This document shows positions 1 to 64,000 of a stretch of 64,000 nucleotides of DNA, piece by piece. Location: NCBI RefSeq assembly GCF_000340215.1, contig NW_006921545.1, forward strand, positions 587,522 to 651,521, in the 5' to 3' direction. The notes under the pieces were generated by a model. That model was not told where the DNA came from, made no database searches, and saw only the letters and a program-made list of their open reading frames with translations. The DNA comes from Pseudocercospora fijiensis CIRAD86. Lineage: Eukaryota > Ascomycota > Dothideomycetes > Mycosphaerellales > Mycosphaerellaceae. Position numbers and translations under genes: made by a program. Positions within the stretch are counted from its first letter, which is position 1, and every line of letters begins with the position of its first letter.

Positions 1-3000
1 AGCACTGAACCTAAAAGAACATTATATTATTGCAATCTAAGAGCCCTAGCTTAACCTATATACAAAGAGACTAGCAACAGTTAAAGACCTAAGATACCAC
101 CCAATTATCTATAACTAGGGAGCCCTAAGGACATGCATCTATATTAGCAAGGAGATAGATACAGAAACCTAGCAGGCTATACTATAGGAGGATAGGGACC
201 TAATATCAGTTTAAGTGGAGACATCTTAAGGTATACTCCAAGTCTACTGCATATACAACCTACTACTAGACTTAAGAAGCAGTACCTAACTGAAAACCCT
301 AGAAAGACTACCTAGAGTTATCTAGGGGAACACCTACTAAATCCTACTTAGGGATTTCAACCTCTACTACCCCCTCTAGGGCTTAGACTTTACCCTAGCT
401 TACTACTTCCTAGTAGGAAGACTAATTAACATATTAGGGAGGGAAGGAATAGAAATTGTTACCCTAAAGGGACTAATTACTTAGGAGGCAAGAGGAAGCA
501 GCAGTATACTAGACCTATACTTTGCATTATATTAGATTAGGAATAGGATTATAAGATATAGGGTTAACTAGGAACTAGAAGAATTATTAGACTACTTCCC
601 GGTATAGATTGAGCTGAATATCTAAGCCAATTAGGAAAGGGAACTAGAGGAGAAGCTTAACTAGAAAGGTACCTAATAGGGTAGGATTAGGGAGGAACTA
701 GAAAGGGACCTAAAACTAGAGGAACTCTTAACAAAGCACCTACTAAGGCTAGAGGACATTAATAAGGCAGTAGAAGAACTAATAGGAATCCTGAAACAGG
801 TAGCTAAAAAGCATACCCTAGCAAAGAAACATTTACTATACTAGCAACTATACTAGACTAGTAAGTGTATAAGGAAGGTTAAAGTAGCAAGGAAGGCTAG
901 GAGGCAGTAGACACAAACCTATACCTAGGAAGTATAGGACAACTATAATAAAGCCTACTAGGAAAAGAAGATCTAGATTAAGAAAGACAAGATATAAGAA
1001 TAGAGATCTATAATAGGAATAATTACAAAGAAACTAGAGGAGATATAGAGGATAGCTAAATAGGCAAGGAGACCTAAATAGGACAAGGATACGCTACTAC
1101 AATTCCCGGATATTATAGACTAATAAGGACAAATGCAGACTATAATAGAAGGGAAAGTAAGAGCCCTAGGCTAACACTTCTTCTATAGAAAAGTATAAGC
1201 AGACCTATTAGATATAAAGGAGAAAGAACAAGAGACTCTACTACTAGGCATACTAAGAAACACCTAGGTTAAACCCGAAACTATTGAAAGGATCCTAAAG
1301 AAAATTCTAGGCAATAAGGCACTAGGAGAAGACAAGATCTATAATAAACTTCTAAAAGTATATAGGAAGGGGCTAGCCCTAGCACTAGCTAATATCTTTT
1401 TATAAAGCCTAGCACTAGGACACTACCTAAGACTATTTAGGAAGTCCCTAATAGTAGTGCTAAGGAAGCCCTAGAAGGAAGACTATATACAGCTTAAGGC
1501 CTATAGACTAATAGCCCTACTTAATATAATAGGCAAGGTGCTAGAAAAAATTGTCGCTAAAAGGCTAATAACCTTTGCCGAGGAAAGGAACATCCTTCCT
1601 AAAGGCTAGATAGGAGGAAGAAAGAAGAGGTTAATACTAACAGCTATAGAACTAATTATAGAATAGATTAAGTATATCTAGCACTATAGTTAAAACTAGG
1701 TAGCAACCCTCCTCTCCCTTAATATCTTAGGAGCCTTTAATAATGTCTCCTATAAAAGGCTCCTATATATACTTAAATAGAAAGCTATACTAAACTAGAT
1801 AGTCTAATTCATCTAGTCCTTCCTATAGGAAAGATCAATATAGCTTATTCTAGGCAAATTCAAATCAGATCTAATACTAACTAAAAAGGGAATCCCCTAA
1901 GGATTAACACTCTCCCTAATCCTCTTCCTTATCTTTATAGTAGACCTACTCCTACTCCTAGAATTAAAAAACATATTAGCATTAGGGTTTATAGATAACA
2001 CAAACATCCTAGCCTAGTCTAAGACAATAGAAACCAACTATAAGATCCTAGAAGAGAAGTACTAAGAGTATAAAAAATAGGCAAGGAGATATAGAGCAAA
2101 ATTCGCCCTAGAAAAGTACTAGCTCATCCACTTTAGTAAGGCTAAATTAACCTATAATATAAAGCAATCAATTACTATCTAAGGCTTTGAAACCTAACTA
2201 TTAGTAGAGCTTAGGGTACTAGGGATCTAGCTAGACCTATCACCAAATTAAGGACTACAAGTAAAGAAGGGAAAGTACAGGGCAGATACTAACATACAAT
2301 CCATTAATAGGGTTATAGCCTCCATATAGGGGGCTACATTCGACAAAGCCAAAGTTGCCTACAAAGCAATTATCAAGCTAGCAATGCTATATAGAGTATA
2401 GATATCGACAGCCTAGGAGAAAACACTATAGAGGATCGAGCAACTAGTTCGTAGGTCCTAAACCCATGGCCTAAAGAAAAACCTAGGAGTATACCAAACT
2501 ATACTAATAAGGGTAGTAGAAATGGAATTAGGGATCCTACTAGTTAAACAATACTCTAAGGGACTAAGACACTAATACGCGGCAAAGACAATAGAATACC
2601 TAGTCTAATAGACTATCTAAAAGGCACTAGACAAGATAAAAGCCTAGTGCATTAGGACTAGGAGGCGAGATAGACTATAAATAACTCCCTAGAAAGTTAA
2701 AGACCTAGAGCAATATAGAGTCTTAATAAGAGAAATGCTAGAGAAAGAGCTTTAAGGACTAAATATAAGGCTAAAGGAAGACAAGCTAAAGGGAGAGAAA
2801 CAAAGCCTAGCAGAGTTAATTGCTAGACACCTATAGGAGTAGGAATAGAACAAAACATAAGTTAGACTAGGAACCCTAAAGGTACTAATCAAATTTAGTC
2901 AACACAACTACTAGCTCTATAAGGACCTAAATAGGGCCGAGGTAAGCCTAGCTATCTAAATCAGATCTAAATATATTAGACTTAGGTCTTACCTATTTAG

Positions 3001-3501
3001 AAGAAACGTCCTAGGAATTAAAAGCAGAGCGTACTAATATAGCTACTAATCTTAGAACCCTAAGTATATACTACTAGTCTGCCCTCTATAGTTAGAAGGC
3101 AGAAGTAATTAGAGACTAAAAGCAATAGAAAGGGAATACGATAAGCTAATCTAGAGCAAAGAAGACCTAAAGAGGATAGTAAAGTAGATTATTAAACAGG
3201 GATTTATACAACAATTCGCACTAGTAAGGGAAACTAAGGAGTAGATAAGAAGGAGGGAAGAAGAGGGGGAAAGAAGGGTAGGGCAGTAGGCAAGGTAGTT
3301 AGAGGGTAACAACTATAATACTAGTACACCCTAGAGGAAGGAAAACAAGGAAACGAGGAAGATTAACACTTATAAATAGGACAGGAGGGAGGTTTTTACT
3401 AACTAAGTTGGTTTCCTACCTAAAACAATATATAGAAACAGACCTACATAGGCCGAAAGGCACTATAACAGGCAAATGAAATATCTATCTATCTATCTAT
3501 A
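1..3501 (+). mobile_element. LINE copy A (Tad/I-like), 5' part outside window
   Basis: A non-LTR retrotransposon entering the window near the start of its second ORF. It aligns base for base with the full-length copies at 8734-13632 and 43659-48548. The reverse transcriptase is recognisable: a KKGIPQG block near 1890 and the catalytic box read as F-I-D-N near 1987, where the family has F-x-D-D. A C-terminal Cys-rich segment follows near 3030-3090. Stops fall at Gln and Trp codons, as RIP produces. The 3' end is GGCAAATGAA followed by an (ATCT)n tail at about 3480-3501. Copy B starts immediately after that tail. Dead element; family assignment is confident, clade less so. Confidence 0.9.
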
Positions 3502-5229
3502 TACTTAAATAGAAAGCTATACTAAACTAGATAGTCCAATTTATCTAGTCCTTCCTATAGGAAAGATCAATATAGCTTATTCTAGGCAAATTCAAATTAG
3601 ATCTAATACTAACTAAAAAGGGAATCCCCTAAGGATTAATACTCTCCTTAATCCTCTTCCTTATCTTTATAGTAGACCTACTCCTACTCCTAGAATCAAA
3701 AAACATATTAGCATTAGGGTTTATAGATAATACAAACATCCTAGCCTAGTCTAAGACAATAGAAACCAACTATAAGATCCTAGAAGAGAAGCACTAAGAG
3801 TATAAAAAATAGGTAAGGAGATATAGAGTAAAATTCGCCTTAGAAAAGTACTAGCTTATCTACTTTAGCAAGGCTAAATCAACCTATAATATAAAGCAAT
3901 CAATTACTATCTAAGGCTTTAAAACCTAACTATTAGCAGAGCTTAGGGTACTAGGGATCTAGCTAGATCCAAAACTGAATTAGGGACTATAAGTAAAGAA
4001 GGCAAAGCAGAGGGCAGATGCTAATATACAATCTATTAATAGGCTTATAGCCTCTATATAGGGGGCTATATTCGAGAAAGCTAAAGTTATATACAAAGCA
4101 ATTGTCAAGCTAGCAATACTATATAGAGCACAGATATAGACAGCCTAGGAGAAAACACTAAAGAGGATTAAGCAACCAATTAATAGGTCCTAAACCTAAA
4201 GCCTAAAGAAAATCCTAGGAGTATACAAAACTATACTAATAAGGGTAGTAGAAATAGAAATAGGGATCCTACTAGTTAAATAATACTTTAAGGGACTAAG
4301 ACACTAATATACAGCAAAGACAATAGAATACCTAGCCTAACAGACTATCTAAAAGGCACTAGACAAGATAAAAGCCTAGTATATTAGGACTAGGAGGCGA
4401 GATAGACTATAAATAACTCCCTAGAAGGTTAAAGACCTAGAGCAATATAGAGTCTTAATAAGAGAAATGCTAGAGAAAGAGCTTTAGGGACTAAATATAA
4501 GGCTAAAGGAAGACAAGCTAAAGGGAGAGAAACAAAGCCTAGTAGAATCAATTACTAGATACCTATAGGAGTAGGAATAGAATAAAATACAAGTTAGACT
4601 AGGAACCCTAAAGGTACTAATTAAATTTAGTTAATATAACTATTAGCTCTATAAGGACCTAAACAGGGCCGAGGCAAGCCTAGCTATCTAAATTAGATCT
4701 GAATACATTAGACTTAGATCTTACCTATTTAGAAGAAACGTCCTAGGAATTGAAAGTAGGGCTTGCTAATATAGCTACTAATCTTAGAACCCTAAGTATA
4801 TACTGCTAGTCTACCCTTAATAGTTAGAAGGCAGAAGTAATTGGAGACTAAAAGCAATAAAAAGGGAATACGACAAGCTAATCTAGAGCAAAGAAGACCT
4901 AAAGAGGATAGTAAAGTAGATTATTAAATAGGGATTTGTATAACAATTCGTACTAGTAAGGGAAACTAAGGAGTAGATAAGAAGGAGGGAAGAAGAGGGG
5001 GAAAGAAGGGCAGGGTAGCAGGCAAGGTAGTTAGAGGGTAACAACTATAATACTAGTATACCCTAGAGGAAGGAAAATAAGGAAACGAGGAAGATTAACA
5101 CTTATAAATAGGATAGGAGGGAGGTTTTTACTAACTAAGTTGGTTTCCTACCTAAAACAATACATAGAAACAGACCTATATAGGCCGAAAGGCACTACAA
5201 TAGGCAAATGAAAAAAAAAAAAAAAAAAA
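3502..5229 (+). mobile_element. LINE copy B, 5'-truncated, poly-A tail
   Basis: A second copy of the same LINE, starting inside the reverse transcriptase at the position equivalent to about 1768 of copy A and running to the common 3' end. 5' truncation is the usual outcome of target-primed reverse transcription. Unlike the other three copies, which end in (ATCT)n, this one ends in 19 A residues at 5211-5229. It abuts the ATCT tail of copy A, so it probably inserted there. C/T and G/A differences from copy A are of the RIP type. Confidence 0.9.
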
Positions 5230-8200
5230 TATACTATAATATATCGATACTAACTCTATATAGATATATTATAGCTAACCTAATATAGCTAGATCTAGCC
5301 TATAATAGTAACTAGTGAATCTTCTATATATACAATCTAAATATTTTCTATATACTATTAGTAATCGCTAGGAATTAACTCTCCTCTAGTGCTAGAACTA
5401 AGTAGCTACGTTCGTACGTAGTATTAGTAGAGATATTATCTGCTTCTTATTAGATAATAAAGGAGGTATCCTAGGCCTTCGGTTTCGATCCTATCTCTAT
5501 AACAACTATACTATATAGAGGCTAATAGCGCTATATAGATTAGAATAGGACCTAGCTAAGCAAGGAAGCCGTACTACTATTAAGGTAGCTCGGGCCCTAA
5601 TAATATATACTAGATTTCTATACTAGGTTGCTAGGGTTACGTATAGTCGACGTACTAATACGTATACTATACGAAATTAGCACTAGATAAAAGCCTAATA
5701 TAGCCTATATCTACTATTTTAGCGTAAGGGCCTACCTAGTAATCTATAGTATAGAAACAAATAACGGCAAAAGGAAGGATATACTACTAAATACTATATA
5801 CGTAGCCTTGCGTACCTATACTAGATACCTATATAGTTATAAGAGATAGTCTATCTATCGGATATACGTACCCTTACGAATAAGAGTACTATATATAAGA
5901 GATATTATATTTAACGAAAGTAGATTCTATAATAGAAATAATATTAATATAGGTATTATTATAACTAACTAAGAACTTACGGAATATAGTAATCTCGAAG
6001 AGCTATAAGTACCTACTCGGAGTATTAGTTTAACGAGCTTCGAGAAGTATACGATATACCTCCAGACCTTATTAGGTCTAGGGCTAAGGGGTAGATATAC
6101 TAATAGGACCTAGTCGACTTCTAATAGTTACTCCTATAAGGCTATTAGATAAGCCTATTAGGTAAGAACTACCTTAACAATTACTAACGGTACTACTAAT
6201 TAAGCTATAGCTTATATAGGTATATTAACTATAGAAATAGCACTTTCTAATTAATATACGCGATATACTATAACCGCGTAATAATATACTAGATAGATTA
6301 CTAGACCTAACTATTAATTAGCAACCCGACCCTAGGAACGATACTAGTAATTATAGCCCTACTAATAGTATAGATATACTAGGTTACATATCTAATATAG
6401 ATATAAACCTACTACGTATAGAGCTTTCTAAATTACTAATACTAATTAAAGCAGCTAATAGATCGTATCGTTATTTACTAAATATAGGAGGCCCGTACTA
6501 TAGAGTTAATAAACCCTATAAAAGATAGCGAGTAGCGGCTATCTACCGAGCTAGCCGCTACTTTATTAGCGACTGAGAACTAGCGAGAAACCTCCTACTA
6601 TTTAGCAATCTGTATATAGTAGTAGAATGCGGAGCTGTCTCGATATGTAGTAATAGTACTAATAGCGATTAAGTCGATAGCGACTAAGTTAATAGCGATC
6701 TACTACTACTTTCTTATAACGAAGACGACCTAACCCTTACTTTAAAAGTATTAGAATTGCTAGAAGATCTATAAAACTAGCGCTGGGTGTAGAAGAGTTA
6801 ATTTAAAGAGTATTAGAAAAACGCTATAAGAGTAGAGTTTTATAAGGCACTAATAACTTATATATTTAAATAGAAAAATCTAAAACATATACTAGAATAA
6901 CTATCCCTACTACCGCTTCTATAGGGCTTTTAGTATAAATGTAATATATAAGGCCGCTTAGTAAAGTTTAAAGCTAGATTATATATAACGGGCGATCTAT
7001 AGAGGAATATATACTTAGATATATATACTTCTATACTAGTAGCAAGGGTGTTCTGTATCTTAATAGCTATTACTAGAGGCTTCGACCTAGAAGCGGAATA
7101 GATAGACGCTATTAATACCTTGCTAAATGCTAGCCTGCCTTATATACTATATTTAAGGCTACTAGAAGGGTTTAAATAGAAGGGGAAGGTACTATAGTTA
7201 TTACAAGCACTATATAGTCTTTAAGAATCGCTAAGGCTATAGTATAATAACCTTACTACTACTCTCGAAAACAAACTTAGTATATAACTAGTAGATAACA
7301 TAGATTGCCTATATACTAACCTAGATAAATAGGTATCTATTTTCTTCTATATAGACGATATAGTGCTATTATACTACCGCTAATATAGGTAGAAAGCAAT
7401 AGACCTTAAGTAAAAGCTTATTAAGGAATACGAGCTTAATAACCTAGGCAAGCTCTCTTAGTTTCTTGGTATTAAAGTTATACGTAATAGATAGAATAGA
7501 AAGCTATAGTTATTATAGAAGACCTATACTAAGAAGATAGGTTAGCGCTATGGAATTAACCCCGATAGTAGTAGGCGAGTAGAGGTACTATTACTAACTA
7601 GGTACGAGCCCTACGAGAAGACTAGTAGGGATATATACCTAAATTTAGCAGCAATCCTAGTCTATTCAAACCGTATAGGTTTACTTAACTTCGTAGCAGT
7701 TTAAACTAGGCTAGACATTGCTATATCCCTACTATCTAAGGCCCTATAGAACCTACGACTAGATAGTATAGCGGCGGCAAATTAGTATATTAAATACCTT
7801 CTACAGACAAAGCACCTATACCTATAATAAAACGTAGATAGACTAGCAATTACCGCTTATTCAAGCTAGGAACTTTATAAATTCTATAGAGCTTCTAACG
7901 CCTCCTAGAGTAGCTATAAAGGTACTAGATAGTTACTAGAGGGATCGTTGTTTAGCCTATTTAACGGACTAGTCAATGAGAAGGTAGTATAATAGCTAAC
8001 TATTACTAAATCTACGACTAAAGCTAAGCTACTAGCTACCTTATATATAGGCTAAGAACTAATATAGTAGAAACGTTTCTTTAGTAATATTAGCCTTATA
8101 TTAGATTGCCTACCTATCCTATATCACGATAGTGTATAGGCTTTTCGAAGTATTAAGGCAGATACTAGTAAGCTAGATACTAAGCTTAGGTATATAGATA

Positions 8201-8330
8201 TTTATTAATACTAGGTACGCTAAGAATACGAGGTAGGCCGCATTCTATATAGATACTTAGTAATATAGGATATGCTAGCTGGTAGATTAACTAAGCCCTA
8301 TAGTCTGTAGAACTAGAAGGGGGGGGGGAT
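5230..8330 (+). mobile_element. Copia (Ty1-type) retrotransposon relic, 5'-truncated
   Basis: Plus-strand pol remains without a recognisable gag, protease or 5' LTR. Integrase-like sequence appears to lie around 5490-6100, followed by a poorly conserved linker. The reverse transcriptase lies at about 6900-7700, with an ALYSL-x-ES-x-RLxYNNL block near 7205-7250 (Copia ALYGLKQSPR-type motif) and an intact F-Y-I-D-D catalytic box at 7345-7359. Copia RNase H occupies about 7880-8300, including a TKSTTKAKLLA stretch near 8005. The order integrase before reverse transcriptase identifies Copia. A polypurine tract at 8315-8328 closes the internal region. Many Gln/Trp stops from RIP. Confidence 0.82.
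8315..8328 (+). other. Polypurine tract of the Copia relic
   Basis: AGAA followed by ten G residues, directly after the RNase H relic. In LTR retrotransposons this is the plus-strand primer just inside the 3' LTR, so an LTR should begin near 8330. Confidence 0.65.
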
Positions 8331-8718
8331 AGTAGCTAAAACTAATAGTAGTACTCTCTAGATCGGTAATAATACTACCTCCTAAACAAGAAGAGTTAAT
8401 TAAGACACTTTCTAGCAAACTACGCTAATAAAAGTGTCTAATACGATAACGACAACTAATTAGAATATAGTATTTAAGAATTATTTAACCTTACCCTCTA
8501 ATAGAAGCTGAATAATAGCGTAGACAACCTTATAGTATAGGATACGTTATTATTAACTATATTATTACGTCGAGTCTTACTTTAGTTAACTAATAATAAG
8601 TCTATAGCAATTATATTAGTGCTAGTAATAATAGTATAGTAGTCTTAGCTAAGGATATAGCCCTTAGTTTAACTAATCTATTTAACTAATATATATTTAC
8701 TTAATCCTTTATCTAATA
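8331..8718. other. AT-rich sequence after the Copia PPT, probable LTR remnant
   Basis: No coding potential seen. By position it should be the Copia 3' LTR, but no second copy exists in the window to compare. The target sequence of LINE C also occurs here at 8692-8706, so the flank carries a short local duplication. Confidence 0.4.
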
Positions 8719-8733
8719 TATATTTACTTAATC
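8719..8733. repeat. LINE C target-site duplication, left
   Basis: TATATTTACTTAATC, repeated exactly at 13633-13647 after the LINE tail. An earlier copy at 8692-8706 continues to match the right flank over 26 bp with one C/T change, so the exact duplicated unit is uncertain. Confidence 0.7.
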
Positions 8734-8762
8734 GACAACTATATAACTATACAATCGAAAAA

Positions 8763-10075
8763 ATGGCAGCGAACAATTAGAGACGAAGGGAAGACAGTTA
8801 AGAAGGAAGGGAGGACGAATAGAAAGCACTATATACTAGGGCAGAGGAGGTGCTAAAGGCGGAAGATAGAAGAACCCCTAAGAGGGCATATAGGATAATA
8901 ATCTCAGAACTCCTTAGAGGACTGAAAGCAATCTATAGCTAGGCAAGCTACGTAATTACAAAGGTAGCTAATATAGTCGTAGTAAAGATTACGAAGAAAC
9001 AATAGGAGATAAGCCTAAACTACCGCACCTAGGTAGCAGTAGCTAGTTAGGAGGCGCTAAAACCCCCGAGGACAGTAGTTAGAGTCTACATTACGGACCT
9101 ATAGGAGCAAAAGGAAATCTAAGGACTTATAGGGAAAGAGATTGTAGAAAGAATTGCAGTTAAAGAAGTAATTAGGGCTAGGAACGAAGGTAAAGGGGTA
9201 ATTAAGCTATTTATAGTATAAGAGTAGGACAAAAAGAAGCTAGAAACATAAAAAGAATAGACAACTAAGATAGGGAAAACAGTAAAGGTCTCCTAATAGC
9301 AATTTATAATTATAGCCTATAGTATAACAAGAAGCTTTAAGGAAGAACAGGATATTAAGAGCCTATAGAGACAAAACCAAGCTATATGCCTAGGCCTAAA
9401 GATTACAAAAGTAGCATAGATTAAAAGGAAAATTGAAGAGACTAAGAAGCAGTCTTCCCTAATTATCTAGGTAGGGAGTATAGAGTAAGCTAATATAGTA
9501 CTAGACTAGGGGTTGTTCTAGGACTTTAAAAGATTGGAAACAGAGATATATAGAAGCAACTATAGGATAATGCAGTGCTTTAAATGTTAATACTATAGAC
9601 ACTTAGCAGCTAAGTGCACAAAGACAACTAATACCTACTCCTATTATATAGGGGATTACTAGGTTAAAGAATGCAAAGTATACAAGAGAGAGGCAAGATA
9701 TACATACTACACTAAAAGACACCCCTCTTAGGCGAAGGAATGCCTAGTAAGAATATAGGCAGCTAGGAAGGCAAAGGAAGCTAGAATCAATATACTAAAA
9801 AGATATACAATAAGCTAGGGCAGCTAGGTATAGAAGCAACCTAGCTAAGTACTACAAAAGAGGTCTAGATAAGATAATAGGTTCATATTTAGGGCCTTAC
9901 TAGCATAAGAGAGTCACTAGCAACTAAGGAGACTAAGATACCTTAACATTGTAGGAAAGGAAGTAGGGTAGATAAAGCTTAGTTAAATATTAGTCTAAAG
10001 TAAGGGAAGACTAAAGGAAAACTTATAGGGAAATAATATAGATAAAACCTAATAAACATTGTAACATTACTAAAC
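8763..10075 (+). pseudogene. LINE C ORF1, Gag-like zinc-knuckle protein relic
   Basis: Starts at an intact ATG (MAANN-stop). The frame carries stops that fit mutated Gln/Trp codons. At 9570-9700 there are zinc knuckles of the CCHC type: the first reads QCFKC-x-YYRHLAAKC, keeping C, C, H and C; the second has lost cysteines to tyrosine. LINE ORF1 proteins bind their own RNA and form the retrotransposition particle. The equivalent in copy D has lost its start codon. ORF2 lies in another frame and overlaps or closely follows. Confidence 0.8.
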
Positions 10076-13000
10076 ATTATATAGTACAATGTTAACAAGA
10101 GCAAAGACAAGGTACAGAGGAGCTTCCTTTAAGTACTGAACCTAAAAGAATATTACATTATTGCAATCTAAGAGCCCTAGCTTAACCTATATATAAAGAG
10201 ACTAGCAATAGTCAAAGACCTAAGATACTACCTAATTATCTATAACTAGGGAGCCCTAAGGATATATATCTATATTAGCAAGGAGATAGATATAGAAACC
10301 TAGCAGGCTATACTATAGGAGGATAGGGACCTAATATTAGTTTAAGTAGAGACATCCTAAGGTATACTCTAAGTCTACTATATATACAACCTACTACTAG
10401 ACTTAAGAAGCAGTACCTAACTAAAAACCCTAGAAAGACTACCTAGAGTTATCTAGGGGAATACCTACTAAATCCTACTTAGGGATTTCAACCTCTACTA
10501 CCCCCTCTAAGGCTTAGACTTTACCCTAGCTTACTACTTCCTAGTAGGAAGACTAATTAATATATTAGAGAGGGAAGGAATAGAAATTGTTACCCTAAAG
10601 GGACTAATTACTTAGGAGGCAAGAGGAAGCAGTAGCATACTAGACCTATACTTTGCATTACATTAGATTAGGAACAGGATTACAAGATATAGGGTCAACT
10701 AGGAGCTAGAAGAATTATTAGACTACTTCCCGGTACAGATTAAGCTAAATGTCTAAGCTAATTAGGAAAGGGAACTAGAGGAGAAGCTTAACTAGAAAGG
10801 TACCTAATAGGATAGGATTAGGGAGGAACTAGAAAGGGACCTAAAATTAGAGGAACTCTTAACAAAGTACCTCCTAAGGCTAGAGGATATTAACGAGGCA
10901 GTAGAAGAACTAATAGGAATCCTAAAACAGGTAGCTAGAAAGTATACCCTAGCAAAGAAACATTCACTATACTAGCAACTATACTAGACTAGTAAGTATA
11001 TAAGGAAGGTTAAAGTAGCAAGGAAGGCTAGGAGGTAGTAGATATAAACCTATATCTAGGAAGTATAGGACAACTATAACAAAGCCTACTAGGAAAAGAA
11101 GATCTAGATTAAGAAGGATAAGATACAAGAATAGAGATCTATAATAGGAATAATTATAAAGAAACTAGAGGAGATGTAGAGGATAGCTAAATAGGCAAGG
11201 AGACCTAAATAGGACAAAGATATACTACTACAATTCCCGGATATTATAGACTAATAAGGACAAATATAGACTATAATAGAAGGGAAAGCAAGAGCTCTAG
11301 GCTAACACTTCTTCTATAGAAAAGTATAAGCAGACCTATTAGATATAAAGGAGAAGGAATAAGAGACTCTACTACTAGGTATACTAAGAGATACCTAGGT
11401 CAAACCCGAAACTATTAAAAGGATCCTAAAGAAAATTCTAGACAATAAGGCACTAGGAGAAGACAAGATCTATAATAAACTTCTAAAAGCATATAGGAAG
11501 GGGCTAGCCCTAGTACTAGCTAATATCTTTTTATAAAGCCTAGCACTAGGACACTACCTAAGACTATTTAGGAAGTCCCTAATAGTAGTACTAAGGAAGC
11601 CCTAGAAGGAAGACTATACGCAGCTTAAGGCCTATAGACTAATAGCCCTACTTAATATAATAGGCAAGGTGCTAGAAAAAATTGTCGCTAAAAGGCTAAC
11701 AACCTTTACCGAGGAAAGGAATATCCTTCCTAAAGGCTAAATAGGAGGAAGAAAGAAGAGGTTAATACTAACAGCTATAGAACTAATTATAGAACAGATT
11801 AAGTATATCTAGCACTATAGTTAAAACTAGGTAGCAACCCTCCTCTCCCTTAATATCTTAGGAGCCTTTAATAATGTCTCCTATAAAAGGCTCCTATATA
11901 TACTTAAATAGAAGGCTATACTAAACTAGATAGTCTAATTTATCTAGTCCTTCCTATAGGAAAGGTCAATATAGCTTATTCTAGGCAAATTCAAATTAGA
12001 CCTAATACTAACTAAAAAGGGAATCCCCTAAGGATTAATACTCTCCCTAATCCTCTTCCTTATCTTTATAGCAGACCTACTCCTACTCCTAGAATTAAGA
12101 AACATATTAGCATTAGGGTTTGTAGATAACACAAACATCCTAGCCTAGTCTAAGACAATAGAAACCAACTATAAGATCCTAGAAGAGAAGCACTAGGAGT
12201 ATAAAAAATAGGTAAAGAGATATAGAGCAAAATTCGCCCTAGAAAAATACTAGCTTATCTACTTTAGCAAGGCTAAATCAACCTATAATATAAAGCAATC
12301 AATTACTATCTAAGGCTTTAAAACCTAACTATTAGTAGAGCTTAGGGTACTAGGGATCTAGCTAGACCTAAAACTAAATTAGGGACTATAAGTAAAGAAG
12401 GCAAAGCAGAGGGCAGATACTAATATGCAATCTATTAATAGGCTTATAGCCTCTATATAGGGGGCTACATTCGAGAAAGCTAAAGTTATATACAAAGCAA
12501 TTGTTAAGCTAGCAATACTATATAGAGTATAGATATAGATAGCCTAGGAGAAAACACTAAAGAGGATCGAGTAACTAGTTAGTAGGTCCTAAACCTAAGG
12601 CCTAAAGAAAATCCTAGGAGTATATAAAACTACGCCTATAAGGGTAGTGGAAATAGAATTAGGGATCCTACTAGTTAAATAATACTTTAAGGGACTAAGA
12701 CACTAATATATAGCAAAGATAATAGAATACCTAGCCTAACAGACTATCTAAAAGGCACTAGATAAGATAAAAGCCTAGTACATTAGGACTAGGAGGCGAG
12801 ATAGACTACAAATAACTCCCTAGAAAGTTAAAGACCTAGAGCACTATAGAGTCTTAATAAGAGAAATACTAGAGAAAGAGCCCTAGGGACTAAATGTAAG
12901 GCTAAAGGAAGACAAACTAAAGAGAGAGAAACAAAGCCTAGCAGAATTAATAGCTAGATACCTATAGGAGTAGGAATAGAACAAAACACGAGTTAGACTA

Positions 13001-13600
13001 GGAACCCTAAAGGCACTAATCAAATTTGGTTAATATAACTACTAGCTCTATAAGGACCTAAATAGGGCCGAGGCAAGCCTAGCTATCTGAATTAGATCTA
13101 AATATATTAGATTTAGATCTTACCTATTTAGAAGAAACGTTCTAGGAATTGAAAGCAGGGCTTACTAATATAGCTACTAATCTTAGAACCCTAAGTATAT
13201 ACTGCTAGTCTGCCCTTAATAGTTAGAAGGTAGAAGTAATTAGAGACTAAAAGTAATAGAAAGGGAATACGATAAGCTAATCTAGAGTAAAGAAGACCTA
13301 AAGAGGATAGTAAAGTAGATTATTAAATAGGGATTTATATAACAATTCGTACTAGTAAGGGAAACTAAGGAGTAGATAAGAAGGAGGGAAGAAGAGGGGG
13401 AAAGAAGGGTAAGGTAGCAGGCAAGGTAGTCAGAGGGTAATAACTATAATACTAGTATACCCTAGAGGAAGGAAAACAAGGAAACGAGGAAGATTAACAC
13501 TTATAAATAGGACAGGAGGGAGGTTTTTACTAACTAAGTTGGTTTCCTACCTAAAACAATACATAGAAACAGACCTACATAGGCCGAAAGGCACTATAAT
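10055..13600 (+). pseudogene. LINE C ORF2, endonuclease/reverse transcriptase relic
   Basis: Frame shifted relative to ORF1. It begins with an APE-type endonuclease start (QYNVNKSKDKVQ near 10085) and continues through the RT: KALGEDKI near 11450, LNILGAFNNVSYKRLL near 11850 (original D mutated to N twice), KKGIP-stop-GL near 12015 and F-V-D-N at 12119-12130 where catalytic D-D is expected. A C-terminal Cys-rich stretch follows near 13160-13215. All the catalytic losses are explained by TpG to TpA. It would nick the target and copy the RNA in place; it is inactive. Confidence 0.88.
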
Positions 13601-13632
13601 AGGCAAATGAAATATCTATCTATCTATCTATC

Positions 13633-13647
13633 TATATTTACTTAATC
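13633..13647. repeat. LINE C target-site duplication, right
   Basis: TATATTTACTTAATC, exact partner of 8719-8733. Confidence 0.7.
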
Positions 13648-14159
13648 TTTTATCTAATTTATTAGACGCTACCTATAAGATTACTATAATAACTAATTAT
13701 ATAATATAAAGAGCTTAGTTTAACTAAACGAACTAACTATACGATACGAGTTCTAGAATAAGGCTCAAGTTATTAGATTATACTTTAACTACGTAGGAAG
13801 AAAATAGTTCCTAGTAATAGAGGCTCTATATAAAGGTATATAGACCTCCTTATAGGGTTTCTATAGTCTAGATTATATAAAGATATTCTTCGGGGTACTC
13901 GAGGTATAAAGCAAGACTTTCTTATATATAGTATAGATTTAAACTAATTCTTTTTATTATTTTAATAAAGTACTATATAAGAAGTTAAAAAGATTAATTT
14001 TTCTTTTGTTTTTATATAAAGAAGCCATAGCTACCTTGCCTTAAATAGAAGTTATACCCCTTTCTATATAAGCTAAGAGGATATATAACGCGTTAGCTTA
14101 GTTTTATAACTATTATATAACTTCTTAGTATATAAAGAAGTTTTATACTATATTTCAGC
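13648..14159. other. RIP-affected AT-rich sequence, no gene seen
   Basis: Continuation of the sequence interrupted by LINE C. It has TpA-rich composition and poly-T/A runs near 13950-14020, with no frame resembling a known family. It ends where composition changes abruptly near 14160. Confidence 0.5.
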
Positions 14160-14412
14160 CTATAGAATAGACAGAATATAGGCAATTGACGAAGCTATTC
14201 TTATCCGGCAAGGCAGTATTACGTAAGTAGTCCACTGCGCTATGCGTAATAAAAAGTCTCCGCGACGGCCGACGAAGCGAAAGCCACCCGACCTGCCGAC
14301 GCGCCAACCTCCGCAATTAGCTGAGGTGCACGACGCGCTCACCTCTCCCTTTCATCCCATCCCATCCAGCGCACATGAATCTCATCGGCGCACACACATC
14401 TAGTCGCAGCTA
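14160..14412 (+). promoter_or_regulatory. GC-rich upstream region of the single intact gene
   Basis: Composition switches here from RIP-affected to normal, with CpA and TpG common. A CT-rich tract with repeated CATCC at 14340-14370 resembles the pyrimidine-rich stretches seen before fungal transcription starts. No clear TATA box. Promoter role is inferred from position. Confidence 0.45.
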
Positions 14413-14413
14413 A
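14375..14413 (+). CDS. Possible 12-codon upstream ORF overlapping the main start
   Basis: An ATG at 14375 opens a 12-residue frame whose TAA at 14411-14413 shares its last A with the ATG of the main gene (TAATG). If the mRNA starts upstream of 14375, this would couple termination to reinitiation. Translation is not shown by the sequence alone. Confidence 0.35.
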   Translation: MNLIGAHTSSRS

Positions 14414-15894
14414 TGTTATCACCGCCACGTCTGCGAGCCGCCGACGACAAACATCCCCAGACGCAGCACGGCGCGCACTCGCCATCGCCGCCTGTGCCTG
14501 GGCCCCTGCCACCGCCTTCGCCACCCCCGTCACACTCGTCGCATGCGCCCTCGCCAGTAGCAGCAGCAACACCATCTCCACCGCTCTCGCCTCTTTCGTA
14601 TTCAGCATATAACACCGTCTTGCACACCCTGCACTCCCATTTTCGCAGTCTTCCCGAGCAAGGCGCAAATCAACACCAGGAATTCAGCCTTCCGTACCCC
14701 GCCTTTGAGCGCCTCTACCAGCGATACCTCGACCCAGACTCACGACAGCCAGCGACAGAATTCGACCACTGGTGTGCGCAGAAGCTGCGATGGGATTACG
14801 ATCCCGAGCGGGAGAAAGTGGTTCTGCGAATGCCCAATGCTATCCACGAGGTCTTGATTGAGCGGGTTCGCGGCGCGATTTGGCAAGGGAAGGAGGAGCT
14901 GGCGAGTGAACTGGAGAAGAGCCATAACGAAAGAGCCTGCGCCGAGGTCGCCCACACCGATGTCAGTGGCGGAGATGCTTCTGGGAATGGCAGTGGCAGT
15001 GGCAGCGGCAGCGGCAGCGACAAGGTCGAAGGATGCCGCTTGCCTGTCGCAGCCGCTCTAACAGCAGAGCTCCGGAATGTCGACTCGACGGGCAGCACGA
15101 ACTTGAGATTTACGAACGAAAGCGGCGCACAACCTAACAGATACGAATACAGCCCCGACGCGACGTTCACACATCAAGACGCACCATATCCAGCCCTGGT
15201 TCTTGAGGTAGCGTACTCGCAGTCGTCCAAGAGCCTCAAAAACCTCGCATACGACTACATCGAGAGGTCCGAATGCCACATTGCTTGCGTGGTTGGCATC
15301 CAGCTTTCATACAACGAACCTAGCAAGGGAGGCGCACTCGATTCAAAGCGCGATCAGACTGCGAACTTCAGCATCTGGCGGTCAGCGCTTGACGAGAATG
15401 GTGATGGCTACTGCGAGTGTGTCTGTGACAGCGTCTTGTTCCGAGAGGCGGATGGCACTCTGCTAGCCGATGCCCCGCCTATCGAGCTCCGCGTTTCCGA
15501 TATCATCCCGTCATCGATTCTGGATGATTGCTGCCCTCCAGATCACGAGCTTCGAGGCGCTTTGTTCGCCACCATCACTCCGATACAACTCGGCGAATTT
15601 CTCGAACGGGCTGAGAAGCACCAGAAAAGCCGGAGAAGGCGTCCTGCGCGCCAATACGGACAGGCGGGGCAACGCAGGACAAGAAAGAGGCAGCGCACTC
15701 CAGAAGAGGAGCTTTCTGATGATCGAGAAGGCAAGTACAAGCGACTCGAGGATGCGGCCTGGGCTCGCGAGAAGCAGGAAGACGGAACATACACCGGACG
15801 ACGTACTCGAGAAGCACCAGATGCGTCGACAGCTGAGCCTACCCTGCAGCTGCGAACGAGTCAACGCTTGAAAGAGAAGTATAGGGAGGGATGA
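14413..15894 (+). CDS. Hypothetical protein, likely Uma2/PD-(D/E)XK-like nuclease fold
   Basis: An intact 493-residue frame of normal fungal codon use and the only undamaged gene here. The start is the first ATG after an in-frame TAG at 14401. Residues 18-60 are Pro/Ser-rich and disordered. Residues 61-170 read like an ordered domain (SAYNTVLHTLHSHF, FERLYQRYL). Residues 193-202 are a Gly-Ser repeat. The core at 243-300 has YSPDATF (D249), then LVLEVAYSQS (E265) and K276 in a following helix with DYI. That spacing resembles the Uma2-type PD-(D/E)XK arrangement, in which the lysine has moved to the helix. A basic cluster at 406-427 (RRRR, RRTRKRQR) could be a nuclear signal. The fold is inferred from motif spacing; nuclease activity is unproven and the cellular role unknown. 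No intron is needed. Confidence 0.85.
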   Translation: MLSPPRLRAADDKHPQTQHGAHSPSPPVPGPLPPPSPPPSHSSHAPSPVAAATPSPPLSPLSYSAYNTVLHTLHSHFRSLPEQGANQHQEFSLPYPAFERLYQRYLDPDSRQPATEFDHWCAQKLRWDYDPEREKVVLRMPNAIHEVLIERVRGAIWQGKEELASELEKSHNERACAEVAHTDVSGGDASGNGSGSGSGSGSDKVEGCRLPVAAALTAELRNVDSTGSTNLRFTNESGAQPNRYEYSPDATFTHQDAPYPALVLEVAYSQSSKSLKNLAYDYIERSECHIACVVGIQLSYNEPSKGGALDSKRDQTANFSIWRSALDENGDGYCECVCDSVLFREADGTLLADAPPIELRVSDIIPSSILDDCCPPDHELRGALFATITPIQLGEFLERAEKHQKSRRRRPARQYGQAGQRRTRKRQRTPEEELSDDREGKYKRLEDAAWAREKQEDGTYTGRRTREAPDASTAEPTLQLRTSQRLKEKYREG

Positions 15895-15927
15895 GGTGAG
15901 GGAAGCAAAGAGAGAGAAGGGGTGAGA

Positions 15928-16007
15928 GAGAAACAAGGTAGTAGAGAAGCAAGGTGGTAGAGAAGCAAGGTGAGAGAGAAGCGAGGTAAGAGAGAAGCAA
16001 GGGCAGA
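15928..16007 (+). repeat. Five tandem 16-bp purine-rich units
   Basis: Five near-identical units based on GAGAAGCAAGGTRRTA start at 15928, 15944, 15960, 15976 and 15992, only 33 bp after the stop codon. A looser purine-rich run precedes them from 15896. Likely in the 3' UTR of the gene. Confidence 0.85.
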
Positions 16008-16250
16008 GATGAGGTAGCAGATCGGCACACGTTCATCAGTATACGCCTCCAAATTGTCTTACATTCCCGAAGGAGATGTCCCATCAGCGCCTTCTGCATT
16101 GCTAGTCTAACGCCGTCTCACGTTTGCCATCGCAACCAAAGGCAACCAAGCAAGGACTGTAACGAGACAACCATGGCTGTTCTTAGGCACGTCGAAAGAT
16201 GTCTATAGCCGGAAGAATGGATTGTAAGGTAATAGGTATCAATGTAGTCG
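16008..16250. other. Downstream flank of the intact gene, normal composition
   Basis: Probable 3' UTR and terminator region. No other frame is convincing; antisense frames here are shadows of the gene. Confidence 0.45.
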
Positions 16251-17222
16251 CTATAGGGATCTGCAAACTAGTACTAGAGTAGAAGTAGAGATAATCGGGG
16301 CCTAGTAGAGCGGTTCTTCGGGTATTGTAGTGTCTTATTATAACGGCGAAAATCCCCTTATATACTCGAGAGCGGTACCTAGTCGTAACGATAGGAAAGA
16401 TACATTTAGTATAGAGCTAGATTTTAACGGAATTCTCTTAGTTAACTATTAATAGAAGTTTGTCGGCGTATAAAAGATATTGTATAGGCCTATCTAGTAT
16501 CTGATAACCTAGCCGCATTTAATCTTAAAAATAACGAAGCCGAAGCTAGCTAAAGTACCTCCGACTCTACTATAGTATAGCCTACCTTTCCTTCTAGTTA
16601 CTTATAATAATCCTAGTTAGATAGAATAAGAGATACTTATAACTAATACCCTCCTCGTATCTATCTCTCTCTACCTTCGCCTTCGTTACCCTTCTAGGAT
16701 TCTTCTATTATCTTACGCTACTACGTATAAACTCTTATAATATAAAATACTACTACGTATAGTAGAAACTACTAAACTATCTATATACGTACGCCGGTTT
16801 CCTACCCTAGTACGACGTTTACCTCTAGCTACCTATTCTACTACCTCTAATCTAGTTAAGTTCGAATCGAATGTCGTATATCGCTAGTATAATACTATAT
16901 CTAAGCTAGATTAGGATTAAGTATAATAAATCGCTCGAGAGTACTATAGGTAGGCTAAAATAGGATCGATACGTATACGAACTACTACGTATACCCTTTA
17001 TTAGGTCTCTCTATATATATAAACTACGTTTACCCTCTAATACTACTACTCTACTTTCGAACCTAGTAAGTTACGTCGCTAATACTATATCTATAGGAAG
17101 CCGGATTAAGATTAAGCGTAGTCGTAAAATAATTAGTAGAGAGTAGGCCGGCTAGCTAATATAGATAGTATAATAGCTTAGAGTTATATATATAGGAACT
17201 ACTCTTAACGTCTAGCGCTACT
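16251..17222. other. RIP-affected intergenic sequence with degenerate repeats
   Basis: No gene seen. Two diverged copies (about 16850-16990 and 17045-17160) of a sequence also found twice right of the hAT element (about 27104-27245 and 27590-27725). The shared core includes GCTAATACTATATCTA, AGATTAAG and a GGCCGGCTAGCTAA end. The hAT element inserted inside this repeat array. Confidence 0.5.
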
Positions 17223-17230
17223 CTTAGCGC
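17223..17230. repeat. hAT target-site duplication, left
   Basis: CTTAGCGC, repeated exactly at 27097-27104. Eight bases is the hallmark length for hAT transposons. Confidence 0.92.
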
Positions 17231-17250
17231 TAGACCCCGTAGTAGTTCGG
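17231..17250 (+). repeat. hAT left terminal inverted repeat
   Basis: TAGACCCCGTAGTAGTTCGG, identical to the reverse complement of 27077-27096. Followed by GGTTTGG/GTTTAG-type repeats. Confidence 0.93.
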
Positions 17251-17660
17251 GTTGGTTTGGTTTAGTTTGCTAAGCTAAAACTCTAGTTTAGTTTAGGTTG
17301 GTTTGCTAAGCAACTATATAAGTAGCTAGTTCGAACTATATAATTTATCGGTTTTTAAGAAGTGTACGAATGTATACGTAGCTTTAAGCAAGCCCTTTAT
17401 AAGACTTAGTAGTATAGCCGGTAGCGTAGCCGGTATTTTTAGTCCTTAGTACTTATAGAATTTTCGAATCCTACTTAGGCTACGTAGTTGTATAAAGGTA
17501 CTTATATAACCTCAAATCTATAGACAATTAGCTAAGGGCACTAACTAATTAAAAGCATATATATATATATAAGGCATTATAGTTCAGTTCGGAAACTACA
17601 CTCCTTAGGTATAAATTTCATCCTTTCGTTTACGGTTTAATTCCCTAACTGCTTAGTAGA

Positions 17661-18140
17661 ATGTCTTTATCTAGATCTAGGTAGAACTTATCGATTTCCG
17701 TCGAAGCTCTCCTTAAGAAGTTCTAGCACTTTCCTACTATACTATACTCTAATATTAAGTACTAGAATAGCTCCTCCCTCGATATTAGTACTATATACGA
17801 AACAGCTATAAGGTAGCTCTATAGGGCGTTCTACTAGTTACTCGCTATACTACGGCCGAATACTAGTTCGTTCCTTAGAACTCTAGGTTATTTAGTAGAT
17901 ATTAAGGATAGGGTAGGTAGTAACTTCGTATTATATAAGGAAGTAGAGGCTACTATAGAGGAGTCCTTTAACCTATAGAAGATAGTAAAAGATATAGAGG
18001 CAGCTATAGGTCTAGGTACCTAGTTGAATTTCTAGTAGGTAGAGTATAAGGATATTTAGTAGGAGTATTAGGTAGAGTTGCGAAAGCAGGTATATAATAT
18101 AGTCTAGAGAATAGGGATAATGCCTATAACTATAAGTATT
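17661..18140 (+). pseudogene. Small unidentified cargo frame in the hAT element
   Basis: ATG at 17661 opens a frame reading MSLSRSR, interrupted only at codons that fit mutated Gln or Trp, for roughly 150 residues. It contains a charged helical stretch (KDRVGSNFVLYKEVEATIEE) near 17908-17970. I do not recognise the family. It is the only cargo gene placed on the plus strand near the left end. Confidence 0.45.
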
Positions 18141-18479
18141 AGGTTCTTCAATCTTCCTCCTTTTTTCCTTGTTTTCTTTTTATAAAAATCCAAACTAATA
18201 CAAATTAACTAGAATATCTATCTTCTTTTAGTTCTTTATAAGACCTAGTAGCGTAGCCGGCAGCGTAGCCGGTAGCGTAGTCGGCCTTTTTACTCCTAAG
18301 CACTAACGGGTTTTTCGAAGACTTCTATTCTATACGGCTAATAAAGCATACTATACTGTATAGGTATGCTTAGAGAGTATTTAGAGCGCGGTATATAGCG
18401 CCGTATAATAGCGGCTTATTTCGTATATAGAAAAGCTTGTAGACGATACTACGAATATCCTTCCTACTAGTATATCTAT

Positions 18480-19141
18480 CCTATCTAGTACTATCTCGAA
18501 TATAGACATTCTAGCCTTTTAGAATCTAATCGAGTGCTTTAAAATCCTTGTCTATAATCGTTATACGCTTCGCGTAGATAGCTATAAGGTTAACCGCTAA
18601 AATAGTATTAGTATAGTCCGAAAAGAGGTAGAAGAGAAACATATATTCGAAGATACGAACTAGGTAGGCTTCTATAGCCTCTTAAAGGGCGTCTATCGCG
18701 GAGGCTTAGAAGCGAAGGTCCGTTCTATAAACCTAGGCAATTTCGCGAATAAGTCGTCGGAAAGGAGCTTTACGGATTAGGAGCTTAGAACTCTTCTAAT
18801 ACTACCGAATCTTACGGAGGGCTACGGCTAAAGAAGGATTAGTAAAAAGACAGTAAGAATACCGGCTACGCTACCGGCTATAAATAGGACTTACTTCCTA
18901 GGCGCTATCGACGCTTCGTACAATTGCTACTAGTAGCAGAAGCGCTAGTTATCGTCTTACGTAGAGCCTTGCCCGCCGTTGTCTTACGCGGAGCCTTACT
19001 CGCGACGCCCTTTCTAGTACCGGAGCTAGCGGCAGTAGTAGCAGCCCTCTTACGTTAATATACTATACTCGTTCTATTATTTCCGGTCTTATTACGACCC
19101 GTAGAAGCAGTAGGTCCCTTCTTGCGAGGCGTCGTAACTTA
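18480..19141 (-). pseudogene. Histone H3-like gene A, two introns, RIP-degraded
   Basis: Read on the minus strand, the tail near 19040-18905 gives TRKGVASKAPRKTTAGKA, matching the H3 tail pattern ARKSTGGKAPRKQLASKA. Intron 1 (18828-18894) has a GTAAGT donor, an ACTAAT branch site and TTTAG acceptor. Splicing it joins LG to TVALRKIR, exactly the H3 PGTVALREIR junction. The fold follows: LLIRKAPFRRLIREIA, then DLRF-x-ASAIDAL-x-EAIEAYLVRIFE. Intron 2 (18597-18644) has ATATGT, a RIP-mutated GTATGT, plus a TACTAATA branch site and TTTTAG. Splicing restores VNLIAI-Y-AKRITI. Stops sit at Gln codons. Start codon not found; boundaries approximate. It would encode a nucleosomal H3 variant; function in the transposon unknown. 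Confidence 0.85.
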
Positions 19142-19509
19142 ATTAAGTAGACTCGGTATTGTAAAAGTCGTCGAATTAAGGAAAAAAGTGCGTTACGAAG
19201 GTATACGAAGGCGCGCGCGGAGCGAGGGTATTACGGAGGTAGTAGATATAGAGCGTAGAGGTATAGGTATCGATACGAAGGTTAAATATAGCGAGAGAGG
19301 TAGTATCGCGGTATCGCTAGGTAATAGAGTAAGCTTCGCGTAAGCCTATATTATAGTAACGTTAGAGCAAGGAAAGAAGGCAGGTACGGCTAAAAAAGGC
19401 AGGTACGGCAGACTTTGAAATATAGCCGGCATATATAGCCGGTATAGTAATAGGCGAAAGCCTCCTTTTAATAAATAGCCGGTGTAATAATAGTATCCTA
19501 CTATAGTAT

Positions 19510-20408
19510 AGATATTCTTTAGTAATGCCTTTACTAGCTATAGTAATCTTATAAGTAACCTAGGCCTATTGCTAGTAAATATGAGAAATATTAGGTAGGC
19601 TATACTAAATAAGCTAGTTATTTAGTAGGAAAAGGCCTACTACCGTCTCTATATACCGGCTACGAGTGCCGGCTATCGCTCTAAATTCAACTCCGCCCTA
19701 TCTCGGAGGCTAAGGTACCGAGCGGAAACCCTATAGCTTATATTCACTCGGTTATCGCGGAGCGCTTATAGGTAAGGTATTAGAAAAGAGTATAAAAAGT
19801 ACGAGAAGAGTATCCTAGGATATAGGTCGTAAGTAAATAAGAGTAGTACGCCTAGTTATTTATATAGTACGTTACTCTATACGACTAAGAGCCTATATTA
19901 TCTTATACTTCGCTTATAAGACCTCGACTCTACTAGTATACTATCGATCTCCTCCTCGGTCGCTAATACGCTATCTTAATTCTTCTTCGAGTTGCCGGAC
20001 TTAGTGCGTATCTATAGCTATACAATAGCGCTACGTATTATAGAGAATCAACTCCGCCGTATCTCGAAGGCTAAGGTACCGAGCGGAAATCCTATAGCTT
20101 ATATTTACTCGGTTGTCGCGGAGCGATTATAGGTAAGGTATTAGAAAAGAGTATAAAAAGTACGAGAAGAGTATTCTAGGATATAGGTCGTAAGTAAATA
20201 AGAGTAGTACGCCTAGTTATTTATATAGTACGTTACTCTATACGACTAAGAGCCTATATTATCTTATGCTTCGCTTATAAGACCTCGACTCTACTAGTAT
20301 ACTATCGATCTCCTCCTCGGTCGCTAATACGCTGTCTTAATTCTTCTTCGAGTTGCCGGACTTAGTGCGCATCTATAGCTATACAATAGCGCTACGTATT
20401 ATAGAGAA
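19510..20408 (+). pseudogene. Unidentified cargo region with 361-bp tandem duplication
   Basis: A plus-strand frame such as QLRPISEAKVPSGNPIAYIH from 19688 is broken only at codons that fit Gln/Trp, but a minus-strand reading is not excluded. The block 19687-20047 is repeated in tandem as 20048-20408. I do not recognise the protein. GCCGG motifs sit just upstream at 19655-19676. Confidence 0.4.
19687..20408. repeat. Two tandem copies of a 361-bp unit
   Basis: Unit 1 is 19687-20047 and unit 2 is 20048-20408, both starting TCAACTCCGCC and ending TTATAGAGAA. They differ at only a few bases, mostly C/T or G/A, showing the duplication arose before or during RIP. Confidence 0.93.
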
Positions 20409-20799
20409 TTTCTCGTTAAAGTTTCTCTCTCGTAGGCTTACTATCTACCTCGTAGTATAGAGGATTAAAGTGCTAATACTAAAGAATCTCCTTATAGTTA
20501 GGATACTAGGGCTTCTTAGGACCTTTGTGTTTTAGGTCTAAATAGAGACGTATTATAAACGTTCTATCGCCCTTTTGCTTACTACCCGCTAGGTCGCGAT
20601 ATACGAAGAAACTAATCTAAATGTAGCTCGTCTCTATAATAGCCGGGTAAATATAGAGCGCTAGGTTTCTACTTCGTACCTTAGATTTAGGGACGGCGCG
20701 GAGATAAAATCAGAAATATAGCCGGTACCTATAGCCGGCAAAAGGATGCGAAAATAGGCCTCCTCCTAGGTTAATCTAACGACTAAATATAATTTCTAA
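20409..20799. other. Sequence between the duplication and H3-like gene B
   Basis: Contains GCCGG motifs at 20720-20739. A minus-strand frame near 20440-20690 is open apart from Gln-like stops but has no recognised domain. Confidence 0.35.
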
Positions 20800-21267
20800 C
20801 TAACCCGCTATAAACCGACGCCGAATTTTAGCTAGAAGCTATATATCTTTATTTTAAAGAGTAACCCGCTTCGTATAGATAGTAAGGAGGTTTAAAAGCT
20901 TAAGCTCGGTTACGAGAAATGCCTCCGTAGCTTCCTAAAGAGTACTAATCGCCTTAGCCGTAAATCGCATACTAGACCGAAAATCTAATATAATTTCTCG
21001 GACGAGTCGCTAGAAGGGAGTCTTAGGGATTAAAAGCTCGGTCCCTCTTTTGTTTTAGAAAAGCCGGATCTAGCGAAGGGTAATAGTACCTAGTTTAAAG
21101 CGCCGCTTCTTTATCGTCGAGTCCTGCTTTGTTCCCTTTCTTTTAATAGAAAGATAACTTTTCTTCGCGATAGTCTTCGTTCGCCTACTCTTTTTAGCCT
21201 TCTCCTATCTACCTATAGCCTTCTTATTTTTCGGTACTGTTTTCCGAGGAACCCCCTTCCTTCGTAT
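20800..21267 (-). pseudogene. Histone H3-like gene B, intronless, RIP-degraded
   Basis: One uninterrupted frame of 155 codons plus stop (TAG at 20800-20802). The start at 21265-21267 reads ATA, as ATG would after RIP, followed by RRKGVPRKT. A Lys/Arg-rich tail leads into KKRRFKLGTITLR (H3 pattern KKPHRYKPGTVALR), ELLIPKTPF-x-RLVREI, DFRSSMRFTAKAISTL, EATEAFLV, LLTIYTKRVTL and NKDI-x-LLAKIRRR. Internal stops fall where H3 has Gln. The tail is about 17 residues longer than canonical H3 (136 residues in all), and two extra residues (NKRG against KS) lie in the alpha-N region. Loop 1 has canonical length, so it is not an obvious CENP-A. Sequence differs strongly from gene A. Confidence 0.87.
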
Positions 21268-21752
21268 ATACTATAGAGAGCCTTACTCTTCCGATATCTC
21301 GTTCTCGCTACGGTCTCCCTATACTTAGCTTACTTTACCCTTGCCCTTTAGCCTCTAAAGATATTTATCTACGCGTTTAGGCGACGAGGGTATATCGGTA
21401 GGACCTAGAAAATTAATAAGTATATAATCGTAAGGAGATATTAATGCTTCTTACCTTCTAGAACAAATAGTCTTCTATTAAACCGCCTTAGTAGGTTATC
21501 GTTAGATTCGAATAAAGGATAGTAGCTTAAGGAAGGGGAGGTAGCCGGCTTAGGAAGGCCCGAAGAGCCGAATCCTTAAGGTATATTTGTCTTTAAGAAT
21601 ATAGGGAAAGGGAAGAAGGAGAGGAAGAGCGAATAGAGAATTAGAAATAGTCCGTAGGTAAGCGGGGTCGGTTACTATAGCAACTAGTCTGTTTAGGTCC
21701 TAGGAATTCGAAATACATTTCGGATATATACCGGCTATATACGCCGGCTATA
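21268..21752. other. Spacer between H3-like gene B and the transposase
   Basis: Likely 5' region of gene B and 3' region of the transposase, both on the minus strand. A GCCGG motif lies at 21542 and a pair at 21731-21750. No separate gene seen. Confidence 0.4.
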
Positions 21753-24710
21753 TTACCTTATACGTAAACGCTTCGTCTCCTTAAAGCTACTCTAAGCCTA
21801 TATACGTTTCCGCTTCTCGACCTAGTATCGCCTTCTACCTCCGCCCTCCTCCTCTTTATTATCGCTAATTAGGGTTTCGCTTAGACTAAATTTCGTATTC
21901 TCTTCGCGCTCCTAGGTTTCTTCGATCTTAAGGTTTTCTAATTCCTCGATTAACTCCTTTAGTATAATCTTTAGTAACCTACCTTAGCGATTCTAGTAGA
22001 GGAGATAGTATCGGAATACTATAATAGATTCGAAGGTAGTAGGCGAGTATATTCGATTAAAGCGGCCCTAGTAACGAGCGATACTAAAAGACCTCTTATA
22101 GCCTATACCTACGCTCGGGATAGCGAGGACGTCGCGAGCGACCGACGCTATCGTTAGAAACTTAGGCTCTAACCGCTACTATATAGCGAGAATATCGTCT
22201 CCGAATTTATCTAGAAGACCGGTAAGATCTAGAGATTATTAGCCCTCTTTCCGAGCCTACGGGTTTATACTTACTCGCGTACCGATAGAGATCGAGCTCT
22301 TCTTTATTTACTTTAGTAGTTGCTTCCTCTTCTACCTCTACTTCCTACCTACGAAATAGGTATAATATCGGAGCCTTCTAAACCTTCTTTTTCTTTATAG
22401 GAGCTGCATTTAGACTAGTTTCTTTCCGACGCTCGTAGAATATCTTTTCTAGAACAGTCTAGTAATACTTCGGCTATACCTCGTCCGCCTTCTATTCCGG
22501 CCTCTACTAGTATATATCCTTTTCTACCGGGTTAAGTAAGTACGTAACGCTATAGATATCCCCGAACGACTTAAAGGTAGTACTATAATATTTATACAAC
22601 TTAGTATAGGAGATGTCTATAGCTTTCGTTATAGCTACTTTCTAGGGAACGCTCTTCTTAGCTAGCTTAGCTACGGTTTCCTCGAGCTCGTTAAAGAGCT
22701 AGTTATAGTACGTAAAGATAAGGTAGATCGTCGGTCCTCGGGTTCTTCTAATCGTAGTAGTAACCTTCGCGTAATGCTTACTAATATCGACGAGATACTC
22801 TACTTAGCGCTATTCGGCGGCGGTAAGGCCGAGCTACTTAATACCCTCGGAACTCTAATAGATCTCGAGAGCGGTACGTAAAGTATATCCCCTCGTAACT
22901 ATATAGAAAGTCGAATCGAACCGGGTCTTAACGTCTTAGATAAAACGGAGGAGGCGCTAAGGAGGCCGCTTTTACTATCGCTTATTCTATACGATATTCT
23001 AGGTATCGGTTTTAAGGCGCTCGATTAGGTTCTTTTAAATAGCCTCGAATCGGTTATGTCTCTATAAGCTCGAGTTCGTATATATTACTAGACGACGAAG
23101 CTAGAGAAAAAGAGTTAGAACTATACTAGGTTGCTAGCTATAGGTGCCGGCTACAGACAAAAGTTATACCTTATACAAAACGAGAGCGAGGCTCTCTACC
23201 TTATCCCGTCTTATTACTATAATAAGTTTCTCGACTTTCGACTTTGCTTTATCCTTATCTAGGATCTTCTATTAGTCGTCGTTTAATAGTGCAATTTTAA
23301 GCGTCTTAAAAAGGGCTCGGATCGCGATTTAAACTATATAAGCGAGGTAGGGAAACTTCTATAGGGATGTAACTAGCAACGACGTCGGCTCCGATTTAAT
23401 AGGGCTAGGGCTGTTAATAGGCTCTTCTTTATCGTTATTATCGTACGTATTATCGTACGTATCCGGAATCGTAGCGAGCTTAATATTCGGAAGATTAAGC
23501 TAGACTATAGACCTTATAATCTCCTCTACGTACTCGACCCTATCGATACAATTAGTAATTTTAAAGACATATACGAGTGAATTATATATACAACGCCTTA
23601 TATAATATTCGATTATTACTAGCGTTATCCGTAGTAATCGAGATTAGTTTCGTTGTTACGCTAACCCTATCTATTACCGTATAGACAAGCTTCGCTATAT
23701 CCTTACTAGTATAGGAACCTAGAATTTTAGGGAATCCGATTATAAGTTCCTAGAGTTTCTAATCCGAATTAATAAAGTATAGTATAATCGAGAGAAAGGA
23801 GGCTCTTATAGTCCGGCTTAACTAGCTATCGATAGTAATAGCTACTCGGCGAGTATTACGGAGGATCTCCCGAATATCGTCTAACGTAGCCTCTTTGTTC
23901 TTTTCGAATATAATACGCTAGGTTGTCGCGCCGAGAAATAGGGGAGGGTAGTTTATAAGATATAGGTATATCTTCTATATAGACTCCCTTTCGTAGAAGT
24001 CTTCCGGAAGACCGTTTATAGCTAGCATTTCGTTTGCTAGTTGCTTAAAGTCTTCGGGGGAGAAATCGGTAGCCTTTAATCCTAGAGCTTCCTTAAGCGT
24101 AGCCTATAATAATTAGCTAGACCTCTACGGTTGATTTAAGTAGCCGGAATCTATAGCCGGAATCTGTAGCCGGCAGCTATAGCCGGCAGCTATAGCCGGC
24201 AGCTATAGCCGGCAGCTATAGCCGGCATTTTAGAAGACGTACCTCTTTCTAGAACGCTATATCTATATTAACTCTCCTCTCTCCTTAAGATTCCCGATAC
24301 CGTTTAGAATAGAGATAGTTCGTAGGCGATAAGTTCCTATCCCCTAGTTTCGGGTGTTTTAAGATTAAACCGTAGAAGTTATAGACAATTACTAGTTAAT
24401 CTTTAAGTCGAGAAGTCGTATAACGGTATAATACCCCCTCTATAAAGAACTTCTAGAATATATCTGTTCGCTCCTTACTCCCCTATCGTATCGAGTACTT
24501 CCGGAGTTTACACTCCTTTAAGCGTAAGTATAATGGGAACTATATCTTATAGACCTATTAATTGAACTGCTCTATATACTCGGGTTTCTAAAGATACGCC
24601 TAGCTAGCCTTTTCGAAGATTTCCGGGTTAATACTCGATATTCTTATATCTCCGAACAACCTTCTACTTAGACACCGTAAAGGTAAGGACTAGGTAGTAG
24701 TACTCTATAA
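21753..24710 (-). pseudogene. hAT-superfamily transposase, RIP-degraded
   Basis: Minus-strand gene ending with TAA at 21753-21755; the N-terminal limit is approximate. The N-terminal part reads LRLKECKLRKYSIR near 24500. After an intron (about 24126-24238, GTACGT donor) the catalytic core has RVAITIDS (first Asp) near 23850, SFLSIILYFINSD, KILGSYT, then ITTDNASNN (second Asp) near 23610. Near 22600 it has KAIDISYTKLYKYYS. The C-terminal dimerisation region near 22150-22000 reads IASVARDVLAIPSVG, RSFSIARY and RFNRIYSP, typical of hAT. A charged tail closes it. It would excise and reinsert the element with 8-bp duplications. Stops at Gln/Trp and at least one apparent frame change near 23570. 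Confidence 0.88.
24142..24226. repeat. Seven 13-bp units in a transposase intron
   Basis: AGCCGG starts recur every 13 bp at 24142, 24155, 24168, 24181, 24194, 24207 and 24220. The best unit is AGCCGGCAGCTAT. The array lies inside the predicted transposase intron. Confidence 0.9.
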
Positions 24711-25169
24711 TAAATTCCTACTACTAGGATTCGGAGAGGATAAATCTAGCCCTAATCGTCGTCTAGGACTCGATAGGCTCGAAGGTAAGTATACGACCTC
24801 CTCTCGACGTTGTCGCAATCTCGCTCGTATACTAGACTGTTTCGACTGTCGTCTCGTTGTTACCCTTCCTAGTATAGCGCCTAGTATATATATAATGTCG
24901 GTCGGTATGTTTTAAGGTTTCGTACGGTAAGGTAAGGACTTAGGAGTAGTAGATATATACTAGTAGCTATAGGGAAATACCCTTTCTTTTATAGTATCGT
25001 ATCGTTAGGAATAGCTAGGTAGTAAATAGCTAGCTACCTTTTTTTTTGTTTCCTAGCTACCTAACTACTAGATTTTTTTTTCCTAGCTATCCTAGCTAGC
25101 CTAACTACTAGAATTTCTTTCCTAGCTACCCTAACTACCTAAATTTTGCCTTCTATACGGCGGCTCTCT
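24711..25169. other. Upstream region of the transposase gene
   Basis: Short repeats of CCTAGCTA/CTAACTAC type at 25010-25140 with poly-T runs. No gene recognised. Probably promoter and 5' region on the minus strand. Confidence 0.35.
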
Positions 25170-26520
25170 CCTACTAACGGAACCGAGCTACTATACCTAA
25201 CGAATCTAAGCTCGTTTTTAGTCTCAATCTATCCTCTTTTAGTATAAGACACTCGATAAGCAAATACTTAGGCCGAGTCTAACTACGAAACCTAAGACTA
25301 ACTAATAGCTCTATTAACTAATCCTAATCCTCGAACTCCTTCCGCTTCTTAGTAAAGACCTTAAAGAGCGCTCGAGCTTCTTCGGGTACCTACGGAGTAG
25401 TCGAGATAAAGCCGTATCGCTAAAATAGGTAATCCTTCGGAGGCTTATATAGAGATTTAGAGAATTCTAACGCTAACCTATCCTACTAGTAGCTTAGATT
25501 CCGGATATAAGCCCTCTCTGCCTTAGTAAAGATTTCATATAGTAGTAGCACTCTGCCTTCGAGAAACGCTTTCTATTTAACTGTTAGTATCTACCGGCTA
25601 CGAACGCCGACTATATATACCGAGCATAGAATAATTACCTGTACCCCTTCCTCCTATAGTAACACTTCTGCCGTCTCTAGATACCTAGCCCCGATCGTAT
25701 TAATCGCAAGCTACTTTGCCTTTATAGACGTAAAGGCTTCGCTCTAATACTAATAAAGAAACTTCTACTCTATATCGAGGATATAAAGACGACTAGTCTC
25801 GATTCCAATCCTTGCTAGCTTTTCGTAGTAGCTTTAACTATGATTTTCTAGATTAATAGGACCTATGCCTTAGCCCTTTACTAGTATCTCGTCTCTTTGA
25901 CTATACTCGATCTACTCCTAGCGCTTATCGTCTATAGCGTTAGGCCCTAAGACTGTACCTATTACTAGATCGACGTATAGTATCTCCTCGCTTTTTTTAG
26001 TTCCTTTATTCGTAGTATTAAGCTCTATCGCGGCATCCTAAACTCTAGTATTATTGTTCTCGGCTATCTAAACATCTCCGTTACTATCGGTCGTATCGAT
26101 AGAGGTAGCGGCTATAGGTCTAAATACTATTAGTTAACGTATTAAAGAAAAATATACCGGCTATAGCTGCTAGCTACGGCCGCTAGCTAGATTAACTTAC
26201 GCTACTAGAACTTTACGCTCGAAAACTAGCCGCAATTCTTTCCTCCTCTTAGCCTTCTCTTAGGTTGTCTTCTTATTCTAACCTTCACTTTTTTCTATAG
26301 GCGCTAGCTATCGATAGAATGCCTTATTCCGCGCCTTTCTTCTCTTATCCTTAGCTCTTTTATCCTTATCTATCTTCTCCTTTCTCTCGCGGTCTCGTAC
26401 GGAATTCTTCTTTATAGAGTACTCCTCTTTAGTCTTGCGCTTTTTAGTTAGACGCTTAGGTAAAACAAACTCGCGGTCTTTAGTTCTATCTTCTATTTAG
26501 CGCGCGGCGCGCTTCTCTCT
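25170..26520 (-). pseudogene. Unidentified cargo gene of the hAT element
   Basis: Minus-strand frame, open except for Gln/Trp-like stops. It starts with a strongly basic, coiled-coil-like part (KKRKTKEEYSIKKNSVRDR near 26400). Then come DLVIGTVLGPNAIDDKR near 25980 and SRLYILDIE near 25790, a probable intron near 25570-25640 (GTAATT donor, ACTAAC before AG, GCCGG motif inside), and LALEFSKSLYKPPKDYLF near 25460. I recognise no domain. Basic and charged character would suit a DNA- or chromatin-binding partner, but that is only a guess. It is transcribed in the same direction as the transposase and both H3-like genes. Confidence 0.5.
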
Positions 26521-26662
26521 TACTATTATAAGGGAAAGGGGCGGGGGCGTAGCGTATAGTAGTTGTTATCGGTATAGGTATAGAGGAAGAAGTTGAAAGT
26601 ATAAGAATATCGCGAAGCCTTAATTGTTGCCGCCTACGTAACGTTATATAGGTAAGCTTTCG

Positions 26663-26961
26663 CAACTACGGCAACTACGCCCCGGCAATAGTAACTACGC
26701 CCTAGCAACGGCAACTACGCCCTAGCAACGGTAATAAAGCGTAGTAAATACAACCTAGTAACTATTATAGCCGGCAATCGTAGCCAGTAGTCGAATAAGA
26801 GTGTCCTTATAGCAAAACTACGCCCTAGCAACGGCAACTACGCCCTAGCAACGGCAACTACGCCCTAGTAACGGTAAAAGAGCGTAGTAAATGTAACAGA
26901 GTTACTATTATAGCCGGCAATCGTAGCCGGCAGTCGAATAAGAGTGTCCTTATAGTAAAAC
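26663..26961. repeat. Right subterminal repeat array of the hAT element
   Basis: Two tandem units with a 143-bp period (matched positions 26731/26874 and 26801/26944). Each holds 20-bp subunits CAACTACGCCCTAGCAACGG, a GCGTAGTAAAT stretch, a TAGCCGGCAATCGTAGCC motif and GTGTCCTTATAG. Such subterminal repeats are typical transposase-binding regions in hAT elements. Confidence 0.88.
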
Positions 26962-27076
26962 CAATACAGTCTCCAGTTCAAACTAGGAATCTATATAGTT
27001 CGAAAAAACCAAACCAGAACTAGGGAGCTAGTTCGCCGCTAAGAAACCAAACTATATACGTTTAGTAGTTCGGGAA

Positions 27077-27096
27077 CCGAACTACTACGGGGTCTA
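27077..27096 (-). repeat. hAT right terminal inverted repeat
   Basis: Reverse complement is TAGACCCCGTAGTAGTTCGG, identical to 17231-17250. Confidence 0.93.
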
Positions 27097-27104
27097 CTTA
27101 GCGC
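27097..27104. repeat. hAT target-site duplication, right
   Basis: CTTAGCGC, exact partner of 17223-17230. Confidence 0.92.
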
Positions 27105-27245
27105 TCCACGTTCGAATTTAGCATATCGTTAATATAATACTATATCTTAGCTAAATTAAGATTAAGCCTAATAAATTGTAATTACTCTAGAGTAGGTATA
27201 CTAGCTAAGCGTAGTATATTATCGGCTATTACGTATACGAACTAC

Positions 27246-27429
27246 TATACTGCGATTAAGCGAGATAGCGGACGGGGGTAATCCCCGTAAACAGTAGCTA
27301 GCTTAAAAGCGTTAGACGTGAGCTTTTTAAAGGTACGGATAATTCCTTTAGGCAGTACGCTAGCTTTAACTAGTTAGATCCCGTTTTTAGGGATCACCGC
27401 CGTCCGCTATCTCGCTTAATCGTAGTATA
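27246..27429. mobile_element. 184-bp TIR element (MITE), second family
   Basis: Ends are inverted repeats of about 35-38 bp sharing CGATTAAGCGAGATAGCGG and differing at a few positions. The ends lie at TA dinucleotides, which would fit a Tc1/mariner-pogo relative. No coding capacity. It sits within the degenerate repeats right of the hAT element. Confidence 0.75.
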
Positions 27430-30400
27430 CGTTTATTTGCCTTACCGCTCTACTATCGAGCCCTCGTAGTACTAATATATATCGATTAAAAGCTAGATTA
27501 ACTTATTAAGATAAAGACTAATAACGTACTCGCTTAAACATTTTATTAAGTATTGTATAGTATAGTATTAACTATTATATATACGAACTACTACCTTTGC
27601 CTATAGATACCTTAACCTAGTTAAGCTTAAATATAGTATAGTAGATCGCTAATACATCTAAGCTCTACGACAAGAAAACGCGGCAAATTATAATTACTCT
27701 AGAGTATTAGGCCGGCTAGCTAACTAAAATCTTATTAATATCGATAAATAGACGGTAATACTCCTATACTACTATTTAACCTTCGAGTCCTCGTAGTACT
27801 ATCTAATATCGAACGATTCTCGGAATACTATAGTCGATAACTAATATATAATATAATTAGTAGTATTATTATTATCGCGAACGAATTTAGTAAATTCGAA
27901 GTTAGTAAGGCGTTACGTAATAAGGTAGGCTTGTTTAGTAGATATAAAGGGACTACGGATTATAGTTAGTAAGATAAATTAATAAAGCAATCGGCGGTTA
28001 TATAGAGAGTAAAAAGGTAGCCCGATTAATAGTATAGTAGTAAAAGGTCCTAGGGAAATGCTAGCAATTAGAGTATTAGGAAGCTTAAATATAGTATTCC
28101 CTAATCCTAAAGATCGTACGAATTCCTTAAGCCCGAGTAGCGAACTAAAGGGACTCTAGGACGCGGAGCGCTAAGCCTTTTATATTATAGGGTATATAAA
28201 TATAAATAGATTCGTACTATATTATCTTAACAAACAAGGTATAATTACCTATACTAGGCTTATCTTAGGTCGAATAGGATCCTAAACGATAAATATCCTC
28301 TATAATATCTATCTAACTTTTTTTAGGGTTTATTTTACTTTTATATAGATAGTAATAGGTTCGAGATACGCGTAGGGAGTCTTTTAGTTTTTTATACGCT
28401 AGATTTAGCTAGATTAGATTTTTCGTTAACGCGGTACTATAGGGCTAGATATAGTTAGATACGAGGGAGAGATAGGAGATAGTAACGAGATTAAATTTAT
28501 AAAGGAGAAAGATAAATAATATACCGGAATATAAAATCTATAGCTAGGAACGTATTGCTACCGCTAAAGCGCTAAAGCGAAATAAGTATTAAGTACTACT
28601 ATAGATAGGAATTCGTACTAATTACCGCAATCCGTATTAATTAGTATAAAGTTTAGACTCTTTATAATCTTCTTATTAAAAAGATAGTATCTACTACGGT
28701 ATTTACCTTTATAGGGAGATTTTCGTTACCTTAGCGGACGGAGGTTATAGTACTATTGTCCTAGTAAGAGTCTACTTAGCTATAAAGGTACCTAAAGGCC
28801 GCCGATTTAGGAGAGTAATTAATATTAGAGTTCCCGGAAGAGATAAAGGCGGGGATTAGAAAAGGAGCGGCTATTCTAAATTAAACTAGAAGGGGAAATA
28901 GGGCAAGTAATAAACCTTTAGAGATCGTAGGTAGTAGAATAAGTATTTAAAAGTAACGCTAATCCTACTATTAGCTACGTAAGGAGGTAACGGGATAGAG
29001 ATTAGGAATAAAGGTAAGGGGGTAATCCACTTCTAAGGCTATAGATTAGGATAGGAAGATAGGATAAGAAGAAGAATAAGAGTAGCTATTCTAGTAAGCT
29101 AGTAGGTTAGAAGTAGTAAGTAGTAAAGAAAAAGCTTTAGAGAACGTAAGCGATAGAATAGGTATTATATTATTAGGCTCGAGAACGAGGTTAAAGCTAA
29201 TCTAATTAATAGCTATAAAGAGAGATAGCGAGATTAAGATTAGGGAGAAATAAAGGAAGTAAATAGTAAGGAGTATAATTAACGTCGGAGTTAACGGAGA
29301 AGATAATAATAAGTTTATTCTAAGCTTAACGAGAGAGGGAGAGGTAGTAGGTAAGGAGGCTTTCGAAAACGTAGTCTATACGCTAGGTATTAAACGTATT
29401 CTATCTAGGATCTAGGCTAAGCTAGTTATTAGCTACGTACGGTTTAGAGTAATACCGAAATCGAGCTTAGAAAGGAACGAAGGAAGTAAAGAGTAAAGAG
29501 AGTAATTATAGAGAAGTTATAGGTAAGGAGTATATAAAGAATAGAGTCTCTTCTAAGCTTAAGGGTTAGATATAGTAGATACTATAGCCGTTAAGATAAG
29601 TATTAAATAATTTAGGACTAGGGCTAATCTAGTCTCGGTCTTCGGAAGAAATTAAAATACGATATTTCCTCTATTAAGTAATAGAGTTAAAGAATAGACT
29701 AGAAGAAGAGGGTTAGGGTTATTCTAAGATAGAAGTTTAGATATAGTAAGAAAGAAAACTTTATAAAACGTAGCGATAGATAGGGACTAAATAACTCGAT
29801 TTAAGACTACGGCTAGCCGCTAGTCTAGTTAAGTCTCGGAATTTTACCTTTTTATTGTCTTCGGGACTAAGGCTAAGGCTAATATAGTCTTAGTCTTCTT
29901 AGAAAGGTAGAATATATTCTAACTATTTCTCTAATAAACTAAGAGCCGACCGCCTTAGTCTAGCTTATAATCCTTACCGATTATTCCTCCTACGGCTCTC
30001 TCCTCTACTAAATTATATCCTTTATATAGCTAACTTCTCCTTTCTTACTACTTAGGGTTACTTTTTCGGTCGGCTCTATTAATTACTAGATACTAAATAC
30101 TAGCCTCTACTAACGAATACTAAGTCTAAACTATACTCTATATATAGTAGTACTATCTCTATCTCTATCTCTCTACGAGTTTCTCTTCTAGTTATCCTTA
30201 TCTTTCCTTAGATATACGGTATATAGCTAGGGTAGCTTGTCCTCTCCGCTACGCCTATTAACTAGTAACTTCTAGATACCTACCTCTATTCTATCCTACT
30301 CGCCCCTACTCCTCGGACGCTAGCCTCTACTCCGCGATAGAAGGTTACGCCTTCTTCCCGAATTTTTTATTCTAGGGTCGAAAGTAATATAGGGCTCGTA

Positions 30401-30529
30401 ACTGCTACTTATACTAGTTATTAATAATATTTAGGATAGAGATTTAGGAGTCTTTTATAGGCTTAGTAATCTCGAAATATCTAAGGTTCCGATATCTAAA
30501 AGTGCCTACTAGTAAGTATATTTAGAGAT
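27430..30529. other. RIP-degraded repeat-derived sequence, no gene identified
   Basis: 27430-27850 holds another diverged copy of the repeats seen at 16850-17160. From about 28730 to 29900 a plus-strand frame is open apart from Gln/Trp-like stops, with runs such as KALENVSDRIGIILLGSR near 29130 and AFENVVYTLGIKRIL near 29370 that may be internal repeats. No known domain. 29900-30520 is pyrimidine-rich and without recognisable content. Probably an old transposon. Confidence 0.35.
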
Positions 30530-30838
30530 CGATAGAGGATAGAGATATATACCTATAGAGGATAGAAACTAATACTACTACTACTACTACTAGTAGTAAT
30601 AGTATAGGCAACCGAGGGTAATATAACCTATAACAATATAGGTAGCTATATTTAGTAAGATAGGATAATAAACAAGTCGCTTAGGCTAGTAACTAGAGCC
30701 CTATAATATTAGCACTATAGAAGTGTAATATAAATAGTATGCTATACGAGGTTAATACTCTATCTACTATATAGAAGGAGGCCTCTTTTGTAGGCTTAAA
30801 CCCTAGCCTATATATATAGGGCCGGTTACTAGCTAATA
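30530..30838 (-). repeat. Solo or partial Gypsy LTR
   Basis: Closely similar to the LTRs at 51052-51368 (same orientation) and 58729-59046 (inverted), including the RNA-level region CTACTACTAGTAGTAATAG and AACCGAGGGTAATATAACC. The right end at 30838 matches precisely; the left end diverges. No gag or pol of that family is attached. Confidence 0.75.
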
Positions 30839-30956
30839 TCCCTCCCTTTCTTTATATCTAACTAGACATATCTTATAATACGCGCTTAAAACAAACAAAC
30901 AGTTATGTATTATACGTTACCTTAGCGTTCTTAGCTAAGGCTATTTTTAGAAACTC

Positions 30957-30987
30957 CGTAATAATACCCCCGGGTTAGTATTATTCC
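30957..30987. repeat. GGG/CCC-core palindrome, copy 1
   Basis: CGTAATAATACCCCCGGG followed by the complementary arm. One of seven similar hairpin-forming sites in the window. Confidence 0.7.
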
Positions 30988-31153
30988 TAGATTCTATTAA
31001 TGTACAAAAATAATTTCCTAAGCAACTAATCTACTACGCTAACTTACTATTGCTTTAATGTACTATAATCCTTACTAGCAATAACCTTATTAGCTAGTCG
31101 GTTCTCTAGATCTCCTATATAGGAGTTAAAGCTATTAGTACTAAAGTACTAGT

Positions 31154-31161
31154 CCTCGTAG
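31154..31161. repeat. MITE target-site duplication, left
   Basis: CCTCGTAG, repeated at 31540-31547. Confidence 0.9.
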
Positions 31162-31539
31162 TAGACCCCGTAGTAGTCCGGGTTAGTTTAGTTTGGTTTG
31201 CTAAGCCGAAATTCTAGTTTAGTTTAGTTTGCTAAGAAACTAGTATACGGACCGGTTTGCCGGCTACGTACCGGCTATAGATAAAACCCCGACCTAAAAC
31301 ACGCCGGAATACGTCTAAACAGCCTAGAACATAGATGCAACTATATAGCGTATATAATAAAGGGGCCCCGGACCCGATACGAGGTCGTCGTATATTGTAG
31401 TAGTTTAGTCGGATTCTCTCGGAAACCGGCTTAGACAAGCGGGGCAAAAAACCAAACTAGAACTAAACCGGAGGGATACCGCTAAGAAACTAAACTATAT
31501 ACGTTCTATAGTCCGTAAACCGAACTACTACCGGGTCTA
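31162..31539 (+). mobile_element. hAT-derived MITE, 378 bp
   Basis: Starts TAGACCCCGTAGTAGTCCGG and ends with its near-perfect inverse, flanked by the 8-bp duplication CCTCGTAG. Terminal repeats and the internal GCCGGCTACGTACCGGCTAT motif (31258-31278) match the 9.87-kb hAT element, so that element's transposase probably mobilised it. A short open frame inside is incidental. Confidence 0.92.
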
Positions 31540-31547
31540 CCTCGTAG
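31540..31547. repeat. MITE target-site duplication, right
   Basis: CCTCGTAG, partner of 31154-31161. Confidence 0.9.
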
Positions 31548-34010
31548 TAAGCTTAATTAACGAGGAGGTTAGTAGCCTTATCCTATATAGCTTTCTCCTA
31601 ATCGCGTAGATATTCCTTAAGCTCCTCCTTACTAAAATAGAGGATTTGTTTAACTTTATTCTAAACAATATAACTTAACTAAGGAATTCTACCGACTAGG
31701 GTATTAGAAATGTAACTAAGGCCTTCGACTAAAATAGCCGTAGGGAAAGCGAATAGTACGAAGGAGTTTAAGCCTAGAATAGCGGTTAGATTACGGTACG
31801 CCTTAGCAACCTAAGAGACTATTAAGTTCTCGTAGCCCTTAACCTTAGTACTATTAATAACGCGAGAGTAGCCTAGCTCGATTAATATACGGTCGCTCTT
31901 AGCCTTTAGATTACTATATAGAAGGTATAGTATCTAAATAGAGACTTCGTATTCCTTTAGAGGGTTAAGGATCTACTTAGCTTCCTTACCTTCGTTAGGC
32001 TAACTATTAAATATATATTCGAGGTCGTCGACGGTAAGGTACTTATTAGTAAGCTTACCGATCTTGTTTAGTAGAATTAGCCTACGGCCTTTAAGCTTCT
32101 TAATCTAGTTCGTAAAGACCTCTAGTTTATATATACACTCGATAATAGTTAAGTAGCTAGTTTTATCTTTAGATATAAAACGAACCTTAATACGTAGATA
32201 GCTAGTACCTTCGCTAGCTACGAGCTTAACTATATCTTATCCGAAACGAGAAGTCTCCTTAGTAGGGTAGTTCTTATAACTACCTTCGCCTAGCTTAAAG
32301 AACTTAGTAGGCTTAGGGACGGAGATAAGCTCGTATATATAATTAGGTCGAAGGGTAACGGCTAAGAGCTATAAGGTAGGATACTAACGGACGATTTAGT
32401 TGCTTATACTATAAGTTTAAAGGGCATTACGGCCTTCCTACTTAGACTTAGGCAGCTTACGTATATACTAAAAGTATATTCGAAACTCCTTCTATACTAG
32501 GTCGATAATAAGAGAAAGGTATACTCTACGAGGGGATTATATCTTACCGAAGACTTAAGAGAAGACAGTATTACTAGTCTAACGAAAGCGATCGAAGGAG
32601 GTACCTTAGCCGAGAATACTAGCTACTAATTTGCTTTAATAATTAGTCGGCGTAGGATCGCGAGTAATAGTACTAGTATAGTTAAATACGTAGAGTCCTA
32701 GGGAGGTCGGGGCGGTAGTAGGACGTTTAGGAAACTAGTTAGTATAATTAGCCTTAAGGGTAGTAAAGGCATCCTAATTAGTAATCTTACGCCTAATCTT
32801 TAATAGGCGGCCGATAAGAACATTCGTCTTAGCTCTAGTATAGAGATAATAGACCTTAGCGGCCTTCTTAATATAGCTAGTATATATAGTAAACGGCTCT
32901 TCGCCTAGCTTACTAAGGTCGTCGAGCTATTAATAGATAGATAGGGGGGTAGGAGCCTTACCTATATCGGCCTTAGGAGCTATATCGATCTTAGTAATAA
33001 GATATATAATAGAGTTGCCCTTATAAGAACTATAAATGTTCCTAGTTAATAGTATCGGTAAGAGGCCTCTATACCTACGCTTACTAAAAGAGCCTTTAGA
33101 GGAGATAGAATCTTCTAGTAGCGTATCTAGTATATTAATATCTAAGTTACTATAGTTAGTACTAGAAGGCGTACTAGACTTCTTAGTAGCCTTGCGGAGT
33201 GCCTAGCGAGCGTATAGTGCCTTCTAACGCGCTGCTTTAGCCTTAGCGTACTCTTCTTTAACTTCTTAAGGGACCTTACGGTTATAAGTCGAGCGACGGT
33301 CTTAAGCCTATATCTCTATAGCGAGCGCAAGACTAGTAGCTATATTAGCCTCTATTTCTAGGCGAAGAACCTTACGTTTAATAACATTAACGATAGGAGC
33401 CTCTTAACCTTTAATAATAAAGCCTACACTATTAATACGATAGCCCTTCTCTTTTAGTAGATCTTTAGTAGACTAGGCGTTAAGATTTACCTTAGTAATA
33501 ATATCCTTATACCTCTTCTAGTAGGCTATCGTAAAGTCGTTAAGTATAAAGGACAAGTTAAGTAACTACTTGCCCTACTTCTTACTAGTAGTAGATATCC
33601 GATAGATTATAGTATAGGAAAGGTACTCGGCTCTATCGCGACGGACTAGATACTTGTTAGCGAACGAAGCGACCTGCTTAGCACGCTCTTATCTATCGTA
33701 GGCGAAGTTAATAAGGCTCTTAGGAAGACTACTTAGGCCTCCCTACTAGTCGAAGGCCTAATCGAGGGTCTTAAAGCGTAAGCGAATCTAGGTACCGGCT
33801 ATCTCGAGGCTATAGACAATAGGAAAGGCTTATTAAAGCTCTATATCCTAAAGAACGTTACGCTTAAAGTTGCGCTTACCGATAGACTAGCGTAAGTTGT
33901 TTATACTATACGCTACTAAGATAGTAGCCTTCTTAATATTTCTATTAATAACGCGTAGTAGGATACGAGTATAAGAAGGGTTATATTAGTAGGTAGATAG
34001 GGTAGTAGTA

Positions 34011-35399
34011 GGTATAAGTAGTATTCGATAGAGATCTAGGAGGAGAAGGAGGAAGGTAGGCTAGTTAGCCTAACGCTAAGCGCTAAGCCCTGCCTAAGGC
34101 ACTAGGACCCTAGCTTTACTCGAGCCGGTTATATACTAGTTACGTATAGCCTCTAATATACGCTTCCCTTCTAAAGGCCGCGCCCTCGTAGCCTATCTAT
34201 ATTCTAACCTTAACCTCTATTACCGCTAACTTAGTAGATTAACTAAGCTGTCTAGCCGCGCTAAATTAAACGCTTAACTACCCGATTATATAACTATACT
34301 AAACCTTACCTTATAATATAATGTCTAACTCTAACTACGCTACCCTTATATATAATAAAGTAATATATATCTACGAGAATTAAGGGCTATCGACTAATTA
34401 CAATACGGGCGCGTCTTCCCTACTATAATAGGTAGGCGTACGAGGTATTATAGCACTGCCTCCGTTCTAAGTAATATTATTCGAGTTCTTTACGTCTACT
34501 CTTAAAAGACCTAGAAATGTCCGCTTCCGAGGGATTGTTCTTATTATTACGAGGGCTATTATTATTCGTAGTTTCGCTAGCCCTAATTAGTTAGGTTTAG
34601 TAGCCTTTAATTATTAATCTTATTTTCAAAAACACAGTTCGTCTAGTTTCTATAGGTAAAGGCTATTATAAGTATAATAGTTAAGGTTTGCCTCGCTTAA
34701 AGGGTCGGAAAGATCGAGGAGTAACCTATTATCCGCAAGATTAACCCCGGCTAGCTTACCTCTATATTTTTGCCCTTGCTTAGCCTATTAGTAGCTTAAT
34801 CTTTTTAAGCCCTAAGCCCTTCGAACGGCTTAATCTTTTAATTTAGTTAAGGTAGTGCGTTCTAGCTTTAGGCCGTAGTATAGGTAAGGTTGTTCTTATA
34901 GGTATAGTAATAATAGTAGGTAATATTAACAATAGCGGCGCTAGCCGTCTTAGCGCCAACTTTACCCTATTCCTAATTTCCTTCTTCGACTAGTAATATA
35001 CCTAGTAATACTATTACTAATATAGCCGCGCCGTCTCCCGGCATATTACTAGCTCGTACTACGGCGCTATTATTATTATTATTACTACTATACGCGCGCG
35101 CGCCGTCCCCGCCGATCGCCTAGGCCTTAGGGCCTCGATAAGGAGTAGGAATAAGAGAGGGCCTGAAAGTTAAAAGGAGGGCTCTATAGGTACGCCGGTA
35201 GAGAGGTAGGTTCCTTAAAAGAGTAGGCGATTAGTCGGCGCCTATTAATAACCGGTACGCGTTTACTATCGTAGTATAGTCTCGTTGTCCTTACTAACAA
35301 TTGCTTACTTCTAATTAGTTGCCTTAATAGCACCCCGGGGGTAGTATTAGTCCTAGGTCTCTCTAGCGGCATTATAGGCCCTTAGCCTTTTTCTTGTTT
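34011..35399. other. Intergenic RIP-affected sequence
   Basis: No recognisable protein. Contains a CpG-rich stretch with repeated CG at 35093-35104, an interrupted ATT trinucleotide run at about 35071-35085, and the palindrome at 35324-35351. Lies between the chromovirus relic and the unidentified relic on its left; may hold the latter's 5' part (minus-strand residues such as SFKSRRKELE near 34490). Confidence 0.4.
35324..35351. repeat. GGG/CCC-core palindrome, copy 2
   Basis: TTAATAGCACCCCGGGGG plus complementary arm, just downstream of the chromodomain relic. Confidence 0.7.
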
Positions 35400-37930
35400 C
35401 TTATATTAGTCTAATACTCGTCTAATAACTTAGCTATATCCTTAAAGGAGCCTTTAGCTTCCTACGAGTCCTATTTAGGTAAATAGCCTTGCTATCTTAG
35501 TAGGTACTCCTTCTTGCCTTATCTAGTCCGATATTTTAGTATTCGTTCGACCGACTATAGCTCTTTACTATTAGCTAAGACTTCTTCTAACTTAGTAGGC
35601 GCTTTATCGCCTTCGCGCTAGTAATATAGCTTAAAGAGGGACACGTAGAAGGTATTGTGGATAGTATTATAAGGAGGAAGCTACAATTAGTAGGCCTATA
35701 TACCCTTAGCCTCTCGAATACGGAATAGGCTAATATATCTTAGCGCGAGCTTAGGCCTTGTTTTGCTATTAGGTAATAGGTATTTGCGGATACGGAGGTT
35801 CTTTGTACTAAGTATAACTATATCGCCTTACTTAAAGGTTATTAATATATAGCGCTTATCGTAGTAGGTCTTTTAGTACTCTTAAGCCTTTGTTAGCTTC
35901 TTAGCTATCTTAGTATAGATTTCTCGTATCTTTTAGACACGTTCTATTGCCGCTAGTATCTCTAGTACTTAACGCGCTTCCCTTTCCTTATACTCGGCCT
36001 CGAGCGAGGTAAATAGACCTTATAGTAAGGTAGCGTTTTAGCCTATTATAGCTATATATAGTAAAACCTTACTTAATAAGCACATACCGTTACCACATAC
36101 GAACTCTATAGGCTATAGGAGGCCAACCTAATCCTCGGGGTTCTTATTAATATAGCTACGTAGGTACTGCTATAGGGTAGTATTCTGCCTCTCTATTTAA
36201 CCGTTAGTCTATAGATAGAAGGCTATTTACAGCCGATGCTTTAGTCTTAGCTATAGGTATATCTCGCTCTAACAGCACGATATCGGTATCGATCCACGAC
36301 TAGATACCACCCCCTTAGGGGTTCCCTAATAGGTACAGAAGATATTGTTCTATAGCGCTTTACCTATATTAATATTAGTCTAATCTTTCCGCGCCGGGAT
36401 ATATCGAGCGCCTTTAGTAAATCGATCTACTATAATAAGGATAGCATTATATATATCCTTGCTACCCCTACGCTTAGTAGGAGGAAGGCCTATAATAAAG
36501 TCTATTATAAGCTCTACGAATAGCTTCCTAGGAACAGGAAGTAAAGACAACTCGCTAAATAGTAAGTGCTTTAGTGCTTTAATACGCTAGTATACTACGT
36601 AGGTCTATATATATTCTTTTATATACTACTTACTATTTAGCTAGTAGTATATACGCGATAGTAGCTCGTACGAACTCTCTATACTGTAGTAACTAGCAAG
36701 CTTACTATTATAGTGTCGCTTTAAAAGCTCTTATCTAATCGATTGTTTAGCGGGGATATAGTATCTGCCCTTAAACTTTAAGTAACCCTTATTGTCGATC
36801 GACTAGTTACTCTTACTAGATCGAATCGTTCGCCTACTTATAAGCTTATTAATACGTTCGATAGCAAAGGCGTCCCTCCGCTAGGCCCGTAATAGCTTAT
36901 CCACAAACGATTAACTATCCCTATTTGTAAGGTTATTTAATAGTACTCTTGCTATTAAACGAGGTACGTATTATGTATGTCTAATAGCACTCGTAGCCGG
37001 AACTGCTATAACCTCTTCTATAGTGCTATTACTATATAGGCTATTACTATAGATAGCTATATCTTTAATCGAGTTATTATAGCTCGAGCGATCTACGTCC
37101 TTTCTAACGCGTACTAGAAGAACGAGAACTCCGCTATAGTATTTGTTACTACTACGGAGTCCGGAAGTCCGCTTATCCTACGCTTACTTATTAATAATAC
37201 AGGCTATAGCAATCTTATACTATAGGGTTAGAAACAATAAATTAATATACTAAGCCTCGCTATCGTAATTAGGTCGCCTCGATAGGGTATTAGTAGGGTT
37301 ACTTACGCCTAGCCGATATAATATATTAAGATCGAACCCGGCGAGGTAGACGGCCTATCTAGCCTATCGAGCTATAACCCTTATAACCTTAGTAATACTA
37401 CGTAGGTTATTATAGTCTATATAGACCTAAATTGTATGCTAAGTACTATCGAGATAGTAACCCTAATACTTAAAGGCTTCTACGATTACTAAGAGCTCTT
37501 ACTCGTAGGTCTCGTATCGACGTTCTATATCGATTATCTTTCGTAAAAAGAAGGCAATCGGATACTAGTAATTGTTATTATCCAATTGCTATAATATAAT
37601 AGCCGATATAGCGAACTGTAAAGCGTTAGTCTTAATACGGATCTACTTGCTTAGTATAAAATAGTGTAATAAAGGGACTTTAGTAAAGCGTTACTTTAAA
37701 CCTTTAAAAGCGGCTTGTGTTTTGTTAGTCTATTTGAATTCTCTAGAAGGGTTTGCCTTAGTCTTAGTAAGCTTAGTTAATAGTATTACATACCTCGAAT
37801 AGCCCTTAATAAAGCGGCGGTAAAAGTTAGCAAAACCTAGGAATAATTAAAGCTCCTTAATACTATAGTACTACCGTTATAGATATAGCATTACCTTTTA
37901 TATTAGTAAGTACGTAAATATAGTCCGTAC
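35400..37930 (-). pseudogene. Gypsy chromovirus pol relic (RT end, RNase H, integrase, chromodomain)
   Basis: Minus-strand Ty3-type pol, truncated at its 5' side inside the reverse transcriptase (FLGFANFYRRFIKGYS near 37830). RNase H reads NALQFAISAI near 37620, PIAFFLRKIIDIERRYE near 37550 and VYIDYNNL near 37420. NTLSRRPNY near 37270 marks the RNase H/integrase linker. Integrase follows at about 37200-35800, and a chromodomain at 35450-35580 (SVERILKYRTR, KKEYLLR, YLPK). Chromodomains target new insertions to H3K9-methylated chromatin. RIP stops throughout; gag and LTRs not found. Confidence 0.85.
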
Positions 37931-38469
37931 GTTTACCTTCTTCCTTCTTCTAGATACTAAGCTTAATAGCCTAAGGTCCCTATTCTTAGAGGCTATAGGC
38001 CTAGGTTACTATATCTATCTAAGCGCTAGGAAGGGAGAGGGTACCTCCCTTTCCTAGTATCCTATATAACTAATACTAATTAAGGTAGGAATAGTCTCCT
38101 CTAGCGGAGTATCTTATTATCGTTGCTACCTAAGGGTAGTTACTAGAGTCTAAGAAACTAGAGGGAAATAGTCCTAGAAGGGTAGGGGGTTAGGTTAGGC
38201 TAGCTTCCTAATACTATCCCCGGGATATTATTAGGAAGTTATACCTCGTATAGTTCTTTCTAAGGAAGAAGCAAAAGGAAAAAAGTTATAGTAATATTAA
38301 TTATAGATAATAAGCAAAGTAAAAGCAAAAGGTAAAAGGTAATAACTAATAGTATTAATATTAGTAGGAATAGATAATAGGTAAGGACTAAAGCTATAGG
38401 GCGGCGCACTATATTAATAGCGCGGAGAATAGTTAATAAGAGCAAGGAAAGATAACGTAGTAAAGGTAG
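37931..38469. other. Degenerate sequence between two Gypsy relics
   Basis: Holds the palindrome at 38204-38238 and a low-complexity purine-rich stretch at 38260-38445 whose antisense open frame is only Leu/Ile-rich composition. Nothing else recognised. Confidence 0.4.
38204..38238. repeat. GGG/CCC-core palindrome, copy 3
   Basis: CTTCCTAATACTATCCCC with a complementary arm ending ATTATTAGGAAG; the longest arms of the seven. Confidence 0.7.
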
Positions 38470-41400
38470 AGGTAGGGAAGAATAAGCAATTATTTAGTCT
38501 TAGGGTCGGGGTCGTCTAATATCTATAATTCTAGGCGGTCTTCGTCGCTAGACTAGTTAAGCTCCTTAGAGTTAGAGTTAGATAGCTAGAAGTCTAGTTT
38601 ACTATTAGAATTAATATCGGAAATGCTCTATACGTAATTAACCCGTATATAACCCTCCCTTTGTTTATAAGTTATTCCTAAAAGCTTACTAAGACGTATC
38701 TAGGGGTACGTATAGTTCTTAGGCAAAATAGGATCTATAATAGCGGTAGGATCCTCCTTACGGTAGGCATCTAAGGTCGGTAGAGAGTCTATAGAGGCAC
38801 TAACCTCCTCCTCGGTTAGAGGAAGGCAGGTAGGTTCTCTTAATTTAACGATCTTCTTTAGATTAGCCCGAGGGTATATATGCTTTAAGGTAGCACTATT
38901 AAGTTACTAAAGAAGGTATATAGAACTATCGTAAAGGACCTCCTTTACTCTATAAGGGCCTTTCTATTTAAAGGCTAGCTTATAGGAGTAACTATATTCT
39001 AGCTCGGACTAGTAGAGGAGAACTATATCGCTAACCTTTAGAGGTTCCTAATTAATAGCATTATAGTTATCGAAATACTACTTAGCCTCTTTACAAAGGC
39101 GACGTTATCGAGTAAGTCCCTCTTAGGAAGTAGTAGTTATCTCCTTAAGAGCCTTAGTATATAGGGCAAGAAGATCTACTCTAGTATAAATAGATCCCTA
39201 GTCGTAAACGCTATACGTATAATAGGACAACTTAATTAGAAGAATAGCCTCCCTTCTAATTATAAGTTCCGCTAGTATAAGTCTAGTCGTATCGATAATA
39301 GTCGTTTAGTCTGCATAGAGAAGGGCTAAGATATAGGTAGAGATAGTAACTAACCTATCCTTACTATTAGTTAACTTAGATAGGATATTAATTAAAGATA
39401 GATAGCCGCGCTTAACGATAGTATTAGATTAGGCATAGTACGAGGAGATACGAACGTTCTTCGCCCCGTACGAAGTAAGTAGCGCTTAAACTTCTTTAGC
39501 TATATTAGTCGTAGCGTTATCTAAGATAATTTTATAAGGCGAGCCCTATCGGTAGAATAGGTCCTTAAATAGGAAGGTAGCTATATTATAGGCATTAATA
39601 GCACTATAGCCCTTATAGTAATAATAGGCCTCCGGCTATCGAGAAAGACTCTCTCGAATAATATATAAGCTATTATTATAGCTAAGATAGACCCTATTAC
39701 CGTACTATTATTCCCTAACTAATTAGGTAGTAGGGATACGTAGGTCGCCTAGTCGACGGTAGCTATTCCTAAGATTGCACTTAGGATAGCTCTTATAGTA
39801 GCAAGAGACATTAGCCTATATACTATCCTACTAGTAGCGCCGACGAAGGACGTCGAAGGTACCCTCTACTACCTAGTAGCTAAGCTCGTCGTAGACAGTA
39901 TAAAGGATTTCCTATCGAGCTATAGGATTATTAATAATATACTAGAGAGATATATTAATTATAGCTTATTACTAAAGGATACGATCCTTAATAAGGAACC
40001 TCCGAGATTAGCGAATAATACGACGGTATTAACTCTTAAATAGAGTAGGTACTTTCTTCGTATAAGTTAGGAAGTAGGCGATATAATAGGAGTCGTTAGA
40101 ATAGACCCTATTAAGAATATTATCCCTATCTAGTTTATCCGCCTTAGTATTAGCCTAGTTATTATTAGTAAAAGGGTCTTCTTTAGGCTTATCCTTAGGT
40201 TAGTTACTAGGTTAGTTATCGGGTTAGTTATCGGTAGTAGACTTAGTAATTGCTAGTATAGTATTAATATAGAAGGTAGTAAAGAAGGTACGGTTAATAA
40301 CCGCGTCGATTCTCTTCTTCTATTATCTCGGCGATATCCTCCTCTATAGTAGGCCTCCTAGAAAGGCTATCCGGTCTAGTATACTTCTTCCTAGGTATAT
40401 AGAAGACGTCGAAGTTAAATAAATAGATCTAGGCAACCTACCGAGCTATCGTAGAGTTAGGTAGGTCGGAGGCTATATAGTTAAGCTAATAGACTAGTAT
40501 CTAAGTATCGACCTCTAAGTAAAAGAATACTCTAAAGAGCTAAGGTCGAAACTTCTTAAGAGCCTTATAGACCCTAAGGCACTCCCGCTTACTAGTATTA
40601 TATCGGGCCTCGATCGGTTTCTATAGACCTAAGTCGTACCGGATAGGGTAACGTAAAGATAGCTCCTTACGATTATACTATATTAGTATCTCGCTATAGC
40701 CTTCCCCCCTCGAGTCGATAGTAATAACTAGTAACCCTATGCCCTCTAAGTAGTTAATAGATATAAGTATAGGTACGCTAACGAGTGCCTTAGTTACCGT
40801 ATCCTTACCTACCTAGTATACGGAGGCCTATTCGAACTTAGTATCCTTTTTAAGTAAGGCGTATAAGGGCTTATATACTAATATAAAGTTCTCGACCTAG
40901 ATACGGAAGTAGGAGACTACTCTAAGCTAGATTCGGATATCCTTCTAATAGGTAGGATCCGGCTAGAATACTATCTTTAGGACCTATACGTTATTAGGAT
41001 AGCGGCCGTTTTTATCGGTTACAAACCCGATAATTTTTATTCGTTTATGTGGGAGCTAAAGCTTCTCTCTATATACTGTTAGATTAGCTCGCTCTAGGTC
41101 GTAGAGGATTCTATCGAGGTTCTAGATATATTCGAGAAAGAACCTCCGGATACTAGGCTCTACTTCTTTATTATTATATCTAGTTTTAGGGCCCTTAATG
41201 CCGATATCGTCTAGGAAAGGCATCGCTATATAGGAGATATAGGCCGCGTAGACCCAGTTTACAATACGAACGAACCAGGCTACTAAGTTAGTTGCCCCTT
41301 AGGGAAGGGTAGTTTATCGGTATAGCCTAAGAGGCGTTTCGAAGCTAGTAAGGTCTTAACTATTAGAGTAGAGAGGAATCTAGTTATAGCCCGAGAACAC

Positions 41401-43650
41401 ATTAACTAGTAAGGCTACTATATAATTAGGAAAGGCTTTTAAGAACCCACCAGTCTCCGGGGGAAGGTTAGTATCTCTAATCGTAACTATATTAAACTTT
41501 TAAGTAGCGTTAATTAGCCGGTACTTCTTTAGCTCCCTAGGAGCTATCTTCTTTTAAACTAGGAAGTATAGATTGCGATACGAGGTATTAGAAGGCTCTA
41601 GTATACCGGCCTTTATACGCTGTCGTATCATATCCTTAACTATATATTATAGGCTTAGGTTTAGCTTAAACCCTAGATAGGCCTAAGGCTTATATTCGAT
41701 CGTTCGGATCTTCTATAGAGGCGTAACCTCCGGGTTAATTCTGCCTAGATAAGTAAAGTTATATACTAATACGGCTTCGCGGTTATATAGAAGCTCGTAT
41801 AGTAGGTTAGGCTTACGACCCGAAAGCTCTATACTAGGTTTAATCTTCGTAAGCCTCTCCTCCGTTAGCCTCGACCCTCTAGAGATATTAGAGAACTTTT
41901 TCGTAATATATCTTTAGTTATATAGACTATCCCTAGGTATTAATATCGCTTCCTAGTTAAGGCACTTCTATCGCTAGTCGGGATTCCCGCTAGGATTAGA
42001 CCTATCGGTAATATATACGCTACCCTTTATAGGCTTAATTTTATTAGCTACCCTCTTATATAGGCTATATATAGTAATCGCTCGTAGAACCCGAGTTCTC
42101 TCTCTTTGTCGCTAGGCCTAGAGATTAGCGTAACAAAACAGCGCGTAAACTTCTTTAGAAGTCTCCTTAAGTCGGTAGGTATATAGCTAGTAGTCCTAAT
42201 TTATAATACCGGCGAAAACGTTAGATTCGTAATAATACCCCCGGGGTAGTATTAGACTCGCGCTCTAATTAGTTAGTTCGGATTCGGGTAGATCCGGCGA
42301 CGATATATATAATAGCATTATTACCGAGACTTGTATACTAGGTAGTCGTTATATTGTTATACTCGCTATCGCCTCGAGTATTCGTCTTCTTAGTATATAA
42401 CCTAGAAACTTGCCTTAACGTACGGATCGGCGTACTTTTAGATATAACCTATTTAAGCTATACTAACTTATAGCGCAGATTGTTAGTCTTATAACCGCGC
42501 CCTATTATTTTCTAAAGCCCGATATAAGGCAGCTAGAATGTCCTCGTAGGTCCTATAGCTAGTATTGCCGATATAACTAGTAAATACAACCCTACTATCC
42601 TTCTAGTTAGCGATAGTTCCCTCCTAGAAGCTATCGTCGTAGTTACGCTAGACGCCTCGGACTATACGAGACTATAGTCGACCTAGGATAATTAGTATAT
42701 TTAGGTCTACGGCAATCTAGAAGGTAAAGGAAAAGCATATACCGAAGGCGTCTACTATAATATTATAGTAGGTACCTACTAGCGTAACCTCCCTATTTAC
42801 TCCCTATATACCGAGGGAGACGTCTCTATTTATTAGTAGTTTAAGCTATTTAGCCTAGCGCTTACTTATAATAAGTAACTCCGAACTATTATTAAGTATT
42901 GCTAGCGCCTTCTAACTATAGCTCCCGATAGTAACCTAAATATAGATATCGGGAACGACGGCGAAGGAACGGGTAACTACGGAAAGGTCTATATTATTAG
43001 GGATAGAGTAAATCTCCTTAGGTCGAGGAGGTACCGCTCGATCGATTTACTAGCTTATAAATCGGATAGCCTTAACTAAGACTAAAACTAAAATAGGTTC
43101 CGAGGTACTATTATTACCCTAGCCTATCTCCTTAACTCCCTCTTCGTTAGTATTATCGATATTCTCCTAGTTCTTAAAGATTACCGACTCGTCTTCTACT
43201 AACTCTATACTACCTAAAAATTTAGGGAGGAACTATAGGGAGGAGATATTAATATAGTCCCTATTTTCTTCGAAGGGCGGCGAGGACTTTTATAAAGGTA
43301 GTATCGTTAGGGATTCGGCTCTAGAATAGGTTAGTAGGCAGACCGTATACTAGTAGCTCTCCTACAGATACGTTAGACTTAAGGTCTAGGAACTATAAAG
43401 CCTAGAAGAGAGCGTTTACCTTTATATCTAAGGAGTCCGTAGGACTAGTACTATACTTCTTTATATACCTATTAAAGCGAAAGCTCCTAGGATCGGCTAA
43501 CTTCCGCTTATAGGCTAGTAGATTAGCTAGGCCTAGGGTACTACTAATATCGGTAGTATTATCCTTTATATCGATTTCTAGAGTCTCGGGGATAACTAGG
43601 CTTCCTATAGATATAGTGCTAGCTCGGGCAGTTTAGTCTCTAGCTATCTA
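38470..43650 (-). pseudogene. Gypsy E protease-RT-RNase H-integrase relic
   Basis: Minus-strand pol. RT: YRNLYFLV and PRELKKYRLINA near 41560, and the catalytic box F-L-D-D at 41205-41216, which is intact. RNase H and linker: YNTSKRECLRVYKALKKFRPQ near 40570 and SRRPTIEEDIAE near 40350. Integrase: GSPYKIILDNATTN near 39530 and the VLLYQSELEYSYKLAFK-type C-terminal part near 39000. RIP stops at Gln/Trp. Same family and colinear with Gypsy F. Confidence 0.88.
42228..42255. repeat. GGG/CCC-core palindrome, copy 4 (Gypsy E, protease/RT)
   Basis: CGTAATAATACCCCCGGGG plus complementary arm, at the position equivalent to 63060-63087 in Gypsy F. Confidence 0.75.
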
Positions 43651-43658
43651 GAGAGTCT
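43645..43658. repeat. LINE D target-site duplication, left
   Basis: TATCTAGAGAGTCT, repeated at 48549-48562. The undisturbed site exists once in Gypsy F at 61619-61632 (reverse complement). Confidence 0.92.
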
Positions 43659-43682
43659 ATTATAGTAATATAATAATTGGCA

Positions 43683-45000
43683 ATAGTAGCGAACAATTAG
43701 AGACGAAGGGAAGACAGTTAAGAAGGAAGGGAGAACGAATAGAAAGCACTATATACTAGGGCAGAGGAGGTGCTAAAGGCGGAAGATAGAAGAACCCCTA
43801 AGAGGGCATACAGGATAATAATCTTAGAACTCCTTAGAGGACTAAAAGCAATCTACAGCTAGGCAAGCTACGTAATTACAAAGGTAACTGATATAGTCGT
43901 AGCAAAGATTACGAAGAAACAATAGGAGACAAGCCTAAACTACCGTACCTAGGTAGTAGTAGCTAGTTAGGAGGCGCTAAAACCCCCGAGGACAGTAGTT
44001 AGAGTCTACATTACGGACCTATAGGAGCAAAAGGAAATCTAAGGACTTATAGGGAAAGAGATTATAGAAAGAATTGTAGTTAAAGAGGTAATTAGGGCTA
44101 GGAACGAAGGTAAAGGGGTAATCAAGCTATTTATAGCATAAGAGCAGGATAAAAAGAAGCTAGAAACACAAAAAGAATAGACAACTAAGATAGGGAAAAC
44201 AGCAAAGGTCTCCTAATAGCAATTCATAATTATAGCCTATAGTATAATAAGAAGCTTTAAGGAAGAATAGGATATTAAGAGCCTATAGAGACAAAACCAA
44301 GCTACATGCCTAGGCCTAAAGATTACAAAAGTAGTATAGATTAAAAGGAAAATCGAAGAGACTAAGAAGCAGTCTTCCCTAATTATCTAGGTAGGGAGTA
44401 TAGAGCAAGCCAATATAGTACTAGACTAGGGGCTATTCTAGGACTTTAAAAGATTAGAAACAGAGATATACAGAAGCAACTATAGGATAATGCAGTGCTT
44501 CAAATATTAATACTATAGACACTTAGTAGCTAAGTGTACAAAGACAACTAATACCTACTCCTATTATATAGGGGATTACTAGGTCAAAGAATACAAAGCA
44601 TACAAGGGAGAAGCAAGATATACATGCTGCACTAAAAGACACCCCTCTTAGGCGAAGGAATGCCTAGTAAGAATATAGGCAGCTAGGAAGGTAAAGGAAG
44701 CTAGAATTAATATACTAAAAAGATATACAACAAGCTAGGGCAGCTAGGTGTAGAAGCAACCTAGCTAAGTGCTATAAAAGAGGTCTAGACAAGATAATAG
44801 GTTTATATTTAGGGCCTTACTAGTATAAGAGAGTCACTAGCAACTAGGGAGACTAAGATACCTTAATATTGCAGGAAAGGAAGCAGGGCAGATAAAGCTT
44901 AGTTAAATGTTAGTCTAAAGTAAGGGAAGACTAAAGGAAAACTCACGGGGAAATAATATAGATAAAACCTAATAAACATTGCAACATTACTAAACATTAT
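43683..45000 (+). pseudogene. LINE D ORF1 relic, start codon lost
   Basis: The first codons read ATA GTA GCG where copy C has ATG GCA GCG; both changes are RIP-type. The zinc-knuckle region lies near 44490-44620, with QCFKY in place of QCFKC. Otherwise as copy C ORF1. Confidence 0.8.
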
Positions 45001-48000
45001 ATAGTACAATATCAACAAGAGCAAAGACAAGGTACAGAGGAGCTTCCTTTAAGCACTAAACCTAAAAGAACATTACATTATTGCAATCTAAGAGCCCTAG
45101 CTTAACCTATACATAAAGAGACTAGCAACAGTTAAAGACCTAAGATACTACCTAATTATCTATAACTAGGGAGCCCTAAGGACATATATCTATATTAGTA
45201 AAGAGATAGATATAGAAACCTAGTAGGCTATACTATAGGAGGATAGGGACCTAATATTAGTTTAAGTAGAGACATCCTAAGGCACACTCTAAGTCCACTG
45301 CATATACAACCTACTACTAGACTCAAGAAGCAGTACCTAACTAAAAACCCTAGAAAGACTACCTAGAGTTATCTAGGGGAACACCTACTAAATCCTACTT
45401 AGGGATTTCAACCTCTACTACCCCCTCTAGGGCTTAGACTTTACCCTAGCTTACTACTTCCTAGTAGGAAGACTAATTGATATATTAGAGAGGGAAGGAA
45501 TAGAAATTGTTACCCTAAAGGGACTAATTACTTAAAAGGCAAGAGGAAGCAGCAGCATACTAGACCTATACTTTATATTACATTAGATTAGGAACAGGAT
45601 TACAAGATACAGGGTCAACTAGGAACTAGAAGAATTATTAGACTACTTCCCGGTACAGATTAAGCTAAATGTCTAAGCTAATTAGGAAAGGGAACTAGAG
45701 GAGAAGCTTAACTAGAAAGGTACCTAATAGGGCAGGATTAGGGAGGAACTAGAAAGGGACCTAAAACTAGAGGAACTCTTAATAAAGCACCTACTAAGGC
45801 TAGAGGACATTAACAAGGCAGTAGAAGAACTAATAGGAATCCTAAAACAGGTAGCTAGAAAGCATACCCTAGTAAAGAAACATTTACTATACTAGCAACT
45901 ATACTAGACTAGTAAGTATATAAGGAAGGTTAAAGTAGCAAGGAAGGCTAGGAGGCAGTAGACATAAACCTATACCTAGAAAGCATAGGACAACTATAAC
46001 AAAGCCTACTAGGAAAAGAAGATCTAGATTAAGAAAGACAAGATATAAGAATAGAGATCTATAATAGAAATAATTATAAAGAAACCAGAGGAGATGTAGA
46101 GGATAGCTAAATAGGCAAGGAGACCTAAATAGGACAAGGATATACTACTACAATTCCCGGACATTATAGACTAACAAGGACAAATATAGACTATAATAGA
46201 AGGGAAAGCAAGAGCCCTAGGCCAACACTTCTTCTATAGAAAGGTATAAGCAGACCTATTAGATATAAAGGAGAAAGAACAAGAGACTCTACTGCTAGGC
46301 ATACTAAGAGACACCTAGGTTAAACCCGAAACTATTAAAAGGATCCTAAAGAAAATTCTAGGCAATAAGGCACTAGGAGAAGACAAGATCTATAACAAAC
46401 TTCTAAAAGCATATAGGAAGGGGCTAGCCCTAGTACTAGCCAATATCTTTTTACAAAGCCTAGTACTAGGACACTACCTAAGACCATTTAGGAAGTCCCT
46501 AACAGTAGTGCTAAGGAAGCCCTAGAAGGAAGACTATATATAGCTTAAGGCCTATAGACTAATAGCCCTACTTAACATAATAGGCAAGGTACTAGAAAAA
46601 ATTGTCGCTAAAAGGCTAATAACCTTTACCGAGGAAAGGAATATCCTTCCTAAAGGCTAGATAGGAGGAAGAAAGAAGAGGTCAATACTAACAGCTATAG
46701 AACTAATTATAGAACAGATCAAATATATCTAGCACTATAGTTAAAACTAGGTAGCAACCCTCCTCTCCCTTAATATCTTAGGAGCCTTTAACAATATCTC
46801 CTATAAAAGGCTCCTATATATACTCAAATAGAAAGCTATACTAAACTAGATAGTCTAATTTATCTAGTCCTTCCTATAGGAAAGATCAATACAGCTTATT
46901 CTAGGCAAATTCAAATCAGACCTAATGCTAACTAAAAAGGGAATCCCTTAAGGATTAATACTCTCCCTAATTATCTTCCTTATCTTTATAGCAGACCTAC
47001 TCCTACTCCTAGAATTAAAGAATATATTAGCATTAGGGTTTGTAGATAATATAAACATCCTAGCCTAGTCTAAGACAATAGAAACCAACTATAAGATCCT
47101 AGAAGAGAAGCACTAGGAGTATAAAAAATAGGCAAGGAGGTATAGAGCAAAATTCGCCCTAGAAAAGTACTAGCTTATCCACTTTAGTAAGGCTAAATCA
47201 ACCTATAATATAAAGCAATCAATCACTATCTAAGGCTTTGAAACCTAACTATTAGCAGAGCTTAGGGTACTAGGGATCTAGCTAGATCTAAAACTGAATT
47301 AGGGACTATAAGTAAAGAAGGTAAAGTAGAGGGTAGATGCTAATATACAATCTATTAATAGGCTTACAGCCTCTATATAAGGGGCTATATTCGAGAAAGC
47401 TAAAGTTATATACAAAGCAATTGTTAAGCTAGCAATACTATATAGAGCATAGATATAGATAGCCTAGGAGAAAACACTAAAGAGGATTAAGTAACCAGTT
47501 AGCAGGTCCTAAACCTAAAGCCTAAAGAAAATCCTAGGAGCATACAAAACTATACTAACAAGGGTAGTAGAAATAGAATCAGGGATCCCACTAGTCAAAC
47601 AATACTTTAAGGGACTAAGACACTAATATACAGCAAAGACAATAGAATACCTAGCCTAACAGACTATCTAAAAGGCACTAGACAAGATAAAAGCCTAGTA
47701 TATTAGGACTAGGAGGCGAGACAGACTATAAATAACTCCCTAGAAAGTTAAAGACCTAGAGCAATATAGAGTCTTAATAAGAGAAATGCTAGAGAAAGAG
47801 CTTTAGGGACTAAATACAAGGCTAAAGGAAGATAAGCTAAAGGGAGAGAAACAAAGCCTAGCAGAATCAATTGCTAGACACCTATAGGAGTAGGAATAGA
47901 ATAAAACACAAGTTAGACTAGGAACCCTAAAGGCACTAATTAAATTTAGTCAATATAACTACTAGCTCTATAAGGACCTAAACAGGGCCGAGGTAAGCCT

Positions 48001-48520
48001 AGCTATCTAAATTAGATCTGAACATATTAGACTTAGATCTTACCTATTTAGAAGAAACGTCCTAGGAATTGAAAGCAGAGCTTGCTAATATAGCTACTAA
48101 TCTTAGAACCCTAAGTATATACTACTAGTCTACCCTCAATAGTTAGAAGGCAGAAGTAATTAGAGACTAAAAGCAATAGAAAGGGAATACGACAAACTAA
48201 TCTAGAGCAAAGAAGACCTAAAGAGGATAGTGAAGTGGATTATTAAACAGGGATTTGTATAACAATTCGTACTAGCAAGGGAAACTAAGGAGTAGATAAG
48301 AAGGAGGGAAGAAGAGGGGGAAAGAAGGGCAAGGCAGTAGGCAAGGTAGTTAGAGGGTAATAACTATAACACTAGTATACCCTAGAGGAAGGAAAACAAG
48401 GAAACGAGGAAGATTAACACTTATAAATAGGACAGAAGGGAGGTTTTTACCAACTAAGTTGGTTTCCTACCTAAAACAATACATAGAAACAGACCTGTAT
48501 AGGCCGAAAGGCACTACAAT
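44980..48520 (+). pseudogene. LINE D ORF2, endonuclease/reverse transcriptase relic
   Basis: Colinear with copy C ORF2: endonuclease start near 45005, RT with KKGIP near 46935 and F-V-D-N at 47039-47050, and a C-terminal Cys-rich part near 48080-48135. Gln/Trp stops differ in position from copy C, so the two copies were mutated independently. Confidence 0.87.
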
Positions 48521-48548
48521 AGGCAAATAAAATATCTATCTATCTATC

Positions 48549-48562
48549 TATCTAGAGAGTCT
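48549..48562. repeat. LINE D target-site duplication, right
   Basis: TATCTAGAGAGTCT, partner of 43645-43658. Confidence 0.92.
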
Positions 48563-50240
48563 TAGTCTTAGCGGTTAACTCTCGTTATTATTTAGCCTTA
48601 TTAGCTACCTTATTCTTTAGTATCCTAGTAGGGGCTGCTATACTAGGGCGAGTAGGGTTCTATAGGCCTTTACCCTTACCTTACGTTTAGGACTAGGTTT
48701 AGGACCTCGTAGTAGCGTAGGTATCTACGCTATTCTTAGTAACCGCGTAAACGTTAGTAACGGCGTCCTAGTCCTAAGAAACAAAGTTAAATTTAACGGC
48801 CTTAGTAGTACTATTACTATCTCGTTCCTTAACCTATTTTGCCCTAACCTTCTAAGTCTCTCGTTTAGTAATAGCGGCGAGGGTACTGTTTCTAGTCTCT
48901 TTAAACTCGATCTTTCCGCTATACTTCTTCTCTAGAAGGGTCCTAAGTTAAGGTAGCTTTAGTACTCTACGGTCCTATTCGAAATCGATCTTATCGCCGG
49001 TATTAGTATAGTAGAACCTACTATTTACTTATATAACGAGCTTCCTATCGAGAAGCTCTTTCTAGATAGGGTTGTCTAATTAGATATATTTAAAGCCGCC
49101 GTATATCTAGCACTTACTATCTAAGTTAGAATAGATCTTCCGTATAGCGTAGATATTAACTATAGGGGCTTTAGGATAGTTAGGATTAGGGAACTAGTAG
49201 ACCGGTAGTATATCCTTTAGTATAGTAGTATTAATAAGCTCCCTAACTCGCTATAATACTTTCGTATTAAGGTTAAGCTAGGCTAGGGATTTAGCTAAGT
49301 CTACTACGTCGTAAGAGTATTTAGTAATAGTAGGAGTTACTGTCTTAGGACCGTTTTACGACTTAGGGAGGAACTTAGGTCCTCTATTAATTCCTAAGGG
49401 ATCGTTTCTAATCTATAGTAGGTTATTCCTATCTTCGCTATAGATAAACTTCCTTATATTAGCGGAGCTATCTATATCGAACTTAATACACTCTAGGACC
49501 TCCTTATACTTACGAAAACTCTTAGGATCGGCTTCGCTAAGCTTATAGCGACGGAAGATACGCTAAGCTATAGGCTACGGCAACCCTTAAAGGAGTAGCC
49601 TCGTTTTCTAAGAATTCTCGAGGTCCTTCTAGTCGATACCGTCCGCTAACTTAACAAATTCGCGGACGTACTCCTTTAGGTCGTTATCTTTAGTACGCCT
49701 CGTCGAATAGAGGGCCTCGAGCTATATACGACTACCTTTAATACGACGGCTATCGCGCTTCCGATACTCTCTTAGAAAGGCCTATTTAAAGGCCTCCTAG
49801 TCGGTATTAGACTTGTCGTCTATTTCCGAGTAGCTAACTAGGGTTCTAAGGGTTCGGTAAAGCTTAGTAATAGTAGTCCTTATAAGGGACCGGATCTTAT
49901 ACTAGTCGGACTCCTTATCGAGCTCGTACTTAACTAGGGCGTCCTTAAAGCGCTCTATATATACTATAGCGTTCTATCCTTCGAATAAGGGGTTTCTACC
50001 GCTTCCTAGCTCTAGTAGGCGGCGCCTATTCTAATAGAGAAGCTTAGTTTGCTTCTCGATTATCTTTATAATAATATTATAGAGTGCCTCTAGCGTAGAG
50101 GGCCTAGTAGGCTTTCCTAGTTCGACGGCGCTTATATTAACTACTCGCCTTATAATTTCCTCGTTAATAGGATCGGGGGGATTATCGGAGTTAGAAAATT
50201 CTACTAATTCGTAATACTCGTCTTTACTAGAGCTTATTCG
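48563..50240 (-). pseudogene. Gypsy E gag relic
   Basis: Minus-strand Gag-type protein, colinear with the plus-strand gag of Gypsy F (about 59850-60969). A region near 48980-49140 should hold the part lost in Gypsy F's assembly gap, including the nucleocapsid zinc knuckle. RIP stops at Gln/Trp. Confidence 0.75.
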
Positions 50241-50352
50241 GTTGTTATATTAAAATAGTTAAAAAGAAATACTATAGGAAAGTGTTTTTAGTATAGTTAG
50301 TAGATTTGTTTCGATATCGCTATACGAGAAGTAGTATACTAGGCTATTCTCC

Positions 50353-50381
50353 CCTAATAATACCCCTAGGGTAGTATTAGG
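50353..50381. repeat. CCCCTAGGG-core palindrome, copy 5 (Gypsy E leader)
   Basis: CCTAATAATACCCCTAGGG plus complementary arm, upstream of gag; equivalent to 59653-59681 in Gypsy F. Confidence 0.75.
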
Positions 50382-51051
50382 CTTTAGTCTCCTAGTAGTC
50401 GCCTAGATACTACTAGGAGCTAAATTTAGTAATTTTTAATAAAAAGCCGCTCGGAGGAAGGAACTATAACCTCTATTTATACCTAGATTGTAGAGACTAG
50501 CTCCCTTACTAACTATTACTATCTCTTTTAGCTAGGTAGAGGGGGTAGGGGCCTTCTTTTCTTAGTAGAATGCTAAGCAATATTCAAGCGAGGCTACGAA
50601 TCGGGTAGTAGTCTACCTAATTAATAGGGGAACTCTCTAGTTATCGAACCTACTATCTATAAGTTACTATCGATCGATAGTCTTAGCGGGACCCGGTAAG
50701 GTTAATAGGTAATTAATCTATCTCCCTCTTTAGGCGACTAGTCCGCGTTACTATCCTATAACCGGGCTTGTAGGCTGTAGCTTATCTCGAGTAAGCGGTC
50801 TTAAATAGGTCTTCGACCCGGAGCTAAGTCCTTAGAAACTAGCTATAGTTATAGACTAGGCCCTAAGCTATAATAGTCCTAAGGGTTTATAGCTTTTCGG
50901 GGTTAAAGAGATGCTATCGTTAAGAGGTTCTTTGCTTATCGTAATAGCGCCTCGAGATACTTCTATATCGTCTATATCTTAGGCTCTTATCGTATCCTCG
51001 CTCCGGTTGTAGCTATTCGTGCCCTAAGACTACCTTCGATATACCTACGCC

Positions 51052-51368
51052 TATTAGATATAAAGAGATAGCCCTAGGTTCGGCTCTAATAAAGGACGGA
51101 AACTAATACTACTACTACTAGTAGTAGTAATAGTATAGGCAACCGAGGGTAATATAACCTATAATAATATAGGTAGCTGTGTTTGGTAAGATAGGATAAC
51201 AAATAAGTCGCTTAGGCTAGTAGCTAGAGCCCTATAATATAGGCACTATAGAAGTGTAATATAAATAGTATACTATACGTAGTTAATAATCTATCTACTA
51301 TATAGAAGGAGGCCTCTTTAATAGCTTGAACCCTAGCCTGTATATGTGGAGCCGGTTACTAGCTAATA
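51052..51368 (-). repeat. Gypsy E 5' LTR (317 bp)
   Basis: On the minus strand it begins TATTAGCTAGTAACCGG (TGTTAG before RIP) and ends TATATCTAATA (CTAACA in Gypsy F), giving the TG...CA ends of an LTR. Matches 58729-59046 and 30530-30838. Confidence 0.87.
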
Positions 51369-53149
51369 ATATCTTAGCGAGTATACCGCTTGTTCGGGTT
51401 AGCTATAGGGGTTATAGGCTATTTTAACGAGGATAGCTAAGGCGGCTGCCTCTTAGGAGTACTAGGCTATTAAGGGTTAACGTTTAGGAGCACTCTACTA
51501 GGAGTAGAGACCTTCGAAGCGTAGATAGTAGGTTTCGCTAAGGGAGCGCTAGATTACCGCTAGTTAGAAGGAAGGTCTACCTTACTAGGCCCCTACTCGT
51601 ATACAAATCCCTACTCTCTCTAGTTAAACTCCTCCTTAGAGTTAGGCGTAGGCTAGTATCTATAGAAGTTTTCCCAGTTTAGGCGTGTATACCGATCCTC
51701 GCTATTACTTAGGATATACCTTTAATCCTTTAAAGACTAAATAAGAGCCTTAAAGAATAATTTCTTTCCGAAACGCTCCTACTCGAGCCGAATAACCTTA
51801 CTTATTATTTTAGAGTACGCCGCCGCTATATCCTTACGATACTAGTTTAAATAGTTTGTAAGCATATAAGAGGAGCCTTCCTAATTAAGGCTACTAAGGG
51901 ATCCTCGAATATACTATTATACTATAGTATTATCCTACTTCGATCGACCGACGAGAGCTTCCGAGATTAGCTTTTTATTACGTAGGCGTACTATAGCCGG
52001 GAACGCGTATAAAGGGGCACTATACTTATTTATAAGACTAGAAGGCGAGATAGGGCTAGGAAGAAGGTCTCGGTAGGTAGCAGCAAATTCCTAGAATATA
52101 TCTCTAGCTTCGTAATCGAGCTTTCTAGTTATTAAGTCGTATCGGTAGAACTAGGGGAGTATATTTATCCGCTTAGTGTTCTTTAGTAATACCTAAGCGC
52201 TATATAAAAGATAAGGAAGGATTAGGCGTACTCTAAGAGTACCGACCGGGTACTATTCCTAGCCTATATTTCGATACTTGCCTTTTAGCTCGTTCTTAAT
52301 AAAGCTATTAAGGGTATTGTCTATCTTAGTATTTAGGTAATAGGTATTATAGTTAATAGAGAGAATATAACCTTAAAGAGCGTATATAGGAACCTTTTTC
52401 TAGCGAAGGATCTTAAGCTCCTTATACTACTTCCTAAAGACCTCTAGCTAGTAGATCCTAGCGAAGCCCTTTATAGTAGTCTCTATAGTTTTAGGAAGGA
52501 AGGATACGAAGCCTTAAACTTAGTTTATAGCAATGCCTTCTTAGAGATCGAGAGGGTACTAGTTAATATAGGTAAACTCGGTAGAGCTACCGTTATTAGG
52601 TTAAGTTATCTTAGCGTAGTATAGGTAGGAGATAAGGTAAAGGGCGTAGTTAGGGCGGATAAGGCCGTAAAGGAGCTAGTAGACGGGGTCTCCTCTATAG
52701 ACCTACTAGAACCTAGAATAGAAAGCGGTTTAAAGCTAAGCCGTATTTAAGACTCCGTTAACTTTACGCTAGTTCTATAAGTATATTATAGCCTCTAGCT
52801 TAAACTAGTTAGATAGGGATCCCTTTCTAAAGGATAGAGAGGCTAGGGCGACTTCGATACTAAGTAAAGATAGCTACTCTATATAGCTCGATAGAACTCT
52901 TATAGCTTATAATACTATCTAAGGTAATAGTACTATATCTTACCTACGTATCCTAGCTAGCCGTAGATATTACTCCTATATAGGAAAAGGCCTTACGAAT
53001 CTTAGTAGCGATCGCTAGGGTAACGCGTTCGATAATTAGAGGATTATATATCTTACTCTCGTAGCTATAGGCCTTAGGGAAGAAACGATATAGCCTTAGG
53101 TAGTCGCTAGGGATAGGAGGATAGCGTGTTTTCCGAAATAGATTAGAGC

Positions 53150-53157
53150 GTTCGTTT
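53150..53157. repeat. MITE target-site duplication, left
   Basis: GTTCGTTT, repeated at 53541-53548. Confidence 0.9.
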
Positions 53158-53540
53158 TAGACCCCGTAGTAGTTCGGTTTACGAACTATAGAACGTATAT
53201 AGTTTAGTTTCTTAGCGGTACCCCTCTAGTTTAGTTCCGGTTTAGTTTTTTACCCCGCTAGTCTAAGCCGGTTTCCGAGAAAATCCGACTAAACTACGAC
53301 GATATACGACGATATACGACGATATACGACGACCTCGAATCGGGTCCGTAGGCCCTATATTATATACGCTATACGGTTGCATCTATGTTTCGGCGTGTTT
53401 TAGGTTAGGTTTTTGTCCGTAGCCGGTACGTAGCCGGCAAACCGGCCCGTATACCGGTTCCTTAGCAAACCAAACCAAACTAAACTAGAATTTCGGCTTA
53501 GCAAACCAAACTAAACTAACCCGGACTACTACGGGGTCTA
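53158..53540 (-). mobile_element. hAT-derived MITE, 383 bp
   Basis: Ends TAGACCCCGTAGTAGTTCGG and its inverse, same as the 9.87-kb hAT element; inverted relative to the copy at 31162. Internal GCCGG motifs at 53420-53438. It also has four 10-bp TACGACGATA-type units at 53295-53334 that the other copy lacks. Confidence 0.92.
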
Positions 53541-53548
53541 GTTCGTTT
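53541..53548. repeat. MITE target-site duplication, right
   Basis: GTTCGTTT, partner of 53150-53157. Confidence 0.9.
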
Positions 53549-55250
53549 CGAAGGTAGAGAAGGTCGCTCCGGTACTTATATCTAGGGCCGCTTAAGATTT
53601 CTATTATCTAATACCGACTAACCTTTCCTTAGAACCTAACTACCGTCCTAAATAGGTAGTAGGTATAAGTATAGTAAGGCGGATAAGAGGAAGTTATAAT
53701 AAGGGGAATTGCTCTACCTTACGTAGCGTTATTAGACTTACTATCGTACTATATTAAGGCACTACGGTCGGCTTTAGAAAATCTATTATAGCTATCTTAG
53801 GCTAGCCTGTTTCTAATTTAAGTATCCTTATCGTAGGTTAGCGCCTTATAGTATATAGTACCTCCTCGTTTAGGCTCTAATATATCGAGGTCGTCTATTA
53901 GGTTCTTCTTGAGTAGTATAGCAAGGTCTCTACTTAGCTTATTAAGTCTATTCGATCTACGGGTCCTATCTAGAGGGAGGATAGATATAGTAGTCCGAAT
54001 TCGACGAGTAGGCGGAGCCTTTAGAGTAAGGCTACTATTACTACTCCTACTATTAGTTCGATCGCGTAGTAAAGTAGAGTATTCGACTAGGAGATTAGGG
54101 CGAGTCGTATCGCGTTATAGAGGCGTATTTTATCGAGAGCTAATAGGCTAAGTAGGACGAGCGGGAGATAGCTACTAGTTATTTAGCCTAACTAGAGGGT
54201 CGCTAGCCGGGCTATATATAACTAGCGATCTAGTAGGTATACTAATCCGCTCGTATATACCTATACGGGACTAAGGGACCTTAAGTCCTAGGGTCTTAGA
54301 GGCGGTACCTTTAACGTAACTATCTAGTAGGCTCGGAAAGGGGCGCCTATCGAGAGTAATAGTAATAATAGGAGGGCCTTCGCGCTAGCTAATCCGAATA
54401 CCGATAGCCTCGAGCTTAGCTTTACTAGCCTCCGTTTTCTAAGGGAAGTATTTATTTTTATCCTCCTTACGAGTATCGTCTTCCTTATCTACTACGCTAT
54501 CCTTAGCGGTAATAGTAACGGTATTACTATCTACCTATCCTTATCTTACTCCGAGTATTTGACTATATATATAATTGCTTAGGATACGAAGAACTAGCGA
54601 AAATTCGGTAACCTAGTCGACGCCTTTAAAGTTTGCTAGGCTATTAAGCTTTCGATCTTTCTATAGCCTAAAGACTCGAGCTATTTCGTTTATAGTATTA
54701 CCTCGAATATTATAGAGGTCTATCTAATTCCTAAAGAACGTAGGGCTATTAGTATATCGTTCTTATAGCGATCCTTAGTAGCTTTCCCGCGAATAGCGGC
54801 GGCTTATAGGATAGCAGATTCGTTACCTATATACTACTCGAGGGCCTATACTATCCTAGATCCCCTTATACGAAGAATATCTCCTATTTCTTTTAGTAGC
54901 CCTTTAAAGAGCGCTTCTTTAAGCCGATAATAAGTTAGCTCGGGACCTTTAATAAAGTTGTTAATACTACCTAGGTTATTATAGATAATGTCTACCCTAG
55001 TTTAGCGGAATAGGTTAGCGGATTAAAGATACTATACCTATTTAAGCGGGGTATTATAATTGCTTAGTTGCTAGTCGGTAGAAAGGTAGGAAATACCGCT
55101 ATAGGCTACGCTCGTAATAAGGTCTCGGCTAGATCCTTCTACTATTACGCTCTTCGGGGTAGTAGGGAGTTTACGTATCGAATCGTATAGAGGAGGAAAG
55201 GGCTTATCGGTATTTAGTAGCTAATTAAGGAGGGTAGTATTTAGTATAGG

Positions 55251-55821
55251 TACCTATCGTTTTATTAAGAGAAGGGCGGTATAGGAATGTTTGTTTACAT
55301 AGAGGTTTAGCGAGAAGGGTCGCCTTTTTATTATAGTAGTAGCGCGGATATATAGGAACGGGAGGTACCTACCTTATACGTATACGCGCGTTTATATATA
55401 AAAGGTACGTATCTTAAAGGAAGTAAAGGGTAAGGAGTAGGTAGTAGTAATATTTCTAAGAGCCTAGGGAATTCGCGTAGTAACGAGATTCGGGAATACA
55501 AATCTAGAGTATTTAGATAAAGGGAATTTGTATTATATAATATACTAACCCCTCCGCTTTACCCCCTACTATAGTAAGGTACGGTTATAAGGGCTTCTCT
55601 AGATAGTATAGGGTAGCGGTAGTAGCTATAATATATTCTAGCTAGCTAGCTACTATAGCGGGAGCTCCTAGGATTCCTAGAAATTTCGATATATTAGCTA
55701 ATATAGGCTATTAAAATAATACAAAGGAGAGGTTCTTAAATAAAGGAAATCTTCGAGAGGAGATAAGGTTTTCTAGATTTACTCCGTAGAGCGAATTTCG
55801 GTTTATAGGGCTAGGTACGAC
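55251..55821. other. RIP-affected sequence, nothing recognised
   Basis: AT-rich, no frame resembling a known family, no paired repeats noticed. Confidence 0.4.
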
Positions 55822-56044
55822 TATACCCCGTAGTAGTTCGGGTTAGGTTAGTTTAGTTTACTAAGCCGAAATTCTAGTTTAGTTTAGTTTAGATTACTAA
55901 GAAACCGGTATACCGACCGGTTTGCCGGCTACGTACTAGCTACGGACAAAAACCTATTCTAAAACACGTCTAAATAGCCCGAAATATAGATACAATCGTA
56001 TAGCTTATATAATATAGGGCTTCTATCGCGTCCCGGACTCGATC
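55822..56044 (+). mobile_element. Truncated hAT-derived MITE
   Basis: Starts TATACCCCGTAGTAGTTCGG and follows the 31162 MITE through the GCCGGCTACG motif to the CCCGGACTCGAT region, then homology stops. The right third and right terminal repeat are missing, so it could no longer move. Confidence 0.82.
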
Positions 56045-56499
56045 TAAGTATTACGGATCTAATTAGTTAGAGTCCTTATATAATCTTAGAGCGACGCTAA
56101 GACTAGCGAGCTAAGCTATCGCTCTATCTTACTAGGAGCGATAGGAGCGGTTAAGAGCGATAGCGTCGCTTACGTCGCTTACGACTATAGACAAAGATAT
56201 CTCCTTTATATTTAGGAACGCCGGGATACCCTTATAGCTCGAGGCGTTTAACTTATATTACCTACTTACTAATTAGAATTACCTTTATACTAATTATTCT
56301 GTCTTAGCCTCCCGCTTATATTAGCCTCTCTAAAGAAGCCTCGGCTTATACGTAATAAGAAGTTACCTAACGATCTGTCGCGAGTAACCGTAATACTTTA
56401 AACGCCCTTAGGATAAGTGCCTTATTACAAGTCGGAAGGGGAACTCCCGCCCCTAGCGAGATAGGCAGTACTCGACGTACTACCGTAGTTAGGGTTATC
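56045..56499. other. Sequence upstream of Gypsy G gag
   Basis: Contains direct and inverted GCGATAG/CGCTATC-like repeats near 56090-56180. Probably leader or earlier part of Gypsy G; no clear protein. Confidence 0.4.
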
Positions 56500-58728
56500 T
56501 AATACTTAACTTAGAAGAGGTTATATACCGATTACGCCGCTAAATTTTAGGAATACGCCTAACTTACGGATTAGGACGACGAAGCTCTTATAATAATATC
56601 GGCGAGGTCTTAAGGATAACGTTAAGGACGAGCTTATACGCGACGGTAGAAAAATAGATAATATAGGAACATTAGTTAAGGTTACAATCGATCTCGACGA
56701 TAGGCTCTATAAACGAGCTTTAGAACGACGCTACGATTCTAAGACTTCTAGAAAAGCTAGTTATACTCCTAGATACGATAATAGACGAAACTATAGTACC
56801 TACGATAAACTAAAGAAAAACAACTACTATAGCGCGTAACTAATAGAGCTAGACGCTATCTAGAAGGGTCGAGTATTTAAAGGAAGAAAGGGCAAGAGTT
56901 CGCCTAAGAAAGTAGGAAGATTAACTTGCTATACGTATAGTAAGGAAGGCTATATAGTACGGAACTATCGCGGTAAGAACATAGTACGACGCGAATAGTT
57001 TAATATAATATAACGAAAGGACTCGGGTAGAGGAGGCTACTAAATAGTAGTAGGGCTATACTCTATTAATAGGGCGCCGAGGACCTATATAGAGGTCGTA
57101 AAGAAAGAGCTACGACAAATCTATATAATAGTACGACGATAAGAACCTATATATAGAACCCTTTACTAGAGATTCTATTACGACGACTAATACTAAATTT
57201 ATTATTCTACTAAGATAGATATAGGATTTTTCCCTTAGAATAGGCGACTCGTACGAGAAGATACGAAATCCTAGGTAGAAGAAGAAACGATTAATAAATC
57301 TTGCTTAGATACCGACGACAAAGAAAACCGAGATCCGGAAGCTTTATTCCCTCCTAAGGAGGAGTTAGGAGCTATCCTAAAAGTACCGGAGTCCCCTTAG
57401 TAAGAGGAGGAATAGTAAGAAGATTTAGAGGAAAGTCTAGATACTAAGGAAGAAACTACGAATAAAGAAAGTAAAGGCGAATTCGGGATTAACGACGATA
57501 CGATCCTTACGTTTATAATAGATATACCTATATTAGCGCAAACAATCGCCTTATATCTAGTACGTAAATACGAGGAAATGTTTCTAAAGGTTAACGGACA
57601 ACGGAGGGTTAATCCTATCTAATTTGATTATTTCTAGATAAGCTTATAGGTAAAATTCTAGAATTACCCCTAGATACCTATAGACTATACGTACTACAAC
57701 TTTATTACAGAGCGAGTACCGATAGGAAGTATAATTACGCCCTACGGATACGTCCTCCCTAACGAGAGGACGATTATTACTTAAGATATACGTTAGGCGG
57801 TCTAGCGACTAAATTAGCAATACCGAAAGGCTATAGTAGCGCAAGGACGATATATATATAACGACACCCTCGAAGAAAAGTTATATACTAAAGAAGTACG
57901 AATAGTAGGACTACGGATCCGTAGCTAGTTAGAGCGACGTTAGACTAATAACTAGTCGGGAAACGGACTAACTCTCTAGATTAGAGCGTTCTAAGAGAGT
58001 TCCTTAATACCGAAAGCGCTTAAGCATTAATAGTAGTCTTCCGTATAAAAATTATCGTTAGCGGGCACCCGACGAGTATATTAATAGATTCCGGAGCGAG
58101 CGGGAACTTTGCCTCCGAATTATTCGTTAAAAGCCGAGGGATCGTAACCCGAAGTAGAAGAGAAGGAGCGTATAAACTTATAGTAGTAGATAGGTTACCG
58201 CTACCTAGTATAGAACGAGAGACGATACCGTTACTACTAGCTATCTAATAGCACTACGAGGAAATTGTCTTAGATATTACTAATATAGCTAGTTATAATA
58301 TTATACTAGGTATACCTTAGTTAAGAAAGTATAACCTAGTTATAGATTAGAGAAGAGGAGTACTTATATTTAAGGAATGCGACTATATAATCGGTATTTA
58401 ACCTATATAGCGGTAGCGTTCGTAGATAGATAAGATTAACAAACGTAGGGCGACTCGTAAGACGTTTACGTCGATAGGAATTATAGAGAACCGTATTCAA
58501 CCCGGATCGATACTACCGTTAGGTTAGGAGGGTTATAATAATAATTACGGGAAGGATAGAAGTTATACGCCGTTAAAGAATAAAACTAGAATCTCGGACC
58601 TAGATATTCCTAAAGAGTATAGCAAGTAGAGGCGACTCTTTAAAGAGGAGAGAGGCAAGGCGGCCTTACCTAAACACTAACTATAGGATTATAAGATACA
58701 CTTATAGTCTAGGAAAGAGCCTCTATAG
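56500..58728 (+). pseudogene. Gypsy G gag-protease relic, cut by Gypsy F
   Basis: Plus-strand Ty3-type element. The Gag C-terminal part reads VTIDLDDRLYKRALERRYDSK near 56690, followed by a zinc knuckle near 56930 (CYTYSKEGYIVRNYR, with C and H mutated to Y). The protease starts with LIDSGASGNF at 58081-58110, catalytic Asp intact, and ends with ILGIP near 58300. The reverse transcriptase entry (LPKH, then a mutated PWDH) begins near 58670 and is cut off at 58728 where the Gypsy F LTR starts. The rest should lie beyond Gypsy F. It is distinct from Gypsy E/F. Confidence 0.83.
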
Positions 58729-59046
58729 TATTAGCTAGTAACCGGCCCTACATACCTAGGCTAAGTTTTGAGCCTATATAAGAGGCCTCCTTCTATATTA
58801 TAGATAGAGCACTAACCTCGTATAGCACATTGTTTATATTACACTTCTATAATGCCTATATTGCAGGGCTCTAGTTATTAGCCTAAGCAACCGTCTTGTT
58901 ATCCTATTATACTAAACATAACTGCCTATATTGCTATAGGTTATATTACCCTCGGTAGCCTATACTATTGCTGCTAGTAGTAGTAGTAGTATTAGTTTCC
59001 GTCCTTTATTAGAGCCGAAGGTGGGGCTATCTCTTTATATCTAACA
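58729..59046 (+). repeat. Gypsy F 5' LTR (318 bp)
   Basis: Begins TATTAGCTAGTAACCGG (TGTTAG before RIP) and ends CTTTATATCTAACA. Matches the Gypsy E LTR in inverse orientation. The five bases before it, TATAG, are the expected target duplication, whose partner would be outside the window. Confidence 0.87.
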
Positions 59047-59652
59047 GGTTCGGGTATATTAAAGGTAGTCTCTAGGCACGAATAGCTATAACCGAAGCGA
59101 GGGCACGATAAGAGCCTACGATACGGACGATACCGAAGTATCTTAAGGGGCTATTACGACAAGTAGAGAAACCTCTTAACGAGGGCATCGCTTTAACCCC
59201 GAAAAGCTATAAACCCTTAGGACTGTTATAGCTTAGGGCCTAGTCTATAGCTATAGCTAGCTTCTAAGGACTCGGCTCTAAGTCGAAGACCTATTTAGTA
59301 CCGCTTACTCGAGATAAGCCCCGCCTAAGGAGGAGATAGACTAATTACCTATCGGCCTTACTTAGTTTGCTAAGACTATTAATTGATAGCAAATACGGCT
59401 TGCAGGTCGGATAGCCGGGGAGTCCCCTATTAATCGGGTAGGGCGTTCCTAGATTCGTAGCCTCGCTTAGACAGTGCTTAGCCTTCTACTAGAAAAAGAA
59501 GGCTACCGCCCCCCCGCCTAGCTAAAGGAGATACGAGCTAGTTTCTAGGATCTAGGTATAAATAGAGATTGTAGTCTCTCCCTCCGAGCGGCTTTCGTCT
59601 AATACTAAACTAAGCTCCTAGAGGTAGTTAGGCGACCCCTAGGAGGCTAAAT

Positions 59653-59681
59653 CCTAATACTACCCTAGGGGTAACACTAGG
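59653..59681. repeat. CCCTAGGGG-core palindrome, copy 6 (Gypsy F leader)
   Basis: CCTAATACTACCCTAGGGG plus complementary arm, upstream of gag. Confidence 0.75.
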
Positions 59682-59849
59682 AGAAACAGCCTAATATACT
59701 ATTCTCTCGCGTAGCAATACTACAATAAACTAAATAAACTAGAGATACTAAAAACACGTTTATATAGCATTTTATTGCGACTTTATATAGCATTTCATTT
59801 TAACAATTTTACTAACAATCGAATAAGCTCTAGCTCTAGCGAAAACGAG

Positions 59850-60969
59850 CATTAAGAATTAGCGGAATCCTCTAAATCCGAAACCGCCCCTAATCCTATT
59901 AACGAAGAGATTAGGCGGCGACTAGTTAATATAAGTAAGCCTCTTACGCCCTCTACGCTAGAGGCGCTCTACAATGTTATTATAAAGATAATAGAGAAGC
60001 AAACTAAACTTCTCCGTTAAAACAAGCGTCGCCCGCTAGAACTAGGGAGTACTATAAACCCCTTGTTCGAAGGGTAGAACGCTATAGCATATATAGAGCG
60101 TTTTAAGGAAGGCCTAATTAAGTACGAGCTCGATAGAGAGTCCGACTAGTATAAGATCCGGTCCCTTACGAGGACTACTAGCACTAAGCTTTACCGAACC
60201 CTTAGAACCCTAGTTAGCTACCTAGAAAAGGATAACAAGTCTAATGCCAACTAGGAGATCTTTAAGTTAGCCTTTCTAAGAGAGTATCGGGAGCGCGATA
60301 GCCGTCGTATTAAAGGCAGTCGCGTATAGCTCGAGACCCTCTACTTAGTAAGGCGCACTAAGGATAACGACCTAAAGGGGTATATCCGCGAATTTATCGA
60401 GTTAGCGGACGGTATCGAGTAGAGTAACCTCGAGAACTCTTAGAGAACGAGGCTACTCCTCTAGGGATTGCCGTAGCCTATAGCTTAGCGTATCTTCCGT
60501 CGCTACAAGCTTAGCGAGGCCGATCCTAAGAGCTTTAGGAAATACAAAGAGGTCCTAGTGTATATTAAGGCCGATATTAATAGTATAGCCGATACGAGGA
60601 AGTTTATCTACGGCGAAGACTAGAATAACCTAGCGTAGGTTAGAAAAGAAGCCTTAGGAAGCAAGGGACCTAAGTTCCTTCCTAAATCGCAAAGTAGTCC
60701 TAAGACCGTAACTCCTACTATTACTAAGCACTCTTAGGATATCGCGGACTTAGCTAAATCCCTAGCCTAGCTAAACCTAAATGCGAAAGTATTATAGCGA
60801 GTTAGGGAGGTTATTAATACTACTATACTAGGCGATATACTACTAGTCTACTAGGTTTTAGATCCTAACTACCCTAAAGCCCCTTTAGTAGATGTCTACG
60901 CTATACGGAAGATCTATTCTAACTTAGATAGCAAGTGCTAGATATGTAGCGGGTTTAAACATATCTAAT
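59850..60969 (+). pseudogene. Gypsy F gag relic
   Basis: Plus-strand Gag. An acidic Ser/Glu N-terminus leads to LEALYNVIIKIIEKQTK near 59970 and a capsid-like region with YIERFKEGLIKYELDRESD near 60095, FLREYRERDSRRIKGSRV near 60270 and FRRYKLSEADPKSFRKYKEV near 60495. A nucleocapsid zinc knuckle starts SKC-x-ICSGFKHI near 60930 and runs into the assembly gap. Structural protein of the intracellular particle. Stops at Gln/Trp. Confidence 0.82.
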
Positions 60970-61155
60970 NNNNNNNNNNNNNNNNNNNNNNNNNNNNNNN
61001 NNNNNNNNNNNNNNNNNNNNNNNNNNNNNNNNNNNNNNNNNNNNNNNNNNNNNNNNNNNNNNNNNNNNNNNNNNNNNNNNNNNNNNNNNNNNNNNNNNNN
61101 NNNNNNNNNNNNNNNNNNNNNNNNNNNNNNNNNNNNNNNNNNNNNNNNNNNNNNN
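60970..61155. other. Assembly gap of 186 N
   Basis: Unsequenced bases inside the gag region of Gypsy F. Any open frame across it is meaningless. The corresponding segment of Gypsy E lies near 49000-49130 and can guide what is missing. Confidence 0.99.
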
Positions 61156-64000
61156 CAAGTAAATAGCCGATTCTACTATATAGACACCGGCGACAAAATT
61201 GATTTCGAATAGGATCGGAGAGCCCCGAAGCTGCCTTAGCTAAAGACCCTTTTAGAAAAGAAGTATAGCGGCAAGATCGAGTTTGAGGATACTAGGAATA
61301 GTACCCTCGCCGCTATTACTAAACGAGAAACTTAGAAGGTTAGGGCTAAACAGGTTAAGGAGCGAAGTAGTAACGGTACTACCGAGCCCGTTAAGGTTAA
61401 CTTTGTTTCTTAGGACCCGGACGTAGTTACTAATGTTTACGCGGTTACTAAGAATAGTATAGATGTCTACGCTACTATACGGTCTTAGACTTAGTCCTAA
61501 AACAAGGGCAAGAGCCCTTAGAACCCTACTCGCCCTAGTACGGCAGCCCCTACTAGGGTACTAAAGAACAAGGCGGCCGACAAGGCTAAGCAATAGCGAG
61601 AGTTAACCGCTAAAACTAAGACTCTCTAGATAGCTATAGACCGCGCTACCCGATCTAGTACCGTACCTAGCACCCTACCTATAGAGAGCCTAGTCGTCCT
61701 AGAGACTCTAGAGGTCGATATAGAAGATATTGCTACCGACATTAGTAGTACCCTAGGACTAGCTAATCTACCGGCCTATAAGCGGAAGTTATCCGATCTA
61801 AAGAGCTTTCGCTTTAATAGGTATATAAACAAGTATAGTACTAGCCTAGCTAACTCTATAGACACAAAGGCAAACGCTCTCTTCTAGGCTTTATAGTTCC
61901 TAGACCTTAAGTCTAATATGTCTATAGGAGAGCTACTAGCGTACGGTATGCCTACTAACCTATTCTAGAGCCGGATCCCTAACGATGCTACCTTTATAAA
62001 AGATCTCGCTACCCTCTAACGAAAACAGGGACGAGAAGACTATATCGACGTCTCTTCCCTATAGTTCCTTCCTAAATTTTTAGGTACCTAAGAGTTAGCA
62101 GAAGGCGAATCGGTAACCTACGAGAACTAAGAGACTATCGATAATGCTAACGAAGAGGGAGTTAAGGAGATAGGCCGAGGGGATAGTAATAATCCCGACC
62201 TTGCTCTAGTTTTAGTCTCTATTAAGGCTGTCCGGTTTACTAGCTAATAAATCGGTCGAGTAGGACCTCCTCGACCTAAGGAACTTTATTCTATCCCTAA
62301 TAATATAGACCTTTCCGTAGTTACCCGTTCCTTCGCCGGCGTTCCCGCTATCTATATTTAAGTTACTATCGGGAGCTATAGTTAATAGATACTAGCAATG
62401 CTTAATAATAGTTCGGAGTTACTTATTATAAGTAAGCGTTAGGCTAAACAACGTAGGCTACTAATAAATAGAGACATTTCCCTCGGTATATAGGGAGTAA
62501 ATAGGGAGGTTGCGCTAGTAGGTACTTGCTACAATGTTATAGTAGACGCCTTCGATATATGCTTTTCTTTTACCTTCTAGATTGCCGCCGACCTAAATAC
62601 GCTAATTATTCTAGGTCGACTATAGTCTCGTATAACCCGAGGTGTTTAGCGCAACTGCGACGATAGCTCCTAGGAGGGAACTATTACTAACTAGAAGGGC
62701 AACCGAGTCGTGTTTACTAGTTATGTCGGCAATACTAGCTATAAGTCCTACGAGGATATCCTTGCTACTTCTAGACGGTCTTCGGGAAACGCTACGGCGC
62801 GGTTGTAAGACCGGCAATCTGCACTATAAGTTAGTATAGCTTAAATAGGTCATTTCTAGAAGTACGCCGCTCCGTACGTTAAGGCAAGTTTCTAGGTTCT
62901 ATACTAAGAAGACGAGTGCTCGAAGCGATAGCGAGTATAATATAACGACTACCTATACCTACTATACGAGTTAAGGTAATAATGCTATCTTATATATCGT
63001 CGCCGGAGGCATTACTACCGGACGCGGGTCTACCCGAACTAACTAATTAGAGCGCGAGTCTAATGCTACCCCGGGGGTATTATTACGAATCTAACGTTTT
63101 CGCCGGCGTTATAAATTAGGACTACTAGCTGCATACCTATCGACTTAAGGAAACTTCTAAAGAAGTTTACGCGCTGTTTTGTTACGCTAATCTCTAAGCC
63201 TAGCGACAAAGAGAGCGAGCTCGGATTCGATAATCGATTAGTATATATACCCTATATAAGAGGGTAGCTAACAAGATTAAGCCCATAAAGGGCAGCGTAT
63301 ACATTACCGATAGGTCTAATCCTAGCGGGAATCCTAACTAGCGATAAAAGTGTCTTAATTAGGAAGTAACATTGCTACCTAGGGATAGTCCGTACGACTA
63401 GAGATATATTACTAAAAAGTTCTCTACTATTCCTAGGGGTTTAAGGCTAATACCGGAAAGGCTTACGAAGATTAAACCTAGTATAGAGCTTTCGGATCTT
63501 AAGCTTGACCTGCTATATAAGCTCCTATACAATCGCGAAGCTATATTAGTATATGACTTTACTTACCTAGGTAGAATCAACCCGGAGGTTGCCCCTCCGT
63601 AGAAGATCCGAACGATCGAATATAAGCCTTAGGCCTACCTAGGTTTTAAGCTAAACCTAAGCCTACGAGGTATAGTCGAGGATATAATACGGTAGCGCGT
63701 AAAGGCCGGTACACTTAAGCCTTCCTATGCCTCGTATCGTAATCCGTACTTCCTAGTTTAAAAGAAAACAGCTCCTAGGGAACTAAAGAAGTACCGTCTA
63801 ATTAACGCTATATAAAAGTTTAACGCAGTTACGATTAGAGATACTAACCTCCCTCCGGAGACTAATAGGTTCTCGGAAGCTTTTACTAACTATATTATAG
63901 CCTTACTAGTTAATGTTTTCTCGGGCTACGACTAGATCCCTCTCTACCCTAATAGTCGGGACCTTACTAGTTTCGAGATACCTCTTAGGCTATATAGACA
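61156..64000 (+). pseudogene. Gypsy F protease and reverse transcriptase relic
   Basis: After the gap comes a linker, including the undisturbed LINE D site at 61619-61632. A retropepsin-like domain lies near 62380-62640 (ILAMLNNSSELLIISK, Asp probably mutated to Asn). The palindrome at 63060-63087 separates this from the RT. The RT reads GFKLNLSLRG near 63640, YRNPYFLV, PRELKKYRLINA near 63775 and FSGYD near 63917, where the window ends before the catalytic box. The short open frames at 62620-62839 on both strands are incidental. Confidence 0.85.
63060..63087. repeat. GGG/CCC-core palindrome, copy 7 (Gypsy F, protease/RT)
   Basis: CTAATGCTACCCCGGGGG plus complementary arm ending TATTATTACG; equivalent to 42228-42255. 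Confidence 0.75.

Follow-up and report, generated by a model that had tools for sequence, protein, structure and literature searches.

The 9,866 bp element at positions 17231-27096 of the window (the whole stretch of 64,000 nucleotides from Pseudocercospora fijiensis CIRAD86 analysed here) is a hAT-type transposon mutated by RIP, most likely a copy of the H3-hAT family published for this fungus by Dhillon et al. in 2019. We lean towards the reading that the two histone H3-like genes inside it, H3-A and H3-B, were the element's own, once-expressed variants and not a dead retrocopy.

Structure and copies of the element

The following features delimit the element:

17231..27096, no strand: hAT-type element, S1 subfamily, RIP-mutated, 9,866 bp
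17223..17230, plus: left target-site duplication CTTAGCGC
27097..27104, plus: right target-site duplication CTTAGCGC
17231..17250, plus: left 20-bp terminal inverted repeat TAGACCCCGTAGTAGTTCGG
27077..27096, minus: right 20-bp terminal inverted repeat, reverse complement of TAGACCCCGTAGTAGTTCGG
19687..20409, no strand: 362-bp tandem duplication (97% identity) between H3-A and H3-B

These bounds, claimed in an earlier note on this DNA, are confirmed: the inverted ends show 0 mismatches over 20 bp and are flanked on both sides by an exact 8-bp duplication (CTTAGCGC and CTTAGCGC). The end sequence has 7 matches in the window at up to 3 mismatches, compared with 0 in 100 shuffles; genome-wide, at up to 2 mismatches, it occurs 444 times in forward and 443 times in reverse orientation (reversed control, 0 and 0). 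The 8-bp duplication is exact in 6 of the 8 S1 elements for which both ends were found (the present copy, L009, L011, L012, L015 and L016, but not L010 and L013) and, among S2 elements, in L037 but not in L041.

The earlier note had placed two H3-like genes inside a hAT-type element. Each of the 17 copies or stretches compared has both frames, in the same location; the set comprises the present copy, eight found by end spacing alone (L009-L016) and eight reached via histone hits (L037-L042, L055 and L056). Short elements of 378 and 383 bp share these ends but are too small to hold the histones. The data support a hAT-type element containing two distinct H3-like genes, both common to at least three subfamilies. 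RIP mutation was evident in every copy read, and no unmutated copy was seen among them. RIP indices are 1.91 (TA/AT) and 0.21 ((CA+TG)/(AC+GT)) in the element, versus 0.85 and 1.22 in a comparison region at 14-16 kb.

Histone identity of the two frames

Both minus-strand frames, read through stop codons, match histone H3 far above chance, as the histone profile check proposed earlier bears out. H3-B (20809-21267) gave E-values of 5.9e-24 against the Pfam Histone profile and 9.9e-28 against solved H3 chains; H3-A (within 18511-19159) gave 1.4e-22 and 8.9e-26, respectively. The notion that these frames are not histones, or lie outside the element, has virtually no chance of being correct: nothing was found in its support, and E-values of 1e-22 to 1e-27 together with the constant location in 17 of 17 copies or stretches already refute it. 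Compared with the host, whose intact H3 exon lies on C6, the read-through cores share 56 and 50 of 91 residues. Stops in the cores fall mostly in columns where host H3 has glutamine (155 of 270 stop cells in 37 rows of H3-A; 172 of 205 in 40 rows of H3-B, which come from 37 places, L019, L026 and L032 duplicating L037, L038 and L039). Outside these columns, stops are commonest at residues 129 and 134 of H3-A and at residue 50 of H3-B. TGA does not occur among the 629 stops in these rows, a weak point as TGA is rare in every frame here, and one of 150 genome matches does hold a TGA.

A protein search with H3-B returned 422 matches with E-values of 0.001 or lower, the best 120 of these 422 being H3-like. 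With H3-A, 3 histones were found, which have RW, as read by eye, and were judged unrelated. A structure model of H3-B displays four helices in H3 order, at low confidence (mean pLDDT 61.9, pTM 0.25).

Gene structure and lineages

The two genes, all on the minus strand, are laid out as follows:

18895..19159, minus: H3-A exon 1 (predicted), long N-terminal tail
18828..18894, minus: H3-A intron 1 (predicted), 66-116 nt among rows
18645..18827, minus: H3-A exon 2, start of histone fold (GTVALRKIR...), including the loop L1 hotspot
18597..18644, minus: H3-A intron 2 (predicted), 48 nt in 35 of 37 rows
18511..18596, minus: H3-A exon 3 (predicted), end of helix 2 to helix 3
20809..21267, minus: H3-B, with a 2-residue insertion ahead of helix 1; 3' edge set by eye

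The H3 identity of the frames described earlier holds, with the correction that H3-A is split by two intron-shaped inserts. Intron 1 has a GTAAGT donor and a TTAG end in 37 of 37 rows, with variable length. Intron 2 corresponds, by length and gene, to the published “16-aa insertion”, and on omission of these 48 nt H3-A matches host FEDTNLCAIHAKR without gaps. One of the inserts shares its phase with host intron 2 and lies a single codon away from it. The description of a retrocopy without introns therefore fails for H3-A. In H3-B, no intron was seen in the rows read, as expected of a retrocopy. The assumed start codon reads ATA in H3-B and in H3-A of the present copy, and ATG in 1 of 37 H3-A rows (L062). 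An ARTKQTARKS tail is absent from the H3-B rows read. Counted by eye, 26 of 37 H3-A rows retain an R-K pair and, after it, a GKAP-like stretch, much as in H3 residues 8-18, so that H3-A does not look K9-less.

In a tree including 14 of 37 H3-A and 9 of 40 H3-B rows, each gene falls on one side of a branch with support of 100/100 in the group table (drawn branch support for H3-A, 99/97), apart from cellular H3 and from host CENP-A. H3-A and H3-B are two separate H3 lineages present in at least three subfamilies.

Transposase and other frames

Further coding frames of the element lie on the minus strand as well:

21960..24830, minus: hAT transposase gene (approximate), with frame switches at about 24.2, 23.6 and 22.25 kb
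23540-23591 and 22229-22274, minus: transposase intron candidates
22077..22193, minus: C-terminal hAT dimerisation domain within the transposase, position transferred from L035
25168..26550, minus: long read-through frame of unknown family, possibly ORF1 or the 5' part of the transposase
26120-26200 and 25573-25620, minus: intron candidates in this frame

The dimerisation domain (PF05699) scores 22.8 bits in L035 against the Pfam cut-off of 21.4, and 17.1 bits, under the cut-off, in the present copy; it was also detected at other places in the genome. As candidates for the RNase-H-like catalytic residues of hAT transposases, stretches ITIDS and TDNASNN were read by eye. In a Pfam search of six read-through frames of this copy only histones scored above a cut-off, and a protein search with the transposase stretch as query yielded 619 candidates, all of them with E-values above 10. 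DUF659 was not found in the scanned pieces of this copy. Elsewhere in the genome there are 22 DUF659 places, which were not tied to the element family.

Selection on the element histones

Selection was assessed from transversions only, counts that are blind to RIP, although silent-site estimates rest on RIP-altered codons. Columns in which neither purines nor pyrimidines reached a 75% majority, or in which rows were too few, were dropped beforehand, as were parts of L038, L039 and L040 not matching the element; L065 and L072, whose upstream sequence is foreign, were left out of tail counts. Between S1 and S2, the H3-A core shows fewer replacement than silent transversions (N 0.088, S 0.212; p=0.024), also when combined with H3-B (p=0.015), H3-B alone being not significant (p=0.25); a three-subfamily test gave p=0.065. 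Over 37 rows of the whole H3-A core there is no silent excess over replacement transversions (133 of 213 0-fold sites, 23 of 45 4-fold sites; ratio of replacement to silent about 1.2), and an initial claim of purifying selection at all H3-A sites was withdrawn after this count. Purifying selection on the element H3 genes overall is weakly supported. The H3-A introns differ between S1 and S2 by 1 transversion in 114, fewer than the exons (53 in 527), a point against the favoured reading.

In each of 6 overlapping row sets, changes in H3-A peak in the 5-codon window of residues 76-80, at the end of helix 1 and loop L1 (scan p 0.0002-0.013). A scan contrast with third positions gave p 0.011-0.024; in 2 of the 6 row sets the excess over third positions is not significant (p 0.09 and 0.07). 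A cold stretch, residues 91-120, emerges if the count is limited to changes in at least 3 rows (1 of 60 versus 7 of 30 sites, p=0.004); with rarer changes included it is not significant (p 0.34 and 0.09). In 17 paired copies, residues 76-80 have 4 purine/pyrimidine haplotypes in H3-B versus 6 in H3-A, and tests by position at these residues fall short of significance for both genes (H3-A, p=0.09; H3-B, p=0.42). A stronger claim, of a loop L1 frozen in H3-B but variable in H3-A, was dropped following this count. Taken together, the transversion tests are weakly consistent with genes that functioned within the element, and are silent on H3K9.

Relation to published elements

The earlier note knew of no fungal hAT with such cargo. 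This was mistaken, and its claim of novelty falls because the element is already in print: such elements were described in 2013 (PMC3538342) and 2019 (PMC6710886). Dhillon et al. reported 784 H3-like copies in P. fijiensis, with the original H3 on scaffold 6, as one merged repeat family with DUF659 but no hAT dimerisation domain found (PMC6710886). Elements of about 9.5-9.9 kb with 20-bp ends, an 8-bp duplication and two H3-like frames, in hundreds of copies all affected by RIP, are common to both descriptions. These authors considered the gene a captured histone, an intronless retrocopy with a 16-aa insertion, later killed by mutation (PMC6710886). The present analysis differs in the two intron-shaped H3-A inserts, in the dimerisation domain, reported there as absent from the results and found here, in the resolution of at least three subfamilies and two H3 lineages, and in the DUF659 result for this copy. 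What is added to the published account is the intron-shaped H3-A inserts, the dimerisation domain, the two lineages and the hotspot at residues 76-80.

Manning et al. (2013) described a hAT with an H3-like gene, H3L, in Pyrenophora tritici-repentis (PMC3538342). By description, it likewise combines a hAT transposase, a further ORF and a divergent H3 with tail insertions that matches neither H3 nor CenH3, but it is 5.6 kb long, carries one H3 gene, and is mostly intact with ESTs (PMC3538342). No nucleotide similarity to it was found for the P. fijiensis family (PMC6710886).

Host-derived genes within DNA transposons are also characteristic of Pack-type capture, as in plant Pack-MULEs. Pack elements usually hold varied fragments, whereas the cargo here is in each long copy compared and is older than the subfamilies.

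Origin and possible role of the histones

The published view (PMC6710886), by which a host H3 transcript or retrocopy was passively captured in the distant past and destroyed by RIP as a functionless hitch-hiker, is a possible though not the probable account. The intronless H3-B, the replacement/silent ratio over 37 H3-A rows and the RIP-mutated state of all copies read are in its favour, but it sits poorly with two intron-shaped H3-A inserts, one of them next to the host intron 2 position, with two lineages kept together through at least three subfamilies, with the replacement deficit between S1 and S2 (p=0.015-0.024), and with the clustering of H3-A changes at loop L1. A decoy at the DNA or RNA level, whereby H3 homology would put the host gene itself at risk of RIP or silencing and thereby discourage RIP of the element, could draw on a hint of RIP-type changes in host H3 (PMC6710886). 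It is most unlikely given the limited residue sharing of the cores and a nucleotide identity of 51-55%, under the roughly 80% over 400 bp needed for RIP recognition (PMC6710886).

CENP-A, also an H3 variant, has long tails and a fast, variable loop L1, and a fast L1 is seen here for H3-A. Derivation from CENP-A with centromere-histone-like action is nevertheless scarcely credible, and such an origin was rejected: the rows read, which are transposon-borne, show neither the extended loop 1 nor the RW found in host CENP-A, and the tree groups host CENP-A with cellular H3, on a long branch of unsure placement.

The existence of ESTs for H3L of the P. tritici-repentis hAT (PMC3538342) is in favour of once-expressed variants. 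Under this favoured reading, transcripts of both genes would have been made during the active life of the element, those of H3-A being spliced, and their products may have paired with host H4 to form variant nucleosomes favouring expression or transposition of the element. Loop L1 of H3-A, its most variable site, is predicted to contact DNA, and its changes could represent adaptation to a changing partner, be it DNA, a chaperone or a silencing factor. Every copy examined was subsequently mutated by RIP. The chromatin role is something we infer. The purpose suggested in the earlier note, manipulation of nucleosomes or of silencing by RIP and H3K9 methylation, is speculative. It is tempting, if doubtful, to speculate further that hATs of Dothideomycetes possess an H3 system of their own, with a slow H3-B and a spliced, fast H3-A whose DNA-facing L1 diversifies in the manner of an arms race, so that a transposon-encoded nucleosome would protect the element against silencing by host chromatin up to the point at which RIP kills it. 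If our re-reading holds, a DNA transposon would have carried working histone variants over long periods, and what was published as dead cargo would become a testable case of transposon-made chromatin proteins, for which P. tritici-repentis is reported to have intact relatives.

The element and its copies

The window occupies C14:587522-651521 of a genome of 73.9 Mb in 30 contigs. As the earlier note had proposed, the element at 17231-27096 is delimited by perfect 20-bp inverted ends and by an exact 8-bp target duplication, CTTAGCGC, on both flanks. The accompanying remark that no described fungal hAT with such cargo was known is contradicted by the literature: a 9.5-kb hAT of Pseudocercospora fijiensis with 20-bp ends and an 8-bp duplication has been reported to carry one or two H3-like copies each, 784 in total, inactivated by RIP (Dhillon et al. 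2019, PMC6710886), and a second paper describes a P. tritici-repentis hAT bearing an H3-like gene, with ESTs (Manning et al. 2013, PMC3538342). A literature search returned no third description of such an element among the matches listed. The element with two histone genes is real and was already known.

Features of the element in this copy
17231-27096, hAT-type element with 20-bp inverted ends
about 24.83 to 21.96 kb, minus strand, transposase
22077-22193, hAT dimerisation domain, 17.1 bits (cut-off 21.4)
20809-21267, minus strand, H3-B
within 18511-19159, minus strand, H3-A
18828-18894, minus strand, predicted intron 1 of H3-A
18597-18644, minus strand, predicted intron 2 of H3-A

Genome-wide, the end sequence was matched 444 times forward and 443 times in reverse (up to 2 mismatches; counts that take in short elements too), and a reversed control gave 0. 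Eight more end pairs with a spacing of 9.5-10 kb were retrieved among the matches listed. Copies of subfamily S1, to which this copy belongs, share 95-97% mutual identity, are strongly RIP-like (TA/AT of about 1.9), and have an exact 8-bp duplication in 6 of the 8 elements for which both ends were found; no open frame of 120 codons was present in two S1 copies checked. At least three subfamilies exist, each with both histones: S1, S2 (80-83% identical to S1), and S3 (86-89% in the longest matches).

All placeable coding of the element lies on the minus strand, and its separate frames would be joined via predicted introns. The hAT dimerisation domain, which was not identified in PMC6710886, was found here with 22.8 bits in copy L035 (cut-off 21.4). 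DUF659, reported in that paper, was not found in the pieces scanned, and a further frame, at 25168-26550, had no Pfam match.

Related sequences in the window and genome

Two short elements at 31162-31539 (378 bp) and 53158-53540 (383 bp) have 20-bp ends nearly the same as those of the element, and exact 8-bp duplications, CCTCGTAG and GTTCGTTT, respectively. Being too small for genes, they are probably non-autonomous relatives. A lone end of this kind occurs at 55822, and further short elements are nested within copies L038 and L040. The diverged subfamilies are mostly found on small contigs (C11, C12, C13, C14, C17, C20, C23, C29): exact S2 ends lie on C11-C29 in 11 of 11 cases, and, provided that the numbering is the same, 10 of them are outside the 12 scaffolds named as core in PMC4981457. 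Of the best 9 S3 hits, 8 are on C13/C14. An intact 493-codon frame at 14413-15894, without a Pfam match above cut-off, lies in a 55% G+C island flanked by RIP-like stretches.

Two histone H3 lineages

With stops read through, the Pfam core histone profile matched two minus-strand stretches in one frame (joint E 3.9e-38). The histone assignment of both frames made in the earlier note was borne out for each by itself (E 5.9e-24 for H3-B, 1.4e-22 for H3-A), and the closest solved chains are histone H3 in both cases. Both genes, already taken to be part of the element, were present in 17/17 copies or stretches compared, including 3.6-kb stretches (L055, L056) and truncated copies (L038-L040); since 8 of the 17 were reached via histone hits, just this copy and L009-L016 are unselected for histones. 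A genome-wide profile search gave 772 candidates, and all of the 150 scored passed the cut-off; stops interrupt all except two, an H3 exon on C6 and a CENP-A exon on C5. The host CENP-A gene (C5:604000-609500) has at least two exons, and those read are stop-free. Positions at which host H3 has Gln account for 155 of 270 stop cells in the aligned H3-A core and 172 of 205 in that of H3-B. TGA is absent from the 629 stops of the aligned rows, rare in every element frame, and present in one of the 150 scored matches.

In an unrooted protein tree (14 of 37 H3-A rows, 9 of 40 H3-B rows), the H3-A and the H3-B sequences each group together on the same side of a branch, away from cellular H3. At least three subfamilies and two histones set apart in the tree distinguish the present picture from the published P. 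fijiensis hAT. H3-A and H3-B were both part of the element across its subfamilies.

Intron-shaped inserts in H3-A

Unlike the dead retrocopy of the published account, H3-A has two intron-shaped inserts. The 37 rows compared comprise 17 from the compared copies and 20 retrieved with an S3 piece as query, which biases the set to diverged lineages. Intron 1 starts with GTAAGT and ends with TTAG in 37/37 rows, and its length of 66-116 nt varies via a TAGCCGG minisatellite. Its joined flanks give GTVALRKIR, agreeing with host H3, and its site is one codon from that of host intron 2, in identical phase. Intron 2, which fits the '16-aa insertion' of PMC6710886, measures 48 nt in 35/37 rows and ends in TAG (36 rows) or CAG (one row). 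Its GT start is retained in three rows (L010, L015, L065), unmutated as GTATGT in L010 only, the donor of the other rows being what RIP would leave. No intron was seen in 40 rows (37 places) of H3-B. Counting both strands, TAGCCGG occurs 30 times in the 9.9-kb element, at 17415-26924, compared with 17 times in the remaining 54 kb of the window, and as judged by eye mostly clusters within predicted introns and intergenic sequence.

Possible constraint on the histone genes

RIP yields transitions only, and transversions were therefore counted. In the S1-S2 comparison, 19 replacement transversions at 216 sites and 11 silent ones at 52 were counted in the H3-A core (p=0.024), and pooling with H3-B gives p=0.015; H3-B alone (p=0.25) and the H3-A tail (p=0.43, no constraint) gave no such signal. 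H3-A and H3-B differ at 16% of 0-fold and 41% of 4-fold sites (p=0.0009), to which host history may contribute. Across the three subfamilies the test gave p=0.065, and over all 37 rows the H3-A core has no replacement deficit. Counted against a functional gene, S1-S2 transversions in H3-A are fewer in the introns (1/114, at 18597-18894) than in the exons (53/527). In the transposase, 10 of 12 transversions at 24281-24580 are at third positions of the local frame (p=0.0009 before correction, for one among some 57 windows).

Replacement changes within H3-A are unevenly placed. Residues 76-80 cover the last part of helix 1 together with loop L1, which is predicted to touch DNA. Of the 106 transversions at first and second positions (37 rows), 26 fall on these residues, against just 4 of the 55 at third positions. 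Residues 76-80 are the hottest window in 6/6 overlapping row sets (scan p 0.0002-0.013), and the contrast with third positions has p<0.05 in 4/6. Residues 91-120 show few replacement-type changes, significantly so only for changes in at least 3 rows (p=0.004; 0.09 for at least 2, 0.34 for all). Among 17 paired copies, H3-A shows 6 purine/pyrimidine haplotypes at loop L1 and H3-B shows 4, a modest contrast.

The published interpretation as a dead retrocopy seems to be incomplete. H3-A, one of the two histone genes, appears from its sequence to be intron-bearing, and H3-A and H3-B are likely to have worked as histone variants. A link to RIP or H3K9 methylation is hypothetical.
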